Shown here: in pieces, positions 1 through 64,000 of the stretch | Numbering within the stretch: the first letter of the stretch is position 1 | Layout: every line of letters starts with the position of its first letter | Origin: Lysinibacillus sphaericus | GTDB taxonomy: Bacteria; Bacillota; Bacilli; Bacillales_A; Planococcaceae | Direction: 5' to 3' | Length of the DNA stretch: 64,000 nt | NCBI RefSeq assembly: GCF_006864135.1 | Contig: NZ_SADV01000025.1 | Coordinates: 1-64,000 of the forward strand | Program-made: the position numbers and the translations under genes | Notes under the pieces: generated by a model | Database searches by the model: none | Told to the model about the DNA's origin: nothing | The model's input: the letters and a program-made list of their open reading frames with translations, nothing else

Positions 1-75
1 GCACGAAGCGAAGCGTAGGAGGAGGCTCGGCGCTCGCCCGCGGAAAGCGAGCGGAATGCTTCGGAAAACAACAGT
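1..75. repeat. Partial copy of dispersed GC-rich intergenic repeat
   Basis: This GC-richer stretch contains the motif GGAGGCTCGGCGCTCGCCCG followed by CGGAAAGCGAGCGG, giving an internal stem of CGCTCGC with GCGAGCG. It resembles the right-hand part of the dispersed element seen more completely at 33165-33312 and 57042-57281. It is cut by the window edge, and I see no coding sequence in it. Confidence 0.5.
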
Positions 76-100
76 AGAGTCACAGTGCCAAATGAAAAAA

Positions 101-137
101 GCGAGCTATTCAACGATTTAATCGTTGAATAGCTCGC
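101..137 (-). terminator. Perfect 17-bp hairpin, terminator-like
   Basis: The arms 101-117 and 121-137 are exact reverse complements with a 3-nt loop. Read on the minus strand the hairpin is followed by a run of six T, as in a Rho-independent terminator. It lies beyond the parC terminator, so it may be a second stop for parE-parC or belong to a gene outside the window. Confidence 0.6.
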
Positions 138-347
138 AATGTGAAAAGATATAGACTTTTTCAGTGCCCTCCAATAAAGGGTGCATTTTTATTTACATAA
201 TAATTGATCCGCCATCTGATGTTAGAGTTATAGAGGGAGAATATTACCTTGAATGATAGTAAAGTCAACGTCTCCCTGTCGCAAGTTTTTTTAGCTAAAA
301 CCGCATCTAGGTTAGACAATGTGCAGAGATTGCTAGTTTCAATTCAC

Positions 348-381
348 TAAAAAAAGCCCAGCTCTCACAAGGAGCTGGGTT
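348..381 (-). terminator. Rho-independent terminator of parE-parC
   Basis: Arms 357-364 (CCCAGCTC) and 372-379 (GAGCTGGG) form a stem with a 7-nt loop. On the minus strand it is followed by a T run. It lies 13 bases after the parC stop codon. Confidence 0.85.
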
Positions 382-393
382 AGAAAAGGAATT

Positions 394-2826
394 TTATTTC
401 TCTTCTTTTTTGACCGCGAAGACATGTGAAATGGCACCGTCTGTAGCTATATCTACTTTAAAGGAGCCATTAGAATGGCGATCTGCTCGAGTTAATGCTT
501 GTACATCAAGGATCTCTTGCACACCTTTTTCCGTTTCAATCATTAGCTGTTCCCCATCAGTTACTTTGACTACAGCTACGATACGATGTGGGTTCGCTTT
601 TAATTCTGTTAACACTTTTAAGCCGCGTTTTGCACGACTCGTCATCTCTACTTCGGCAACATTCATTTTTTTCACCGCACCGCGATGTGTCACAATCGCA
701 ACATACGCAGTGGCATTTGGCGGTAAAACATTGATGCCAACTAATGCTTCTCCGTCTTTCAACGTAATCCCTTTGACGCCGCCTGTTTTTACTCCTGTTA
801 CTGGTAATTCCTCCACAGGGAAACGAATAGCATAAGCCGTATCTGTCGTTAACATTAGCTCTGCATCGTCTGTCACGATACCTGCAAAAATCATTTCATC
901 GCCTGACTTAACATTCATCGTTTTGATCGGTTTCGAATAGCGTGTAACAGCATAATCTGCTACAGGTGAGCGTTTAATTTGTCCATCTTTCGTAGCTGTT
1001 AAAATATACGTATTGGCCTGTTCGAAAGTCTCAAAACCGTATACAGCAATAATAGATTCATCTTTCCCTGTCGGTACAATACTAGAAATATGCTGACCAA
1101 GATCCTTCCAACGAATATCAGGTAGTTCATGGACAGGCTGATAAATATAATTGCCTCGATTTGTAAACAGCAGTAGATGATGCTGTGTATTTAAGTTTGC
1201 TTCATATAATAAATAATCGGAATCCTTCATCGCGAAATCCTGACCATTCGAAGCTGCATGTGAACGTGTAGATGTACGCTTAATATAGCCATCTTTTGTG
1301 ACAGTCACTACAACCTCTTCACTTGGGACAAGGACATCTAACGTAATTTTGATTTCTTCAATTTCTTGTTCGATTTTTGAACGACGTGGCTCTGCAAAGC
1401 GCTTTTTAATGTCAAGTAGTTCCTGTTTAATAACACGTACAAGCTTTGCTTCACTATTAAGAATACCTTCAAGCTTAGCAATCAATTTATTTAATTCTTC
1501 CTGTTCAGCACGCAATTCCGTAATATCCGTATTTGTTAAACGGTATAATTGCAAGCTAACGATTGCCTCTGATTGCACTTCTGTAAAGTCAAACTTCACC
1601 TGTAAATTCGTTTTCGCATCTCGTTTATCATTAGAAGAACGAATCGTTGCAATGACTTCATCTAAAATGGACAGTGCCTTGATCAAGCCATCAACAATAT
1701 GCGAACGATCTTTTGCCTTTTGCAAATCATAAATGGAGCGGTTTGTCACGACTTCCTTTTGATGAGCAATATAAGAATCCAGTAACAATGGCAATGTCAT
1801 CATTGTCGGACGACGATTATGGATAGCAATCATATTAAAATTATAAGCTACTTGTAAATCAGTTGTTTTGAACAAATAGTTTAAAATTCCTTGTCCAGGA
1901 ACATCTTTTTTCAGTTCAATGACAACACGTAGGCCTGTACGATCCGATTCATCACGAATTTCCGCAATTCCTTCAAGTCGTTTATCGACACGTTGCTCAT
2001 CGATCTTCTTCACAAGATTTGCTTTATTAACATCGTACGGTAATTCCGTAATAACAATTTGCTCTTTGCCACCTTTAATTGGCTCAACGACTGCTTGCGC
2101 ACGCACAATGATTTTACCGCGTCCTGTTTCGTATGCTTTTTTAATGCCATCGACACCTTGAATGATCCCACCTGTTGGGAAATCAGGCCCTTTAATAACG
2201 GTCATTAAATCATCGACAGTGGTATTTGGGTTATCTAAACGCATAAGAACACCGTCTAGCACCTCATCAAGTGCGTGAGGAGGGATATCTGTCGCATAAC
2301 CGGCCGAAATACCAGTTGAGCCGTTGACTAGTAAGTTCGGGAAACGAGCTGGTAAAACAGTTGGCTCCATATCCTGATCATCGAAGTTCGGTACAAGTTC
2401 AACTGTTTTTTTACCAATATCGCGTAGCATCTCCGCTGCAATAGCAGAGAGTCTTGCCTCGGTATAACGCATCGCTGCCGGTGGGTCACCATCAACAGAA
2501 CCGTTATTCCCATGCATTTCAATGAGCATATGACGCGCTTTCCAATCCTGACTCATACGCACCATAGCTTCATATACTGAACTATCACCATGAGGATGAT
2601 AGTTACCGATAACATTACCGACAGTTTTTGCTGATTTACGGAATGGTTTATCGTTCGTATTGCCCTCTGTAAACATCGCATATAAAATACGTCGTTGCAC
2701 AGGCTTAAGACCGTCACGTGCATCAGGCAACGCGCGGTCTTGAATAATATATTTACTATAGCGACCAAAACGGTCACCCATAACTTCTTCTAAAGGTAAA
2801 TCTTGAAATTTTTCCGTACTACTCAT
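394..2826 (-). CDS. parC: DNA topoisomerase IV subunit A (ParC/GrlA)
   Basis: ParC is the DNA-cleaving subunit of topoisomerase IV, which decatenates daughter chromosomes as a ParC2ParE2 heterotetramer in the cytoplasm. The 810-residue product has the usual length. The N-terminal winged-helix breakage-reunion domain carries the catalytic tyrosine in [11 protein letters not shown] (about residue 120). The quinolone-determining segment [20 protein letters not shown] keeps the Ser and Glu of the susceptible form, so no target-site resistance is apparent. The C-terminal third is the beta-pinwheel DNA-wrapping domain. The ATG overlaps the parE stop by 4 bases (ATGA) and has a strong GGAGGAGG ribosome site inside the end of parE, so the two are translationally coupled. 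The choice of ParC over GyrA rests on pairing with parE and on the plsY neighbourhood. Confidence 0.97.
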
Positions 2827-4799
2827 GCTTGGTCCTCCTCCTGTTGGATGAATTCATTGTCTAAAATATTTGAATCATCCTCCATACCGAAGTCTACATT
2901 AGCTTCGATCCATTTACGGCGCGGCTCTACTTTATCGCCCATTAAAGTTGTCACACGTCTATCAGCACGTGCACCATCCTCGATCGTCACACGTATTAAT
3001 GTACGTGTTTCAGGGTTCATTGTCGTATCCCACAGCTGGTCAGCATTCATCTCACCAAGCCCTTTATAACGTTGTAATATGTAACCCTTTCCAACTTTTT
3101 TAATGGCCGCTTGTAAGTCATTTTCAGTCCAAGCATATTCAATCACTTCTTTTTTACCAGTGCCTCTTGATATTTTATAAAGTGGTGGTAATGCGATAAA
3201 TACCTTTCCAGCTTCAATCAATGGTCGCATATAACGATAGAAGAACGTTAACAGCAGCACTTGAATATGCGCTCCGTCAGTATCAGCATCGGTCATAATA
3301 ACGACTTTGTCATACGCTGAATCCTCGACAGAGAAATCTGTTCCGACGCCAGCACCAATGGCATGGATAATCGTTGAAATCTCTTCATTTTTCATAATAT
3401 CCTGCAGCTTTGCTTTTTCTGTATTAATAACTTTACCACGCAAAGGTAAAATCGCTTGGAACGTACGATCTCGTCCTTGTTTTGCAGAGCCACCTGCAGA
3501 GTCACCTTCGACTAAATACAGCTCGTTTTTCGCTGCATTTCGAGATTGTGCAGGCGTTAATTTTCCAGAAAGAATGGTACTGGCTTTTTTGCTCTTCTTG
3601 CCGTTTCGTGCATCTTCACGTGCTTTACGAGCCGCTTCACGTACTTGTTGGGCACGAATAGCTTTACGAACAAGAGATGCAGACAATTCTGCGTTTTCCT
3701 CAAGCACATATAAAATTTGCTCCGAAACAACACTATCTACTGCCGAGCGTGCCTCACTCGTACCAAGCTTGCCCTTCGTCTGACCCTCAAATTGTAGTAA
3801 ATGCTCTGGTATACGAACAGAAACAATCGCCGCTAAGCCTTCTCGGATGTCTGTCCCTTCAAGATTTTTATCTTTATCTTTTAACAGGCCAATTTTACGT
3901 GCATATTCATTAAAAACACGTGTTAAAGCTGCCTTGGCACCTGTTTCATGTGTCCCACCATCTCGTGTACGCACATTGTTAACAAATGAAAGGATTGTTT
4001 CTGAGTATCCATCGTTGTATTGAAAGGCGAATTCAACTTCAATTTCGTCTTGGATCCCTTCCACATACTTAACAGGATGAAGGACGTCTTTCTCCTCATT
4101 CAAATACGCAACGAAAGCTTCAATGCCGTTCTCATAAAAGAAAACATCACCTTTGCCTTCCTCGCGTTCATCAATTAACTCAATTTTTAAGCCTTTTAAT
4201 AAAAACGCTGACTCACGTAAACGTTCTGCAAGCGTATCATAATTGTATTTTGTTACAGAGAAAATCGTGTCATCTGGTAGAAAATGAACAAGCGTTCCTG
4301 TCTGCTTTGTTTGTCCAATTTCTTCTAATGTCGTCACAGGATGGCCACCGTTTTCAAAACGTTGTCGATATTTTTTACCATCGCGATGAATCGTAACTTC
4401 TAAAAAAGTGGATAAAGCATTAACAACAGACGAACCTACACCATGTAAGCCACCACTTGTTTTATAGCCGCCTTGTCCGAACTTACCACCGGCATGTAAG
4501 ACAGTGAAGATAATCTCAGGAGTCGGTTTCCCCATCTTATGCATACCTGTTGGCATTCCTCGGCCGAAGTCTCGAACGCTGATACTTTGATCTTTATGAA
4601 TAGTGACAATGATATGAGAACCAAAGCCAGCCAGTGCTTCATCCACCGCATTATCGACGATTTCATATACAAGGTGATGAAGTCCACGGCCATCCGTAGA
4701 ACCGATATACATGCCGGGTCGTTTTCGTACCGCTTCTAATCCTTCTAATACTTGAATGGCGTCATCATTATAGACGCTTGGTGACTGTTTATTCGTCAA
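2823..4799 (-). CDS. parE: DNA topoisomerase IV subunit B (ParE/GrlB)
   Basis: ParE is the ATPase subunit of topoisomerase IV. The GHKL ATPase fold is seen near the N-terminus ([15 protein letters not shown], then GRGMPTGMH and [14 protein letters not shown]), followed by a transducer domain and a TOPRIM domain ([14 protein letters not shown] and the acidic DADTDGAH). I place the start at the TTG at 4799, because GGAGGGG at 4806-4812 sits 6 bases before it. The TTG further upstream at 4814 overlaps that ribosome site. The product is then 658 residues, usual for ParE. It is the first gene of the parE-parC pair and is divergent from plsY, the same arrangement as in B. subtilis. Confidence 0.96.
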
Positions 4800-4848
4800 A
4801 AATTTCCCCTCCAAAAAACAAACGCATGTTCTATTTATATTCTCTTCC

Positions 4849-5168
4849 TAATAATAATAGCATTTCCTAACAATATCTAGTGACAGGCCCAAAAAATTTT
4901 TAAAATTCCTCACAGCTTCATCGTTTTGATCTGTTTTACCGGAAGAAAAATTTGCAATAGTTGCTCCAATATGTATCAAGAACTCTTCTCTTCCTTTGAC
5001 GCAGGGCAATAAGTTTTAGTTGCACTGGTCATTACTTTTTTTCAAAACGATACGAATCGCTGAAGGCTTTGAACTTTCATTCAAAAGCATTTGACTATTC
5101 TCTGAAAAATATACAGGTACAGTAATAAATGGGTTTCTTCTGTCTAAAGAAATTCGTACTAGTTTACT
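4849..5168 (-). pseudogene. Possible decayed coding remnant
   Basis: One minus-strand reading frame is open from 5168 down to a TAG at 4849 with a single interruption, a TAA at 5016-5018. Both halves read like protein (for example ITVPVYFSENSQMLLNESSK, and later ATIANFSSGKTDQNDEAVRN). There is no good start codon and no ribosome site, and the frame further upstream is full of stops. I do not recognise a family. It could be a chance open frame in AT-rich DNA. The rest of this roughly 670-base gap holds only the plsY promoter region. Confidence 0.3.
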
Positions 5169-5381
5169 CTAGAAATTAAAGATAGACTTCTATTCTACCA
5201 AAGGAATGGGTGATTGACAAAATTGCCTTTTTACCTATATTTTTAGAAAGGGCTTTCATGCTGCCTACATGAATCATGTCTAAAAGACTAACCTAAAATC
5301 ATATACATATAAAAATCCTTGAAAAATAGAGTTATCTTTTGTAATGAATTCAAGATACACTAAGAAATCTCCTTCATGTCA

Positions 5382-5410
5382 TTGTAGATTATAGAGAAAA
5401 AGTGTAGAAT
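5382..5410 (+). promoter_or_regulatory. Candidate sigma-A promoter for plsY
   Basis: TTGTAG (5382-5387) and TAGAAT (5405-5410) are separated by 17 bases, 60 bases upstream of the plsY start. The -35 box matches the consensus at four of six positions. No competing promoter was obvious. Confidence 0.45.
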
Positions 5411-5470
5411 ATTTGTTACATATTATTAGTACCAAGTGTTAATTAATGAATGAATGAAAGGAGTCCAAAT

Positions 5471-6073
5471 ATGCTAAATGGACTTATTATTTTATGTGCT
5501 TATTTAATCGGCTCGATCCCCTCTGGGTTATGGATAGGCAAAATTTTTTATAAAACTGATATTCGCCAACATGGAAGTGGCAATTTAGGTGCGACAAATA
5601 CTTTTCGTATTTTAGGAAAAAAAGCAGGAATCGTCGTAACGATTATGGATGTCTTAAAAGGTACAGCAGCCGTATTACTTGTAGCTCTTCCTCTATTCTC
5701 TAATGTCTCTATCCATTCGCTATTACTTGGACTAGTAGCCGTTATTGGTCATATGTTCCCAATCTTTGCAGGTTTCCGCGGAGGGAAAGCGGTAGCAACA
5801 TCAGCTGGAGTTCTCTTAGGCTATTCATGGCCTCTTTTTATCTTATTATTTATTGCGTTTATTGTAACATTAAAAATTACAAAGATTGTAAGTTTAACTT
5901 CCATGATTGCCGCTTTAGTAGCACTTATTTATTCAATCGTTTATTATTTTGTTACAGGCGACTTTGCGTTAGGTATTTTAATAGCTTGTTTATTTACCTT
6001 TATCATTTACCGTCACCGAGCAAATATTGCACGCATTAAAAATGGTACTGAACCAAAGGTGAAATGGTTGTAA
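5471..6073 (+). CDS. plsY: Acyl-phosphate glycerol-3-phosphate acyltransferase PlsY
   Basis: PlsY transfers an acyl group from acyl-phosphate to glycerol-3-phosphate to make lysophosphatidic acid, the first membrane step of phospholipid synthesis in Gram-positive bacteria. The 200-residue protein is strongly hydrophobic with several membrane segments. It has the family motifs near the N-terminus ([13 protein letters not shown], then [13 protein letters not shown]) and the central [22 protein letters not shown] chose the ATG at 5471 because AAAGGAG (5457-5463) precedes it by 7 bases; an upstream in-frame ATG lacks such a site. yneR follows 19 bases downstream. Confidence 0.96.
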
Positions 6074-6092
6074 CATAGAAAGGAGCATTCTA

Positions 6093-6383
6093 ATGAATAT
6101 TGTACTAACAGATGAAGCCCTACAATGGTTCAAACAAGAGATGGAAGTAGAATCCGGAGATACGATTCGTTTTTATGCTAGATATGGTGGTTCCAGTCCT
6201 TTTCACGAAGGCTTTTCCCTAGGTATGACACGCGAAGAACCATTCAACATTGGTGTTAAGAAAGTTATTGACGATGTTACCTACTATATAGATGAAAAAG
6301 ATTTATGGTTTTTCAATAATCACAGTTTATATGTAGATGTGGATGTTACAAATGACGAATTAAAATATGAGTATAAAAAATAA
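6093..6383 (+). CDS. yneR: HesB/YneR-family protein
   Basis: A 96-residue protein resembling B. subtilis YneR, a HesB/IscA-like family member of unclear role. The family is related to iron-sulfur cluster scaffold proteins, but the usual C-terminal Cys-Gly-Cys motif is absent here (the end reads VTNDELKYEYKK), so a cluster-assembly role is not supported. A ribosome site AAAGGAG lies upstream. It follows plsY closely and ends before a strong terminator, so plsY-yneR is probably a two-gene transcript, matching the neighbourhood in B. subtilis. Confidence 0.88.
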   Translation: MNIVLTDEALQWFKQEMEVESGDTIRFYARYGGSSPFHEGFSLGMTREEPFNIGVKKVIDDVTYYIDEKDLWFFNNHSLYVDVDVTNDELKYEYKK

Positions 6384-6385
6384 AG

Positions 6386-6428
6386 CAGTGTTCCCTTTCG
6401 TTTAAACGAAGGGAACACTGTTTTTTTA
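6386..6428 (+). terminator. Terminator of plsY-yneR
   Basis: A long stem pairs CAGTGTTCCC (from 6386) with GGGAACACTG (to 6420), with one bulged T further in, and is followed by seven T residues on the plus strand. Confidence 0.9.
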
Positions 6429-6472
6429 TTTGAATCTATTCCAACCTTAGTTTATCTTCTTTCAAAGTTGTA

Positions 6473-6479
6473 CATTCTA
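6473..6479 (+). promoter_or_regulatory. Candidate sigma-G -10 element of the ger operon
   Basis: CATTCTA fits the forespore sigma-G -10 pattern CATNHTA. It lies 33 bases before the A-subunit start. The equivalent position in the decayed duplicate copy reads CATTATA, which also fits. I cannot see a clear -35 match, so the call rests on the -10 box and on the known sigma-G control of gerA-type operons. Confidence 0.35.
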
Positions 6480-6511
6480 TAGTTATGTAAAATCTTGAGG
6501 AGGAAATGAAA

Positions 6512-8059
6512 ATGTCTATTTCTAAAATTACTGATACCTCCCAAAACAATGACCAACTGTATAGTTCTCTTTCTCAAAATTTGAAGATAATTAAAAACAC
6601 ACTCGGGAATAGTAATGACCTTATCATACGAGAAATTACCATTGGAAAAGCTGAAAAATATGTTTTCGCGATCATCTACGTAGATGGCTTAACCGATAAA
6701 ATAAGCATTTCTGATTCTGTAATTGATAAACTAATGCTTGATATTGAGGCAAGTGATGAAACAGAAACAGACAAGATTATTCGCTATTTAAGAGATTCTT
6801 GTTTAACAGTCGGCGATGTTAATGATATTTTCAATTTTTCAACACTGTACAATTCGATTTTGAATGGTGATACGGTCATTTTATTAGATGAATCTTCAAC
6901 TGGAATTGTAACAAGTACAAAAGGTGCAAAAGATAGGGCTGTTATGGAGCCTTCAACAGAGTCGGTCATTAGAGGTCCACGGGAAGCCTTTACGGAAACA
7001 TTGCGTACGAATACGGCTCTGATCCGTCGGAAAATTAAAAGTCCGAATCTCTGGATCAAGTCTCGTATTGTCGGTGAAGTAACAAAAACGGATGTTGCTG
7101 TTATGTATTTAAATGACATTGCGAATGACAAAATAGTAGCGGAGGTTCTTTCCCGATTAGATCGTATTAATATTGATGGTATTTTAGAAAGCGGCTACAT
7201 TGAAGATTTTATTCAAGATTCTAAAACCACCATATTCCCTACAGTTTATAATTCTGAACGACCTGATGTTATTGCTGGTGAACTATTAGACGGAAAAATT
7301 GCAATTCTAGTGGATGGATCACCGTTTGTCCTAGTTGTCCCAGCTCTATTTACATCCTTTTTACAATCTGCTGAAGATTATTATCAGCATTGGATGATTA
7401 GTACTCTTGTACGTTTATTGAGATTTTTTGGAATTGGCCTAGCCTTGATAGCGCCATCGCTTTACGTAGCGATTACCACCTTTCATCAAGAAATGCTACC
7501 AACTCCTATGTTAATAAGTATTGCATCTCAACGAGAAGGAGTCCCCTTCCCTGCCGTTGTAGAGGCACTCATAATGGAGATTGCCTTTGAGGTGTTAAGA
7601 GAAGCAGGTCTTCGAATGCCAAGAACGATTGGACCAGCCGTATCCATTGTTGGAACATTAGTGATCGGTCAAGCCGCTGTAGAAGCAGGAATTGTATCAG
7701 CTGTAATGGTCATTATTGTGGCACTTACAGCCATTTGTAGCTTTTTATTCCCTGCTTATGGCTTATCCAATACAGTTCGTGCACTTCGTTTCCCATTAAT
7801 GATTTTAGCAGCAATTGTTGGATTGTATGGTGTGATGTTTGGCCTAATGATCATTCTCCTTCACTTATGCAGTTTACGAACTTTCGGTGTTCCATATTTA
7901 AGTCCATTCGGGCCATTAATTCTAGACGATCAAAAAGATGCCCTTGTGTTGTTCCCACGAAGAGCATTATTGACTCGACCACGCTTAATTAGTCAAAAAA
8001 ATACTGTCAGAGGTCATAAATATTTTAATACGAAAAAAAGGAATCAAAAGAATGTGTAA
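6512..8059 (+). CDS. GerA-type spore germinant receptor, A subunit
   Basis: This is the A (alpha) subunit of a nutrient germinant receptor of the spore inner membrane. The 515-residue protein has a soluble N-terminal domain of about 270 residues, then about five membrane segments (for example around ALIAPSLYVAITTF and AAIVGLYGVMFGLMIIL), then a short cytoplasmic tail. The conserved motif TPMLISIASQREGVPFPAVVEA and the following MEIAFEVLREAGLRMPR are typical of GerAA/GerKA. I use the ATG at 6512, 8 bases after GAGGAGG; the ATG at 6506 is too close to it. It leads an operon A-C-D-B. The ligand cannot be predicted. Confidence 0.95.
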   Translation: MSISKITDTSQNNDQLYSSLSQNLKIIKNTLGNSNDLIIREITIGKAEKYVFAIIYVDGLTDKISISDSVIDKLMLDIEASDETETDKIIRYLRDSCLTVGDVNDIFNFSTLYNSILNGDTVILLDESSTGIVTSTKGAKDRAVMEPSTESVIRGPREAFTETLRTNTALIRRKIKSPNLWIKSRIVGEVTKTDVAVMYLNDIANDKIVAEVLSRLDRINIDGILESGYIEDFIQDSKTTIFPTVYNSERPDVIAGELLDGKIAILVDGSPFVLVVPALFTSFLQSAEDYYQHWMISTLVRLLRFFGIGLALIAPSLYVAITTFHQEMLPTPMLISIASQREGVPFPAVVEALIMEIAFEVLREAGLRMPRTIGPAVSIVGTLVIGQAAVEAGIVSAVMVIIVALTAICSFLFPAYGLSNTVRALRFPLMILAAIVGLYGVMFGLMIILLHLCSLRTFGVPYLSPFGPLILDDQKDALVLFPRRALLTRPRLISQKNTVRGHKYFNTKKRNQKNV

Positions 8060-8073
8060 ACGAGGAATAAACC

Positions 8074-9273
8074 ATGTCAAAATATAAGGCAATATGTTTA
8101 CTAATGATTCTTTCTTTACTTTTAAGTGGTTGCTGGAGTAAGCGCGAACTCAATGAATTAGCAATTGTCGCAGCATTGGGAATAGATAAGGTAGATAATG
8201 AGTTCGAAATAACTGTTCAAGTTGTAGATCCTGGTGAAATCTCCTCCAAACAGCCTACTTCAGGACGATCACCGGTTATTACCTATCATTCAAAAGGTAA
8301 AACGGTCTTTGAGGCCATTAGAAAAATGACAACAGTAACAGCTAGAAAACTTTATTTCGCTCACCTTCAAATCGTTGTACTCGGTGATGAATTGGCGAAA
8401 GAAGGAATGGCCGAACCGTTAGATTTAGTGTCAAGAGATCATGAATTCAGAAATGACTTCGATGTCATCGTTGCTCATGACGCGACTGCCGACGAAGTTT
8501 TAAACGTTTTAACACCTATCGAAAAAGTTCCAGCTAACAAATTACTAAATTCTCTTAAAACGTCAGAGAAAACTTGGGGTACAACACAATCCATTAAAAT
8601 TGATGAATTAATCAATACTTTAAATAACAAAGAAACAAGTGTAGTCATGTCTGCCATTGAAATACAGGGAGATAAAAATGCGGGAAAGGATCCATCGAAT
8701 GTTAAAAAATCGAAGTCTTCTGTGCTATTAAAGTACGCAGGCTTAGGTGTTTTTAAAGAAGATAAATTCATTGGGCTTTTATCAGAAGAAGATAGTAGAA
8801 GTCTAGGTTTTTTAAAGGACAAAATAGACAGTACAATTGAAATTCTTGCTTGCCCTAAGGAAGGTACTGTATCAACAGAGATTACGCACTCAAAGACGAA
8901 AATAAAAGGTAAATTTGAAAATGGAGCACCAAAAATCAATGTTTTTATAGATGTTAGCCAAAATGTCGGAGAAGTTGAATGTACGATAGACCTTACTAAA
9001 GAAAAATCGATTCACTACATCAATAAAAAAACAGAAGAACATATTAAAAAACGAATCGAAGAAACAATTAAAACAGTTCAGCAAAATTATCGGGTCGATA
9101 TTTTTGGATTTGGTTCAGAACTTCATCGTACAAATCCGAAAGAGTGGAAAAAAATAAAAAAAGACTGGCTCACTATATTTCAAGAGGTGCCAGTTAAAGT
9201 TGAAGTACATGTGAACACACAAGGATTAGGGACGATGGAAAACTCATTAGTGAAGAAGCCGAAGGGAGAATAA
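8074..9273 (+). CDS. GerA-type germinant receptor, C subunit (lipoprotein)
   Basis: The C subunit is a lipoprotein on the outer face of the spore inner membrane, needed with A and B for receptor function. The 399-residue product starts with a lipoprotein signal peptide ending in LLLSGC (lipid-modified Cys about residue 20). It then has the family opening WSKRELNELAIVAALGIDK and a Ger(x)C-type C-terminal domain. The gene begins 14 bases after the A subunit and is followed 3 bases later by the small D gene, so the operon is tightly packed. Confidence 0.94.
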   Translation: MSKYKAICLLMILSLLLSGCWSKRELNELAIVAALGIDKVDNEFEITVQVVDPGEISSKQPTSGRSPVITYHSKGKTVFEAIRKMTTVTARKLYFAHLQIVVLGDELAKEGMAEPLDLVSRDHEFRNDFDVIVAHDATADEVLNVLTPIEKVPANKLLNSLKTSEKTWGTTQSIKIDELINTLNNKETSVVMSAIEIQGDKNAGKDPSNVKKSKSSVLLKYAGLGVFKEDKFIGLLSEEDSRSLGFLKDKIDSTIEILACPKEGTVSTEITHSKTKIKGKFENGAPKINVFIDVSQNVGEVECTIDLTKEKSIHYINKKTEEHIKKRIEETIKTVQQNYRVDIFGFGSELHRTNPKEWKKIKKDWLTIFQEVPVKVEVHVNTQGLGTMENSLVKKPKGE

Positions 9274-9276
9274 TCT

Positions 9277-9510
9277 ATGATTATGACGATTTTTATACTA
9301 TTAATTACAGCTGTTATAGCCTTTGCCTTCATTCCAAATTTAAACAAAAATAAAGAAACGAAAACAATCGTTATTTTTTCGATTTTTTTAATGCTCGGTG
9401 CTGCATTAAATGTTGCGGTCTCATTAAGGTTCAAAATACCGAGCCCAATAGATTTAATTACCTTTATTTTTTCACCAATTAAAGATTTATTCATTTCCAT
9501 GACAAAGTAA
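9277..9510 (+). CDS. Small two-helix membrane protein, likely receptor D subunit
   Basis: A 77-residue protein with two hydrophobic segments (about residues 2-18 and 29-47) and a third weaker one near the end. Small two-membrane-segment proteins encoded inside gerA-type operons are known as D subunits, which modulate the receptor. The position between C and B, the size and the topology fit this. A ribosome site AAGGGAG overlaps the end of the C gene. A decayed copy of the same gene lies at 11805-11923, which supports its being a real part of the operon. Confidence 0.75.
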   Translation: MIMTIFILLITAVIAFAFIPNLNKNKETKTIVIFSIFLMLGAALNVAVSLRFKIPSPIDLITFIFSPIKDLFISMTK

Positions 9511-9545
9511 TAAAGCAACTTTATGTTAAGAAAGGGGTATCGTTC

Positions 9546-11108
9546 ATGATGGAAAAAGAAATAATTAGTTCAAGACAATTTATGATCATTACCCTTCTCT
9601 TTTCAATTGGCACAGCCATTTTAATTATCCCTGCAAGTGTAACAAGCGAAGCAAAGCAAGATGCATGGATTGCAGCAATCATTGGTGTCGTTTTAAGTTT
9701 GCCCATAGTAAAGCTTTTCGTTGCTTTAGGAAATAGAACACCTACCCTTACATTTGTAGAGGCTAATGAAAAGATATTAGGTCGTTTTTTTGGAAAATTC
9801 ACTGCAATTGGCTTTATTATTATATCTTTACTTTCTGCCGGTGAATTATTATATTTCATTGGGATTTTTATGAAAACGGAAATTATGCCAGAAACACCTA
9901 CGATGGCGTTTGCATTTATGTTCAGTATTATCATTATATATGCTGCATTTTTAGGTATTGAGGTATTTGCCCGTTCTGCAGAAATACTATGTCCAATTTT
10001 TATTTTAATTTTTATTTTCTTTGTAATTTGTATTTCGCCATCCATCCAGATTGAAAATATACAGCCAATAATGGAAACACCAAAAAAATCATTATTCTTT
10101 AGTATGATTCGATTTATAAGTCTTTTTTCATTCCCGCTTGTTGTATTATTAATGATTTTCCCTTCCGCAGTTAACGTCCAAAAATCTGCACAAAAAGGTT
10201 TTTACATTGGCGCAATTTTGGGAGGGATTGTCTTAATTACGATCATCACACTATCTATCCTTGTCCTAGGTCCGGCAAATACTGCTTCTAGGACATTTCC
10301 TAGTTATTCATTAGCTCAAAGAATTTCAATCGGGAATTTTCTGCAGCGTATTGAAGTGATTATGGCGACCATGTGGGTAATATCTATTTATATTAGAACT
10401 TTTATGTATTTTTATGCTTCGGTGATCGGTATCGCACAAATATGTAAAATTAAAAATCATCGACCGCTCATTTTTCCACTCGGCATGATTATCCTTGGAC
10501 TTTCACAAATTGTTCATCCTAATATTATTCATTCAGATATTTACAATAGAGATATCTGGCCTATATTTTCCTTTGTTTTAATGATTTTATTACCATTAGT
10601 TTTATTACTAGTCTCAATGATTCGCAAAATTAATGGAAATAATACACAAAATGAAAGTAATAGTAATAACGATAATTCTACACAAGGTGAAAGTAGCAGT
10701 AATGGCGGTAATACTTCTCAAAATGAAAGTAGTAGTAATAACAATGATTCTACTCAAAGTGGTAGTAGCAATAATGGCGGAAATACTACACAAAATGAAA
10801 GTAATAGTAATAACAATAATTCTACTCAAAGTGATAGTAGCAATAATGGCGGTAATGCTTCTCAAAATGAAAGTAGTAGTAATAACAATAATTCTACTCA
10901 GAGTGATAGTAGCAGTAATGGCGGTAATGCTTCTCAAAATGAAAGTAGTAGTAATAACAATAATTCTACTCAAAGTGATAGTAGCAGCAATAGCGAAAAT
11001 CCTTCACCGAGCACAAGTGATAACGCTTCAAGCAATAATACACAGAATGATAGCGATACCGGCAATACTCCAAATAGTGATAAAAATAAAGATTCTCCAG
11101 AAAATTAA
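9546..11108 (+). CDS. GerA-type germinant receptor, B subunit with repeat tail
   Basis: The B subunit belongs to the amino acid permease superfamily and probably contributes the germinant binding site. Residues 1 to about 360 hold about ten membrane segments and the usual family opening (EKEIISSRQFMIITLLFSIG). The last 150 or so residues, after the final helix and the sequence MIRKING, are a low-complexity Asn/Ser/Gln tail built from 24-residue tandem units. Usual B subunits are about 365 residues and stop shortly after the last helix, so the 520-residue length is abnormal. A ribosome site AAAGGGG precedes the start. Confidence 0.93.
   Translation: MMEKEIISSRQFMIITLLFSIGTAILIIPASVTSEAKQDAWIAAIIGVVLSLPIVKLFVALGNRTPTLTFVEANEKILGRFFGKFTAIGFIIISLLSAGELLYFIGIFMKTEIMPETPTMAFAFMFSIIIIYAAFLGIEVFARSAEILCPIFILIFIFFVICISPSIQIENIQPIMETPKKSLFFSMIRFISLFSFPLVVLLMIFPSAVNVQKSAQKGFYIGAILGGIVLITIITLSILVLGPANTASRTFPSYSLAQRISIGNFLQRIEVIMATMWVISIYIRTFMYFYASVIGIAQICKIKNHRPLIFPLGMIILGLSQIVHPNIIHSDIYNRDIWPIFSFVLMILLPLVLLLVSMIRKINGNNTQNESNSNNDNSTQGESSSNGGNTSQNESSSNNNDSTQSGSSNNGGNTTQNESNSNNNNSTQSDSSNNGGNASQNESSSNNNNSTQSDSSSNGGNASQNESSSNNNNSTQSDSSSNSENPSPSTSDNASSNNTQNDSDTGNTPNSDKNKDSPEN
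10632..10991 (+). repeat. 72-bp in-frame tandem repeat coding the B-subunit tail
   Basis: Five 72-bp units begin at 10632, 10704, 10776, 10848 and 10920. Each encodes 24 residues of the type GGNxSQNESSSNNNNSTQS followed by about five more Ser/Asn/Asp residues. The last two units are nearly identical at the DNA level, which suggests recent copying. The period is a multiple of three, so the frame is kept. Confidence 0.9.
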
Positions 11109-11121
11109 TAACATAGTGGCA

Positions 11122-11165
11122 TAAAAAATGATGAACCTGATCGTTTCATGGTCATCATTTTTTCT
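11122..11165 (+). terminator. Terminator of the germinant-receptor operon
   Basis: A stem pairs AAAAAATGATG with CATCATTTTTT around a loop, followed by TTTCTTT. A related hairpin follows the second B-subunit gene at 13492-13533, as expected if the whole operon end was duplicated. Confidence 0.8.
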
Positions 11166-11365
11166 TTACATTTCTATTGAAAATTGATCAATTATGTCTC
11201 GGTATAGTTCTGTAAGCGGATATCTTTTGTACCGAAAGCGTAGCGACAGGTACAGGTGTTTGGACACCCGCTGAAAGAAGTTATAAGAATTCAATTCCAA
11301 CCTTTGTTTATCTTCTCTCAAAATTGTACATTATATAGTTATGTAAATGTTGAGGAGGAATGGAA

Positions 11366-11795
11366 ATGTCTATTTCTATAATTGCCGATACTATAGTTCT
11401 CTTTCTCAAAATTTGAAAAACACACTAGGGAATAACAATGACCTTATCATACGAGAAATGACCATTGGAAAAGCTGAATAGTATGCGTCATCGATCATCT
11501 ATGTAAATGGCTTATCAAATACAGTTCGCGCTCTTCGATTTTAGCAGCTATAGTTGGATTGTTTGGTTTAATGTTTGGTTTAATGTTTGGTTTAATGTTT
11601 GGCCTTATGATCATCGCTTACGAACTTTTGTGTTCCATATTTAAGTCCATTCGGCCCATTAATTCTAAAGGATCAAAAAGACTGTTGTTCCCTCGTAGAG
11701 CTTTATTGACTCGACCACACTTAATTAGTCAAAAAATACTGTCAGGGTCATTTTAATACGAAAAAAAGGAATCAAACGAATGATTCCAAAATTTA
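11366..11795 (+). pseudogene. Relic of a duplicated germinant receptor A subunit
   Basis: The DNA from about 11290 matches the start of the intact A-subunit operon at about 6435, including leader, ribosome site and first codons. It has small deletions, an in-frame TAG, and an abrupt jump at about 11510 from the sequence equivalent to 6691 to that equivalent to 7766. The two joined points in the intact gene both carry ATGGCTTA, so about 1074 bp appears to have been lost by recombination between 8-bp repeats. The relic then follows the A-subunit 3' end to about 11780. A 12-bp motif (TTTAATGTTTGG) is repeated three times near 11567-11602. Confidence 0.9.
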
Positions 11796-11804
11796 AATAA
11801 TAAA

Positions 11805-11923
11805 GATTCGGTGCTGCATTAAATATTGGGGTCTTATAAAGGATCAAAATTCCAAGCCCATTAGACTTGCTTACCTTTATTTTTTCACCAATTAAAGATT
11901 TAATTGTCTCCCTGACAAAATAA
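11805..11923 (+). pseudogene. Relic of a duplicated receptor D subunit
   Basis: This stretch matches the second half of the small D gene (9395-9510), from the sequence coding GAALN to the stop codon, with point changes and frame breaks. The whole C-subunit gene expected before it is missing. It is followed by the same spacer and ribosome site as in the first copy and then by an intact B gene. Confidence 0.85.
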
Positions 11924-11962
11924 TAAGGATCTTTATGTTAAGAGCAAAGGGGTAGCGTTCAA

Positions 11963-13471
11963 ATGGAAAAAGAAATAATTAGCTCAAGACAATTTATGAT
12001 CATTACCCTTCTCGCTTCAATTGGAACAGCCATTTTAATTAGCCCTGCTAGTGTAGCAAGTGAAGCAAAACAAGATGCCTGGATTGCCGCGATTATTAGT
12101 GTCGTTTTAAGTTTACTTTTAATAAAGCTTTTCATAACTGTAGGAAAACGGACACCTACCCTTACATTTGTAGAAGCTAATGAAAAGATATTAGGTCGCT
12201 TTTTCGGAAAAATAACTTCGATTGGTTTTATTTTTCTATCCCTACTTTCTGCCGGTGAATTATTATATTTCATTGGCATTTTCATGAAAACAGAAGTTTT
12301 GCCAGAAACACCTACAATGGCCTTTGCGTTTCTGTTCAGTATTATCATTATTTATGCTGCATTTCTAGGGATTGAAGTTTTTGCCCGTTCTGCAGAAATA
12401 CTATTCCCATTTTTTATTTTAATTTTTATTTTATTCGTAGTTTGTATTTCACCATCCGTTCAGATGGAAAATCTACAGCCAATAATGGAGGCACCAGCAA
12501 AATCATTATTCTTTAGTATGATCCGATTAATGAGTATTTTTTCATTCCCTCTTGTCATATTATTAATGATTTTTCCTTCTACTGTTAACGTCCATAAATC
12601 AGCACAAAAAGGTTTTTACATTGGCACAATTCTTGGAGGGATTGTCTTAATTGCTATCATCACACTAGCTATCCTTGTCCTAGGTCCGGCAAATACTGCT
12701 TCTAGGACATTTCCTAGCTATTCATTAGCCCAAAGAATTTCAATCGGGAATTTTTTACAACGTATTGAAGTGATTATGGCAGCCATGTGGTTAATATCAA
12801 TTTATATTAAAACTTTTATGTTTTTTTACGCTGGGGTCATCGGCATCGCACAAATATGTAAAATTAAAAATCATCGACCGCTCATTTTTCCATTCGGAAT
12901 GATTATCCTTGGACTTTCACAAATTATTCATCCTAGTATCATTCATTCAGATATTTACAATAGAGAAACCTGGCCTATTTTTTCTTTTATTTTCGCAATC
13001 TTATTACCATTAGTCTTATTACTTGTCGCGAAAATTCGCAAAATTAACGGTAATCAAGGAAATAATACAAAAAGTAATTGTAGTACACAGAATGAAAGCG
13101 GTAGTAATAACGGAAATGCTTCTCAAAATGAAAGTAGTAGTAATAACAATAATTCTACTCAAAGTGATGGTAATAGCAATGCCGGAAATACTACTCAAAG
13201 TGCAAGTAGTAGTAATAATGATAATTCTACTCAAAGTGATGGTAATAGCAATGCCGGGAATGCTTCTCAAAATGAAAGTAATAGTAATAACGATAATTCT
13301 ACTCAAAGTGATGGTAATAGCAATGACAGAAATACTACTCAAAATGAAAGTAGTAATAATAACGAAGATTCTATTCAAAGTGGAAGTAGTAGCAATAGCG
13401 AAAATCCTTCGCAGAGTGTTAGTAGCAGCGATACTGGCAATACGCCAAACAGTGATAAAAACAAAAATTAA
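11963..13471 (+). CDS. Second germinant receptor B subunit with repeat tail
   Basis: This 502-residue permease-like B subunit is a close paralogue of the one at 9546-11108 over the whole membrane domain, and it also ends in an Asn/Ser/Gln-rich repeat tail. It keeps an intact frame and a ribosome site (AAAGGGG) although its own A, C and D partners are decayed. It may supply an alternative B subunit to the intact A-C-D set, or be on its way to loss. Its transcription is uncertain: the upstream operon ends in a terminator, and the leader copied with the relic could provide a promoter. Confidence 0.92.
   Translation: MEKEIISSRQFMIITLLASIGTAILISPASVASEAKQDAWIAAIISVVLSLLLIKLFITVGKRTPTLTFVEANEKILGRFFGKITSIGFIFLSLLSAGELLYFIGIFMKTEVLPETPTMAFAFLFSIIIIYAAFLGIEVFARSAEILFPFFILIFILFVVCISPSVQMENLQPIMEAPAKSLFFSMIRLMSIFSFPLVILLMIFPSTVNVHKSAQKGFYIGTILGGIVLIAIITLAILVLGPANTASRTFPSYSLAQRISIGNFLQRIEVIMAAMWLISIYIKTFMFFYAGVIGIAQICKIKNHRPLIFPFGMIILGLSQIIHPSIIHSDIYNRETWPIFSFIFAILLPLVLLLVAKIRKINGNQGNNTKSNCSTQNESGSNNGNASQNESSSNNNNSTQSDGNSNAGNTTQSASSSNNDNSTQSDGNSNAGNASQNESNSNNDNSTQSDGNSNDRNTTQNESSNNNEDSIQSGSSSNSENPSQSVSSSDTGNTPNSDKNKN
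13109..13396 (+). repeat. 72-bp in-frame tandem repeat coding the second B-subunit tail
   Basis: Four 72-bp units start at 13109, 13181, 13253 and 13325 and encode 24-residue blocks such as AGNTTQSASSSNNDNSTQSD plus four residues. The unit length and pattern match those of the first paralogue, but unit sequences are more alike within each gene than between them in places, suggesting separate homogenisation. Confidence 0.88.
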
Positions 13472-13491
13472 AATTAACAGTATAAAATCAT

Positions 13492-13533
13492 AAAAAAATG
13501 ATGACCCTACCATATCAAGGTCATCATTTTTAA
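13492..13533. terminator. Bidirectional terminator between gerB paralogue and metA
   Basis: Arms AAAATGATGACC and GGTCATCATTTT form a perfect 12-bp stem with A and T runs on either side, so it can act on both strands for the two convergent genes. Confidence 0.85.
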
Positions 13534-13549
13534 TTGCTATTAAATGGCA

Positions 13550-14485
13550 TTAAATATGATATTCAATTTGATCGACGAAATCCCATTCATATGGTGTTTC
13601 TTGGTAAACATAGTAGTTCAACCAATTTGAGAATAATAAATGAGTATGGGCACGCCACGTATTAATCGGTTCATTAGCAGGATTATCATGTGGGAAGTAA
13701 TTCACTGGTACCTCAATATCTAATCCTTTCGCAACATCTCGACTATACTCATCAGCTAAAGTCGTTGCATCATATTCAAGATGGCCCGTAATCATAATGT
13801 TTTTATTATCCTTAGATTGCACAATAAAAACACCAGCATCTTCAGAATAAGATAGTAATCGTAAATCAGGATGGCTAAGTACTTCATCAATTGATACGGA
13901 TGTATATCGTGAATGTGGTGCAGTAAATGAATCACTAAATCCACGTACTAAATCCACTGTTAAATCCGTAATAACATGAGAATATACACCTGAGCATTTA
14001 GCAGGAAGTCCAATTTTACCGATACCGTAATGATGGTATAACGCCGCCTGTGCACCCCAACATATATGTAAAATCGATGTTACGTTTGCCTTAGACCAAT
14101 CCATAATTTCTGAAATTTCCTGCCAGTAGTTCACTTCTTCAAACTCCATTTTTTCTACTGGTGCACCTGTAATGATCATACCATCATAACGGCGATGACG
14201 GATTTGATTGAAGGTCGTGTAAAATAACTGTAAATGTGATTTACTGACATTTTTCGATTCATGCGTAGCTGTATTTAAAAATGAAATATTCACTTGTAAC
14301 GGTGTATTCCCCAATAAACGAAGTAATTGCAGCTCTGTTTTTTCTTTTTCTGGCATTAAGTTCAAAATTAATATATTTAACGGACGAATTTGTTGCGTTT
14401 TCGCTCTGTCCTCTTCCATAACGAAGATTTTTTCCTCACGTAAATGTTCTCCAGCTGGTAAGTTTTTCGGAATATTAATTGGCAT
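13550..14485 (-). CDS. metA: Homoserine O-acyltransferase MetA (predicted acetyltransferase)
   Basis: MetA acylates homoserine, the first dedicated step of methionine synthesis. The 311-residue protein shows the full family pattern: catalytic Cys142 in [11 protein letters not shown], His235 and Glu237 in TGHLEYDA. Residue 111 is Glu (APVEKMEF), where the E. coli enzyme has Gly. A Glu at this position is known to make MetA proteins use acetyl-CoA rather than succinyl-CoA, so I predict homoserine O-acetyltransferase despite the usual succinyltransferase annotation. The gene is alone, and is preceded on its strand by a SAM-I riboswitch with terminator. Confidence 0.96.
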
Positions 14486-14566
14486 CTTGCATTCCCCTCT
14501 CTTTTATTTCTTTTGTTACATCAATGCACGGGCCCTGCGCAAAGCTCAAATATCAAACGATGAAAT

Positions 14567-14734
14567 TAAAAAATCCCCCTCATTCCATATGAGATAGAAT
14601 GAGAAGGATTTTTCCACGTTCACTCTTATCTCTCAAAGGATAAATCCTTTGCTGGAATTAGCACCTTTCTAACTTTCGTTAGAGGTTGCTGAAGCGTCAT
14701 CGGGCCAAATCCCTCAACTTCTCATGATAAGATT
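14567..14734 (-). promoter_or_regulatory. SAM-I (S-box) riboswitch controlling metA
   Basis: Read on the minus strand, the leader contains the conserved S-box features in order: CTTATCATGAGAAGTTGAGG, GATTTGGCCCGATGACGCTT, CAGCAACC, AGGTGCTAATTCCAGCA, and the closing GAGAGATAAGA. It is followed by a terminator hairpin at about 14567-14613 with a T run. High S-adenosylmethionine should favour the terminator and shut off metA, about 80 bases downstream. Confidence 0.96.
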
Positions 14735-14919
14735 ATTTAATTAAAAAGAATTGTAACATGAACAATTAAGAATATCAATAATACATAGAATATTTTGTTA
14801 TTAATCATGCATGTCATTATGTCATTTGTTTAACACTAAACTTGAATGTTTACAATCATTATTTGATGGTAAACATGCTGTACTTATGTTAACATATACC
14901 TTTAGTAACAGAGAGGAAC

Positions 14920-15300
14920 GTGAATAGTTTGATTAAAATTGATTTTCCAAAACCAGATTTAGTAATTCGCCAACGCGAACAAGATTTAAAGCCAGGAGAT
15001 GTACCAATCACACCATACCATGGTTTTATCGACTTCCATAAAATCACTCGTGAAAACGGTGGAATTTTCTTATTCTACAATGAAGAGAACGAACTATTAT
15101 TTGTAGGGAAAGCACGTAAAATTCGTCAACGTATTAAAAAGCATTTTGAGGACAATGTGTCACCGATGAAAAATCATCGTGATGAAATTTTCAAAATTGA
15201 AGTGTATGAAGTGGAAGATCCAATGGAACGTGAAATTTATGAAACGTACGCGATCAATTCATTCCGCGCTAAATACAATGTTGATAAAGTATTTTATTAA
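14920..15300 (+). CDS. GIY-YIG domain protein
   Basis: A 126-residue protein with a small nuclease-like fold of the GIY-YIG type, as in the N-terminus of UvrC. The motif is degenerate: GGIFLFYNEENELLFVGKAR has GIF in place of GIY and FVG in place of YIG; an Arg-containing helix (KIRQRIKKHF) and a downstream Glu follow. Similar short proteins occur in Bacillus without a settled role. Two starts are possible: GTG at 14920, only 3 bases after GAGAGG, or TTG at 14929. It is monocistronic and convergent with the next gene. Confidence 0.7.
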   Translation: MNSLIKIDFPKPDLVIRQREQDLKPGDVPITPYHGFIDFHKITRENGGIFLFYNEENELLFVGKARKIRQRIKKHFEDNVSPMKNHRDEIFKIEVYEVEDPMEREIYETYAINSFRAKYNVDKVFY

Positions 15301-15308
15301 TATTTAAC

Positions 15309-15367
15309 GAAAAAAAAGAATCTGCTTGCCCTCTGTAATGTACATGACGGCTTGCAGATTCTTTTTC
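15309..15367. terminator. Bidirectional terminator
   Basis: AAAGAATCTGC and GCAGATTCTTT form the base of a stem with a further imperfectly paired segment (TTGCC with GGCTT). A-rich and T-rich flanks allow use from both convergent genes. Confidence 0.75.
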
Positions 15368-15374
15368 AATACTT

Positions 15375-16157
15375 TTATTCTAAGAAAAATGCTTTACGTT
15401 CTTTAGTAATCCATTCCTCAAGCTCCGTATCATCGCGCTTTAAAAGGCGATTAATAAGCACGTCATGCCATACATAATCCTCTAATAAATAGATATGAAC
15501 AGGATCATTGGTAATAAAAGCCGTTTCCTGATTTGCCGGAGAGTGACCATAAATCATCTCTTGACCATCTACAGACAAAATAAACCAATGAGGTGTAGAC
15601 GCATTCCTCGTATAGCGAGTGATACGGTGTTGGTCAATGGAAGCTAAATGGTCCTCCACATACAAGGTAATTCCATGAACAGGTATATGCTTCGCTACCT
15701 CATGTAAATCTTCCCGCAATTCTTCATACATATCTTCCCACATTGATAATATGACTTTTTTCTCCGCTTTTTTTAATAATGACTGACAATAATTGAAGAT
15801 TGCCTCTTTTCCTTTTAACGTGACAACTTTATGCTCCGCTTCCTGCTCTTTTACTTCTAATTTTTCTAATCGATCACTAATCGACGAAAAATTAGATTGC
15901 CAACGTTGCTGAATTTGCTGTAAAAACACAGCGACAGGAATGGAAGAGTATGTCGTATGATCTGCCGTTTCTTCTTTCAGTACTAACCCTTTTTCAACAA
16001 GTACATCAAGTATATCGTATATTCTTGCACGAGGGATACCGGAGTTTTTACTTACTTGATAGGCACTAACATGACTATTTTGTACGAGTGCAGTATAGGC
16101 CTTCGCTTCATATTCTGTGAATCCCAGCTCTTTTAATTGGGCGATTAATTCAACCAT
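15375..16157 (-). CDS. TrmB-family transcriptional regulator
   Basis: A 260-residue TrmB-like regulator. Residues 1 to about 75 form a winged helix-turn-helix (LKELGFTEYEAKAYTALVQN, then AYQVSKNSGIPRARIYDILD). A coiled-coil linker follows at about 90-115, and the C-terminal part resembles the phospholipase-D-like effector domain of the TrmB superfamily. It is divergent from the TSUP exporter gene across a 126-base gap holding a palindrome, so it most likely regulates that exporter. The inducer is unknown; sugar ligands known for archaeal TrmB should not be assumed. Confidence 0.88.
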   Translation of the reverse strand: MVELIAQLKELGFTEYEAKAYTALVQNSHVSAYQVSKNSGIPRARIYDILDVLVEKGLVLKEETADHTTYSSIPVAVFLQQIQQRWQSNFSSISDRLEKLEVKEQEAEHKVVTLKGKEAIFNYCQSLLKKAEKKVILSMWEDMYEELREDLHEVAKHIPVHGITLYVEDHLASIDQHRITRYTRNASTPHWFILSVDGQEMIYGHSPANQETAFITNDPVHIYLLEDYVWHDVLINRLLKRDDTELEEWITKERKAFFLE

Positions 16158-16242
16158 TCGATCCCTCCATTACCTCTATTATAAGTTAAGGCTATGAAGA
16201 TACGCCAACGAAAAAAATTAGTCTTTACAGCCTCGTGAAATT

Positions 16243-16266
16243 TAGTTACTATTTCAGTAGTAACTA
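16243..16266. promoter_or_regulatory. Candidate TrmB operator
   Basis: The inverted repeat TAGTTAC-N10-GTAACTA lies just before the ribosome site (AAGAGG) of the TSUP gene, in the gap shared with the divergent TrmB gene. Position and symmetry suggest the binding site of that regulator, but this is inference. Confidence 0.5.
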
Positions 16267-16283
16267 TCAAAAGAGGTGTAAAC

Positions 16284-17066
16284 ATGCTATTTGAAGTAGA
16301 TGTAAATGTAGTCATATTATTAATATCTTTTGGATTTTTAGCCGCCTTTGTGGATGCAGTCGTTGGAGGTGGTGGCTTAATTGCGTTACCTGCCCTTATG
16401 TTTGCTGGTTTAAATCCAGCAGCGGCAGTAGCCACTAATAAACTTGCCGGCACCATGGGTTCTTTAACATCAACCCTTTCTTTTTATCGATCTGGTCAGC
16501 TAGAAATTCGTTCGGTTATTAAATACTTTCCCCTAGCCTTTGTAGGATCACTTTTTGGTGCATGGACAGTTCATTTAATTAATCCTGAATTACTAAAACC
16601 ACTTATGCTCATAATGCTTGCTGCTGTTGCAGTCTATACAATCTTTAAAAAAGATTGGGGTTCTGTAGCTACAGTCAAAAATTTAAAGTTTACGCACTTA
16701 GTCCTATTCATGCTGTTGTTATTTACAATTGGGTTTTATGATGGGTTTCTTGGTCCAGGAACTGGCTCGTTTTTAATCTTTAGTTTTTTATTAGTCGGCT
16801 TCGATTTCTTAAAGGCAGCAGGAAACGCGAAATTTTTAAACTTAGCAAGTAATTTTGCCGGCCTTTTAATGTTCGCCTACTTAGGTCAGATTCATTATGT
16901 CTATGGTTTACTAATGGGTATCGCTCAAATTGCCGGTGCATTTGTAGGCTCACGTATGGCGATTAAAAAAGGTAGCGGCTTTGTCCGCGTATTATTTATT
17001 ATCGTAACGATTACTTTGTTAACTAAAAATGCTTATGATTACATAAAAAACGCCGTAGATATCTAG
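16284..17066 (+). CDS. TSUP (TauE/SafE) family membrane exporter
   Basis: A 260-residue membrane protein of the TauE/SafE/YfcA family, with about eight hydrophobic segments arranged as two related halves. The first half has GFLAAFVDAVVGGGGLIALPAL with the conserved Gly-rich loop and ATNKLAGTMGS; the second has IGFYDGFLGPGTGSFLIF and NAKFLNLASNFAGL. Family members export sulfite, sulfonates or other small anions across the cytoplasmic membrane. The substrate here is unknown. The divergent TrmB-like gene is the likely regulator. Confidence 0.9.
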   Translation: MLFEVDVNVVILLISFGFLAAFVDAVVGGGGLIALPALMFAGLNPAAAVATNKLAGTMGSLTSTLSFYRSGQLEIRSVIKYFPLAFVGSLFGAWTVHLINPELLKPLMLIMLAAVAVYTIFKKDWGSVATVKNLKFTHLVLFMLLLFTIGFYDGFLGPGTGSFLIFSFLLVGFDFLKAAGNAKFLNLASNFAGLLMFAYLGQIHYVYGLLMGIAQIAGAFVGSRMAIKKGSGFVRVLFIIVTITLLTKNAYDYIKNAVDI

Positions 17067-17076
17067 CTCTACGGTG
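17051..17076 (+). terminator. Hairpin at the end of the TSUP gene
   Basis: CCGTAGA pairs with TCTACGG around an 8-nt loop that includes the stop codon; GTCTTAG follows without a long T run. It begins with CGCCGTAGATAT, the same 12 bases that open the terminator at the far side of the repeat array (from about 17865). Confidence 0.45.
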
Positions 17077-17119
17077 TCTTAGCTTGTCGACAATCTTTGG
17101 CGTTCTGTTTCTTTAATTT

Positions 17120-17856
17120 GGAGAGGCTTTTGGTCATTTCGGAGGGGCTTTCTGTCACTTTAGAGGGGCTTTCTGTCACTTTAGAGGGGCTTTCCGTCAC
17201 TTTGAAATTGTCTATCCATCAATCCAGATATTCTATCCACGATTTTGGAGGTTCTATCCACGGTTTGGGTGATCCTCGCCATCATTTTTGAAGGTTCTAT
17301 CCATCACTTCAAGTTATTTCCGTCAATTCAGGTTCTATCCATCACTTCGGAGGGACTTTCCGTCACTTTGAAATTTCTATCCATCAATCCAGAAATTCTA
17401 TCCACGATTTTGGAAGTTCTATCCACCATTTTGAAGGTTCTATCCACGATTTGGGTGATCCTCGCCATCATTTTTGAAGGCTCTATCCATCACTTCAAGT
17501 TCTCTCCAGTCACTTCAAGTTATTTCCGTCAATTCAGGTTCTATCCATCACTTCGGAGGGACTTTCCGTCACTTTGAAATTTCTATCCATCAATCCAGAA
17601 ATTCTATCCACGATTTTGGAAGTTCTATCCACCATTTTGAAGGTTCTATCCACGATTTGGGTGATCCTCGCCATCATTTTTGAAGGCTCTATCCATCACT
17701 TCAAGTTCTTTCTGTCACTTCAGTAGTTCTTTCCGTCACTTCGAACTTTCTATCCATCAATTCAGAGATTCTATCCGCGATTTCGAATTTTCTATCCACG
17801 ATTTTGGACAATCTATCCATCATTACGAACTTTCTATCCATCGCTTATTGTCTGCA
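17120..17856. repeat. Degenerate 21-bp tandem repeat array
   Basis: About 35 units of roughly 21 bp fill this intergenic space. The left part uses AGAGGGGCTTTCTGTCACTTT. Most of the rest uses variants of TTCTATCCAYSATTTTGGAAG, with the TATCCA core present about 21 times. A higher-order copy of 206 bp is visible: the block starting at 17331 recurs almost exactly at 17537. Since 21 is a multiple of three, several spurious open frames with repeated Ser-Ile-His or Leu-Ser-Val-Thr run through it; none has a ribosome site. I see no protein or RNA gene. Confidence 0.92.
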
Positions 17857-17860
17857 AAAT

Positions 17861-17895
17861 AAACCGCCGTAGATATTTTATCACTACGGCGGTTT
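17861..17895. terminator. Bidirectional terminator at the end of panF
   Basis: AAACCGCCGTAG and CTACGGCGGTTT form a perfect 12-bp stem with an 11-nt loop, followed by T-rich sequence on both strands. It should terminate the panF transcript on the minus strand. Confidence 0.85.
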
Positions 17896-17900
17896 CTAAT

Positions 17901-19346
17901 TTAAATAAACAACTTTTCATTTTTAAATTTATGACTTGTTAATAAGCTAACAATAATAAATATCACTAAGGAAGCGACGATTGGAATTGTCACGGTATGC
18001 ATACCAAAGACAGAAGGATAAAAACGATCAATGATTATATAAAGGATCATACCCGAAATCATTGACGCTATAGCACCATACTTATTGGCCTTTTTCCAAT
18101 ATAGTCCTAATACGACGGTCCAAATAAAGACTGCCTCAAGTCCGCCAAAAGCGAATAAATTTAGCCATACTAATAAATCTGGTGGATTTAGTGCAAAAAC
18201 GACAACGGCTAAACCGATCACTGTCGTAACAATAAAACTTGCACGCTTAATTTCCGTATCATTCGCTGTTGGTTTTATATAATTTAAGTAAATATCTTTC
18301 ACTACTGTGGAGCTTACAAGCATAAGTAACGCGTTGACTGTAGACATCGTTGCTGCCATCGGTGCTGCTAAAACAATGCCAGCTAAAAATGGTGGTAAAA
18401 CTTTTAATGTTAGCATCGGCATAACTTTATCACCAATTTCAATACCCGGTATCACTGGTCGTGCAAAAACACCGATTAGATGCATCCCAAACATTATTGT
18501 CCCAATGGCAATAGTGCCAATGATAATAGCTAAATGCATACTTTTAGAATCTTTATAGCTCATAGCACGAACTGCGATTTGTGGAAGTCCCACAACTCCA
18601 ACACCAATCAAAATCCAAAATGTAGATACGTATAATGGCGTTAACTCACCTTCTGCTCCAAATGGAGACACAAGATTCGGATTCTCAACGACAAGTGAAG
18701 CCATAATATTATCGATTCCTCCACCAGCGATGATTGTCCCAATTAATAAAATAATAGTTCCGATAACCATAATAGAGCCTTGCACCGTATCCGTTAGTGC
18801 AACAGCACGGAAGCCCCCAATAATCACATACACTAATACCGAAATCGCAAATATAAAGAGTGCAGTTGTATAGTTTAAGCCAGTTAATGATTCTATTAAT
18901 CGAGCACCACCTACCCATTGGGCCATCATTGCGGAAAATAAAAAAATGATAATACTAATGGCCGATAGGATAACAATAGTATGACTCTTATAGCGTTCTC
19001 GTAAAAAATCTATTAACGTGATGGCTTGATACCGTCTTGCGATAATAGCAAATTTCTTCCCTAAAATCATTAAGACGAAATAACCTGCAGGAAGCTGCGC
19101 CATCGCCAGCAATACCCAGCCAAGCCCTTTCGTGTATGCAACGCCTGGACCACCAATAAAGCTACTTGCACTACCGTACGTAGCAATCATTGTCATAGCG
19201 AGGATAAAGCCTCCCATTTCACGACCACCGAGGAAGTATTCCTGTAAAAATGAATTGGAAGAGCGTACATACTTATTTGACCAGATCCCAATACCAAAAA
19301 TGATGACTAGAAATAATAGCAGTGGAAAAATAACTTGCCAATGCAT
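17901..19346 (-). CDS. panF: Sodium/pantothenate symporter PanF
   Basis: A 481-residue sodium:solute symporter of the SSS family with about 13 membrane segments. The opening (FFLGG-type motif as YFLGGREMGGFILAMTMIATYGSASSF, in part) and the segment GVAYTKGLGWVLLAMAQLPA fit pantothenate permeases. The best specific evidence is the small DUF997/YhdT-like gene directly upstream, a pairing typical of panF. PanF imports pantothenate, the coenzyme A precursor, with sodium. The ATG overlaps the upstream stop codon by one base (TAATG), so the two are translationally coupled. Confidence 0.9.
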   Translation of the reverse strand: MHWQVIFPLLLFLVIIFGIGIWSNKYVRSSNSFLQEYFLGGREMGGFILAMTMIATYGSASSFIGGPGVAYTKGLGWVLLAMAQLPAGYFVLMILGKKFAIIARRYQAITLIDFLRERYKSHTIVILSAISIIIFLFSAMMAQWVGGARLIESLTGLNYTTALFIFAISVLVYVIIGGFRAVALTDTVQGSIMVIGTIILLIGTIIAGGGIDNIMASLVVENPNLVSPFGAEGELTPLYVSTFWILIGVGVVGLPQIAVRAMSYKDSKSMHLAIIIGTIAIGTIMFGMHLIGVFARPVIPGIEIGDKVMPMLTLKVLPPFLAGIVLAAPMAATMSTVNALLMLVSSTVVKDIYLNYIKPTANDTEIKRASFIVTTVIGLAVVVFALNPPDLLVWLNLFAFGGLEAVFIWTVVLGLYWKKANKYGAIASMISGMILYIIIDRFYPSVFGMHTVTIPIVASLVIFIIVSLLTSHKFKNEKLFI

Positions 19347-19609
19347 TATTGATCCACCTCCTCATCGTCAAATGGTACCTCTTTGAAAAAGAGTTTCATG
19401 ACGACCCAGATTAACATAATCATAAAACCTGTCCCTGCAATACAGCTATAGAAAAACCATGCAGGGAAACCGAATACATACGTATAGCTTGTTGGATCAC
19501 CAGAGCCTAGTCCATAGGCAAAACCAAACCAAATCGCAAAGTTAACGATAACAAGGCCGATACCGATAAGCGCCTCTCGATGCGCAATTTTAAAGCGTTG
19601 ATCTTTCAA
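19346..19609 (-). CDS. YhdT/DUF997-family small membrane protein
   Basis: An 87-residue protein with two membrane segments (about residues 12-36 and 48-72). The segment NFAIWFGFAYGLG and a following FPAWFFYSCIAG are characteristic of the YhdT family, regularly encoded just upstream of panF. The role is unknown; it may be an accessory subunit for the symporter. It starts the panF transcript. The acidic C-terminus (DDEEVDQ) ends in the coupling overlap. Confidence 0.88.
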   Translation of the reverse strand: MKDQRFKIAHREALIGIGLVIVNFAIWFGFAYGLGSGDPTSYTYVFGFPAWFFYSCIAGTGFMIMLIWVVMKLFFKEVPFDDEEVDQ

Positions 19610-19826
19610 AATACAGTCCCCCCTAACCTACTCTATTTTACTGATATGTTCGTATTATGGGAACCTTTGTGAAAAAATAAATATCAATAGCTCAAGCTAT
19701 TTTTTAAAAATAACGATTAACAGAGATTTTCCCCTTATTTCGGGTTTAACATTAGATTGTTTTAATTCAATAGTATCTAATAGCTCTACATCTAAATTTT
19801 CGCTATCTTCCCAGTATGAAATATTT

Positions 19827-20230
19827 CTAGATGCCATTTATTTTTAAGTCTTTGATATTTATTCTCTTCAATCCACATATGTAGGTTTTTGCAGGTTCCA
19901 TTATTTTACAATCAGCCCCTTTATGTTCTAAAGCGGCATATTTTTGAGATGGGATTGTTAGAGTTACCATATCATCTGGAATATGTTCGTACTTTTTCAC
20001 TTCAACACAAACCCAGTAACCATCTTCAAAATCATGATCTACGACAAAAGCACCAACTTGCTGTGAAGAATTTTCTACATGTTTCATTTCGCCAATTCGT
20101 TTTTTTAACTGCAAGGATGTTTTAGGAATTTCGATTATCTATTGATCAGCTGGACATAAAACCCGAAAACCTACTAGCTTTAACTCCTCAATTTCTTTAT
20201 CTCTTTGCGCTGCAATGTGAATTCTGTCAT
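19827..20230 (-). pseudogene. Broken GyrI-like effector-binding domain gene
   Basis: An open stretch of 95 codons (19827-20114) encodes the middle of a small-molecule binding domain of the GyrI/AraC-effector type (VENSSQQVGAFVVDHDFEDG, then KYEHIPDDMVTLTIPSQKYA). The true beginning lies upstream: an ATG at 20230 with ribosome site AGGGG opens a frame coding MTEFTLQRKE, then a frameshift leads into the frame coding KLVGFRVLCPADQ, a TAG stop, and IIEIPKTSLQLKKRIGEMKH, which joins the open stretch. The 3' end also looks frame-broken, with a WEDSENLDVELLDTIE-coding segment in another frame downstream. The gene is probably inactive. Confidence 0.8.
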
Positions 20231-20305
20231 TTCATTTCCCCTCATACAATTATTTTACATTTTCTACAATAAAAATAAATATTCCTCTTTTTCCTATAAA
20301 AATTG

Positions 20306-20337
20306 AAAAACGCCTGATATCCAAGCGTTTTTCAACA
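20306..20337 (-). terminator. Terminator of the chemoreceptor gene
   Basis: AAAAACGC and GCGTTTTT form the stem around a loop containing GATATCC. It is very similar to the perfect palindrome at 22974-23003. Confidence 0.8.
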
Positions 20338-20341
20338 TTCC

Positions 20342-22036
20342 TTAATATTGAAATTTTTTTAATAAGCTTTGAAGCTCGTCTGCCTGTTGTGCCATCTCTT
20401 TGGCTGAAGAAGCCATATTGTCTATGAAAGCTAATTGCTCCTTCGCTGTTAGCGTAACGTACTCCGTACTTTCGGTTGCCTTGCTCGCAATGCGTGCCAT
20501 TGCTTCTGTTGAGGCAGTAACTTCTTCAACACTTGCGGACATTTGCTCCGTCACGGCAGAGATGTCATGTAACTGCGTACTAACCCCTTTAATCGACTGC
20601 ATAATCTTGTGGAAGGCCAGTTTTGTATCATCTACAACATCCATACCTGACGCAGCTTCCTTCGAGTTACTAGAAATAGCCGAAATTACATTGGCTGTAT
20701 CATTTTGAATTGAATGAATAAGTGTTGCTATTTGGTCAGCAGATTCCTTTGATTGTTCTGCTAATTTGCGAACTTCATCAGCAACGACAACAAAGCCTTT
20801 TCCTTGTTCACCAGCACGAGCCGCTTCAATAGCTGCATTTAAGGCCAGCAAATTCGTTTGATCGGCGATGCTTGTAATCACATCAACGATATTGCCAATT
20901 TGCTGTGACTGATCACCTAATATACGGACCTGTGCCTCTACATTGCCAGATGATTCATTAATAATTGTCATTTGATGCAATACACGATTCAAAGAATCAT
21001 TGCCTTGTGCAACCTCATCACTCATTAAATCAGCAGCATCTGAAACAGTTGAAGCGGTTTTAGCAACTTGTTGGATGCCTATCGCCATTTCCTGCATGGC
21101 AGTTAGGCTATCACTCGTGCTTTGTAATGTAGTTTTTGAACCATCCGCTATATCTTCTAATGTTGACGTTAGCTGTCTTGTCATATCTGCTGTTTGCTGC
21201 GATTTAGTCGTTAAGCCATCAGAAGATACATCAACCTGTTTAGACGATTGTGCTATTTGTTGCATTAATACTTTAAAACTTGTCAGCATTTTGTTAAAAG
21301 ATTGCGCTAGCTCCCCTGCTTCATCCTTGGAATTAATTTGTAACTGTTTTGTTAAATCTCCTTCTCCATCCGCAATATCTCGTAGTTGATTGTTTATTTC
21401 ACGAAGCGGTTTCACAAATGCTCTTGTGAAAAGGAAGCTACCTAATATAGCTATGATTGCCCCGATGAACAATACAATAAGAAGCTTACCGATAAATGTA
21501 AAAATAATTGTATTAATCCCATCTATTGTTTCACCGACAAACCACATTCCAATGATGTCTCCATTTGCATCTTTAATCGGTGCATAGAGTGTTAAATATT
21601 TCGTTCCTACTACATCAGCTTCACCTATAAAGGTTTCCCCTTTATTCATGACATTTTCAACGACTTTTGGATCAGCATCTTTGCCCACTAAACGTTCTCC
21701 ATTTAGCTTTAGGTTGGTGATCAGTCCTTTTGACCCTTGAAAAATGGTTACACCGCCATCGATGCTTTCTCCTACCTCATCTACAAAGGCTTCCTGATTA
21801 ACGATTTTTGTATCCCCTTTGTAAAGTTCCCCATCTTGTATAGCCCAATCTCCCTTAAATCGTTCCTCTAGCAGCATATAACCAACCTTTGAAATATGGG
21901 TTATGCTCTGTACAAAATTGTTACGCATAATTTGTTTTACTTGTATATGAGAAACAAATCCAATCATAACGCTTAAAAATAGGATGACTCCCACTAAAAG
22001 CAAATTAAATTTTGTACTAATTTTAAAAGTACGCAA
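20342..22036 (-). CDS. Methyl-accepting chemotaxis protein
   Basis: A 564-residue chemoreceptor that senses a ligand outside the cell and controls the CheA kinase. It has an N-terminal membrane segment ([20 protein letters not shown]), a periplasm-side single-Cache domain of about 150 residues with [19 protein letters not shown], a second membrane segment ([19 protein letters not shown]), a HAMP domain, and a long signalling coiled coil with the hairpin tip [21 protein letters not shown] place the start at the TTG at 22036, 9-10 bases after AAAGGAGAG, rather than at the ATG at 22108, which has no ribosome site. It stands alone, away from chemotaxis operons. Confidence 0.93.
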
Positions 22037-22205
22037 TAAATTTTTCTCTCCTTTCTCATATTTATTAGGAATATTATGTATAAAAAATAAGCCAAGTTTA
22101 TTAAACATTATTCTATAAATAGTTTCAATATATTATCAATAAATTACCATTTTTAATCATTATAGGGTGTTTTGAGTATAGGAAAGACGGTAAATTTACA
22201 ATGTG

Positions 22206-22338
22206 AGGTTGATTTTGTTTCGACTGTGCGCATTCTAGAGAGGGTACGATGAGCCGCTTCACTTCGCTGTAAGTTCTCATTTGTGACGCTAATCCTTAAG
22301 GAGAAGTCCAGTCTCCACTGTCACCAATCCTCACTAGT
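22206..22338. repeat. Degraded copy of the dispersed intergenic repeat
   Basis: It opens with GGTTGATTTTGTTTCGACTG and ends with AGTCTCCACTGTCACCAATC, which match the ends of the better preserved copy at 57042-57281 (GGTTGATTTCCGTTCCGACT and TTCTCCACTCCAATCAAC). The interior is diverged. It fills most of the gap between the chemoreceptor gene and the next gene. Confidence 0.55.
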
Positions 22339-22410
22339 AAATAAATATTTCATTTTTGGGGGACGTTTAAATTATTCTTCATATATTTAGAAAAGTGGCC
22401 GTTGAATAAG

Positions 22411-22776
22411 TTATTTATTGGAAAGTTCATCAATCGCTAGAACAGCTAGCTCCAAAGCTTTAATTCTTCTTTCTAAAAGCGTTCTTTGGGGACTACCAGC
22501 CTTTGACTTAACATATACTTTCTCAATTGATGGAACTAAACTAGTAAGAACATTGCGAGCATCTGCTAATTCTTCCTGGGTGTAATGATGGGGGCTTTGA
22601 TGCCAAACGTTTTCTAGTATTGCTAATCCAATGCAAACAGCTTTGAGTCGTTTCTTTACTAAGGTAGTATTTGCGCCTTTCTGAATCATCTGGGATAAGG
22701 CATTTTCGAGTTTATTGATTGTCGATTGTAACGATTTTATTGATTCCAATTTTTCTACATTTGATACGTTTTCCAT
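22411..22776 (-). CDS. Small helical protein with an internal repeat, unknown function
   Basis: I do not recognise a family. With the ATG at 22776, preceded by GAAAGGGC, the product is 121 residues and appears all-helical. A pattern recurs within it: TTLVKKRLKAVCIGLAILEN near residues 40-60 and RTLLERRIKALELAVLAIDE near the C-terminus, suggesting two copies of a helical motif. No signal peptide or membrane segment is visible. It stands alone between the degraded repeat and a perfect palindromic terminator. An upstream ATG at 22857 is less likely because the extension is very basic and lacks a ribosome site. Confidence 0.65.
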   Translation of the reverse strand: MENVSNVEKLESIKSLQSTINKLENALSQMIQKGANTTLVKKRLKAVCIGLAILENVWHQSPHHYTQEELADARNVLTSLVPSIEKVYVKSKAGSPQRTLLERRIKALELAVLAIDELSNK

Positions 22777-22973
22777 TTTAGTACTGCCCTTTCTTCGTTT
22801 CCGAATTTTATTCCTTGATTCTTGATAAAATCGTAAAAAACCCGATTTCACCCGCAATATTTTAACATAACTACAAAGTGAAAGCCTCTTCTATCTGTTT
22901 ATCCTCGTCTTTAAGGGATATTAGTCTTTACTTGAATAAGGATGATTTTACAAAGAAGTTGCTTAATAGAATC

Positions 22974-23003
22974 AAAAAACGCTTGGATATCCAAGCGTTT
23001 TTT
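22974..23003. terminator. Perfect 30-bp palindromic terminator
   Basis: AAAAAACGCTTGGAT and its exact reverse complement ATCCAAGCGTTTTTT meet without a spacer. The T run on the minus strand ends the ligase operon. The symmetry also allows termination from the plus strand. Confidence 0.85.
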
Positions 23004-23046
23004 ATCTTTATTCAGTAAATATTTTTCTTCTCCAAGGCGAAATGGC

Positions 23047-24513
23047 TTAATTCGCGGCTTTCACATACATTTGTAATACTTTTTTATCGATCTTTCCAAC
23101 ACTTGTTTTTGGCAATTCATCGATGAACATAATCTTTTTTGGAATTTTGTAGCGACCTAAATACTTTCTACAGATTTCTTTGATTTCTTCTAATATAGTA
23201 TCTTGCTTATCCTGGCAAACGATAACGGCCACCACGATTTCTCCCCAATAATCATCAACCATTCCAATCACTGCAACCTCTTGCACTAGCTGATGACGTA
23301 AAATGCATTGCTCTACCTCCTGGGGATAAACATTTTCTCCACCTGAAATAATCATCTCTTTACTGCGACCGACAATGTAAAAATCACCATCATCATCCAT
23401 CAGTGCTAAATCGCCAGTTTTTAACCACCCATCTTGAATGATTTTTTCAGTCTCCTGCCGATTATTCCAGTAAAAGCGAAACATATGCTTTCCTCTAACT
23501 AATAGCTCTCCGACTACGTTTGGCGCACAGCTTTCTCCTGCACTATTGATAATTTTAGCTTCATTGAATTGCATGCTCTTCCCCACAGCACCTTTTTTTA
23601 AATAAGCGGCCTCCCGTGAAATATAAAAATTATTGGGCCCCGCCTCTGTTAAACCATAGCCCTCTTTAAAAAATAGTCCCTTCTTAAAAAATGCGTCATA
23701 TATTGGATACGGGCACGGTGCGCCCCCTGATAAAAAAACTTTCACTGAAGGGAAGCTACTGTTCTTAAAGTAATCCTCTGCAATCATCGCTTGGTACATT
23801 GTTGGCACAAAAAGCGAAATCGTTGTCTTGTACTGATTAATCGCCTTTAGAGCTTTTTCTGCCTCAAACTTATCACCAATAACAACTGTACCGCCAGCCA
23901 TTAGCAGCGGTATACATAAGGCATTCAAACCACCTGTATGGAACAACGGCATATAATTTAACGTACAATCACTATCGCTCAAGCCCCAGCTAATAATTGT
24001 ATTTATCGCATTCCAATTAACAGAATTAAAGGATAGGACAACACCTTTCGCCTTACCAGTTGTACCCCCTGTATAAATCATTAACCAAGGGTCATTAAGG
24101 TCTACTGCTCGAATGGTTAGAGTAGCCCCTTCATTAACTAAACGAAGGGAATGCATGTTTTCGAAAGATAAAGGGCAATTCATTTCTTCATCGTAAAGCA
24201 GTAAGGAAGGCGTAGCATCCGTCAAAATATCAGTTAATTCCGCCGTACTCATACGCCAATTCAATGGCACGTAGATAAGGCCTCTTAATCCGCAGGCGAA
24301 TAAGACAGCAAAAAGCTGAATATGATTTTTCGCAAATACGGCTACACGACTCCCTGCTTGCAAGTTTTGGCGCTCAAAAAAATGACTCCATTTTGTGATT
24401 TCCTCTGTTAATTGCTGATAAGTCCATTGTTCCTTAGTTTCTAAGTTCACCAATGCTAGACGTTTAGGTGTTAGAAATGCACGTTTTAAAATCCAGGATT
24501 GCTCTACAAACAT
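23047..24513 (-). CDS. Acyl-CoA synthetase/ligase (AMP-binding)
   Basis: A 488-residue ANL-superfamily enzyme that would activate a carboxylic acid to its CoA thioester through an acyl-adenylate. It shows the P-loop LMIYTGGTTGKAKGVVLS, the adenine-binding EGYGLTEAGPNN, the hinge region with GWLKTGDLALMDDDGDFYIV and GRSKEMIISGGENVYPQEVE, and the C-terminal lysine motif PKTSVGKIDKKVL. It is the last gene of the operon that begins with the livJ importer, 17 bases after the dehydrogenase gene. The acid activated is unknown; it is presumably related to the imported substrate. Confidence 0.92.
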   Translation of the reverse strand: MFVEQSWILKRAFLTPKRLALVNLETKEQWTYQQLTEEITKWSHFFERQNLQAGSRVAVFAKNHIQLFAVLFACGLRGLIYVPLNWRMSTAELTDILTDATPSLLLYDEEMNCPLSFENMHSLRLVNEGATLTIRAVDLNDPWLMIYTGGTTGKAKGVVLSFNSVNWNAINTIISWGLSDSDCTLNYMPLFHTGGLNALCIPLLMAGGTVVIGDKFEAEKALKAINQYKTTISLFVPTMYQAMIAEDYFKNSSFPSVKVFLSGGAPCPYPIYDAFFKKGLFFKEGYGLTEAGPNNFYISREAAYLKKGAVGKSMQFNEAKIINSAGESCAPNVVGELLVRGKHMFRFYWNNRQETEKIIQDGWLKTGDLALMDDDGDFYIVGRSKEMIISGGENVYPQEVEQCILRHQLVQEVAVIGMVDDYWGEIVVAVIVCQDKQDTILEEIKEICRKYLGRYKIPKKIMFIDELPKTSVGKIDKKVLQMYVKAAN

Positions 24514-24529
24514 CTTGAAAGCCTCCTTA

Positions 24530-25261
24530 TCACATCATAATTGCTCCATCCACATGAAGCGTGTGACCGTGGACATAGGAAGCCTCATCAGATGCTAAAA
24601 ATAAATAAGCATTGGCAATATCTCTAGGTGTTCCTAATCTTTGCAGTGGTACGATGGAGCGCATTTGTGCTAGCACATTTTCTGGCATTTTTTTCACCAT
24701 ATCTGTTTCTGTAAAGCCAGGTGCAACCGCATTCACGTTGATGCCTTTGCGCCCCAATTCCTTCGCCCATGTTTTGGTCATGCCAACAATAGCAGCCTTT
24801 GTGGCAGCGTAATTTGTTTGGCCAACATTGCCATAGACACCGCTAACAGAGGATGTATTAATAATTTTTCCCCCACCGGCAGCAATCATATGTGGAATTA
24901 CTTCTTGTGTACACTGAAATACTCCAGTCAAATTCACATCAAGCACCTGTTGAAACTGATCTTCCGTCATTTTTGTTAACATCGAATCACGAGTAATACC
25001 TGCATTATTCACTAAAATATCAACTCGGCCCGTATGCTCTATAACCGTTGCCACTAGCTTCTTGACACTTTCTCTATCTGCAACATTTACTTGCATAAAT
25101 AATGCCTGGTCACCTAATTGCTGGGCAGCTGAAGTACCCGCTTCTTCATTAAAATCTGCAATGACAACGAATGCACCCTCTTCAATAAATCGTTCAGCAG
25201 CAGCATAGCCTATCCCGTTCGCTGCTCCTGTAATAATGGCAACTTTATTGTTTAAACGCAT
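24530..25261 (-). CDS. SDR oxidoreductase, FabG/PhaB-like
   Basis: A 243-residue short-chain dehydrogenase/reductase. The Rossmann glycine motif TGAANGIG is near the N-terminus. The catalytic Ser is in INTSSVSGVYG and the Tyr-Lys pair is in YAATKAAIVG. The C-terminal half resembles FabG and acetoacetyl-CoA reductases, with substrates carried as acyl-CoA or acyl-ACP. In this operon it could oxidise a hydroxyacyl-CoA to the ketoacyl-CoA used by the KAS III-like protein. The start at 25261 follows TTGGAGG; the gene overlaps the hydrolase stop by 17 bases. Confidence 0.93.
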   Translation of the reverse strand: MRLNNKVAIITGAANGIGYAAAERFIEEGAFVVIADFNEEAGTSAAQQLGDQALFMQVNVADRESVKKLVATVIEHTGRVDILVNNAGITRDSMLTKMTEDQFQQVLDVNLTGVFQCTQEVIPHMIAAGGGKIINTSSVSGVYGNVGQTNYAATKAAIVGMTKTWAKELGRKGINVNAVAPGFTETDMVKKMPENVLAQMRSIVPLQRLGTPRDIANAYLFLASDEASYVHGHTLHVDGAIMM

Positions 25262-26156
25262 AATTTTTTCCTCCAATTTCTAAAAATGCTTCAATTTCAG
25301 TTGTAAGCTGTGGTAAATCATCAATTAATGGGGAGTGACCGCAGTCTTTTAATCTGACGAATTGTGCATTCGCGCCTAAATCGAGCATTGTTTCTTCATT
25401 CATTCCTTCTGTTATGACATAATCACGATCCCCTCTTAACACTAAAACTGGAATGGTAATCTGTTGAACTTCATGAGTGCCTTTGGCGACCTCATGATTA
25501 ACAGCACTTATATTGAAGACATTTAATGCATGATAAACTTCAGCTAAATTTCGTTGCGTCAACATATCCTCCACATATGTCTGATAGTGTTCCGGGCTAG
25601 GCTGATTATGAGTGTATATAAGTGCGTTCCAGACCGATTGTAAGCCTTGCACATTTTTCGAATCATAGAACCCTTGTACTAATTTTGTTTTAAATGTATC
25701 GACGAGTACTTCTTCATAGGTAAATGCCCTTTTTAATGCAGCTTGATTGCCAGTACCTAAATCCGTGTAAAATGGGTAGCCTCTCGTAGATGCTGAAGCT
25801 AGTAAAATAAGCTGCTGACAATAGCCTGGATACTGTGCGACAAACTGCATACATACAGCTCCGCCCGTTGACCAGCCAATCATGTCAAACTGTTTCAATT
25901 GAATGGCGTCCACAAAAAGCTTCACATCATCGCTAAAATCTTTAATCGCAGAAATTGGTTTATAATAAGATGAACTACCAAAACCTCGTAAATCCAGCGC
26001 ATAAATTGTATATTTTTCATCCAACGCATCGATTAGAACGTCCCAATGCTTGGAGGATGTCATATTGCCATGAATAAGTAATAAAACTCGTTCTCCCCCT
26101 TGACGTTTACGATAAGCAATCGTTTCTCCATTAGATAGCTGAACAGTTTTTAACAT
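25245..26156 (-). CDS. Alpha/beta hydrolase
   Basis: A 303-residue alpha/beta-hydrolase-fold enzyme. The oxyanion motif LLIHGNMTSSKHWD comes first, the nucleophile elbow GWSTGGAV (Ser near residue 100) next, then the acid in LRGDRDYVI and the histidine in KDCGHSPLIDD. Such enzymes cleave esters, thioesters or C-C bonds of diketones. Its place between a KAS III-like gene and an SDR gene suggests action on an intermediate of the same pathway. It starts 12 bases after the KAS III-like gene. Confidence 0.88.
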   Translation of the reverse strand: MLKTVQLSNGETIAYRKRQGGERVLLLIHGNMTSSKHWDVLIDALDEKYTIYALDLRGFGSSSYYKPISAIKDFSDDVKLFVDAIQLKQFDMIGWSTGGAVCMQFVAQYPGYCQQLILLASASTRGYPFYTDLGTGNQAALKRAFTYEEVLVDTFKTKLVQGFYDSKNVQGLQSVWNALIYTHNQPSPEHYQTYVEDMLTQRNLAEVYHALNVFNISAVNHEVAKGTHEVQQITIPVLVLRGDRDYVITEGMNEETMLDLGANAQFVRLKDCGHSPLIDDLPQLTTEIEAFLEIGGKNYAFKQ

Positions 26157-26168
26157 CGCATTTCCCCC

Positions 26169-27173
26169 TTATCCCCATCGAATCGTAATAGCTCCCCAGA
26201 CGTAACCAATACCTGCACTAACAAGTGTGACGATGTCTCCATCATGGATACGGCCTTCATCTAACGCCAGCTGCAATGATACTATTTGGTCAATCTGTCC
26301 AATATGACCATACTCTCGTAAATATATGGATTGCTCCTGCTGCAAGCCGAGTTCAGATAAAATATAGTCATGAGCTGATTTTTTCATGTGAAGCATCGCT
26401 AAATAACGAATATCCCCCTCATTTAATCCACTTTTCGCCAAGGATTTTCGAATTACCTTCAAAAAATTACTTAAAGATTTTTGCTCTAAGCGCTCCTTCA
26501 TCCCAATCGGATCGATTACATCGAGCTGATACAAATTATTTTCTAAATCAGAAGGCGTTAAAGGTTTTTTTGTACCACCGACAGGCACGACTACATCCTC
26601 TGAGAACGAGCCATCCGTCATAATATCCGCCTCTAATAAATGATTTTTGTCATAGTTTTTTTGTAACAGGATAGCGCCACCACCAGCCGCTAAATTGTAC
26701 ATAAAGCGTGTTCGAGGATTGCTGTAATCGATAAAATCAACATTTCGATAGCCACCAGCTAAGAGGATCGTCTGAATGGAATCATCCGACGCCATTAAGC
26801 TTTGCGCTAGTTTTAGCGCCATAATGGTCGTGCCACATCTTAATTGCACATCGAATGCCCAAGCATTTACGGCCCCTAGCTCCTCCTGCATTTTTATAGA
26901 GGCAGTCCACAAGGGATACTCTTTATGCTCCTCTCCCATATAAATCACAACATCAATATCTTTTGGGTCGATATGAGCTTTGCGTATAGCGTCCTGCGCT
27001 GCCCATATCCCCATTTGAACCGTATGATCTTGCTCACCAGGAATAGGCTTTTCATAGATGCCCATTTTTTGTCGAATAATATCCTCTGGAATATTGGAAA
27101 GCCTCGCAATCTCTTTAGAGGTCATTTTCGTTTGTGGAATATAGATTCCTGTGCTTACAATGCCTACTGTCAT
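26169..27173 (-). CDS. KAS III-like (thiolase superfamily) enzyme
   Basis: A 334-residue protein of the FabH/beta-ketoacyl synthase III group. The active-site Cys113 lies in FDVQLRCGTTIMALK. The His candidate is in LHMKKSAHDYIL. The usual third residue Asn appears replaced by a GHIGQIDQI motif, as in several FabH relatives that are not fatty acid initiators. It is therefore more likely a specialised condensing or thiolytic enzyme of a catabolic route than the housekeeping FabH. It overlaps livM by 4 bases, tying it to the importer operon. Confidence 0.85.
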   Translation of the reverse strand: MTVGIVSTGIYIPQTKMTSKEIARLSNIPEDIIRQKMGIYEKPIPGEQDHTVQMGIWAAQDAIRKAHIDPKDIDVVIYMGEEHKEYPLWTASIKMQEELGAVNAWAFDVQLRCGTTIMALKLAQSLMASDDSIQTILLAGGYRNVDFIDYSNPRTRFMYNLAAGGGAILLQKNYDKNHLLEADIMTDGSFSEDVVVPVGGTKKPLTPSDLENNLYQLDVIDPIGMKERLEQKSLSNFLKVIRKSLAKSGLNEGDIRYLAMLHMKKSAHDYILSELGLQQEQSIYLREYGHIGQIDQIVSLQLALDEGRIHDGDIVTLVSAGIGYVWGAITIRWG

Positions 27174-28189
27174 TCAAATCGCTCCTTCTCCTGCGACGGG
27201 ACAACCGATGTTTGGTTTATTTTCTTATGCTTTAATCGCCATTTCCAAAACATCAGGCGCAGTGATCCAATAATTCCTTTTGGGAAAAAGATAACAGCTA
27301 AAATATAAAGAATTCCAAAGAAGATAATCCAACGTTCAAATATTGGATAATCACGAGCTAACCCCGAAAGTGCATGCTGGGCATATTCAATAACAGCCGA
27401 TCCTAGTAGTGGTCCAACTAATGTGCTCACACCGCCAATAATCGTCATTAATAATGCATCTAGCGTAATGTCCATTGTCATCACACTCGTATTGACAAAT
27501 CGTAGTGACACAGCATATAAAGAGCCTGCTAAACTTGCGACGGTTCCTGCAACAACTGATGCAATCACTTTATAGTACAAGGTGTTATAGCCTAATGATT
27601 TTGTTCGTTGTTCATTTTCTCGAACAGCAATTAAAATTCGACCAGTTGGCGAGTTAACGAAACGATTTAGCGCAATAAAAATAACGACTAAGCATGCTAG
27701 CACGATGAAATAAAACGTCATTCGATCTCTAAACATTTCGGGTGCTCTAAACGTAAAACCATCATTTCCGTATGTAACAGAACGCCATTTTTCTGCCACT
27801 ACTAAAAATAGTCCCGAAAAAGATAATGTCAGCATCGCAAAGAAATGACTTTTTAATCGAAGTGTCAGTAATCCTACTAAGAAACTAATAAACCCTGCTA
27901 GCAACATGCCGACTACGATCGATAATAAAAATGTTGCAAGTGTTGGCTCCATTTGTTTCAGCATAACAGCCGTTGTGTAGGCACCTAAACCAAAAAACAT
28001 CGCATGCCCGAACGACACAATACCTGTATAGCCAAGGAGAATGTCATAGCTCATCGCTAAAATACCGAAAATAAAGATTTGCGTTAATAAAATGAGGAGC
28101 GTCCTTGAATCATTAACGAAAGGGAGAAGTACTAAAATCGCTAATAGGAGGAAAAAGCATAGATGCTGCAATGATAGCCTCATTGTCAT
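27170..28189 (-). CDS. livM: Branched-chain amino acid-type ABC transporter permease (LivM-like)
   Basis: A 339-residue membrane subunit of a HAAT-family ABC importer. It has 8-10 membrane segments and the family sequence YDILLGYTGIVSFGHAMFFG near residue 50, with the cytoplasmic EAA-like loop near RTKSLGYNTLYYKVIAS. Together with LivH it forms the channel. The start has AAAGGAG 8 bases upstream and overlaps livH by 4 bases. Substrates of this family include branched amino acids, urea, amides and aromatic or alicyclic acids. Confidence 0.93.
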   Translation of the reverse strand: MTMRLSLQHLCFFLLLAILVLLPFVNDSRTLLILLTQIFIFGILAMSYDILLGYTGIVSFGHAMFFGLGAYTTAVMLKQMEPTLATFLLSIVVGMLLAGFISFLVGLLTLRLKSHFFAMLTLSFSGLFLVVAEKWRSVTYGNDGFTFRAPEMFRDRMTFYFIVLACLVVIFIALNRFVNSPTGRILIAVRENEQRTKSLGYNTLYYKVIASVVAGTVASLAGSLYAVSLRFVNTSVMTMDITLDALLMTIIGGVSTLVGPLLGSAVIEYAQHALSGLARDYPIFERWIIFFGILYILAVIFFPKGIIGSLRLMFWKWRLKHKKINQTSVVPSQEKERFE

Positions 28190-29070
28190 GTCGATCTCTC
28201 CTTTCTCATAGCAAATAAACCTTGTGGGCGGAAAATTAAAACAATGGCCATTAAAATCATATTGACCGCAAGCGATAGCACTGGCACATAATAAGCCATA
28301 AAGCTACCTGCTAAACCGACTAATATTGCTGCCAATAGCGAGCCTGAAAAACTGCCCATTCCTCCGATTACGACAACGATAAAACCTAAAATCGCATACT
28401 CCATGCCCATTTCCGCATAGATGACACCTGAATACGGAGCCATTAACATGCCACTAAGTGCTGCGAGTGCCGCACCAACCATAAAAACATATAAAAATAC
28501 CCGCTTTATATGAATGCCGAGTGCTTGTGCCATTTCTTTATCCTGTACACCCGCTCGAACGATTAGCCCAATTTTCGTTTTCTTTAACATGTATTGGAAA
28601 ATACTGAAAATGATAAAACCTACTACAATAATAAAAAATCGATATTTTATAATAATAACGTCCCCAATTTCCCAGCTGCCTGTTAAGTAGCTCGGTGTTT
28701 TTACTGCCACACCATTTGGACCAAAAACAACTTTAATCAACTCCTGTAGCACAAGCATCAGCCCTAATGTAATTAAAATTTGCTGAATATGATTGCCATA
28801 CACAGGTGTTATAATTAATTTCTCAGTAATGAGCCCGAGTAAAGCGCCTGTTACGACGGCACCTACAACGCCAATGAGAAAGCTCTCAGTGAACATATAC
28901 GTAAATATGCCAGCATAAGCCCCCCAAACAAATAACCCCCCATGAGCAAAGTTCAAAACATCCATTAATCCAAAAATTAACGTCAGACCTGCCGCCAGTA
29001 AAAAAATTAACATGCCAGTTGCCAGGCCATTAATGAGTAGATTGACGAATAGCTCCAATAAGTACACCAC
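28186..29070 (-). CDS. livH: Branched-chain amino acid-type ABC transporter permease (LivH-like)
   Basis: A 294-residue permease with about eight membrane segments and the typical LivH motifs LTLIFGLMDVLNFAHGGLFVWGA (in part) near residues 28-50 and GFIVVVIGGMGSFSGSLLAA near residue 235. The start codon is GTG at 29070, right after AAAAGGTG. It is separated from livF by 3 bases and overlaps livM. Confidence 0.93.
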   Translation of the reverse strand: MVYLLELFVNLLINGLATGMLIFLLAAGLTLIFGLMDVLNFAHGGLFVWGAYAGIFTYMFTESFLIGVVGAVVTGALLGLITEKLIITPVYGNHIQQILITLGLMLVLQELIKVVFGPNGVAVKTPSYLTGSWEIGDVIIIKYRFFIIVVGFIIFSIFQYMLKKTKIGLIVRAGVQDKEMAQALGIHIKRVFLYVFMVGAALAALSGMLMAPYSGVIYAEMGMEYAILGFIVVVIGGMGSFSGSLLAAILVGLAGSFMAYYVPVLSLAVNMILMAIVLIFRPQGLFAMRKERST

Positions 29071-29073
29071 CTT

Positions 29074-29781
29074 TTATCCGATTCCAAGATATTTTCGTTT
29101 TAATTCTTCATGATGGATAAGATCCTGCATGTTGCCCGAGTGAACTGTTCTACCATCATCGATGAGCGTATACGTATCACCAATTCGGCTCGCCATTATA
29201 AAGTTTTGCTCAACAAGAATGATGGACGTTTGTTTTTTCATTTCAACAATGGCCTCCATTACTTTCTCTACCACTATCGGCGCTAGTCCTTTAGAAGGCT
29301 CATCAATCAACATTAATTTACTATCATTGATAAATGCCCTTGCCATGGACAGCATTTGTTTTTGACCACCCGAAAGATATCCGCCCGCCTTCTTCCAAAA
29401 TTTCTTCAAATCAGGAAACAGCTCCAGCACATAATTTTGTCGCTCTAAAGTAGCCGTATCTTCTTTACGCATGGCCACTTTCATATTTTCCTCAACGGTT
29501 AAATCTGCAAAAATCCCTTGGTTTTCTGGTACATAACCTATTCCTAATTTTGCCACTTTATAGGTCGGGCTTTTTTTAATAGATTGTGAGCGAAATTCTA
29601 CCTCTCCCTTTGAAGCAGGTGTTAAGCCCATAATCGTTTTTAAGGTGGTCGTTTTGCCTGCACCATTTCTGCCGAGCAGTACACTTACCTGCCCCTCCTT
29701 TGCCTCAAAATTGACCCCTTGCAAAATATGATATTGACCGATATATGTGTGGACATCATTTAATTTAAGTAAGGTGTTCAT
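29074..29781 (-). CDS. livF: ABC transporter ATPase (LivF-like)
   Basis: A 235-residue ATPase of the branched-chain amino acid transporter type. Walker A is GRNGAGKTT (about residue 37), the signature motif is YLSGGQKQM, Walker B is LMLIDEPSKGLAP, and the switch His region is replaced by ILVEQN, usual for LivF. It powers uptake together with LivG. It starts inside the last 17 bases of livG with an AGGAGGT ribosome site. Confidence 0.94.
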   Translation of the reverse strand: MNTLLKLNDVHTYIGQYHILQGVNFEAKEGQVSVLLGRNGAGKTTTLKTIMGLTPASKGEVEFRSQSIKKSPTYKVAKLGIGYVPENQGIFADLTVEENMKVAMRKEDTATLERQNYVLELFPDLKKFWKKAGGYLSGGQKQMLSMARAFINDSKLMLIDEPSKGLAPIVVEKVMEAIVEMKKQTSIILVEQNFIMASRIGDTYTLIDDGRTVHSGNMQDLIHHEELKRKYLGIG

Positions 29782-30532
29782 CGTACAGACCTCCTAAATA
29801 TGCATTTTGTACGGTTTCGTTTTTCATGATGTTCCCTGGTGTTCCATCCGCTAGAAGCTGGCCGTTAAATAGCACCATAATCGAATCCGACAAATCTAGA
29901 ATCATATCCATCTTGTGCTCAATGAGGAGAATGGTTTTATCACCTTGATTTTTAATCGTGCGAATCACCTCTAAAATTGTCGGCACCTCCTCTAAGGACA
30001 TACCTGCCGTTGGTTCATCGAGTAAGAGGATTTCCGTATCAAGTGCTAACAGCATCGCAATCTCAAGCTTTCTCTTTTCCCCATGGGACAGCATTGTCGT
30101 AAGGGCATCTCTTTTATTGTCAAGCAAGACGAGTGATAATAGTTCCTCCGCTTTTTCTGTAATCGCCTTATAACTTTTATAATGGCGCAACAATTGATAA
30201 CGAATTTTCTCCTTGGATTGCACAGCTAAACGGACATTTTCTAAAACGGTTAAGTTTGGGAAAACATTCGTAATTTGAAAAGAGCGCCCTAGCCCTATTC
30301 GCGTTCTTTCGATAGCTGATTTTTGCGCAAGCGATTGTCCCTTAAAATAGACATTCCCGGCAGTCGGCTTTAATTCTCCACTAAGCAAATTAAAGAAGGT
30401 TGTTTTTCCAGCTCCATTTGGTCCAATAATTGATTTCAAATGTTTTTCCGGCATATTAAAATTCACCTGGTCGACAGCTGTGTGTCCACCAAAACGAATG
30501 CTTAAGTTTTCTGTTCGTAAAATAGGTTCCAT
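29765..30532 (-). CDS. livG: ABC transporter ATPase (LivG-like)
   Basis: A 255-residue ATPase paired with LivF. Walker A is GPNGAGKTTFFNLLSG, the signature motif region reads TTMLSHGEKRKLEIAMLLA, and Walker B is EILLLDEPTAGMS, followed by ILLIEHKMD. The longer insertion between Walker A and the signature motif separates LivG from LivF. The start follows AAAGGAG. It is downstream of livJ across a 91-base gap containing a strong stem-loop. Confidence 0.94.
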   Translation of the reverse strand: MEPILRTENLSIRFGGHTAVDQVNFNMPEKHLKSIIGPNGAGKTTFFNLLSGELKPTAGNVYFKGQSLAQKSAIERTRIGLGRSFQITNVFPNLTVLENVRLAVQSKEKIRYQLLRHYKSYKAITEKAEELLSLVLLDNKRDALTTMLSHGEKRKLEIAMLLALDTEILLLDEPTAGMSLEEVPTILEVIRTIKNQGDKTILLIEHKMDMILDLSDSIMVLFNGQLLADGTPGNIMKNETVQNAYLGGLYDEHLT

Positions 30533-30557
30533 CTTATTCTCCTTTCAAGTACTTCTA

Positions 30558-30615
30558 TCTCTCTTCACCCATTCTCATTTGAAAGTGGGTGAAGAGAGAC
30601 AGAAAAATATCTGTC
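30558..30615 (-). other. Intercistronic stem-loop between livJ and livG
   Basis: Arms 30558-30571 and 30586-30599 form a perfect 14-bp stem (TCTCTCTTCACCCA with its complement) and a 14-nt loop. A second small hairpin (GACAG with CTGTC) follows. There is no T run on the minus strand after the stem. Such structures after a binding-protein gene commonly protect the upstream mRNA or partly terminate, giving more binding protein than permease. Confidence 0.65.
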
Positions 30616-30623
30616 TCGTAATT

Positions 30624-31850
30624 TCACTTATTCATAATTGGAGGTGCCGTTTCTTCAGGGCTAAGCTCACGAATTAGCACTGGTACCGGATAATCTACAC
30701 TATCTTGTTTTTCCAGACGGATAGAATACATCGACTGTAATGCTTGATGGTCTTCTTTTCGGAAAGTCATCTTTCCTTTAGGCGTTTCAAATGACATCCC
30801 TTCCATAATGCCGATAAGTTTTTCTGCATCCGTATCACCATCTGATTTTTTCAACGCATCTACAATTGAGATAGCTGCAGACATGCCTCCTGGCGTAAAT
30901 AAATCCGGAACTTCATTGAAGCGTTTTTTATGTTCCTCAACTAACCATTTATTAATATCATTTTGTGGTAACGTATGATAATAAACGGAGAACCCTTCCA
31001 TACCAATTAACGGATTCATAAACTTTAATGCAATAATATCTGGTGCACCCGTTGAAATTTTTATGCCCTTTTCTTGAATTTTCAAATCTGCAATTTGATT
31101 CCACGGTGAGTTTGCACCTGCCCATACAACAAATAAATAATCTGGTTTTTTATCAATTACTTTTTGCAAATTGGACGTAAAATCAGTTGCTGCTGGATCG
31201 GCATATTCCTCTAAAACAATTTCTGCGCCTAGCTTTTCCGCAGCAGTCTTAAATGCCTTCACCCCATCCCAGCCAAAAGAATAATCCGGTGCAAACGTTG
31301 CAATCTTAACACCCTTTCCTGCAATCGCTGCCGCCGCTGCATAAGCATCCTGGGAAGAATTTCGACCTGTACGGAAAATATACTTATTAAATTCTGAGCC
31401 CGTAATGCTATCCGCTACTGCCGGCTCTACCACCATAATCTTTTGGTATTCTTCCGCCAGAGGTAGAACAGCAAGCGTATCACCTGAGCTAGAGGAACCT
31501 ACTAAGAAATCAACCTTGTCATCTTCTAATAGCTTTGTCGCTTTTTGTACCGCAACCTCAGGCTTTGTTTCTGTATCTTCATAGACAATTTCTATTTTCT
31601 TACCGTTAACTTCCATCGTGCCTCCTGTAGCATAATCAATCCCTAATTCAAAGCCATTCTTTGTTTGTTTCCCATACGACTCAAGGGCGCCCGTCAATGA
31701 CGCAAGCACACCAATTTTAATCGTGCCCCCTTCCTCAGTAGTCCCCTTTGTATCGTCTTCTGAAGCTTTATCCTTCGATTCCTCTGAATTACAAGCCACC
31801 ATCAACATCGTCAGCATCAATAAAAGCACAAATAACCAATGCTTCTTCAT
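30624..31850 (-). CDS. livJ: ABC transporter substrate-binding lipoprotein (LivJ-like)
   Basis: A 408-residue solute-binding protein anchored outside the membrane. It has a lipoprotein signal peptide with lipobox LMVAC (Cys about residue 20), an acidic linker rich in Glu/Asp/Lys, and a type-I periplasmic-binding fold starting at TIKIGVLASLTGALESYGKQ. It resembles the HAAT group (Leu/Ile/Val, amide and aromatic acid binders). The ribosome site is GAAAGGGG. It is the first gene of the operon and is preceded by a candidate SARP-type operator and a cre-like site. The ligand is unknown. Confidence 0.92.
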   Translation of the reverse strand: MKKHWLFVLLLMLTMLMVACNSEESKDKASEDDTKGTTEEGGTIKIGVLASLTGALESYGKQTKNGFELGIDYATGGTMEVNGKKIEIVYEDTETKPEVAVQKATKLLEDDKVDFLVGSSSSGDTLAVLPLAEEYQKIMVVEPAVADSITGSEFNKYIFRTGRNSSQDAYAAAAAIAGKGVKIATFAPDYSFGWDGVKAFKTAAEKLGAEIVLEEYADPAATDFTSNLQKVIDKKPDYLFVVWAGANSPWNQIADLKIQEKGIKISTGAPDIIALKFMNPLIGMEGFSVYYHTLPQNDINKWLVEEHKKRFNEVPDLFTPGGMSAAISIVDALKKSDGDTDAEKLIGIMEGMSFETPKGKMTFRKEDHQALQSMYSIRLEKQDSVDYPVPVLIRELSPEETAPPIMNK

Positions 31851-31879
31851 CCCAAAACCCCTTTCATAATGAACTAAAA

Positions 31880-31891
31880 GAAAGCGCTTTC
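31880..31891. promoter_or_regulatory. Candidate cre (CcpA) site
   Basis: GAAAGCGCTTTC is a perfect 12-bp palindrome matching the core of the Bacillus cre consensus TGWAARCGYTWNCA (only the outer T and A differ). It lies between the candidate -10 box and the livJ start, a position where CcpA blocks transcription. Confidence 0.6.
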
Positions 31892-31907
31892 GTTGCTATG
31901 AAAACAC

Positions 31908-31939
31908 TATATAAAACTTCAGTTACAAATTAGTTACAA
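31908..31939 (-). promoter_or_regulatory. Candidate SARP-type operator and -10 of livJ
   Basis: On the minus strand two TTGTAACT repeats (31932-31939 and 31921-31928) have an 11-bp period. They are followed after about 7 bases by TATATA (31908-31913). SARP-family activators bind direct repeats with 11-bp spacing that end about 8 bp before the -10 box. The nearby regulator gene has a SARP-like C-terminal region, so I propose this as its target. Confidence 0.55.
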
Positions 31940-31969
31940 GATAAGTGTGTTTTTTCCGGGGATGAAGGT

Positions 31970-32190
31970 TTATCGAAACATTTTTAAGATTTATCGAGAA
32001 ATTTTGATTGTTTATCGACCAACTTTATCAATTTTTCACCCAACTTTTAAAAAAAATCGACCTTCATGTACTCAAATCTTAGCTGCAGCCCTTTTTTGAA
32101 GCAAAGTGAGATTTATCGGAATAAAATTGTTTTTTATCGGAACAATTTCTGATTTTATCGGAATGTTTTATCGATTTATCGGAATCTTTC
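31970..32190. repeat. Degenerate repeats with TTTATCGG core
   Basis: About nine copies of TTTATCGA or TTTATCGGAA occur at irregular spacings of roughly 6-25 bp in the gap upstream of livJ. Between them lies AT-rich, diverged sequence. I see no gene. The arrangement recalls, without sharing sequence, the 21-bp array at 17120-17856. Confidence 0.6.
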
Positions 32191-32218
32191 AGAAATTTAC
32201 AGTTTTCTGAGCGCACAT

Positions 32219-32253
32219 AAAAAGGACTCACCTAATTTGGTGAATCCTTATAG
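32219..32253 (-). terminator. Terminator of the alpha/beta hydrolase gene
   Basis: AAGGACTCACC and GGTGAATCCTT form a stem with one mismatch and a 6-nt loop; a T run follows on the minus strand. Confidence 0.8.
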
Positions 32254-32266
32254 TTAGCCCTAAAGA

Positions 32267-33085
32267 TTAATTATTAAATTCTTCTACCCGATCCAACCAT
32301 TCACTCATTAGGCTCGTAAACAAATCCGCTTGTTCAATTTGCAAGTTATGCCCGGCCTTATCTAAAATTGTGAAGGCTGCTCTTGGGAATTTATCTAAAA
32401 TGGCAAAAGCGTCCTTATAGCCAACCATTGAATCCTGTTTACCCAGCAAAAATAAGCAAGGTTTATCAAATGAAATTTCATCTATAGGAAAAGAAAAACG
32501 ATAGCTTCCTTGGATTTTTTCTAAAAATTCTACATCTGCGTTTCTTTGACCTGCTAACACTTCATTAGTATAGCGATGACAATTATAGTCATCTAAAACA
32601 ACAAGATGTGAGCTAAAATCCTCTAGTTCTTCTTTCGTTAATGTCGATAAAAACTCTTTATCCACCGAAACAATACTTTGTACTGGTACTGTTCGACTTT
32701 GTTTATTAGGAATAATCAGTGGACAAATAAACCCAGCCCCTAAAATTTGTTCATGATACTCCCTCAAGATTCCTCGCACTAAAAATCCACCATAAGATTC
32801 TCCTACCAATAAATAACGTTCATTTGGTATTAATGAGTGAATTAGTTCTACTACGGCCTCTAGCATTTCATCTGAATTATCGATCTTTTCGTAGTCTGTC
32901 GTTTTGCCCATCCCTGGAAGGTCAATATAGATTCGTTTCAAGCCCTCCCTTTCTGCAAAAACAGGCTCCATACATCCCTTCATTAGTCTATGGTCTGGCG
33001 AATATCCATGGAGCATTACGATTGGTGTTCCGGTCCCTATTATTTCATAGTAAATATTCGCCTTACTTACCTTACAAAATGACAT
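32267..33085 (-). CDS. Alpha/beta hydrolase
   Basis: A 272-residue alpha/beta hydrolase. The motif PIVMLHGYSPDHRLM is near the N-terminus, the nucleophile Ser is in LLVGESYGGFLVRG, the acid is in FLLGKQDSMVGY, and the His is in ILDKAGHNLQIEQ. The start at 33085 follows GGAGGAA. The frame stays open upstream into the dispersed repeat, but that extension has no ribosome site and is not expected to be translated. It lies between the SARP-like regulator gene and the importer operon on the same strand, with its own terminator. Confidence 0.86.
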   Translation of the reverse strand: MSFCKVSKANIYYEIIGTGTPIVMLHGYSPDHRLMKGCMEPVFAEREGLKRIYIDLPGMGKTTDYEKIDNSDEMLEAVVELIHSLIPNERYLLVGESYGGFLVRGILREYHEQILGAGFICPLIIPNKQSRTVPVQSIVSVDKEFLSTLTKEELEDFSSHLVVLDDYNCHRYTNEVLAGQRNADVEFLEKIQGSYRFSFPIDEISFDKPCLFLLGKQDSMVGYKDAFAILDKFPRAAFTILDKAGHNLQIEQADLFTSLMSEWLDRVEEFNN

Positions 33086-33164
33086 AGTAGTTCCTCCAAT
33101 TATTATAAAAATATTGATTAATTGTTCATCAAAAGTTGTTATGGCTTTTTCCTTGTAGGAGCTA

Positions 33165-33312
33165 GTTGATTGGAGTGGAGGCTGGGTGACTCCATGGGGA
33201 TCATCGTCAAAGATGAGACCTTGGAGCGCAGCGAAGCGCTCATTGGACGACCCCAGGACACTTTGCTCTGCACGAAAGCGAAGCGTCAGCGCAAACGCCC
33301 AGCGAAAAATCA
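33165..33312. repeat. Dispersed GC-rich intergenic repeat copy
   Basis: It starts GTTGATTGGAGTGGAGGCTG, continues with GACTCCATGGGGATCATCG, and ends with GCGAAGCGTCAGCG and AAAAATCA. The start matches, in inverted orientation, the end of the copy at 57042-57281. The base composition is clearly GC-richer than the flanks. Confidence 0.7.
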
Positions 33313-33334
33313 CCCCCGTGATACCCAATATACA

Positions 33335-36300
33335 CTAGCCCATTATTAAATCATAAACAACCATCGTCGATTCCATCGGTGTTGTATTTAGTTCATTTTT
33401 TAATTGCTGCACACATTTTTCATACCATTTTAACGCAAGGGAGCGGTTTTGTAATTGATAGTAACTATACATCAACAACCGATAACCTTCTTCCCATAAT
33501 GGATCCTCACGAATCATTCGTTCTGCATAAAAAATAGCTTGCTTATAATTTTGTTGTCTCGTCGCATTTTGTGCTAATCTTTCAAGTACTTCAATATATA
33601 ATGACTGTAACTTTTCACGATCCTGTATAAGCCAATCTAATTGTTTTTTTTCAGCATAAAGTGCATCCGTATAGCTTGTTTCAGCAAGATGCAGCCATTC
33701 GTTTGACAATTGCGGATCGAACTCCTCCATCCCTAATTCATAAAAGTAATGAAAGCGTTCGACATCAATTTGCAGAATTTGAATTTGCTGCAATTGGTAC
33801 ATATTATTTTTACGCTGAATAAAAAAGCTGTCCTGACGCGCATTTCTATTTGGCTCAAGAACTTTTAATAACGTATTCAATACAACTTTGAAATCCCGAT
33901 CTAGTGAATCAACATTCCGCTCTGGCCATAATGCCTGTGCCATCTCTTCCTTTGGTGCAAAACGGTGGCGATGACAATATAAATAGACGAAGAGCTCCTT
34001 CGATTTATCGCGCTGCCACTCTTTATCTTCAAGCTTTCGATGCTCTCTTATTAAATCCAAACTTCCTAATAAATTCACCCGCACTTCCTCATGCGGATAA
34101 ACGATATTGTCCTCTACTTGAAAATAGTTACGCATTGCCAAAATAGCGGTATTTTCTCCATCACATTTTCTACTAAATTGTAAAAGCTCATAAAAAATCA
34201 TCCGATTTAATGGACCGAGAATGGTCTTCCTTTGTAAAAAGTAGTCATAGCCATTATTGATGCAAAACTGGGCGAACTGCTGAAAATAATGATTGAATTG
34301 TTGAAGATTATGTTCTTTGAAGGCAATGACAGATTGAAAGAATAGTACATGCATCTCACCATTTTGATCGCCACAGTCGTGGAATAGTCGCTGTGCCTTT
34401 TTTAATAATTGCCGCGCTTGTTCAAATTCCTGTTGTGAAATAATAATTTTAACCTCGGCAATTAATATAAGAGCGGTCATCCATGCATCTTGAACTTGCT
34501 CCGTTTCCCGTAATCCAAGTGCTACATATTTTTTAGCAGAAACAATATCTCCTTGTGCATGTTTGACAATTGCTAGTCCCATGTACGGTTCGGCCTTTAC
34601 GCGAGAAATATTAATGGTATTCAACAATGTAAGGGCTTTTTCATAAGCATTGCAGGCTCCTTGATAGTCCGGAAAATCTATTAATAGTAAAGCATGTGCT
34701 TTGCGAATATAACCAACAGCCTCAATAAAAACCGATTTTTCCCGTAACCCCCTACGAATCCCATGCTGAGCGGCATACCATGCATCCTTCCCCAACCCTA
34801 ATAACGCATAGACAAATGATGCCAACAGCTCACTCTCTCTATGTGTCGCGACAAGCTGTGGCGGTAATTCCAACCGCTGCGTCAGCAATTCCTTTGCTTC
34901 TAGTAGCTGCCCTGTTCTTAACCATATTCGAACATCGACATTTGCTCTTTGTAGCACATCCTCCGTCAAAGCAACCTCACCTATAAAAATTTGTGCACCT
35001 TTAGCCTTTCCTAAATTCACCAAATTTTCTGCATATTGACGTTGCAATTCGAGAAGTTCCTCTTCATTTAACGGTGTATGATTCGCTAGCTCTAATGCCT
35101 TTATCAAATATGGCTCTGCCAATGCTGGCTGGATTGTATCGAGATAAATATGTGCTAATCCTGCTTGCGATTTCGTCATAAAGAGATAATCATTTTTATT
35201 TTTCGCGATGCTTGCACATTGTTCATAGGACTGCTTCGCTCTTTCATAAAAAGCACGATAGCGGTGGCACTCACCTTCAAAATAATATAATTTGTAATAT
35301 TTCGATTTTTCATCAGCTGTAAATCGATTTATTTTTTCTAATAGCCACTCAAATTGCCCTGCACAAACTAGACTTTCAGCATGATTTTGTAATAATTCAC
35401 CACAAAAATCCTGTTCATTCGTTTTAAATGCATGATGAAGAACAGCTTGTATATTGTTCTCTTTTACATAATACAATGCTGCTTGTTTATGTAATGCAAT
35501 ATATTGTGAAGCATTTTGTCGCCATTTTAGCTCTAAAAAGCGAATGAACAATGCATGAAAACGATATAAACCATCTGTTGTGATCGGTTGAATAAATAAA
35601 TGTCGCTGTACAAACAGTTTTAACGCCTCTGCTATTTCCGAACCATAAAATTGTGTAATAAACTCCTCAGAAAATGTGGGAAAAATCGCCAGCTTTAGTA
35701 TGGTCTCCTGTTCGAATGCTGACATCTTAACATAAACTTCCTCCGATAAATAGGTGAATAGATCATTAGTAGAGACATTTAGCCAATGCTCTAAAGATTC
35801 ATTGTTCCATTGCTCAGCTAATAAAGAAATACTAATTGCCCAACCTTCTGTAATTTCTAAAACCTTAGTTATTTCTTCTGCTGTTAAATGCACTGCTACA
35901 TATTCCTCGAAAAAAACAGCGATTTCCTCTGAAGAAAACACTAATTCACCTTCTGAAATAACGAGTAATTTTTTTTGTAGCTTTAATCTTCTCGTAATAT
36001 CCCAATTCGGCAACGTTCTAGAGGCGATGATAAAATGAACATTCGGTGGTGAAAACTCAATTATCTTTTCCATCACATAATTAATATGAAATTCATGATC
36101 AACAAGATGGTAGTCGTCAATGACAATTAAAATCGGCATTTCGATTTCACATAAACTATTGACAAATAGCTTAAACCAACGATTAAGTTCCTCTATTTTC
36201 GGAAAACGGGATAATTGATTCCATGCATCAAATTCTTGACCAAAGCTCGGAACAATACGTGTGATACTAAAAAATAAATGTCTTAAAAACGGCAATATAT

Positions 36301-36523
36301 TATCATCTTCCTCCGACACACTATACCAGGAAAATTTGCTTGATTGTGCATGTAGAAATTGTGTAAGGATGGTTGTTTTGCCATACCCTGCTCCACTATG
36401 AATTAGTGTGCAAGAATAGTTTAGGCTTTTTTTCAATGTTTTCATTAATATAGCTCTACTAATACAATGATTGGAAGGACTCGGTGGAATACACTTTGAT
36501 TGAATAATAATGTCTGTAGTCAT
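33335..36523 (-). CDS. Large MalT/SARP-like transcriptional regulator
   Basis: A 1062-residue regulator. The N-terminal NTPase domain has Walker A GAGYGKTT (residues 44-51) and Walker B PILIVIDDYHLV, as in MalT and other STAND ATPases. A long helical region of TPR-like repeats follows (about 350-800). The last 240 residues hold an OmpR-like winged helix (RDKSKELFVYLYCHRHRFAP, ALWPERNVDSLDRDFKVVLN) and a bacterial transcriptional activation (BTAD) domain, the pair that defines SARP activators. It likely binds an inducer and ATP and activates the neighbouring importer operon. It is encoded upstream of that operon on the same strand. Confidence 0.88.
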   Translation of the reverse strand: MTTDIIIQSKCIPPSPSNHCISRAILMKTLKKSLNYSCTLIHSGAGYGKTTILTQFLHAQSSKFSWYSVSEEDDNILPFLRHLFFSITRIVPSFGQEFDAWNQLSRFPKIEELNRWFKLFVNSLCEIEMPILIVIDDYHLVDHEFHINYVMEKIIEFSPPNVHFIIASRTLPNWDITRRLKLQKKLLVISEGELVFSSEEIAVFFEEYVAVHLTAEEITKVLEITEGWAISISLLAEQWNNESLEHWLNVSTNDLFTYLSEEVYVKMSAFEQETILKLAIFPTFSEEFITQFYGSEIAEALKLFVQRHLFIQPITTDGLYRFHALFIRFLELKWRQNASQYIALHKQAALYYVKENNIQAVLHHAFKTNEQDFCGELLQNHAESLVCAGQFEWLLEKINRFTADEKSKYYKLYYFEGECHRYRAFYERAKQSYEQCASIAKNKNDYLFMTKSQAGLAHIYLDTIQPALAEPYLIKALELANHTPLNEEELLELQRQYAENLVNLGKAKGAQIFIGEVALTEDVLQRANVDVRIWLRTGQLLEAKELLTQRLELPPQLVATHRESELLASFVYALLGLGKDAWYAAQHGIRRGLREKSVFIEAVGYIRKAHALLLIDFPDYQGACNAYEKALTLLNTINISRVKAEPYMGLAIVKHAQGDIVSAKKYVALGLRETEQVQDAWMTALILIAEVKIIISQQEFEQARQLLKKAQRLFHDCGDQNGEMHVLFFQSVIAFKEHNLQQFNHYFQQFAQFCINNGYDYFLQRKTILGPLNRMIFYELLQFSRKCDGENTAILAMRNYFQVEDNIVYPHEEVRVNLLGSLDLIREHRKLEDKEWQRDKSKELFVYLYCHRHRFAPKEEMAQALWPERNVDSLDRDFKVVLNTLLKVLEPNRNARQDSFFIQRKNNMYQLQQIQILQIDVERFHYFYELGMEEFDPQLSNEWLHLAETSYTDALYAEKKQLDWLIQDREKLQSLYIEVLERLAQNATRQQNYKQAIFYAERMIREDPLWEEGYRLLMYSYYQLQNRSLALKWYEKCVQQLKNELNTTPMESTMVVYDLIMG

Positions 36524-36637
36524 TTGGTGATAACCTCCCCATTCAACTGGTTATGTAAGGTTATAAGTCTTCAGAGTTAAAATCTTTAAATGATGATTTC
36601 CTTGTATAATCCAATAATTTTACATTTTATATCCAAT

Positions 36638-36700
36638 AAAAGCGAAAACTCACGTATCGCAATTGTTGCTAAGTCAAACCACGAGAGGAGTTTTCGCTTT
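36638..36700 (-). terminator. Terminator-like hairpin with long loop
   Basis: AAAGCGAAAACTC (from 36639) and GAGTTTTCGCTTT (36688-36700) form a perfect 13-bp stem around a 36-nt loop, followed by a T-rich stretch on the minus strand. It lies about 60 bases downstream of the grpB-like gene. The long loop is unusual for a terminator. Confidence 0.5.
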
Positions 36701-36760
36701 GTTCTCCAAGTTTATCAAATTGTTTTTACCGTTACCAATTTTTAAGTAGCTCTCCATTAC

Positions 36761-37261
36761 TTAACTCAATTTCTTAAACTCAGGCGTTTCCATTAATCTT
36801 TGGAAAAAGATATCTTTAGCTTCCCGATAGTCATCCATTGATTTGGCTTCGTATTCTTTCTTCAATTTATCATATGCATCGCGATATTTATTATTTGCCA
36901 ATAAAACTTCTCTAAACTTCCAAAAGAAATCAAACTCAGAATTAATTACAGTTAATTGAACTCCTAAAGGAGGTATAGTTGTATCATCTTTAAATGCCCT
37001 AAATGTATCCGTTTTGACACTTCCATCATTACTTTCATATAAATTAGATAGAAGTTCTACTGCATTCGAAAATTGTTCAGCACTAACACGTACTTGGATG
37101 TCTAAATCACCTTTAGTAAGGCTATTCGGAATTGCTGAACTACCAACATGCTGGATATCGGCCTCTGGTAGAAATTCTATTATTTTATTTTTGTGTATCA
37201 AAAAAGTTTTCTCTGCATTTTCATGAAATAGTTCATTATTAAAAAAATTTACTTTTTCCAT
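36761..37261 (-). CDS. GrpB family protein (UPF0157)
   Basis: A 166-residue protein of the GrpB family, a nucleotidyltransferase-like fold of unknown substrate. Characteristic sequences are DIQHVGSSAIPNSLTKGDLDIQVRV and FRAFKDDTTIPPLGVQLTV, with the paired acidic residues of the fold in GDLDIQV. The ATG at 37261 has AAAGGAGGG about 10 bases upstream; an ATG at 37294 would overlap that site. The gene stands alone between two terminator hairpins. Confidence 0.88.
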   Translation of the reverse strand: MEKVNFFNNELFHENAEKTFLIHKNKIIEFLPEADIQHVGSSAIPNSLTKGDLDIQVRVSAEQFSNAVELLSNLYESNDGSVKTDTFRAFKDDTTIPPLGVQLTVINSEFDFFWKFREVLLANNKYRDAYDKLKKEYEAKSMDDYREAKDIFFQRLMETPEFKKLS

Positions 37262-37454
37262 ATAAAAACACCCTCCTTTTTTATAAAACAACACGAAATT
37301 AGTAGTTTTCCTTTATTTTACCACAATAGCCCAATTTTACCCTATTGCCAGTACGAAATGTGTTTCTTCAGGATTCTTTGCTAGATTTACAATCAGTACC
37401 TTCAGTTTTAGTTACTAAACCATGGCACTTGGCCATTTATCTCCTCAATTTAAA

Positions 37455-37491
37455 AAGAATCCATTTTGAAGATTGATCAAAATGGATTCTT
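37455..37491 (-). terminator. Terminator of the S33 peptidase gene
   Basis: AAGAATCCATTTT and AAAATGGATTCTT form a perfect 13-bp stem with an 11-nt loop, followed by T-rich sequence on the minus strand. Confidence 0.85.
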
Positions 37492-37562
37492 ATTCATATT
37501 GAGTTTTTCCATAGATATGAAAACCTTTGCTATACCGCCGTTTAAAGGATAGTAAATGTAAA

Positions 37563-38498
37563 CTAATTCTGTTCTTTGATACTTATCAAAGACTGATTAA
37601 ACTTGTTTGGCTCTTCCCACTGGGGAAAATGACTTGAGTTTTCAAACCAAATGAGTTTTTTCGGAGTTTTTATTGTGTGATAGTATTCCTCTACTAATGA
37701 AGATGAAACATGTCGATCATGACGCCCCTCAAAAAACGTAATAGGAACATCGAAACTCTTGTATTCACTAAAATCAACTTCCATGAGCTCTTGCCACAAA
37801 TATTGTATAGATTGTAGACTCCCTTTTTCGCGATTAATTAAATCTTTAAATGTGTACTTTGATGAAAAAATGAAATCCTTTACCAATTGGTTGTAATTGC
37901 TTTTTCCATATAAAGAATGTTTGTATCGAACTACTAATTTAGTAACAAATAATAAATCGTTTAACCAATCTTCTTGAGTCAATGAAAGATCAATAGTTTT
38001 CAATCGCTGAACAATCTTTCTTTGATTTCGTTCTTCACTTTCTTTCAAAACAAAATCATATTGACACTTCAACCCTTTTTTCATGTTAACTACTTGACCA
38101 CATCCATAATAACTATGTATTAGCTGCGGATATTTTTTAATGAACATCAAGCCTAGGACACTTCCCCATGAGTGCCCTAAAAGGTAAACTTTTTCTTGTT
38201 TAAACGTTTCTAACAAATAAAGAATTAAACTGTGAAGGTCTTCTATATAAGTTTCAATAGATATTTGGTCCTCTTCAGAAAATTTACAGTACGATTTTCC
38301 AGCCCCTCTTTGTTCCCATACTACAACATTAAACGCTTTTCCAAGTTCAACGTTATATTTATACATCAATGGTAATGCGGCATCACCTGGTCCACCATGC
38401 AAATAAACTAAAAGAGGTAGATTGTTATTTTCACCAAAAATGGAAATAAATTGTTTGGAATAGCCTATTTGTATATACTTAGACACTTGAGTTTTCAA
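37563..38498 (-). CDS. Alpha/beta hydrolase, proline iminopeptidase-like (S33)
   Basis: A 311-residue hydrolase of the S33 peptidase type. The oxyanion motif is LVYLHGGPGDAALP (HGGPG, typical of prolyl iminopeptidases), followed by VVWEQRGAGKSY, the nucleophile in LLGHSWGSVLGL, the acid in FEGRHDRHVSS and the His in ENSSHFPQWEEP. The usual role is release of N-terminal proline from peptides, but other esterase activities are possible. It is a single-gene unit. Confidence 0.85.
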   Translation of the reverse strand: MKTQVSKYIQIGYSKQFISIFGENNNLPLLVYLHGGPGDAALPLMYKYNVELGKAFNVVVWEQRGAGKSYCKFSEEDQISIETYIEDLHSLILYLLETFKQEKVYLLGHSWGSVLGLMFIKKYPQLIHSYYGCGQVVNMKKGLKCQYDFVLKESEERNQRKIVQRLKTIDLSLTQEDWLNDLLFVTKLVVRYKHSLYGKSNYNQLVKDFIFSSKYTFKDLINREKGSLQSIQYLWQELMEVDFSEYKSFDVPITFFEGRHDRHVSSSLVEEYYHTIKTPKKLIWFENSSHFPQWEEPNKFNQSLISIKEQN

Positions 38499-38735
38499 TT
38501 TCTTCTCCTACCTTGCTATTTAAGATTAATACGAATAACACACTATATCAAAAAAAGGTTTTTTTGACAATATATACAATCGATTAACAAACCCCTAATT
38601 ATTTGTTAGATTGATGAGTTCACTTTACGCAATGTTCGCTATTGTGCAGTCATTAATATTTTGACATCTCCAGCTTTTTATAAACTTTAAGTTTGCCTTT
38701 ATAGTGATTTAACATAAATGATTTGCTAGAAATGA

Positions 38736-38768
38736 AAAATCCCGATTATCAACTATATGATAATCGGG
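38736..38768 (-). terminator. Terminator of ddh
   Basis: CCCGATTATCA and TGATAATCGGG form an 11-bp perfect stem with a 6-nt loop; the minus strand continues ATTTTTC. Confidence 0.85.
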
Positions 38769-38778
38769 TAGTTTACTA

Positions 38779-39759
38779 TTATAAAAGTTCTTTACGTAAT
38801 TCAGCAGCTGATTTTGATGATAACAGACCGAATGGGATATCGAATACTGTTTTTGCACCTTTGTCTCCTGCTTCGTTTAAGCGATAAGCTGCACGTGCAA
38901 AAGCTACTAGAACACTAGACGTGAAGTTTGGATTACTCTCAAGCTTTAATGAGAATTCAAGAATTTGTTTTTCGTTAGCGCCGCTTTCACCACTACGAAT
39001 TACGAATCCACCGTGTGGCATGCCAGTGTGGTTTGCTTTAAATTCCTCTTCAGAAATAAAGTTTACTGTAGTGTCATACTCATCAAAATAATTCGGCATC
39101 GTCACGATTTCTTGCTCAACTTTTGCAGCATCTGCACCTGCCTCAAGAACAACCCAGCATTCACGTGCATGTTTTTCACGCGTTGTCAGCTCAGGATTTT
39201 CGCCATAGCGAACACGGTCTACAGCCTCTTTAATTGGTAATGTGTATTGTACAGCATTATTAACACCTTCGATACGACGAATAGCATCTGAGTGTCCTTG
39301 ACTTAATCCATCTCCCCAGAAAGTATAAGTTGTGCCCACTGGTAGAACTGTCTCCCCAAGTATACGATTTAATGAGAATAAACCCGGATCCCAGCCAACT
39401 GAAATGACTGATACTTTTCCAGATTTTTGAGCTACTGCATCGACTGCATCGAAAAACCCAGGAATTTTCGCATGTGTATCAAAGCTATCAATTGTATTAA
39501 ACCATTGTGCAAAATGTGGTCCTTGCTCTGGTAAATCTGTAGCTGAGCCACCACATAAAATCATTACATCAATGTCATTTTGGAATTTTTCAGCATCATC
39601 TACTAAATACACACTTGCATTACTTGCGATGTTTACAGTTGAAGGATCGCGACGTGTAAATACCGCTACTAATTCCATATCTGGATTTTGCGAGATAGCA
39701 TACTCTACTCCGCGCCCTAAATTTCCATAACCAACAATACCTACTCGAATTGCACCCAT
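38779..39759 (-). CDS. ddh: meso-Diaminopimelate D-dehydrogenase
   Basis: Ddh reductively aminates tetrahydrodipicolinate to meso-diaminopimelate with NADPH and ammonia, a one-step route to lysine and cell-wall precursors. The 326-residue product has the usual length. The Rossmann motif is IRVGIVGYGNLGRGVEYA at the N-terminus. The substrate region includes ISVGWDPGLFSLNRILGE and FWGDGLSQGHSDAIRRIEGV, which are diagnostic. The start at 39759 follows GAGGAGG; the upstream ATG at 39804 is rejected. The enzyme is well known from Bacillus sphaericus, supporting the host assignment. Confidence 0.96.
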   Translation of the reverse strand: MGAIRVGIVGYGNLGRGVEYAISQNPDMELVAVFTRRDPSTVNIASNASVYLVDDAEKFQNDIDVMILCGGSATDLPEQGPHFAQWFNTIDSFDTHAKIPGFFDAVDAVAQKSGKVSVISVGWDPGLFSLNRILGETVLPVGTTYTFWGDGLSQGHSDAIRRIEGVNNAVQYTLPIKEAVDRVRYGENPELTTREKHARECWVVLEAGADAAKVEQEIVTMPNYFDEYDTTVNFISEEEFKANHTGMPHGGFVIRSGESGANEKQILEFSLKLESNPNFTSSVLVAFARAAYRLNEAGDKGAKTVFDIPFGLLSSKSAAELRKELL

Positions 39760-40041
39760 TAAAAATTCCTCCTCACGATTACGTGACTCTGTGAAGCTTT
39801 TCACGTTAAATCTAATTACAATAATACGTTTTGTTAGGAAAATTCACAATAGTTCGAGTACGTGTTTTTCTCTTGAAATTATACAAGTTTTCTATGATTT
39901 CTATTCGTTAATGGCATGAATACGGTTACATTTTACTAATCTAACGGCTAACCTTTAAGTTTTCGTTAAAGCCTTGTAAATTGAGACTATTCCGACCGTA
40001 TGTCTTGTACAATAACACTAACGACAAAGGGGGCATGTTGA

Positions 40042-40329
40042 ATGAAAGGTAATTGTTATTCACCAAGCACAACAATGGAACAAGGAGAATTACTCACTCG
40101 TCCATTCCAAAATGCACAAAAATCTAATACAGCTTATATCGAAACTGAGGCAATGCACAAAAAGATTCCACCCAACACACACCAATGTTTAAGGGTTATA
40201 CCTTTTGGCGTTATAGAAGAAACCCTAAATATCTCCATACAAAACCAAAGAGTCAATGAAGCTTACTTTTACCATAGCGGAAAGGAGATAGTACGCTGGT
40301 TAGTTAAAAAAAGTGAATACAATAAGTAA
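40042..40329 (+). CDS. Small protein of unknown function
   Basis: A 95-residue protein that I do not recognise. It has a ribosome site (AAAGGGGG) 9 bases before the ATG, is basic at the C-terminus (WLVKKSEYNK) and shows no membrane segment or signal peptide. It ends 9 bases before the end of the convergent Crp-like gene. A possible weak similarity of HQCLRVIPFGVIEETLNISIQN to a beta-rich fold cannot be tested here. The upstream 280-base gap back to ddh holds no other gene. Confidence 0.6.
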   Translation: MKGNCYSPSTTMEQGELLTRPFQNAQKSNTAYIETEAMHKKIPPNTHQCLRVIPFGVIEETLNISIQNQRVNEAYFYHSGKEIVRWLVKKSEYNK

Positions 40330-40338
40330 TAGCACTCC

Positions 40339-41001
40339 TCACAGTATTTCCTGTGCCAATTCGGCAAGACGCTCTTCATTCATAATGTGATAGCCATTCT
40401 TTTTCTTCTCTAAAATTTTTTCTTCGCAAAATTGCGCAAGTACATATAATAAATGTCGATAGGAAACCCCTAAATATTCACAGATTTCAGTATGCTTTTC
40501 TTTATAAACTCCTTGATCTGACGAAAATTGAATAAATGCAGCCAATCGATTTTCAAGTGGAAATGCTTGATTTTGTGTATATTTTGACGTCATTTTGAAC
40601 GCCTTTTCCCCTAAAAACACACAAAGTTTACGCAAAAATAGTACATCCGTGAGTAACTTTTCTTTGCAGGACTGTGTAATCGAAAAACAAATCGTCTCGG
40701 TTACTGTCTGAATCCCCTTCGTATATCTTGCCTCATTAAGCAACTCAATTTCCCCCATAAAACGTGGTGCCTCCAAGTAATCGATAAGCGAGACCTTGCC
40801 ATTTTTATGTGTCATGTATAGCTTCGCCTTCCCTTCGATCATGTAGTATAGCGTATCTGGAAATGACCCTTCTTGAAAAATCCATTCACCTTTGTCAAAC
40901 TTACATATTTCTAGAAATGGATCAATTTTAAAAGAAAAAAAATCATCTATTGGATATTTATCAAGATAATAAGAACGTTCTTCAGCTGTCAGTATATGCA
41001 T
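40339..41001 (-). CDS. Crp/Fnr-family transcriptional regulator (YeiL-like)
   Basis: A 220-residue regulator with an N-terminal cyclic-nucleotide-binding-like beta domain (FDKGEWIFQEGSFPDTLYYM, then FMGEIELLNEARYTKG) and a C-terminal helix-turn-helix (HTEICEYLGVSYRHLLYVLA). It has the layout of YeiL-type regulators. Only a few cysteines are present and not in an Fnr cluster pattern, so oxygen sensing through an iron-sulfur cluster is not supported. A perfect Crp-like palindrome lies in the gap to the divergent MFS gene, so it probably controls that gene and itself. Confidence 0.88.
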   Translation of the reverse strand: MHILTAEERSYYLDKYPIDDFFSFKIDPFLEICKFDKGEWIFQEGSFPDTLYYMIEGKAKLYMTHKNGKVSLIDYLEAPRFMGEIELLNEARYTKGIQTVTETICFSITQSCKEKLLTDVLFLRKLCVFLGEKAFKMTSKYTQNQAFPLENRLAAFIQFSSDQGVYKEKHTEICEYLGVSYRHLLYVLAQFCEEKILEKKKNGYHIMNEERLAELAQEIL

Positions 41002-41021
41002 TATTTTACTCTCTCCTCCGA

Positions 41022-41041
41022 AATGTGAGATATCTCACATT
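41022..41041. promoter_or_regulatory. Perfect Crp/Fnr-type operator
   Basis: AATGTGAGATATCTCACATT is a perfect 20-bp palindrome containing TGTGA-N6-TCACA, the classical Crp-family site. It lies 21 bases before the Crp-like gene and 60 bases before the MFS gene. Confidence 0.85.
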
Positions 41042-41100
41042 ATTGTAACGATGAACGTGCTATTATTCAACATAGTTAAATTGGAGGTACAAAAAAATTT

Positions 41101-42252
41101 ATGAACAATCAACGATGGCTTTCTCAAAATTTCTTTGCATTTTTCTTTACATGGGGTATTTTCTTACCTTACTGGACTGGGTGGCTTGTAGATGCCAAAC
41201 ATCTTACTGTTTCACAGGCTAGCGTCGTAATGGGCTGTGGTCTTTTAGCACGAGCAACATCAAATCTATTTTTCTTCCCGACGCTTGCAAAATATGTGAA
41301 TAATAAACGACTCATTAGTATTCTTGCAATAGGTGCACTAATCACAACTTTACTTTACATACTAAGCACGAGCTTTATCTCGCTTCTTATTGTTACCCTT
41401 TTATTTAGCGTTTTCTATCCAGCACTGCTACCTGCCGTTGAAAGTAGTGCGGCAACGCTCGTACAGCATGGAAATGTACACTATGGCAAAAGCCGTTCCT
41501 ATGGTTCCCTTGGCTTTGTCATTGCAGTATTAATCATTAGTATGCTGACAGGTGCATTTGGCAATGACATTATCTTCTGGAGTATGGTGGTCGGCCTGAT
41601 CGGTATGCTGTTGATGCAACAAATGGCTACACCTAAAGAGTTACTCGTTGTACCGACGAAAGAACAACGTGCAAAATCATTGTCGATGAAAACATTATGG
41701 TCTATTAAAGGCTTCCCTATTGTTTTATTAGTCGTTATTCTGTTGCAAGGCGCACATGCTTCTTATTACAGCTATGGCTATATATATTTAGGAGATTTAC
41801 ATGTTGATCCATTCTATATGGGGATGATTATTAACATCGCCGTTATTTGCGAAATCTTATACTTTATGAAGGCTGATACATTATTTAAAAAATGGAGCTC
41901 ATCTTCTTTATTACTTTTAGCAGCAAGTAGTTCTTCGCTACGTTGGTTACTTATTTACCTATTCCCTAATGTCTGGGTATTTATCGCTTCTCAAACATTG
42001 CATGCATTTTCTTTCGCTCTCGCACATTTCGCTTTTATCGGCTATTTGACAAAAACATTGCCGAAGGAGCAAATTCCGAATGCACAAGGCCTCTACTCTG
42101 CATTAGCAATGGGATTAAGTACAGCGATCCTTACATTTTTAGGCGGCTATTTATACGAGATTTCACCTGGACTATCATTTGCAGCAATGCTTATTTGTAC
42201 TGTTCCAGCAATCGGTATACTGCTTGCAACTAGAAATAAATATCAATATTAA
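41101..42252 (+). CDS. MFS transporter (HcaT/PPP-like)
   Basis: A 383-residue major facilitator with about 12 membrane segments. The opening WLSQNFFAFFFTWGIFLPYW and the following TVSQASVVMGCGLLARATSN resemble the MFS group containing the putative 3-phenylpropionate transporter HcaT. The substrate is unknown. A ribosome site (TTGGAGG) precedes the ATG, with a perfect Crp-like site further upstream. Regulation by the divergent Crp-like protein is likely. Confidence 0.86.
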   Translation: MNNQRWLSQNFFAFFFTWGIFLPYWTGWLVDAKHLTVSQASVVMGCGLLARATSNLFFFPTLAKYVNNKRLISILAIGALITTLLYILSTSFISLLIVTLLFSVFYPALLPAVESSAATLVQHGNVHYGKSRSYGSLGFVIAVLIISMLTGAFGNDIIFWSMVVGLIGMLLMQQMATPKELLVVPTKEQRAKSLSMKTLWSIKGFPIVLLVVILLQGAHASYYSYGYIYLGDLHVDPFYMGMIINIAVICEILYFMKADTLFKKWSSSSLLLLAASSSSLRWLLIYLFPNVWVFIASQTLHAFSFALAHFAFIGYLTKTLPKEQIPNAQGLYSALAMGLSTAILTFLGGYLYEISPGLSFAAMLICTVPAIGILLATRNKYQY

Positions 42253-42254
42253 AA

Positions 42255-42297
42255 AAATGCAGGTAGGAAAGTTCTTTGATCTTTCCTACCTGCATTT
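42255..42297. terminator. Bidirectional terminator between MFS gene and oxalate decarboxylase
   Basis: AAATGCAGGTAGGAAAG and its exact reverse complement flank a 9-nt loop, giving a 17-bp stem. A run of A on the left and T on the right allow use by both convergent genes. Confidence 0.9.
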
Positions 42298-42336
42298 CTA
42301 AACGCTCACCTTGGATAATAAGAAAATCCAGGTTAT

Positions 42337-43491
42337 TTATACAACTGGCCATTTTTCCTTTCTCAATACGTTAAGAAGTTCAGGACCAATCTTTAAATTG
42401 CTTTGTACTAGCTCAGATGGAGTAAGGGCCATCCATTGATTTAACGAAACATCCTGAAATCTATCACTTTTAAATATTTCAAGGAACCATAATGTCTCTG
42501 TGCCGGTATTCTCAATGTAGTGACCATTTGCAAACGGCACGTACCCTACATCTCCTGCACGATAATCGAATGTTCGAGCTACACCATTTGCAGCAAACAC
42601 TGTCATACGCCCTTGACCTTGAAGGTAATATTGCCATTCGTCATTATTCGGGTGCCAATGCATCTCTCTCATTGCACCAGGCTTAATCTCGACAAGCGCT
42701 GCGGCGATATTTTTTGAAATAGGAAAGTTTGTTGAATCCACAATTCTAACGCTACCGCCAGGAGTTTTAATAGGAGTTTGGGCAAGCAGGCGATGCTTGA
42801 AGGTTTGAGGGACTGTACCGTATGGGGATTGTACTTTTTGTGTGTCTAGAGGTCCTGGAACCTTATCTTGATAAATATAGACCTGTTCTTTCGGGATATG
42901 TGTAAAAGCACTCAAAGGAACACCAAAGTTAGAGGACAGCACATCTTTAGGAGTATGAGCAAACCAATCAGATATTGAAAATGTACTAAGATCTGAAAAA
43001 TGTCCATCATCAAACACCAGTAAAAATTCACAGCCATCATGAAGACCCTGTATGGAATGCGGAATTCCAGGTGGGAAATACCATAAATCTCCCGGTCCTA
43101 CATCAGCAATGAAATTACGCCCATTTTGATCGACTGCTGTAATGCGTGCATGGCCAAGAAGCATATACGACCATTCTGCTTGTTGATGCCAATGCAGTTC
43201 CCGTACTCCACCTGGTGTCAAACTCATATTAACACCTGCCAATGTAGTGGCGATTGGCAAATCACGAACAGTAATTTCTCGAGACCAACCGCCATTTTTT
43301 AAAACCATATGCGTATCAGAAAAAGAGAATTTTAAATTTGGTACAAGTCCAGCATCTGTTTTTGGAGGGACAAGCATATTAGGATTTTCCAGATCCCTCA
43401 TAAAATCTCTCGGCCCTTTATCAACCCACCCCGCCCCATCTTTCCGAATAGGCTGCGGAACATAAGAATAGTCCTCTGGCATGTTCTCCAA
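42337..43491 (-). CDS. Oxalate decarboxylase-family bicupin
   Basis: A bicupin of about 384 residues. The oxalate decarboxylase family converts oxalate to formate and CO2 with manganese. Both cupin metal sites are intact: [10 protein letters not shown] with PHSIQGL in the first half, and [11 protein letters not shown] with GHYIEN in the second. The N-terminal lid, SENST in B. subtilis OxdC, reads SDLST here (about residue 166-170), so the catalytic lid Glu is Asp and the next Asn is Leu. Activity may therefore differ from OxdC. The start is probably the TTG at 43491, 6 bases after GAGGTG; a GTG at 43500 is the alternative. Confidence 0.9.
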
Positions 43492-43603
43492 TGGATTCAC
43501 CTCTTCATAAAGAAATCGTTATTTAAATATGTATGGATTTTTTACTTGGAATATTCTTCTTTCCCTTTCAGCTTAGTTGCGAGGATAGCAGAGGATGTTG
43601 GTG

Positions 43604-43690
43604 TTAAATAGATTTCTGTAGTTTGGCTAACATTTTACATGCCTTCACCATTTCCGGAATATATGTATTGGAGCGATATTTCGATAACAT
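43604..43690 (-). CDS. Possible 28-residue small protein
   Basis: An ATG at 43690, 9 bases after AAAGGGGG, opens a 28-codon frame ending in TAA. The product is basic and helical (contains YIPEMVKACKMLAKLQKSI). It could be a real small protein, a leader peptide or the remnant of a longer gene. It is the only coding candidate in the gap of about 800 bases between the oxalate decarboxylase and the zinc-ribbon gene. That gap also holds a small hairpin (AAAAGCC with GGCTTTT) near 44017-44042. Confidence 0.35.
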   Translation of the reverse strand: MLSKYRSNTYIPEMVKACKMLAKLQKSI

Positions 43691-44288
43691 AATGACCAAC
43701 CCCCTTTACGATTTTAAACTATATATTCGCTTTTTCCCTTAAAATCCCTTTGTAAAATATCGCTTCCTTAAATAGAGGTGCGATGCAGTTTTTCATAAAT
43801 TTATTTCTTTTTCAAAGTAATCGCGACTTATGTATAACGGTTTTAACCTAAAATGCTTAACCCATCTTATTTTATTATCCCTTTTTAACCAAATTTACAG
43901 TTGGAATGTTATCGAATAATTTTACATATATTTACTTCGCCCCAAACGTCATTGCAGTTTGCTATCACACCATTATTTTAATTTCCCAGATAAAATCAAG
44001 TATTATTTGAGATCCGCAAAAGCCTTCGAACGCTGCGGCTTTTCATAGTATAAAAAAGATAAAAATGGGGAGTTGTACCGATGAATGCAATATCTATCCT
44101 ACTGTCAGTGGTATATTAATAAATTAAAAGTTAGTAGACCAAATTAATTCATTAAATTTTAGAGCGCAGTTTTAATCGCTCTTTTTAGATTTAAACTCAT
44201 AATTGTTCATTTAGTTGCTGTAGCGTATGGTGACACGGCGGCTATTTCCATGATAAAATTTACATATATTACATAACGAGGTGCTAAC

Positions 44289-44489
44289 ATGGAAAATAAT
44301 ACTTTAGTTTGTAAGGCTTGTGGTAGTGATTCCTTCGCACAAGGTGAATTAGGCGGATCTATGGCAAATGTAAAACCCATTAAGCTCGATATGGTCCATT
44401 TTTCGAGTTCGCCACTAATTTTGACTATTTGTACGAATTGCGGAGAAGTAGCTTCAATGAAAGTTAAGAAAGTTGATAAGTTTAAATAG
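44289..44489 (+). CDS. Small zinc-ribbon protein
   Basis: A 66-residue protein with two Cys pairs, CKACGS near the N-terminus and CTNCGE about 40 residues later, which together would bind one zinc ion as a zinc ribbon. Proteins of this kind are common in Bacillus and are sometimes labelled as TFIIIB-like, but the role is unknown. A ribosome site (ACGAGG) lies upstream. A hairpin with GGGTCACT and AGTGACTC follows at 44508-44532 and may end its transcript. Confidence 0.7.
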   Translation: MENNTLVCKACGSDSFAQGELGGSMANVKPIKLDMVHFSSSPLILTICTNCGEVASMKVKKVDKFK

Positions 44490-44787
44490 CTCTTATAGTT
44501 AAACTTTGGGTCACTTCCAGTTGAGTGACTCTTTATTAGTTTCTTTCCTCTTGTAAGATTACTTACTTGGATTAAAAATTAATCATTTAGAAATGAACTA
44601 CTCAAGCACTAAGGAACTGTTCTAGCTTAAAAGTACTGAAATCAACCTTTCAGGCACATCGGAGCAAGAATCTAATAACCTTTTTCTTTACCAATTTTGG
44701 GATACATGAATTTTGCTAATATAAAAATAACCCCACAAAAACAATTATGCCTCGGCATAATTACGTCCGGAATGGCTTTGTGCTTAG

Positions 44788-45072
44788 GCATGTAAATGTT
44801 TTTTGCGCGAAAGCGTAGTGCTAACGCAGCATCAGCAATGTGTTTTTTGCCTTCGAAACGCAGCGTCAGCAACATGTTTTTTGCCTATGCGAAAGCAAAG
44901 CGTCAGCAACAGCACCGATATTGGTCACTCAGTCGTTGCCACATGACATGGCGTTCTTAGACTGGGTTCCTCTGTTTGAACACACGTATAAATCCGCATT
45001 TATCTCACCTCCTATAGGAGTGGTAGACTTCTGTAGCTGACGCTTCGCCTTTTCTACAAAAAACATTTGCTG
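44788..45072. repeat. Cluster of ~38-bp repeat units of the dispersed element
   Basis: Three direct units resembling AATGTTTTTTGCGCGAAAGC followed by GTAGTGCTAACGCAGCATCAGC lie at about 44788-44915. One inverted unit (GCTGACGCTTCGCC followed by AAAACATTTGCTGG) lies at 45037-45072. The same unit appears twice inside the copy at 57042-57281. The gap from 44490 to 45124 contains no gene that I can support. Confidence 0.6.
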
Positions 45073-45124
45073 GAAGAAGTTAAAGAAAATCCGTTCCATA
45101 TCTAAAAAATAGGAGGTGGATAAC

Positions 45125-45316
45125 ATGCATTATTTCCAAGTTTTTTTCCTTACTTTATTTTTAAGTGTCGTCAGCTTTTTTGCTTTAGGCGCAACAGGAT
45201 TCCTTGCCTATATTGATGGTATACTAATGTCTATTGGGCTAATAATAGTTACTTTACTTTCTATTATTATGAGCTTATTAGTGAGCATTAATAGACAATT
45301 AAAAAAGAGAGTGTAA
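45125..45316 (+). CDS. Small two-helix membrane protein, unknown
   Basis: A 63-residue protein consisting of two long hydrophobic segments and a basic end (NRQLKKRV). The ATG at 45125 follows AGGAGG by 8 bases; the in-frame GTG at 45116 lies within that ribosome site and cannot be the start. I do not recognise a family. It is encoded just after the repeat cluster and before a strong hairpin. Confidence 0.6.
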   Translation: MHYFQVFFLTLFLSVVSFFALGATGFLAYIDGILMSIGLIIVTLLSIIMSLLVSINRQLKKRV

Positions 45317-45337
45317 ATGGATAAAACGACAAAAAAG

Positions 45338-45399
45338 GAAGACCTTTTATTGGGAGAATTAATTCACCATAACCAACCCTAAAAAAGAGGTCTTCCGCT
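45338..45399. terminator. Large inverted repeat, possible terminator
   Basis: GGAAGACCTTTT and AAAGAGGTCTTCC flank about 35 bases. It lies 22 bases after the small membrane protein gene. No clear T run follows on the plus strand. The remaining gap up to 45803 is AT-rich without visible genes. Confidence 0.4.
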
Positions 45400-45802
45400 A
45401 CACATATAGGACAGTGAGTTTTTGTTGTAGCGATTTTCATAATAGCAACTGGAAATAATTCTATAAGGCACAATAAAAACTCATTATTAAAGAAACTACG
45501 CTAAACCATTAATACATAATAAGTATATATTTCACTAAAGTAATTTAGCATATTTTTGGATATATCCTACCAAAAAAAGTTCAAACATTAAATATTTCCC
45601 CTTGTGTAATTTACCCCAAGCACGTTCACTTCACTAATTCTAGAATATATGAATATAAATGATTACATGATTTCCTTTACTAACCTCGATTTTTTCTCAA
45701 AAAAAACGATTTGTCGGAAATGTAGTAGCAATTGCATTTTTCGTAAAAATATTATGGTAAAATATCTCTTTATTCTTTAAGCATCAGGAAAGAAGGAAAG
45801 AT

Positions 45803-46405
45803 ATGGAGAAAGACAAATCAAAAAAAATTAAGAAGAATTTTAGCCCGAAAGACGCTATTTTTGTATTCTCTTCTTTTACATTCGTTTGTGTAGCTATCAT
45901 TTTCGCTTTAATAGTTTATGATGTATTCACAGTACAGGATTTCCTATCATTCAATCAGCCATTCACCATGGTAACGTGCGTAGTTCTCGCTTCACTTAGT
46001 CTACTTTTGTTTGGGGTAATTTTAACTTTGTTTAATCCCTCGAAATACATAGACGAAACAAACAAAAGCTATCAAGACTATTCGTTGTTAAATATGGGTG
46101 CCTTTATGTTTATAGGCGCGTTATTTGAAGAAGTTTTGTTTAGGGGAATTATTCAAAATTTACTACTTGTATTTTTAGAACACCCGTGGACTGCCATTAT
46201 CATTACAACTTTATTGTTCATTGGGATGCATACTCAATACTTCAAAAAACCTATAATGTTAATAAATATAATCGTTCCAAGTTTAATTTTCGGATGGATC
46301 TATTGTCAAACACACAATATTTTAGTACCTTTTCTTGTACATTTTTTGATGAATATCGGAATGACACTATTATTCAAATACAATTTAATAAAAGTTAAAC
46401 ATTAA
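45803..46405 (+). CDS. CPBP family intramembrane metalloprotease
   Basis: A 200-residue membrane protein of the CPBP (Abi) family. The diagnostic motifs are present: GALFEEVLFRGIIQNLLL (EExxxR), then the His in IGMHTQYF and the last motif FLVHFLMNIG. Four to six membrane segments surround them. In Gram-positive bacteria such proteins often process or protect against peptides, but the target here is unknown. A ribosome site (AAGAAGG) precedes the ATG. There is no neighbouring peptide or bacteriocin gene. Confidence 0.88.
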   Translation: MEKDKSKKIKKNFSPKDAIFVFSSFTFVCVAIIFALIVYDVFTVQDFLSFNQPFTMVTCVVLASLSLLLFGVILTLFNPSKYIDETNKSYQDYSLLNMGAFMFIGALFEEVLFRGIIQNLLLVFLEHPWTAIIITTLLFIGMHTQYFKKPIMLINIIVPSLIFGWIYCQTHNILVPFLVHFLMNIGMTLLFKYNLIKVKH

Positions 46406-46644
46406 AATATACACAGGATTAATGAGGCTTGTCGACGAAATAGCTTGATAAATTAATTCCTATCAACTATTGGTTCATGCCGGATTCTTCACTTGAATTA
46501 ATTATTCTTTTCTCAAAAGGTTACGCCTGAAAAGAGCCACCAAGATCATCATAGATCAATTGATATTCTAGGTTACTATTTATAGCGGAATCATAAATTT
46601 TCCATTACAAATAATAACAAATCGTTTATAATACTATTTGAATG

Positions 46645-46746
46645 AAAAAACACGATTCGGTTGGTAGTCCGGATGCATCATTAATATGATGTCAGTAACC
46701 TTCCCCTCCTCGGGATGTCCATCATTCGATTTTAATATGAGGAGGG
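46645..46746 (+). promoter_or_regulatory. yjdF-motif (aza-aromatic) riboswitch
   Basis: The leader directly before yjdF contains a structured region starting near ACACGATTCGGTTGGTAGTC. It ends with a sequestering arrangement in which CCCTCCTC (46704-46711) is exactly complementary to the ribosome site GAGGAGGG (46739-46746). Leaders of yjdF genes are a known riboswitch class that responds to aza-aromatic compounds. The assignment rests on gene identity, position and this anti-Shine-Dalgarno pairing. Confidence 0.8.
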
Positions 46747-46753
46747 ACCTACT

Positions 46754-47170
46754 ATGAAACTAACCATTTTTTATGATGGCCAATTTTATATAGGGCTAAT
46801 AGAAAACATTTCCGAAAACAAATACAAAGCATACAAGTATACTTTTGGGAATGAACCTAAAGATCAAGAAGTCTTTGATTTTGTAAATAAAAATTTGTTG
46901 GATTTTATCAAAAATAATGATAAACATGATGGAATACCTATCCAACAAATTAAAATGAAGAAAATCAACCCTAAAAGGCTTCAAAGAAAAGTTGCAAAAG
47001 AACTAAGAAATCCAAGTATCACCTCTAAGGCCGAAGAAGCGATAAAAGCCGAATTGGCACTTAGAAAAAAAGAAAAATCTATTACCAGTAAACGACTTAA
47101 AGAAGAACGCAAAGAATATATTCGGAATATCAAAGTTCAAAAGTCTAAAAATAAACATAAAGGTAGGTAA
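46754..47170 (+). CDS. yjdF: YjdF family protein (DUF2992)
   Basis: A 138-residue protein with the family opening MKLTIFYDGQFYIGLIE and a GNEPKDQEVFDFVNKNL segment, followed by a long, very Lys/Arg-rich helical tail (residues about 75-138) rich in REExxK patterns. The function is unknown; the riboswitch upstream suggests a role in handling toxic aza-aromatic compounds. The gene is alone and is followed by a terminator. Confidence 0.93.
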   Translation: MKLTIFYDGQFYIGLIENISENKYKAYKYTFGNEPKDQEVFDFVNKNLLDFIKNNDKHDGIPIQQIKMKKINPKRLQRKVAKELRNPSITSKAEEAIKAELALRKKEKSITSKRLKEERKEYIRNIKVQKSKNKHKGR

Positions 47171-47183
47171 TATCATTCTTTTT

Positions 47184-47213
47184 ACTGACAACTAATGTTG
47201 TCAGTTTTTTTAT
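47184..47213 (+). terminator. Terminator of yjdF
   Basis: ACTGACAAC and GTTGTCAGT form a 9-bp stem with a 4-nt loop followed by a T run. Confidence 0.9.
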
Positions 47214-47389
47214 TAGGGATTTGCTAAACTTTTAATATTCTCCACCTTTTTCTTTAAAAATCGGGGACTTCTTTCAGGGGAAGTTAATTTTGTCAAATTT
47301 GTCTTCCGCCAAATCTACTATAAAATAATTCCCTATAGTTGATGTTCTTATAGCCAAAAGCGGGCTTCTTTTAGAATCTACATAAGACT

Positions 47390-48817
47390 TCATTTTTTCT
47401 TGGTTGCAATTTCAAAAAGGATATTTAAGCCCTTTTCCAACTCTACTTCTGTTCCATAGGCATATGATAATCGAATATGCTGAGTATCTTGCGGATCGTA
47501 AATATAGCCAGGATTAATGAGAACTTGTCGATGCAATAGCTTGGTGAATAACTCTTTATCAACGATTGGCTCATGAAACTTTAGCCAAATATAAAAGCCA
47601 CCTTTCGGCTTATCCCAACTAGCAATGTCCTCAAATTTTTCTTGTAATATACCCTCAACAAAATTGGCCCTCCGTATTAATTCTTTCCGCAAACTCTTAA
47701 TATGCTTTTCATACTTCCCTGATTGCAACCAATGCAGCACAATTTCCTGTGAGATGGCGCTTGATCCGTAATCTGTTTGCATTTTTATATCTGCTAATCG
47801 CTCAATTACTGTAGTTGGACCAATTAACCAGCCAATACGAAGTCCGGGGCTTAATGTTTTCGAAACACTGCCAATATAAAGGACTTGCCCGCTTTCATCC
47901 ATTGATTTAATTGGTGGCGTTGCGGCTTCAAAGAGCAATTCATGATAGACGTCATCCTCAATAATAGGAATACGAGATTCTTTACACGCTTGATATAGTT
48001 GCCTTTTTTCAAACGACGTCCATACCCCACCAGTCGGATTGTTTAAAGTGGGAACAGCATAAAATACGGCCTGTCTTTTTCTTTTCTTTTGGGCTAACGT
48101 TTGTGCGAGCTGTTCATCACGATCGATAGACAGCATTTGCATACCTACAGACTGGAAAGGATGGACTGAATTTAAATAAGACGTCTGTTCCTGGAATACG
48201 ATAGAACCCTGTTCAAGTAGTCCTACAGCAATCAACTGCAATGCTTGAAGTGCACCAGATACAATACAAACATTTTGCGGCTTTGCATGGATCCCTCTTT
48301 TTTTCACGTATTCGCAAATCTCTTCTCGAAGTTTATCGCTACCTTGTGGTGATGAATAGCCTAAAGCTTTCGGCTGCAAAGAGAGCTCTTTCAAAGAAGC
48401 TTCAATTTCAGTGGTGGGCAATAAACTAGGTGCTAGCTCACCAGTGCCTAATCGAATGATATCATCGCGCTGCTCGTATTCATTGATTAATTGAATGGTA
48501 AGATAATTCGGCTTATGGAGACTTGTGTCTATGTACTTTTGCCAATTTGGTTGTGTTTGTACAATTAATGAATCCCAGGAATTTTGTGCCACATAAATAC
48601 CTGAACCTACTTTCGATTCCAATATTCCTACCGCTTTTAATTCTTCTAACGCCTGTTGAACAGTACTACGGTTTACCCCAAACTGCATCGCTAGCTGTCT
48701 TTGTGTCGGTAGCTTTGTTCCTGCCACCCAATCCCCCCGTTCAATATGTTCAGTAATCCACTGAATAATTTGCTGTTGTAATGTCATTTTTCCCTCTCTA
48801 CTTGGTTGCCAGCTCAT
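47390..48817 (-). CDS. MocR/PdxR-type GntR regulator with aminotransferase domain
   Basis: A 475-residue regulator. Residues 1 to about 75 form a GntR winged helix (GTKLPTQRQLAMQFGVNRST, then VQQALEELKAVGILESKVGS). The rest is a fold-type-I aminotransferase-like domain with the PLP lysine in YIGSVSKTLSPGLRIGW and the Asp region IIEDDVYHELLF. Such proteins use PLP or its amino acid adduct as effector. It is divergent from a LysE exporter gene with an inverted repeat in the gap, so control of that exporter by an amino acid is plausible. Confidence 0.92.
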   Translation of the reverse strand: MSWQPSREGKMTLQQQIIQWITEHIERGDWVAGTKLPTQRQLAMQFGVNRSTVQQALEELKAVGILESKVGSGIYVAQNSWDSLIVQTQPNWQKYIDTSLHKPNYLTIQLINEYEQRDDIIRLGTGELAPSLLPTTEIEASLKELSLQPKALGYSSPQGSDKLREEICEYVKKRGIHAKPQNVCIVSGALQALQLIAVGLLEQGSIVFQEQTSYLNSVHPFQSVGMQMLSIDRDEQLAQTLAQKKRKRQAVFYAVPTLNNPTGGVWTSFEKRQLYQACKESRIPIIEDDVYHELLFEAATPPIKSMDESGQVLYIGSVSKTLSPGLRIGWLIGPTTVIERLADIKMQTDYGSSAISQEIVLHWLQSGKYEKHIKSLRKELIRRANFVEGILQEKFEDIASWDKPKGGFYIWLKFHEPIVDKELFTKLLHRQVLINPGYIYDPQDTQHIRLSYAYGTEVELEKGLNILFEIATKKK

Positions 48818-48838
48818 CGTATCACCTCAAACTTGCGA

Positions 48839-48866
48839 AATTGGATGGCTTAAAAACCATCCAATT
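48839..48866. promoter_or_regulatory. Candidate operator between MocR and LysE genes
   Basis: AATTGGATGG and CCATCCAATT form a perfect 10-bp inverted repeat around 8 bases, in the short gap between the two divergent genes. It may be the regulator's binding site. Confidence 0.55.
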
Positions 48867-48923
48867 GGTCGTTTTCTTTTAGTTATAACATATTTAAAAT
48901 GTTTAGTGAAAGGAGGTATTTCA

Positions 48924-49526
48924 TTGGAAGCATTTCTACATGGAATAATTTTAGCATTTGGACTTATTTTGCCCCTTGGCGTACAAAATGTCTTTGTCTT
49001 TTCCCAAGGTGCAACACAGCCCCATCTAGTTCGTGCCTTACCCGCCAGCATCACTGCCTCAATATGTGATACGCTTCTAATACTACTTGCGGTATTTGGT
49101 TTATCTATAATTGTGTTGCAATTTGAGTGGTTACGTATCACCTTGATGAGTGTTGGGATACTTTTCTTACTCTATATGGGCTATACAATTTGGCGTTCAA
49201 ATCCTGCATCTGCAGATAATAACGAAGCACTTCCAGTAAAAAAACAAATTTTATTCGCAGTTTCTGTCTCTCTCCTAAATCCACATGCCATTTTAGATAC
49301 AATAGGAGTTATCGGAACGAGTGCCTTAAAATATAGCGGGACGGAGCAAATGTTGTTCACTACTGCATGTGTTTTAATTTCTTGGTTGTGGTTTTTCGGT
49401 CTTATCATTGCTGGAGCATCCTTAAAAAAACTGGATAGCTCTGGTAAGCTTATGAATATTTTTAATAAATGCTCAGCGATTTTTATTTGGGGAACCGCTC
49501 TCTACCTTGTTAGTGATTTACTGTAA
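48924..49526 (+). CDS. LysE/ArgO family amino acid exporter
   Basis: A 200-residue membrane protein with about six hydrophobic segments. The N-terminal LAFGLILPLGVQNVFVFSQGA and the internal SVSLLNPHAILDTIGVIG are typical of LysE/ArgO exporters of basic amino acids. The start is the TTG at 48924, 7 bases after AAAGGAGG; a GTG at 48906 would precede that ribosome site. It is probably regulated by the divergent MocR-type protein. Confidence 0.92.
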   Translation: MEAFLHGIILAFGLILPLGVQNVFVFSQGATQPHLVRALPASITASICDTLLILLAVFGLSIIVLQFEWLRITLMSVGILFLLYMGYTIWRSNPASADNNEALPVKKQILFAVSVSLLNPHAILDTIGVIGTSALKYSGTEQMLFTTACVLISWLWFFGLIIAGASLKKLDSSGKLMNIFNKCSAIFIWGTALYLVSDLL

Positions 49527-49531
49527 TCTAT

Positions 49532-49563
49532 GTCATAAAAAACGCTCAGGATACTGTTTTTTA
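49532..49563 (+). terminator. Terminator after the LysE gene
   Basis: CATAAAAAAC and GTTTTTTATG form a stem with a 12-nt loop just after the stop codon. Confidence 0.75.
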
Positions 49564-49701
49564 TGAAAAGCCAAGAGTTGAGTAAGGCTCTTATATTTCC
49601 CGATCCTAAATACAATGTGCAACAAATGCAATTTCTTAGCTGAGCTAATTTCAATAGTAGTTCAGCTTTTATTTTTGTTTAAAGATTTAGGTAGATATAT
49701 T

Positions 49702-49735
49702 TATAGTATCTGTAAATTTAACTAACGGAGCAGCA
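49702..49735. repeat. Short repeat shared with 57876-57907
   Basis: TATAGTATCTGTAAATTTAA followed by CTAACGGAGCAG occurs here, and a near-identical inverted copy lies at 57876-57907. It falls in the 312-base gap before the membrane protein gene at 49839; that gap also has an imperfect hairpin (AGCTGAGCTAA with TAGTTCAGCT) near 49638-49668. Confidence 0.5.
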
Positions 49736-49838
49736 GTTTTAAAAGTATCGAAGTAATTGGAGCTATTTTCCGGAACATTTTTTACATTTACTTGATTACA
49801 TTGGATAATATGTAAGTTAGATTACGAGGTGAAGTTAA

Positions 49839-50282
49839 TTGTTAAATAATTTAGGTATGTCTTTTATATGGATGTTACTTGCTTATACAGTCGCAACGTT
49901 AGTAGTTTTTATACATATGTTAATCTCCAATAAATTTTACGGTGTCCAAAATGCGAAGCAGGCAGGAACAACTTTTTTAAAATCACCAGTTTATGTTAAA
50001 TCTAGACCCTACCAGGTTCTTTACAATGTTTTAATATTTCCAATTTTTCTATGGCTATATAGCAAAGGGATTGATACGGATAATGTAAAAGAATTTATCC
50101 TTAATACGGTTATCCAATGGACAATACTTTCTATAATAATTGATTATATTAGTTGGGTTTTAATTCCCCATAAATTTAGGTTAACACATAAAGAATTTTA
50201 TATTGATTATCAACCTTATATTACTTTAATCTATGTTGCAATTTTTGTTAGTCATTATATAGTAGGATTTTTCATTTCGTAA
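49839..50282 (+). CDS. Small multi-span membrane protein, unknown
   Basis: A 147-residue protein with four predicted membrane segments (around residues 8-29, 60-78, 88-108 and 126-145). The start is a TTG at 49839 with GAGGTG 7 bases upstream. I do not recognise a family. It opens a region of short, poorly conserved genes typical of accessory DNA. Confidence 0.6.
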   Translation: MLNNLGMSFIWMLLAYTVATLVVFIHMLISNKFYGVQNAKQAGTTFLKSPVYVKSRPYQVLYNVLIFPIFLWLYSKGIDTDNVKEFILNTVIQWTILSIIIDYISWVLIPHKFRLTHKEFYIDYQPYITLIYVAIFVSHYIVGFFIS

Positions 50283-50325
50283 ATTTTGTAGGATTCATAA
50301 CCCTTTATTTTTCTTATACTTAGGG

Positions 50326-50351
50326 AAGCACATAATTGAAGGTGCTTTTTT
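50326..50351 (+). terminator. Terminator with a competing outer stem
   Basis: AAGCAC pairs with GTGCTT before a T run, ending the preceding gene. The outer sequences TAGGGAAGCA (50321-50330) and TGCTTCCCTA (50363-50372) are also perfectly complementary and would exclude this hairpin. Confidence 0.6.
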
Positions 50352-50426
50352 ACTAAAGAAAATGCTTCCCTATAATAAGTTTACTGCGTGTTGGACAATC
50401 GTACTCCCTTTGTCGAATGAAAAAGA

Positions 50427-51053
50427 TTATGCCTTCTTGAAAATGCTATCAAAGTAATCACGCCAATAGTCAACTAGCCAATTATTATATGTATGATACA
50501 AAGGCAACAATTTCTCAACATCCTTAGAATGTATTAAACAACCTCTATCATCGTACATATGAAATAGTAGGTCCTTATCAGTACTAATAAAGTACGCAGA
50601 TTGTCCAATAGAAGGTACTCTTCCTTGTTCATAATTCCCTATACCCTTAAGTATTTCCTGGTAGGGTATAGACTTTAATTGTGCGTATACAAATTTCACT
50701 TTGTATTCAATATTAACTTCTATTGTTTGAGACGTTACCTCATCATAATCCTCCTCTATCTCGAATAACGTTTCCTCTTCTATATTTTGATCAATTAATA
50801 AACTGTACAGATATTCTGGAGTAGTATTTCCAAACATAATATCCTCTGTAACTTCCCAATCTTTTATATAAATATAAATAGAATCATCGGGCTTGAACAC
50901 TTCTTCAAACAATGTTGTTACTCTTTTTACAACTTGATTTAATCTATCTTCAGTTCCATTTTCATAGGGCTCGCCTAGTTCAAACCTTAGATGCCATTCA
51001 CTTGTTAGGTTGGGAAAATGGCTATCGATATACTTCATTATATTTTCCTTCAT
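50427..51053 (-). CDS. DUF3885-like protein, copy 1
   Basis: A 208-residue soluble acidic protein. The C-terminal part contains LLFHMYDDRGCLIHSKDVEK and LLPLYHTYNNWLVDYWRDYF, which fits the DUF3885 family of Bacillus. Its role is unknown; some relatives sit beside polymorphic toxin genes and look like immunity proteins. A related protein is encoded at 51759-52436. A ribosome site (AGTAACTCCAATGAAGG region) is weak but present. Confidence 0.75.
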   Translation of the reverse strand: MKENIMKYIDSHFPNLTSEWHLRFELGEPYENGTEDRLNQVVKRVTTLFEEVFKPDDSIYIYIKDWEVTEDIMFGNTTPEYLYSLLIDQNIEEETLFEIEEDYDEVTSQTIEVNIEYKVKFVYAQLKSIPYQEILKGIGNYEQGRVPSIGQSAYFISTDKDLLFHMYDDRGCLIHSKDVEKLLPLYHTYNNWLVDYWRDYFDSIFKKA

Positions 51054-51116
51054 TGGAGTTACTCCCTTATATAAATTCTTCTATTATATAAATAACGTTA
51101 CCAACCGCTTATTGAA

Positions 51117-51401
51117 CTAGTTGAATAAGGCACTAACTTTAATTAACATATTGAGAAATATAAGGAATAATAAAACTATATGTATCCACACTATATATTT
51201 TACGAATAATCCCGCCCAAACATTCTGTCGTAAAGCATAGTGTAGAACAATAGAAAAAAATAAAAGACTGATTATTGCACGAAGGATACTACCTTCTACA
51301 AAGAATGAAACTACATTTATCAATACAGATATACTAAATAAAATGACATATACCTTAAATATCTTTTCTTTCCTTTGTCTCTCGTGTTGGAATTGATACA
51401 T
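51117..51401 (-). CDS. Small three-span membrane protein, unknown
   Basis: A 94-residue protein with a basic N-terminal stretch (HERQRKEK) and three hydrophobic segments (about 18-36, 40-57 and 66-87). It has a ribosome site (GAGGTG) 8 bases upstream of its ATG. It lies between the two DUF3885-like genes on the same strand; its role is not known. Confidence 0.6.
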   Translation of the reverse strand: MYQFQHERQRKEKIFKVYVILFSISVLINVVSFFVEGSILRAIISLLFFSIVLHYALRQNVWAGLFVKYIVWIHIVLLFLIFLNMLIKVSALFN

Positions 51402-51615
51402 TACTTTTCACCTCGTGTTTCTCAATTGAAGTTTCATCAAGAACACAAACACTTCAACCCTTGTAGAAGCTATATTTTAATTCAATGGTTTAGTAAAGAA
51501 AGTCTTCACTTGTTGGAGAAATGCTTCCGCTCTAATTTCTTTCCATAGAATACTTGACCTATCAAATGTTAACAATGTATGGCTTAATTTAATATATGTA
51601 ATTTTTTCCTTATTC

Positions 51616-51638
51616 AACTAAATTGCGCTTCGTTAGTT
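51616..51638. repeat. Small palindromic repeat, copy 1
   Basis: AACTAA and TTAGTT flank ATTGCGCTTCG. It is one of four similar hairpins in this region. The surrounding gap (51402-51758) holds no gene. Confidence 0.55.
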
Positions 51639-51758
51639 CAATAAAAAAGAGCTGCATATGCAACTCAATGATCTTTAATAAATGCCTCTGTCAGTACGTA
51701 TGTACCACTTTTGCCAGAACAAGTGATTATAGAAGTTGAAAATTACATAATGACACTC

Positions 51759-52436
51759 TTATTTAAAACGTTTAATAATTTCTTCTCGTGAGTATTCATC
51801 AATCCAATCGCCGTATTTTTTATACAAAGGGTATATGGTTTCTTTATTAGTTGCAATGACCTCGCATCCTCTATCATCATAAATAAAAAAGATCACATTT
51901 TTAGTCATATTTATAAAAAACACATCTGGATAGTTTGAACCTGACCCCCATTTTTTATCAAACCTAGGTTTTAAGGGGAAATCCTCATTACACGCTGCTT
52001 TAATAAGCAATGGGAATTTAAAATCTTGTTTGCGGCACTTTAGGGAAAATCGACAAGTATAATAATCGTCAACTTCTTCAGCATCAAATACATACGGTAA
52101 AGTTTCTTGTGTTAAATGGAATTTTAATTTTTTATTTTTTACATAGCGATCATAAACCTTTATTCGATTTTTCTTCATTTCATCAGACCTATGCTGATAA
52201 ACATTCGTAACCAGAAAAATTTCATCCAAATCAGAAAAAAGTTCATTGAAAATAGACAATGCTTGACTGTATACGCAGTCAAACATTTCGTGATTCAGAC
52301 TACCATCATCTTTAAGCTGATAAATCCCCATTCCTAATTCAAAGTGAATTCCTATACTCCATTGATGATAAAGACTAGGTGCCAAAGTAAGCCCTGGAAA
52401 AGCATTATGTAAATATTGACCTACATCTATCGTCAT
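51759..52436 (-). CDS. DUF3885-like protein, copy 2
   Basis: A 225-residue soluble protein. Its C-terminal segment NVIFFIYDDRGCEVIATNKE, followed by TIYPLYKKYGDWIDEY, matches the corresponding part of the protein at 50427-51053 (YDDRGC, then PLY..Y..W..DY). The N-terminal parts are more diverged. Two related genes with unrelated small genes between them suggest an accessory, possibly immunity-type, cluster. The function is unknown. Confidence 0.78.
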   Translation of the reverse strand: MTIDVGQYLHNAFPGLTLAPSLYHQWSIGIHFELGMGIYQLKDDGSLNHEMFDCVYSQALSIFNELFSDLDEIFLVTNVYQHRSDEMKKNRIKVYDRYVKNKKLKFHLTQETLPYVFDAEEVDDYYTCRFSLKCRKQDFKFPLLIKAACNEDFPLKPRFDKKWGSGSNYPDVFFINMTKNVIFFIYDDRGCEVIATNKETIYPLYKKYGDWIDEYSREEIIKRFK

Positions 52437-52467
52437 TCACTCCATTCTTTCTAGTGATTTTATATTA

Positions 52468-52488
52468 CACTAACCTGCGCCGTTAGTG
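52468..52488. repeat. Small palindromic repeat, copy 2
   Basis: CACTAAC and GTTAGTG flank CTGCGCC, giving a perfect 7-bp stem with a 7-nt loop. Confidence 0.6.
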
Positions 52489-52513
52489 AAACGTATCCAT
52501 CAAAAACCCCTTG

Positions 52514-53012
52514 TTACAAAGCAATGGTTATTAAGTCAAGTTCAACGAATTCTATTACAAATTTAGGTGATGGGCAAAATACATACTGTTGATAGGAATC
52601 TTCTGCTGCTATTTGAATAATATTTTCAATAACCTTTGATAGTGGCATCTTCAGCCAAGGTAATGTACTGAAAAAGGTGGTAGGTCGTCTTGTAAGAAAA
52701 GATACACTGAATTCTCGGTGTAAAGTTCTTCACCGTTTAAAAAAGATGCAATCTTATCGCTATTAACATTATGTATCACGAATTTGTTATTCATTTTCTC
52801 TAAATCTAGACTTACCCATTCAATTATAGGGATGCTCGCAATAAATTCAGTTTTCATTTTCGCCTTTTCCTCAATATCTAACAGCCTAATACTTTCTTTA
52901 GTTGAGAACGGCTCCAACATCCAATTTAATTGCATCTGCAATTCATCTTTTCTTTCTCTTTTTGCTTTTGTAAGAGAAACTCTAATCTTATTTTCCGATC
53001 ATTCGTGTTCAT
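52514..53012 (-). pseudogene. Twice-frameshifted gene of unknown function
   Basis: An ATG at 53012 with ribosome site GAAGGTGG opens a frame coding MNTNDRKIRLEFLLQKQKEK. It shifts near 52945 into the frame coding LQMQLNWMLEPFSTKESIRL and on to QDDLPPFSVHYLG. A second shift near 52655 leads into the frame coding WLKMPLSKVIENIIQIAAED and on to SPKFVIEFVELDLITIAL. Together these make one continuous protein of about 165 residues. Two frameshifts make it a probable pseudogene, unless they are sequencing errors. Confidence 0.82.
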
Positions 53013-53140
53013 TGTCCACCTTCTCTTCTTACTGTTGCTTGTTTAAACTAATCTCTCATTTATCTTCCCATTCTAATAGCTTACTATACGTTTTAATTAC
53101 GCCCCAAAGTGCTATTTTATATACATTTTTTCTCACTCTC

Positions 53141-53162
53141 AACTAACTTGCTTAAGTTAGTT
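53141..53162. repeat. Small palindromic repeat, copy 3
   Basis: AACTAACT and AGTTAGTT flank TGCTTA, giving an 8-bp perfect stem. It lies after the GNAT gene on the minus strand and may act as its terminator. Confidence 0.6.
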
Positions 53163-53184
53163 CAATAAAGAAAAAAACTAGCAT

Positions 53185-53664
53185 TTAATCTAATTTTTTT
53201 ACAAATAAAACTCTGTCTTGATTTGGTCCGTCATATTCAGTATTTACTGATAGACCATCAACAATTCTATCTCCATCTTCAATTTCAATTTCAAAACCCA
53301 TCTTGGTATGATAGGCAATCGAAACTTTGTTGACAGGTGACGTTACACATCGAACAATACTCCGATTATTTTGTTTTACAGTATAAAAAAATTTATTGTA
53401 TAATTGTTGTCCAATATGATGCTTTCTGTATTCAGGATGAACTCCAACAAAATGAATATACGCCTCATTTGAATGAGTTTGAGAAAGGAGTCCTATTAGA
53501 AAGCCTACAAGTTTACCATCCTTTTCTGCAATGAAACTTGTTAGTGTAAAATGGTCGAAGAATAGTTTTGGTAACATATCCGACATATTCCTCCCACCCC
53601 ACCACTCATTGATTAGCGGCGAAATTACATAGTAGTCTGAACCTGTAACTGAACGAATTTCCAA
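53185..53664 (-). CDS. GNAT family N-acetyltransferase
   Basis: A 159-residue GNAT acetyltransferase. It has the central beta strand and acetyl-CoA loop IHFVGVHPEYRKHHIGQQLY, followed by SIAYHTKMGFEIE, typical of the family. The acceptor is unknown. The start is a TTG preceded by GGGGGG. It stands alone in the accessory zone. Confidence 0.87.
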   Translation of the reverse strand: MEIRSVTGSDYYVISPLINEWWGGRNMSDMLPKLFFDHFTLTSFIAEKDGKLVGFLIGLLSQTHSNEAYIHFVGVHPEYRKHHIGQQLYNKFFYTVKQNNRSIVRCVTSPVNKVSIAYHTKMGFEIEIEDGDRIVDGLSVNTEYDGPNQDRVLFVKKLD

Positions 53665-53986
53665 TTTAATCCCCCCTTTTTATGTAAAAATCCATTTAAA
53701 CTAATAGTAACATTATAGTAAATTTTATATTATTCCTTTTGCAACTAAACTGCTCGCTAGCACAAGAAGCGACTGCTCTAGTTGAACAATCGCCCCCCAC
53801 TTTAAGTACAAATATTCATAAACTCTGTTTGTCAAAATAAATTTAAACAAAATAATGCTTTTATTGAATAGGCATAAATGACTCTTGCCAAATTCCATCT
53901 TCATTTTTAATCATCTTACAAATCAATGGAGAACCATTTGTTCCTTCGCATCCTTAAGTATCCTGTGAAGATATCCATTTAGTTAA

Positions 53987-55960
53987 TCATAAAACCCTAA
54001 AATCTTTCATACTTTCTCCAAGAATATAGTGGGAAAACCACATCAAATTCTGCTTCATAATAGCCACATTAATTCCTGGCTGGTTAGAACTATATGCCAT
54101 TCCTTTAAAAATAATTAATTCTGTATCAACCTCCATATCCTTTAATCCTTGATATAGCTCATATGCATTGGGAATTGGTACTCTTGCATCTTGTTCGCCA
54201 TGTTGAATTAAAGTAGGAGTACAGGCCGATTTAATATATGTCATTGGTGATGTTTTAGTATATACCTCTGGATCATTCCATGGATCATTTCCTAAATACG
54301 TCCTTGTGAAGTAAGGTATATCAGTATTTACATATTGGGTTCTCCAATTCGTTATTCCGCCTCCAACAGAAACAGCTTTAAATCTACTACTAAATGTAGA
54401 ACAGAAAGCTGCTACATATCCCCCGTTGCTCCAGCCCATAACCCCTACTCTATCTTTATCTGCCATCCCTTTGTCAACTAGTTGATCCACTCCAGATATA
54501 ACATCATCGTAGTTAACAATCCCTAGTTTTCTATAATTTGCTTTTAAAAATTCATTACCATAACCAGAACTTCCTCTATAATTTGGTTCTAAAACGATAA
54601 AGCCTTTTTCGATAAACTGTTCAATAGGATATTTCTCATTAAAACAGTTCGAAAATATTGGAAATGATGCCCAAGCTGGACCACCATGGACTACCACTAG
54701 TAAGGGGTATTTTTTATTCGCATCAAAGTCGATTGGGGTTGATAAAACTCCCTCTATTTCAAAACCATCACTACTTTGCCATGAGATTATTTCCCTATTA
54801 CTTTTAAGCTTTCCTTTGAAAAAGCTATTTTCACTTGTTATTTTTTTATCGTCTAAATAAATTTCAAAGGTTTCATTTGTTATAGCCTTATTATAGGATA
54901 GATGATTTCCATCCCGTGTTATAGAAGCATCCATAATAAAGCTATCTACTTTATCGCTTAACATTTCCACAGAGCCATTCTCAGATAACAACCCAATAAG
55001 ATAATTAGTTTTATTCTGCCATCTAATTAATATTCCTTTAGCTGTCCACTGTAATGGCATAACCGTACTATCAAAATCTGTTAAAGGTTGAATTAGCTCT
55101 CCATTATTCATATCGTATATTTCTAGCGTACTATCTTGTATATGGGTCTTATAGTAATCCTTCTCTCTTATGCTTGCTGAGTAACATATTTTGCTACCAT
55201 CAGGAGAAAAGCAAACATTCCCTGCCAACAACTTATCTATCGTTATCTTTTGTAGTTTCCTAGCTTTAATATCTAGTATGTATAGAACGCCATTATTATA
55301 ATCTTCCATATTTGGACTTGGTGTAGCCATCAATACAACCTTTTTCCCATCATTTGAAATATCAAAGTCATGAACATGAAAATCCTTACCATCAGTTAGT
55401 TGATTAACAACGCTATTTTCGTGTTCATCTTTATCATTTTGTATCACTTTTTCTATTTCAATATAATATAAACAATTTTTCTGGTATTCCTTACCTATCT
55501 GATGGAAATCTCCATATAGTTCCTTACGTTTCTTTATCGCCTTAGATTCTTTTGATGGTGCAACATAATATAAACCCTTACCAGTAGGCTCCCATTTGAA
55601 TTTACTGACCCCTTCTTTCTCATCAGTAATTTGAACACCCCTATAATCATCTTTAGACTTAACAAAGATCTGGTTTTTCTTATTATGCCCATCATCAACT
55701 GGACTAAGGTATGCGATAGCTCTAGAATCTGGAGACCATAAAGGGTTTGAACTATCCATATCCCTAGTTGTTAATGGGGAACACTGCCCCTTATCTTTTT
55801 CATATACCCATACATGATTCCTATAAATATTGTCTTTCCAGTTAGCCATCTTCTTAACAAATGCTACGTTTTTGCCATCATCACTTATGTTTGTATCGGA
55901 TAAGGTTGGTATTGAAATAATCTCTTCTATACTTAAATATGTTTTTTCATTCCTTTTCAT
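53987..55960 (-). CDS. S9 family (acylaminoacyl/prolyl oligopeptidase-like) peptidase
   Basis: A 657-residue serine peptidase. Residues 1 to about 390 form a beta-propeller made of repeated WSPDS/ISNDGK-type strands. The C-terminal hydrolase domain carries the Ser in VGVMGWSNGGYVAAF and the Asp in LIQHGEQDARVPIPN. Where the family usually has a His (GMPHGISKP-like), the sequence is FKGMAYSSNQPG, so the canonical His looks replaced by Tyr. Activity is uncertain. The ATG follows GAGGAGG and overlaps the DinB gene end by 14 bases. Confidence 0.9.
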   Translation of the reverse strand: MKRNEKTYLSIEEIISIPTLSDTNISDDGKNVAFVKKMANWKDNIYRNHVWVYEKDKGQCSPLTTRDMDSSNPLWSPDSRAIAYLSPVDDGHNKKNQIFVKSKDDYRGVQITDEKEGVSKFKWEPTGKGLYYVAPSKESKAIKKRKELYGDFHQIGKEYQKNCLYYIEIEKVIQNDKDEHENSVVNQLTDGKDFHVHDFDISNDGKKVVLMATPSPNMEDYNNGVLYILDIKARKLQKITIDKLLAGNVCFSPDGSKICYSASIREKDYYKTHIQDSTLEIYDMNNGELIQPLTDFDSTVMPLQWTAKGILIRWQNKTNYLIGLLSENGSVEMLSDKVDSFIMDASITRDGNHLSYNKAITNETFEIYLDDKKITSENSFFKGKLKSNREIISWQSSDGFEIEGVLSTPIDFDANKKYPLLVVVHGGPAWASFPIFSNCFNEKYPIEQFIEKGFIVLEPNYRGSSGYGNEFLKANYRKLGIVNYDDVISGVDQLVDKGMADKDRVGVMGWSNGGYVAAFCSTFSSRFKAVSVGGGITNWRTQYVNTDIPYFTRTYLGNDPWNDPEVYTKTSPMTYIKSACTPTLIQHGEQDARVPIPNAYELYQGLKDMEVDTELIIFKGMAYSSNQPGINVAIMKQNLMWFSHYILGESMKDFRVL

Positions 55961-56432
55961 TAATAGTCCTCCTCATTAACTCTCTTCCAATAAAGTTAGC
56001 TGGTACAGGGCTTAATTCTAATTCTCTCGCCCACACAGAAAGTTGACCCATGTGGTGTACTTCGTGCGTAATGATATGGTGTAATATCTCATCAACAGTA
56101 TATGTATCTTCATCCCAAGAAACACTGACTAGCTTTTCTTTTAAACTCCCTAAATTTGTTGCTAAAAATTCAGCTATTTCATTTCGTGATTTAGCTGAAA
56201 GAGATTTAACCTTTTCAAGTGTACTGTAATTAACAAACTGAAATGCTACATCTTCTTTCCCTTGAATACCACGAATCCAACTATATTCCACATCAATTAT
56301 GTGAAAAAGTGTATATAATATATTTCCTACCCCACCCCTACGTTCTTTTAACAACTCTTCAATTGTCAGTTGATTGCACCAATCAAACCATTCATCTCTT
56401 ACTTGTCAATTATATTTAAAGAATTTAATCAT
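55947..56432 (-). pseudogene. DinB-like gene interrupted by a stop codon
   Basis: The DinB/YfiT-like four-helix bundle includes the metal-binding His motif HHIITHEVHHMGQL. The reading frame starts properly at an ATG at 56432 (MIKFFKYN), but codon 9 is TGA (56406-56408), where a Trp would fit. The frame then continues as QVRDEWFDWCNQLTIEELLK into the rest. Only re-initiation could give a protein of about 135 residues, lacking part of helix 1. It overlaps the S9 peptidase gene by 14 bases. Confidence 0.8.
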
Positions 56433-56496
56433 TGTAAGCACTCCAATCTAACTTATTACATAATATTTCGATATAAATCCAACTATTTCCTTCTTC

Positions 56497-56517
56497 AACT
56501 AACCTGCGCTGTTAGTT
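56497..56517. repeat. Small palindromic repeat, copy 4
   Basis: AACTAAC and GTTAGTT flank CTGCGCT, nearly identical to copy 2 at 52468-52488. Confidence 0.6.
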
Positions 56518-56734
56518 CAAATATGATTCTTCACAAATTCTTGATATTCGTAATAAGTAGTCAATTACTTTATTTATTAATTTCTTCAAAGTGTTCTTTC
56601 GTTTACTGTAGCGTATGACGACGCCTGCAGCTTTTTCTTTTTCAATCGCCATGAACTATTTGAAACCTTTTCCATTTTTATACGTAGATTAATTACAGGG
56701 CAGTATTCCTTTATTATTATTCGGAGGTATTTAA

Positions 56735-56857
56735 ATGAACGCTTTTGCACTTATGGCCTTTTCTTTTGCTTGTTTATCATTCACCTTTGCGGTCTCAGCT
56801 GATGCTAAGATTAAAAAGTTAGAAAAACGTATCGAAGAACTTGAAAAAAATAAGTAA
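56735..56857 (+). CDS. 40-residue membrane/coiled-coil small protein
   Basis: A short gene with ribosome site GGAGG 7 bases before its ATG. The product has one membrane segment (about residues 3-20, LMAFSFACLSFTFAVS) followed by ADAKIKKLEKRIEELEK, a heptad-pattern coiled coil. Similar small proteins occur in Bacillus without a known role. A hairpin terminator follows at 56881-56906. Confidence 0.7.
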   Translation: MNAFALMAFSFACLSFTFAVSADAKIKKLEKRIEELEKNK

Positions 56858-56880
56858 TTACTTGAATACATAGTGGGATT

Positions 56881-56906
56881 ATAGAGCGTTTTACTCGCTC
56901 TATTTT
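56881..56906 (+). terminator. Terminator of the 40-residue protein gene
   Basis: ATAGAGCG pairs with CGCTCTAT around 6 nt and is followed by TTTTTG. Confidence 0.85.
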
Positions 56907-57041
56907 TGTTTAATTCCCATATTTCCCAGTATAGCTTTGTAAAAAAGACGGATTGTTCGTCTATGATAAAGTCTAGAGCTGATTTTCCATTGAATATTTA
57001 TGTCAAAATCGAAAGTAGTTGGATCATCACCAAAACGTGTG

Positions 57042-57281
57042 GTTGATTTCCGTTCCGACTGGGCGCTTTGTTGCTGCCGCTTCGCTTTCGCTACAGAAAA
57101 CATTTGTTGCTGCCGCTACGTTAACACTACGCTTTCGCACAGAAAACATCCGCTGCGCTGCAGGGTCTCGGGCCAACACGATGTTGGTCACGAAGGCGTT
57201 ATCACAGGATGTGATGCTTTTAGCCTTCGTTCCTCTATCGCTGATCCCCGAGGAGTCGCCTATTCTCCACTCCAATCAACT
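57042..57281. repeat. Best-preserved dispersed GC-rich intergenic repeat
   Basis: The element is bounded by GTTGATTTCCGTTCCGACTG and by TTCTCCACTCCAATCAAC, so its ends are GTTGAT and ATCAAC inverted repeats. Inside are two ~38-bp units (GCTGCCGCTTCGCTTTCGC type) and the GACTCCTCGGGGATCAGCG motif on the minus strand. It is GC-richer than its surroundings. Open frames through it lack ribosome sites and are not genes. Confidence 0.75.
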
Positions 57282-57328
57282 ATTTACATAGTAGACGTTT
57301 TAACAAAAGTCATCCACAACTTAAGGTG

Positions 57329-57691
57329 ATGAATCAAGTAGTTCGAAAAGATAGAAAATTAAAGGAGCGTGGTTCAAATTATGACTTCATTATCCACATG
57401 CTTATAATTTTTTTTATAATGGCTTTCGTTCTTACTTTTAAACGTTCTTGGTCACTTAATTTTGTGATATGGGGCATGTACTTAGCGCTATTTTTTACGC
57501 CTATAGTCACTGTTGCTGGTTCATTCATTTATGCAGACATAAAAAAAGACGGATTTGCAGGAATAGGATTTCTGACTTTATTCGTGCCACTTGAAATAAT
57601 TGCAATCCTTATATTTATTGTTGGTTGTATAGGCTGTATAGTAAGTAAAAAAAAGAAACAAAATGAACATCCATCTAATGTTCCATTATAA
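57329..57691 (+). CDS. Membrane protein of unknown function
   Basis: A protein of about 120 residues with three membrane segments (around LIIFFIMAFVLTF, YLALFFTPIVTVAGSFI and LEIIAILIFIVGCIGCIV) and a basic tail (SKKKKQNE). The start is uncertain: the ATG at 57329 has AAGG immediately upstream, while AAAGGAG at about 57360 has no in-frame start codon after it. I do not recognise a family. Confidence 0.5.
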   Translation: MNQVVRKDRKLKERGSNYDFIIHMLIIFFIMAFVLTFKRSWSLNFVIWGMYLALFFTPIVTVAGSFIYADIKKDGFAGIGFLTLFVPLEIIAILIFIVGCIGCIVSKKKKQNEHPSNVPL

Positions 57692-57940
57692 ATTGAATTA
57701 CTTAATTAAATTTACGGTCGATTTAGATGAATAAGGCTCATTTAATTGATAAAACTTCATTTTAATCAATCTTTTTAAATAGGCGTTTTTCCATTTATTT
57801 ATCACCCTTGATACACAATTTCTTTCTGATATTCATCAAATATAGTAATGTATTATAATACTGCAATTTGATATATCTGCTCCGTTAGAAAATTTACAAA
57901 TACTATACTTTTATATACTAAAACTATATCTTTAAACATA

Positions 57941-57975
57941 AAAAAGCTGAACTAATAGCAAAATTAGTTCAGCTT
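57941..57975 (-). terminator. Probable terminator of ileS
   Basis: AAGCTGAACTAAT and ATTAGTTCAGCTT form a perfect 13-bp stem with a 6-nt loop and a T run on the minus strand, 128 bases after the ileS stop. The rest of the 57692-58102 gap holds the short repeat at 57876-57907 and no gene. Confidence 0.75.
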
Positions 57976-58102
57976 AAAAACAGCCTACTTCAGCTTGTTT
58001 AAAGTGCATTATAAAATACTGGTACCGGAGCAGTTTCTAGGCTTACCTGATCACTTCTTCTGTCGACCAGAGCGTTTGAAACTTACCTGAGCATAAAGAA
58101 TT

Positions 58103-61100
58103 TTATAGCTTGAAATAAACAGTAATTTTTTCATCAAACACTTCTGTCTCAATATATTGTTCACTATGATGGTCACTCACATAATGAATATCATTTAATA
58201 ACACATTTGCCTTTAGTACCGCTTCGTGCTGCTGGATGATGGTTATTGCTTTGGCACTTCCAGTAATCGAAATCGATACATATTGCTCAACAGGGAGTTG
58301 CCATTGTTTGCGTTTATCTTGAATTGTGCGAATTAATTCCCTAATTTGCCCTTCCTCAAGTAAGTTAGATGTCAGATGAACATTGATAAGAACTCGGCAT
58401 AAAGCATCTTCTGCTAACATATACTGGTCCTTTACAATGGATTCGGTTAACACGTGCAATTTTAACAATGTTACCTGTTCCCCATCAATCGATAAAGCAA
58501 CTGAACCCGTTCGCTGTAATATATTTTTCTCCTCGTCATTTAAATTCACTACATAATCCTTTACTTTGTTCACTCTAGCTCCAAATGCTGCACCTGCTGT
58601 TTTAAAATTAAGCTTATAATGAACGGTTTCGTAAGCTGAAAAATCATTTGTCCAAACGCATTCTTTTATATTTAATTCATCCTTCACGAGCTCGCTATAT
58701 GGTTGATCATCTGTTAACTCGCCGTCTACAGAAACAATGATTTCACTCAACGGCTGCTTTACCTTGATTCCTTGACTATTACGGATGCTACGGCCAAGCT
58801 CTACGACTGTTAAAATATTCGCCATCTCTTTTTCAAGCTTAGCATTAAAGAGCGATTGATTGTATGTTGGGTAGTTTTGTAAATGAACACTTTTCCCTGT
58901 TAATTGTCGGTATAAATCTTCCGCAATAAATGGTGTGAATGGTGCTAGTAATTGACAAATTGTCGTTAGAAGCTCATACAGTGTACTATAGGCACCTCGT
59001 TTACCCTCTGTCAGCCCGTTTGCCCAAAATCTTGCTCGTGAGCGACGGATATACCAGTTACTTAGTTCTTCCACAAGCTTGCCGATTTCACGTGTTGCCT
59101 GTGTAAATTGATAGTCATCCATTGATTTTGTCACAAGCTGAATTGTGTGGTGTAACCGAGAAAGTATCCAATGATCTAGCTTTGTACGTGTACCTATCTT
59201 TTCAGCATCGTACTGGAAGCCATCTATTTCCGCATATAATTGATAAAATTTGAACGTATTATCTAGTGTATCGACTAACTTTGATTTCGCATCCGTCACA
59301 ATCTTCTTAGAAAAGCGTTTAGGATTCCAAGGAGAACTGTCCACTAAGAACGCCCATCTTAAAGCATCTGCTCCGTACTGTTCTATTAGTTCAACTGGCT
59401 CTAATGCATTCCCTTTACTTTTCGACATTTTCTGCCCATGCTCATCTAAAACATGCCCTAAGGAAAGGACATTTTTATAAGGTGCCTTCCCTGTAAATAA
59501 AGTCGAAACCGCTAATAAACTATAGAAAAAGCCTCGTGTTTGGTCGATGCCTTCGATGACAACATCAGCAGGGAATTGATTGTGAAAAGTAGTAAGGTCT
59601 CCAAAAGGATAATGATGCTGCGCAAATGGCATGGATCCACTATCAAACCATACATCAATCACTTCTGGTGTACGTTCCATGTCACCACTACATTTCGGAC
59701 AAGTACACACAACCTTGTCAATATACGGCTTGTGAAGCTCGATGCCTTGTAAAGTGCCTTTCGCTAATTCTTTTAAAGATGCCATACTATTTGGCGCTTC
59801 TTCATGACCACAATCCTGACAAACCCACACATTTAGCGGTGTACCCCAATAGCGATTACGGCTAATATTCCAGTCCACTAAGTTTTCTAAGAAATTGCCA
59901 AATCTACCGTGTTTAATGTGATCAGGATACCATGTAACTTGTTCATTATTTTGTAAAAGTTTATCTTTCAATGAAGACATATTGATAAACCAACTGTCAG
60001 TTGCGTAATAAAGCAATGGTGAATCACAACGCCAGCAATGAGGGTAACTATGCTCATATTTTTCCTTATCAAACAATAGCTCCTTTTTAGCGAGCATTTT
60101 AATAATATCGACATCACAATCTTTCACAAATTTACCGGCAAGCTCTGGAACCTCTTCTGTATAGCAACCCTTTAAATCAACAACATTAACAAACGACAGC
60201 TCATTTTGCTGTACCGTTTTATAATCGTCCTCCCCATACGCAGGTGCGATATGGACGATACCAGTTCCACTATGCTCTGTAACATAATCCGCTAATACAA
60301 CGACATGCCCCTTATTAACTTTGACATAAGAAAATGGTGGGGTGTACGACACACCTTCAAATTCATGCCCCTCATGTTCACTTAACACTTCAGCAGAATC
60401 AGCAAAAACTTTATTCACTAGTGATTTTGCTACGATATAGACTTTATTGTGCTGCTTCACTCGAACATACATAAGCTTAGGATTCATGGCTAATGCAACA
60501 TTGGCGGGTAATGTCCATGGAGTCGTTGTCCAGCCTAGAAAATATTCATCTTTATCCTTTAGCTTAAACATTGCCGTGACAGACAAATCCTTTACATCCT
60601 TATAGCCCTGTGCAACCTCATGAGAGCTTAATGATGTTTGACAGCTAGGGCAATATGGTGAAACTCGGTGCCCTTTATATAAAAGTTTTTTCTTGTGCAC
60701 GTGACTTAAAATATTCCAAACGGACTCAATATAATCATTACTTAGTGTTAAATACGGGTCAGCCATGTCAATCCAATAGCCAAGCTGTTCCGTAAAGGAG
60801 CGCCATTTCTTCTCATAAGTAAAGACACTGCCCTTACACTCTTGAATAAATTGTTCAACACCATAGTTCTCAATTTCTTGCTTGCCAGAGATACCTAGCT
60901 TTTTTTCCACGCCTAACTCTACAGGCAAACCATGTGTATCCCAGCCAGCTTTACGTTCAACCAAATAACCTTGCATCGTTTTATATCGAGCCACAACATC
61001 TTTAATGGTTCTGCCAAATGCGTGACCTACGTGTGGTAAACCATTCGCGGTTGGCGGACCTTCATAAAAAACAAAAGGCTTATTGCTAGAACGGTTCGCC

Positions 61101-61192
61101 ACAGATGCTTGGAACGTTCCTTCTTGTTCCCACAATCGACGAATCCTTGTTTCTCTTTCTACAGTTGTTTCTTTTTTCTCTTCGACTTGCAT
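58103..61192 (-). CDS. ileS: Isoleucyl-tRNA synthetase, type 2 (eukaryote-like)
   Basis: The enzyme charges tRNA-Ile. At 1029 residues it is over 100 longer than the usual bacterial type-1 enzyme. It shows the class I motifs HVGH (residues 54-57, in [18 protein letters not shown]) and KMSKSKGN near residue 595, with [11 protein letters not shown] and an editing domain between. Length and sequence match the eukaryote-like type-2 IleS, known for natural mupirocin resistance. The start at 61192 is set by AGGAGG 7 bases upstream; the frame stays open back into the T-box leader, but that extension is spurious. Control is by a T-box with an ATC specifier. Confidence 0.93.
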
Positions 61193-61230
61193 GTACATTC
61201 CTCCTATACTAAATGTATAAAAGGCATACA

Positions 61231-61460
61231 AAAAACCCCGTCCCAAGTAAGGGACGGGGTTAACCGCGAATACCACCCTAATTCTATTGAAGCATCGTTC
61301 AATAGCACTCAGCAACGTACAATCATACGTGTTCTTTTTAACGGTAGACACCCGAATCAGCTTACTATGTTCAGCCAATCTTCTCAGAGAGGATCTTCAT
61401 GTAACACTTGCACACCGACTTCCACCAATATGTCGGCTCTCTGTAGAACAAAATGAAACA
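61231..61460 (-). promoter_or_regulatory. T-box leader of ileS (Ile specifier)
   Basis: On the minus strand the T-box sequence AGGGTGGTATTCGCG (61265-61279) is followed by the terminator AACCCCGTCCC with GGGACGGGGTTTTTT (61231-61261). Stem I closes with CAGAGAG and CTCTCTG (61437-61443 and 61385-61391). Right beside the 3' strand of that stem is GAAGATC, whose ATC codon (61392-61394) is the Ile specifier. Uncharged tRNA-Ile would stabilise the antiterminator and turn on ileS. Confidence 0.95.
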
Positions 61461-61504
61461 CTACTCTTTCTCATCAACGAATTTGTATGCTTTTATTGTC
61501 AATC

Positions 61505-61533
61505 ATCTTAACAAACTAATTTTCGTCTGTCAA
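61505..61533 (-). promoter_or_regulatory. Promoter of the ileS leader
   Basis: On the minus strand TTGACA (61528-61533) and TAAGAT (61505-61510) are separated by 17 bases, a near-consensus sigma-A promoter about 60 bases before T-box stem I. Confidence 0.8.
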
Positions 61534-61632
61534 TAATTACAAAATACTAATATTTTGTTAATTTCCGTTCCGACCACATGACATTCATTATAATAAAATA
61601 TTACCCTCAACTTTTGATGATGAACCAATTAC

Positions 61633-62484
61633 CTATAATTCATCGAGACATGCTTCGATGCTCTTATGAAGAGCTGCGAACTTAGGCTTTCCATTTGTTT
61701 TAATATAAAAGCTTTTTAAAAAGCTTTTACAGTTAAAGAGTAAAATTCTGTGATGCTGTAGATCAAGCTGTCCTTTTCTTATGCTTAAAGCGGAAGGTAA
61801 TTCTTCCAGTAATTTTATAATCTCTTGCTCCTCTAAACCATGTTCCAGCATTGTGAAAATAGGTACTAAAACCCGTTCATCTTCATTGTGAATGAAAGCA
61901 TAATTTTCTTGCAAAACGGCGTTCCATAATGTGCTTATAATTTCGCTATAAGAGTCTTTATTTAATTTTGGATTTTTCACCAATTTATTGATCGCATCAG
62001 CCATATGTGCAACACTATGAGCCCAGCCTTTACCAGGCACGTAGCCTCTTACATCTGTTTCAGCTGATAAATAAGCTAGTAATTGATCTTTACAATCATT
62101 TATTTTGTGCTCAGATAAAAAATCATCTGCATTATCCCTATGTAAAATAAGTGCGATAAGAAGTGACGTAAATGTGCGCGTAAAAACTAAATCTGATTCG
62201 CTTTCTTCGATACCCTTATTAAGCGAATTATTCAAACTATAATCTAAAAGCTCTGTTAAAAGAGAATGCTCAAGTAAGTTTTTTTCTAAAATTAAATCAT
62301 AAAACGAACCATATATTAAGTCATCTCTCAGTTCGCTATCTAATGAACCGATATGAAGCATCATTGATTGTACAATTTGTGTTTGGTCCTCTTGCTGCCA
62401 TGTTTTATTTCCACTGTTTATGTCTGTTAATATTTTTTTTAATTCAATTTCCTTAAGTAAGCTATTATTTAGTATCATATCCAA
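61633..62484 (-). CDS. DUF2785-like protein
   Basis: A 283-residue, mostly helical soluble protein with the segment RGYVPGKGWAHSVAHMADAI near residue 150, a hallmark I associate with the DUF2785 family. It has no known activity. The HxxxH-like arrangement in WAHSVAHMAD may bind a metal, but this is speculative. It lies upstream of the ileS promoter on the same strand and appears to be transcribed on its own. Confidence 0.8.
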   Translation of the reverse strand: MDMILNNSLLKEIELKKILTDINSGNKTWQQEDQTQIVQSMMLHIGSLDSELRDDLIYGSFYDLILEKNLLEHSLLTELLDYSLNNSLNKGIEESESDLVFTRTFTSLLIALILHRDNADDFLSEHKINDCKDQLLAYLSAETDVRGYVPGKGWAHSVAHMADAINKLVKNPKLNKDSYSEIISTLWNAVLQENYAFIHNEDERVLVPIFTMLEHGLEEQEIIKLLEELPSALSIRKGQLDLQHHRILLFNCKSFLKSFYIKTNGKPKFAALHKSIEACLDEL

Positions 62485-62642
62485 TCTTTCTCCCCTAACC
62501 TTTTTAAAAGAATTTGCTTAACCATCTTTTTATGATGCCCCTTGTTTATACAAACGCTTACATCAATTGTACCATAATCCAAATACAGGAGGAGTTTAAA
62601 AAAGCCAGACATTCTTGGAATTTTTGAATGTCTAGCCTTAAT

Positions 62643-63605
62643 TTAATTATTCTCTTCTAGTATTTTCATGCTGTCTATAACCGCATTCCTTATAATAGAG
62701 TCATCATCCCAAAAATCTCTGCTATATTTAACTTCAACATAGTCCCCAAGCGACAATGTTGTAGGGGCATCAATTAATGGGAACCATGTACCATTACCAT
62801 GTTTTTGTACGATGTCCTCTATTGATAATTTACCAATATTCGAGACATCTGCATTCGAAACGACTAAAAATTCATGTTCTTTGATTGCAACGACTACTCC
62901 ACGTTTTGAATGGATTCCTTTTTCTCCCGCTGGAATATTATATTTCTTACGTAAGGCTGCTATTTCTTGACTATAATGTCCCTCTAAATAATTCAAAGCA
63001 TCTCTTTCCATTAATAAATATTGTATCGACTTATTTACACCTTTGTATTGATCTTTTTCTTGCTCCAATAGTAACTTGGTTGTAACTAGTTTAATAGAGA
63101 ATGGTTTTATATATTGTTCGATAAATTCTTCTCTTGTAAGATTCAACATTTGTAATTGTTTAGCAAGTTCCGCTTCGTTTTGATTTTTAATCTCTTCCGT
63201 CAACATTCCAAGCTGTTCATCAATTTGTTCTTGCGTAGGTACTATCCCCTTTGATCGAGCGTAAGCATATATAGATTCAACCTGTAAAAAGGATTCAAAC
63301 CTAAACTTCGTATAATCATCGGACCATTTCTGATCATTTAACCGTGGATCCTCTCCCAAATAAAAGCTTAGAAACTTTTCATCTAAAACAGTCGGTATAC
63401 TTGCTGATTGCTCCTGACTTCCGTTGAATTGGGTATACAGAAATATTCCAATACAAACTGTTAATATAATAGACATTACACTATATTGCCAACGCCAAGA
63501 TCTTTTTTTCATCTCACGCTGTTCCAAATGCTGTACAACATTAGTCATAACACGCTTTTTACTTTCGGTTAAATCATTTAATACCCTTACATCGACTTTA
63601 CTCAT
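62643..63605 (-). CDS. Membrane protein paired with ECF sigma factor; SurA-like domain
   Basis: A 320-residue single-span membrane protein. About 35 N-terminal residues are cytoplasmic and basic (EQREMKKRSWRWQ), followed by a membrane segment (YSVMSIILTVCIGIFLYTQF). The outside part has a helical region (VPTQEQIDEQLGMLTEEIKN, then LNLTREEFIEQYIKPFSIKL) like the SurA/PrsA chaperone N-domain. Its position, overlapping the sigma factor gene by 8 bases (ATGAGTAA), suggests an anti-sigma factor or signal sensor. The start at 63605 has GGGAGG upstream. No catalytic peptidyl-prolyl isomerase domain is visible. Confidence 0.75.
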   Translation of the reverse strand: MSKVDVRVLNDLTESKKRVMTNVVQHLEQREMKKRSWRWQYSVMSIILTVCIGIFLYTQFNGSQEQSASIPTVLDEKFLSFYLGEDPRLNDQKWSDDYTKFRFESFLQVESIYAYARSKGIVPTQEQIDEQLGMLTEEIKNQNEAELAKQLQMLNLTREEFIEQYIKPFSIKLVTTKLLLEQEKDQYKGVNKSIQYLLMERDALNYLEGHYSQEIAALRKKYNIPAGEKGIHSKRGVVVAIKEHEFLVVSNADVSNIGKLSIEDIVQKHGNGTWFPLIDAPTTLSLGDYVEVKYSRDFWDDDSIIRNAVIDSMKILEENN

Positions 63606-64000
63606 GCAGTAGGACCTCCCATTCAATATGCTGTAGCTTTGGCTTTAATAGCTCTCGTCCACGACGTAGCCTTGTTTTCACCGTACTCTCAGGAATACTT
63701 AAAAGCTCGGCAATATTAATAACAGACATTTCCTCAAAATAAAAATAAATAAGGATTTCACGCTGTTTTAATGGCAGTGCTAAGATGGCGTTTTCAACTA
63801 AGGTTTGTTCATCCTGCTGCACTAGCATGTCCCTTTTCGTGACAGCTTGCTTGGCAAAGATCTTCTGTTGAACTTGTATTTTACGATATGTCCAGCTGCG
63901 TAAATAGTCTTTACTTTTGTTAATGACGAGCCTCGATAAATATGCCCGTAATTCTCCTCTTTCTTCATAGTTTTGCTCATTATCGTAAAATTTAATAAAT
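63598..64000 (-). CDS. ECF-type RNA polymerase sigma factor (5' end outside window)
   Basis: The frame is open to the window edge, so the gene's start lies beyond 64000. The visible 133 codons include sigma region 2 (RAYLSRLVINKSKDYLRSWT) and region 4 with the helix-turn-helix (LPLKQREILIYFYFEEMSVI, then LLSIPESTVKTRLRRGREL). The sequence resembles the SigM/SigV/YlaC group of Bacillus. It is cotranscribed with the overlapping membrane protein gene, the usual sigma and anti-sigma layout. An internal ATG at 63828 is not the start. Confidence 0.92.
   Translation of the reverse strand, partial: FIKFYDNEQNYEERGELRAYLSRLVINKSKDYLRSWTYRKIQVQQKIFAKQAVTKRDMLVQQDEQTLVENAILALPLKQREILIYFYFEEMSVINIAELLSIPESTVKTRLRRGRELLKPKLQHIEWEVLLHE

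Follow-up and report, generated by a model that had tools for sequence, protein, structure and literature searches.

The tandem array of degenerate 21-bp repeats at positions 17120–17851 of the window (the whole stretch of DNA analysed, 64,000 nucleotides) is best read as belonging to a family of intergenic arrays, polar and iteron-like, that spans the genus and is maintained by selection. Each unit contains a constrained core, the step from one unit to the next is mostly 21 bp, the arrays are oriented with replication and lie at gene ends, and they persist at orthologous sites. The structure described in the original prediction is real; that it is one of dozens, nearly all of them oriented with replication, had been overlooked.

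The array in the window and its relatives

The array comprises ~33 units when weaker units and those missed by the profile are counted (30 by a unit profile trained on the whole array set; Table 1), close to the ~35 first claimed. TRF detected a period of 21 at 17117–17203, 17231–17303, and 17294–17846, and a period of 206 at 17294–17767 with a 94% match. The 200-bp repeat at a lag of 206 bp is perfect, so the latest duplication in the array is recent. The landmark GGTGATCCTCGCC occurs at 17268, 17454, and 17660, that is, at distances of 186 and then 206 bp, which places an extra unit of ~20 bp in one copy. Both the higher-order copy with an added unit and the recent expansion that had been read from the sequence beforehand were thus confirmed.

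As had also been stated, the array separates two unrelated genes and holds no gene of its own. The neighbors are a TauE-type exporter and a sodium:solute symporter, which are convergent, and the sole ORF of at least 100 aa in its interior is a 110-aa ORF composed of repeats. The two hairpins that flank it have CGCCGTAGATAT in common; the second is absent from the output of both hairpin scans, and it exceeds their loop limits. A search of Rfam with the window array returned no credible family, the two sub-threshold hits having E values of 0.45 and 0.8. The array is not a product of chance, because a two-unit pattern gave 98 matches in its own genome and 0 when read backwards as a control.

Table 1. 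Features of the window array and its flanks, with positions in the window.
Feature	Position	Strand	Basis
Upstream flank, TauE/SafE exporter gene	16284..17066	+	PF01925, E 5.5e-49
Hairpin ACGCCGTAGATAT...CTACGGTGT at end of exporter gene	17050..17077	+	Terminator-like on - strand (scan)
Weak first array units	17120..17144	+	TRF 17117-17203, period 21; sequence reading
21-bp array, 30 profile-matching units	17145..17851	+ is the pyrimidine-rich strand, its complement purine-rich	TRF, profile
Higher-order duplication, 17304-17503 = 17510-17709, 200/200 identical, lag 206	17304..17709	+	TRF period 206
Second hairpin CCGCCGTAGATAT...CTACGGCGG, directly 3' of symporter gene	17864..17892	-	Seen by eye
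Downstream flank, sodium:solute symporter gene, convergent	17901..19346	-	PF00474, E 1.7e-105

In the sampled part of the same genome (~0.83 Mb read of 5.12 Mb), the profile found 34 arrays of at least three units. Two of these fail the stricter array rule used for the set of 92 arrays analysed below, which is made up of 32 from this genome and 60 from eight other species (nine species altogether). A search of related genomes for the unit had been proposed, with absence from all relatives and random change of unit length named as the marks of a neutral satellite. The unit is far from absent: the two-unit pattern matches 14 of 16 genomes of the same genus and, of 135 further genomes in the family, 1. 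With a three-unit pattern, 26 of the 32 genomes of the genus are positive (backwards control, 6 matches over all 32), leaving six with no three-unit match. The array-bearing genus is probably Lysinibacillus; an array of 23 units, similar in kind to the window array, is present in Lysinibacillus sp. FJAT-14745. The Lysinibacillus-type core is rare in samples drawn from across the class (398 genomes), being found in 6 genomes with the three-unit pattern and 7 with the two-unit pattern, and matches outside the genus are mainly single, several of them within predicted genes, except for arrays in G455 and G107. An origin of the window array in a mobile element or phage was rejected, since it has no match in plasmid and phage collections; one IMG/VR viral contig (L204, 393–497) carries a 5-unit array beside a hairpin.

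The history of the site in the window was followed through the exporter gene, for which a search of 32 genomes gave 22 close orthologous loci, the best hit elsewhere being a ~70%-identical paralogue or no close orthologue being listed. An array lies beside the gene in 8 of the 22 loci, in eight species. Of the 14 array-less loci, direct reading of 11 revealed a single hairpin and then the end of the symporter gene; for the other three (L152, L153, and L156) the printed stretch is uninformative. In the five array loci printed in readable orientation (L144, L146, L149, L150, and L151), the array comes after a hairpin whose stem is CGCCGTAGA or CGCTGTAGA, and a second hairpin with the same stem lies past it in L149 and in the window, where the far side was printed. 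A duplicated terminator was considered as a general mark of insertion and set aside; it is present at the site in the window and not evident by eye at the other printed flanks.

Over the whole set, 54 of the 92 arrays fall into 22 cross-species groups at orthologous sites, where the unit sequences have turned over; these arrays are not independent, and the 92 arrays do not amount to 92 events. Grouping required a concordant side and strand, with one group resting on one side only, and eight discordant flank pairs were listed, one of them L072 with L266. One orthologous group spans the genome of the window, G031, G021, and G019, its spacers differing and its core remaining the same. The number of units varies between orthologues, for example 20 and 57 in L080 and L247. 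Such variation, the perfect recent duplication in the window array, and the six genus genomes with no match all favor the main rival explanation, a strand-biased neutral or selfish minisatellite. In that account a seed would spread only rarely, grow by slippage or unequal exchange, and persist where it is harmless, namely at gene ends and away from promoters, with one orientation relative to the fork surviving since slippage is strand-dependent. It is considered unlikely, if a serious contender, on account of the unit anatomy described next. Under the selected-family reading, unequal exchange would hold the arrays long through both expansion and contraction.

A constrained core, a 21-bp step, and polarity with replication

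The core, CTATCC-N-YC-A-CTTT, is non-palindromic, 14 nt long, and constrained over the 92 arrays from nine species, most strongly at TCC. The 1019 units from the eight other species give the consensus TT-CTATCC-N-YC-A-CTTT, with five further positions that vary almost freely. Entropy was measured with one majority base per array and compared between arrays. In 58 other-species arrays it is 0–0.29 bits over CTATCC and 0–0.13 at the first two T of CTTT, rising to 0.48–0.96 over YC-A-C and 1.45 at N; the two T ahead of the core give ~0.65 bits, and the other five of the seven spacer positions are nearly random at 1.72–1.95 bits. In 29 arrays of the window's own genome, TCC gives 0–0.22 bits and the five spacer positions 0.22–1.69, a weaker contrast, several spacer positions being conserved there as well.

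Because the loci were chosen by a match to the core, and the positions of the search pattern overlap the conserved ones, the constraint was checked in arrays of at least 10 units after setting aside every unit that took part in an exact triple match of the pattern, which left 373 of 451 units from the own genome and 534 of 880 from elsewhere. T6, C7, and C8 stand at 0.96–0.98 in both sets, and the last four positions at 0.32–0.51 in the others and 0.45–0.71 in the own set. Units skipped by the profile retain TCC in 39 of 48 cases among the others and in 10 of 20 in the own genome. The core constraint is therefore well supported and not due to ascertainment alone; this check is offset by the weaker contrast in the own genome, and the probabilities given to the competing readings are unchanged by it.

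Of the listed intervals between units, 350 of 458 from the own genome and 742 of 951 from elsewhere measure exactly 21 bp, and 19 bp comes second (totals over only the 14 commonest lengths). A neutral satellite would lack position-specific constraint within its unit. Near-random spacers next to a conserved TCC across arrays and species are unexpected under neutrality or uniform homogenisation, and the 21-bp step prevails despite the turnover of spacers; the weaker contrast in the own genome is on the side of the minisatellite. A constrained core, a prevailing step of two helical turns, and a free spacer together suggest that something reads the core in phase, and a putative factor would do so once per 21 bp. 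This lends some support to the earlier suggestion that a protein could align on one face of the DNA, by way of the prevailing step, the constrained core, and the freer spacer. DnaA boxes were rejected: CTATCCACG resembles the DnaA box, yet conservation in the genus does not extend to the ACA half. Primase sites were also rejected, the motif being on the wrong strand.

Polarity is nearly uniform. The pyrimidine strand is the C-rich strand of the surroundings in 89 of 92 arrays, and 48 of 49 listed arrays in five genomes, each with one chromosome-sized contig, are on the strand expected for their replichore, where the terminus was taken opposite the origin and the origin was assumed at the contig start (G031, G015, and G008) or placed from the rho gene (G019 and G021). 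The count for G008 uses the two-unit list, that genome having more matches by the three-unit pattern, and G006 and G007 were left out of the tally because their origin is unsure and their lists are incomplete. Convergent gene pairs are symmetrical for genes, and 28 of the 30 arrays within them still follow the skew, the exceptions being L072 and L238, the latter truly out of line with its replichore. Lagging-strand genes flank an array on both sides in six cases; skew shows agreement with replication in five of these, and in the sixth, L253, position does, this array fitting its replichore despite a slightly positive local skew. Orientation by the neighboring gene alone was rejected as the weaker rule, the downstream gene being opposite in 77 of 92 arrays compared with 89 of 92 for skew. 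The array at 9827–10135 of L072 is a variant with a AATCCACGRYTAAGAC-like core and the only one of the 32 own arrays on the G-rich strand.

Orientation by replichore and a period that fits two helical turns would also suit a chromosome-handling element, in which a translocase, a segregation protein, or a fork-associated protein on phased cores reads direction, as direction on the chromosome is read from KOPS/SRS-type sequences. Arrays lie in the terminus-proximal half in 16 of 17 cases in G031, 14 of 14 in G019, and 4 of 5 in G021, as such an element would favor. The bias is weak in G015 (4 of 7) and G008 (4 of 6), however, and many of the sites in G031 and G019 are orthologous and hence not independent. 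With mere tens of loci per genome, six genus genomes lacking a match, and no candidate protein, this account is distinctly unlikely.

Arrays are placed at gene ends. With genes called by an own simple codon-usage caller and 583 array-free intergenic gaps of 100–1500 bp as background, convergent gaps are enriched, holding 30 of the 90 arrays in separate gaps against 68 of the 583 background gaps (p 1e-6; two of the 92 are not separate gaps), and divergent gaps are depleted (9 of 90 versus 142 of 583, p 0.0017), with no significant difference for tandem gaps. The downstream gene turns its 3' end to the array in 77 of the 92, at a median distance of 61 bp in the own genome and 68 bp in the others. 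The depletion of divergent gaps is also what avoidance of harm would give a minisatellite.

Other repeats with the same period were seen in a core-independent scan of 101 loci for self-similarity at lags 15–40 in intergenic DNA outside the arrays. It returned nine stretches in seven loci at lag 21, two at lag 15, and 15 at lags 34–38, and none at lags 16–20 or 22–33. These other lag-21 units differ in sequence, as in the TTTATCGGAA and TTATCAGCGAT types. Long 21-bp arrays of further units occur in G107, from another genus of the family, and G455, from another family of the class. Among the other 21-bp families, cores such as CTATTCGCACTAAA and TTTATCCATCAGTT look similar to CTATCCGTCACTTT by eye. 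The strand rule is not common to all of the other 21-bp families, which counts against the selected-family reading, as does the weaker contrast between core and spacer in the own genome. A speculative extension, more probably wrong than right by a wide measure, is that Bacilli carry a general class of chromosomal arrays with a short core at two helical turns and several core families per genome, each presumably with its own factor, the major family marking replication direction at gene ends as a polar, phased insulator or stop element. No description of such a class appeared among the open-licence PMC papers listed by literature searches, nor of Lysinibacillus, 21-bp, replichore, core, or replication-linked repeats of this kind.

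Several further repeats and RNA elements were recorded in passing. At about 31955–32200 the window holds a distinct 21-bp intergenic repeat with a TTTATCGGAA-type core between two co-directional genes, a type also present in L080 and L087. The long arrays with other cores in G107 and G455 lie at 8200–10300 and 18950–19850 of L303 and at 3250–4250 and 9950–10700 of L304. Repeats of 36 bp occupy 10635–11053 and 13093–13456 of the window, the second stretch lying inside a 502-aa ORF (11963–13471), where it gives an Asn/Ser-rich tail. The window also contains two Bacillaceae-1 RNA matches (44823–44976 and 57173–57239), one of which adjoins a 34-bp tandem repeat, an azaaromatic (yjdF) riboswitch (46634–46738), a T-box leader (61247–61486), and a SAM riboswitch (14623–14733).

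A possible stop for head-on transcription

The strand rule and the placement at gene ends suggest a directional job, and what that job may be was inferred from these features together with the core, the step, and the persistence of the arrays. Tentatively, with a likelihood put somewhat below even, the arrays are selected, phased, one-way stops for head-on transcription, and Rho is their likely, though unproven, partner. An array would stop transcription that opposes the replication fork, the stopped RNA being antisense, or read-through from a lagging-strand gene, that would otherwise enter the 3' end of a leading-strand gene. Head-on transcription of the array would yield a C-rich, T-rich, weakly folded RNA, the kind of target used by Bacillus Rho, and a phase-bound protein might add a polar roadblock. 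A role in protecting genes does not predict the six arrays between two lagging-strand genes, which is evidence against it.

In PMC13323073, Rho of B. subtilis is described as terminating RNAs with long C>G, T-rich stretches and rarely sense coding ones. The composition of the arrays agrees with this: the 61 arrays that reach 150 nt average 0.176 in (C-G)/length, where the background averages 0.000 (sd 0.071), and 55 of the 61 pass C-G of at least 0.10 with T of at least 0.33, versus 4% of background windows, by thresholds chosen for this analysis and not the published score (the 31 of 92 arrays shorter than 150 nt were left out). The window array, with a C-G of 0.106, is just over the threshold and weaker than average for Rho. 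The mean MFE of 67 pyrimidine-strand 120-mers is -13.5 kcal/mol, and that of 200 genomic 120-mers taken at random is -20.9 kcal/mol; folding of the purine strand is weak too, at -17.3 kcal/mol. A structured RNA was rejected, there being nothing credible in Rfam and neither strand of a 300-nt piece of the window array folding better than its shuffles (z +0.43 and +2.39); the pyrimidine RNA folds about like its shuffles (z +0.43), and the purine strand no better than any of 200.

Rho needs composition and no fixed core or spacing, and composition alone leaves the core, the step, and the spacers unexplained. The spacers contain G at 0.309, C at 0.229, A at 0.246, and T at 0.217 in a sequence of 37.6% GC, and their excess of G over C is opposite to what selection by Rho predicts. 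The rho gene is present in 32 of 32 genus genomes, including the six with no array match, so the loss of Rho was rejected as the reason for those genomes, and they provide no natural knock-out.

The opposite strand might matter instead, if transcription runs from the 3' end of a co-directional gene into the array and the GGA-containing core of the purine strand binds an RNA-binding protein as a sponge or 3'-end protector. In 77 of the 92 arrays the purine strand does lie immediately 3' of a gene and has the same direction as that gene. A hairpin nevertheless stands between gene and array in many printed flanks (by eye, uncounted), the poor folding of the purine strand in the window relative to its 200 shuffles is no help, and the strand follows replication even with no adjoining leading-strand gene; this explanation is very unlikely.

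Should a factor read the core, the dozens of arrays that occur naturally in one genus, at varied lengths, would form a ready system for studying how replication-opposing transcription is stopped or how chromosome direction is marked. That families differing in their cores have the 21-bp period in common suggests that they share the architecture of a reader or the process by which arrays are made. If the arrays are neutral, their strict strand bias is a clean case of replication-dependent satellite stability.

Comparison with known systems

Iteron arrays of plasmid replication origins consist of ~20–22-bp direct repeats in helical phase with a non-palindromic, conserved core. The present arrays share the direct repeats, the helical phase at about two turns (a 21-bp step in most units), and the non-palindromic conserved core. 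They differ in lying on chromosome-sized contigs at dozens of gene-end loci rather than at a replication origin, and the window array has no match in the plasmid or phage collections. REP elements are palindromic and linked to transposases; like REP/BIME and other bacterial intergenic repeats, the arrays are dispersed at gene 3' ends and lineage-specific, whereas they are non-palindromic and phased. As the original prediction held, the window array is not CRISPR-like: in place of identical repeats and unique spacers it has degenerate units, a 7-nt spacer, and higher-order duplications, and its flanking genes encode transporters.

The architecture imparting sequences (AIMS) and KOPS, as described in PMC5993296, resemble the arrays in replichore strand bias. 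Enrichment toward the terminus is clear in two and suggestive in one of the five genomes here, weak in the others, and so not general. AIMS are high-copy octamers in that source, whereas the present elements are arranged in tandem and occupy a few tens of intergenic sites. Borg tandem repeats, as described in PMC9879509, are likewise fast-evolving, and in each replichore the gene strand has a biased composition; their units are perfect, virtually all unique to a locus, and variable in length, whereas here one degenerate unit recurs at many loci with one main period. In RNA terms the arrays resemble the Bacillus Rho signals of PMC13323073, which are long, C>G, T-rich, weakly structured RNAs antisense to genes and more than 150 nt in length, a composition shown by 55 of the 61 longer arrays at the thresholds used here and only just by the window array. 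Those signals are defined there by composition, whereas the arrays add to a similar composition a constrained core, a prevailing 21-bp step, and spacers richer in G than in C.
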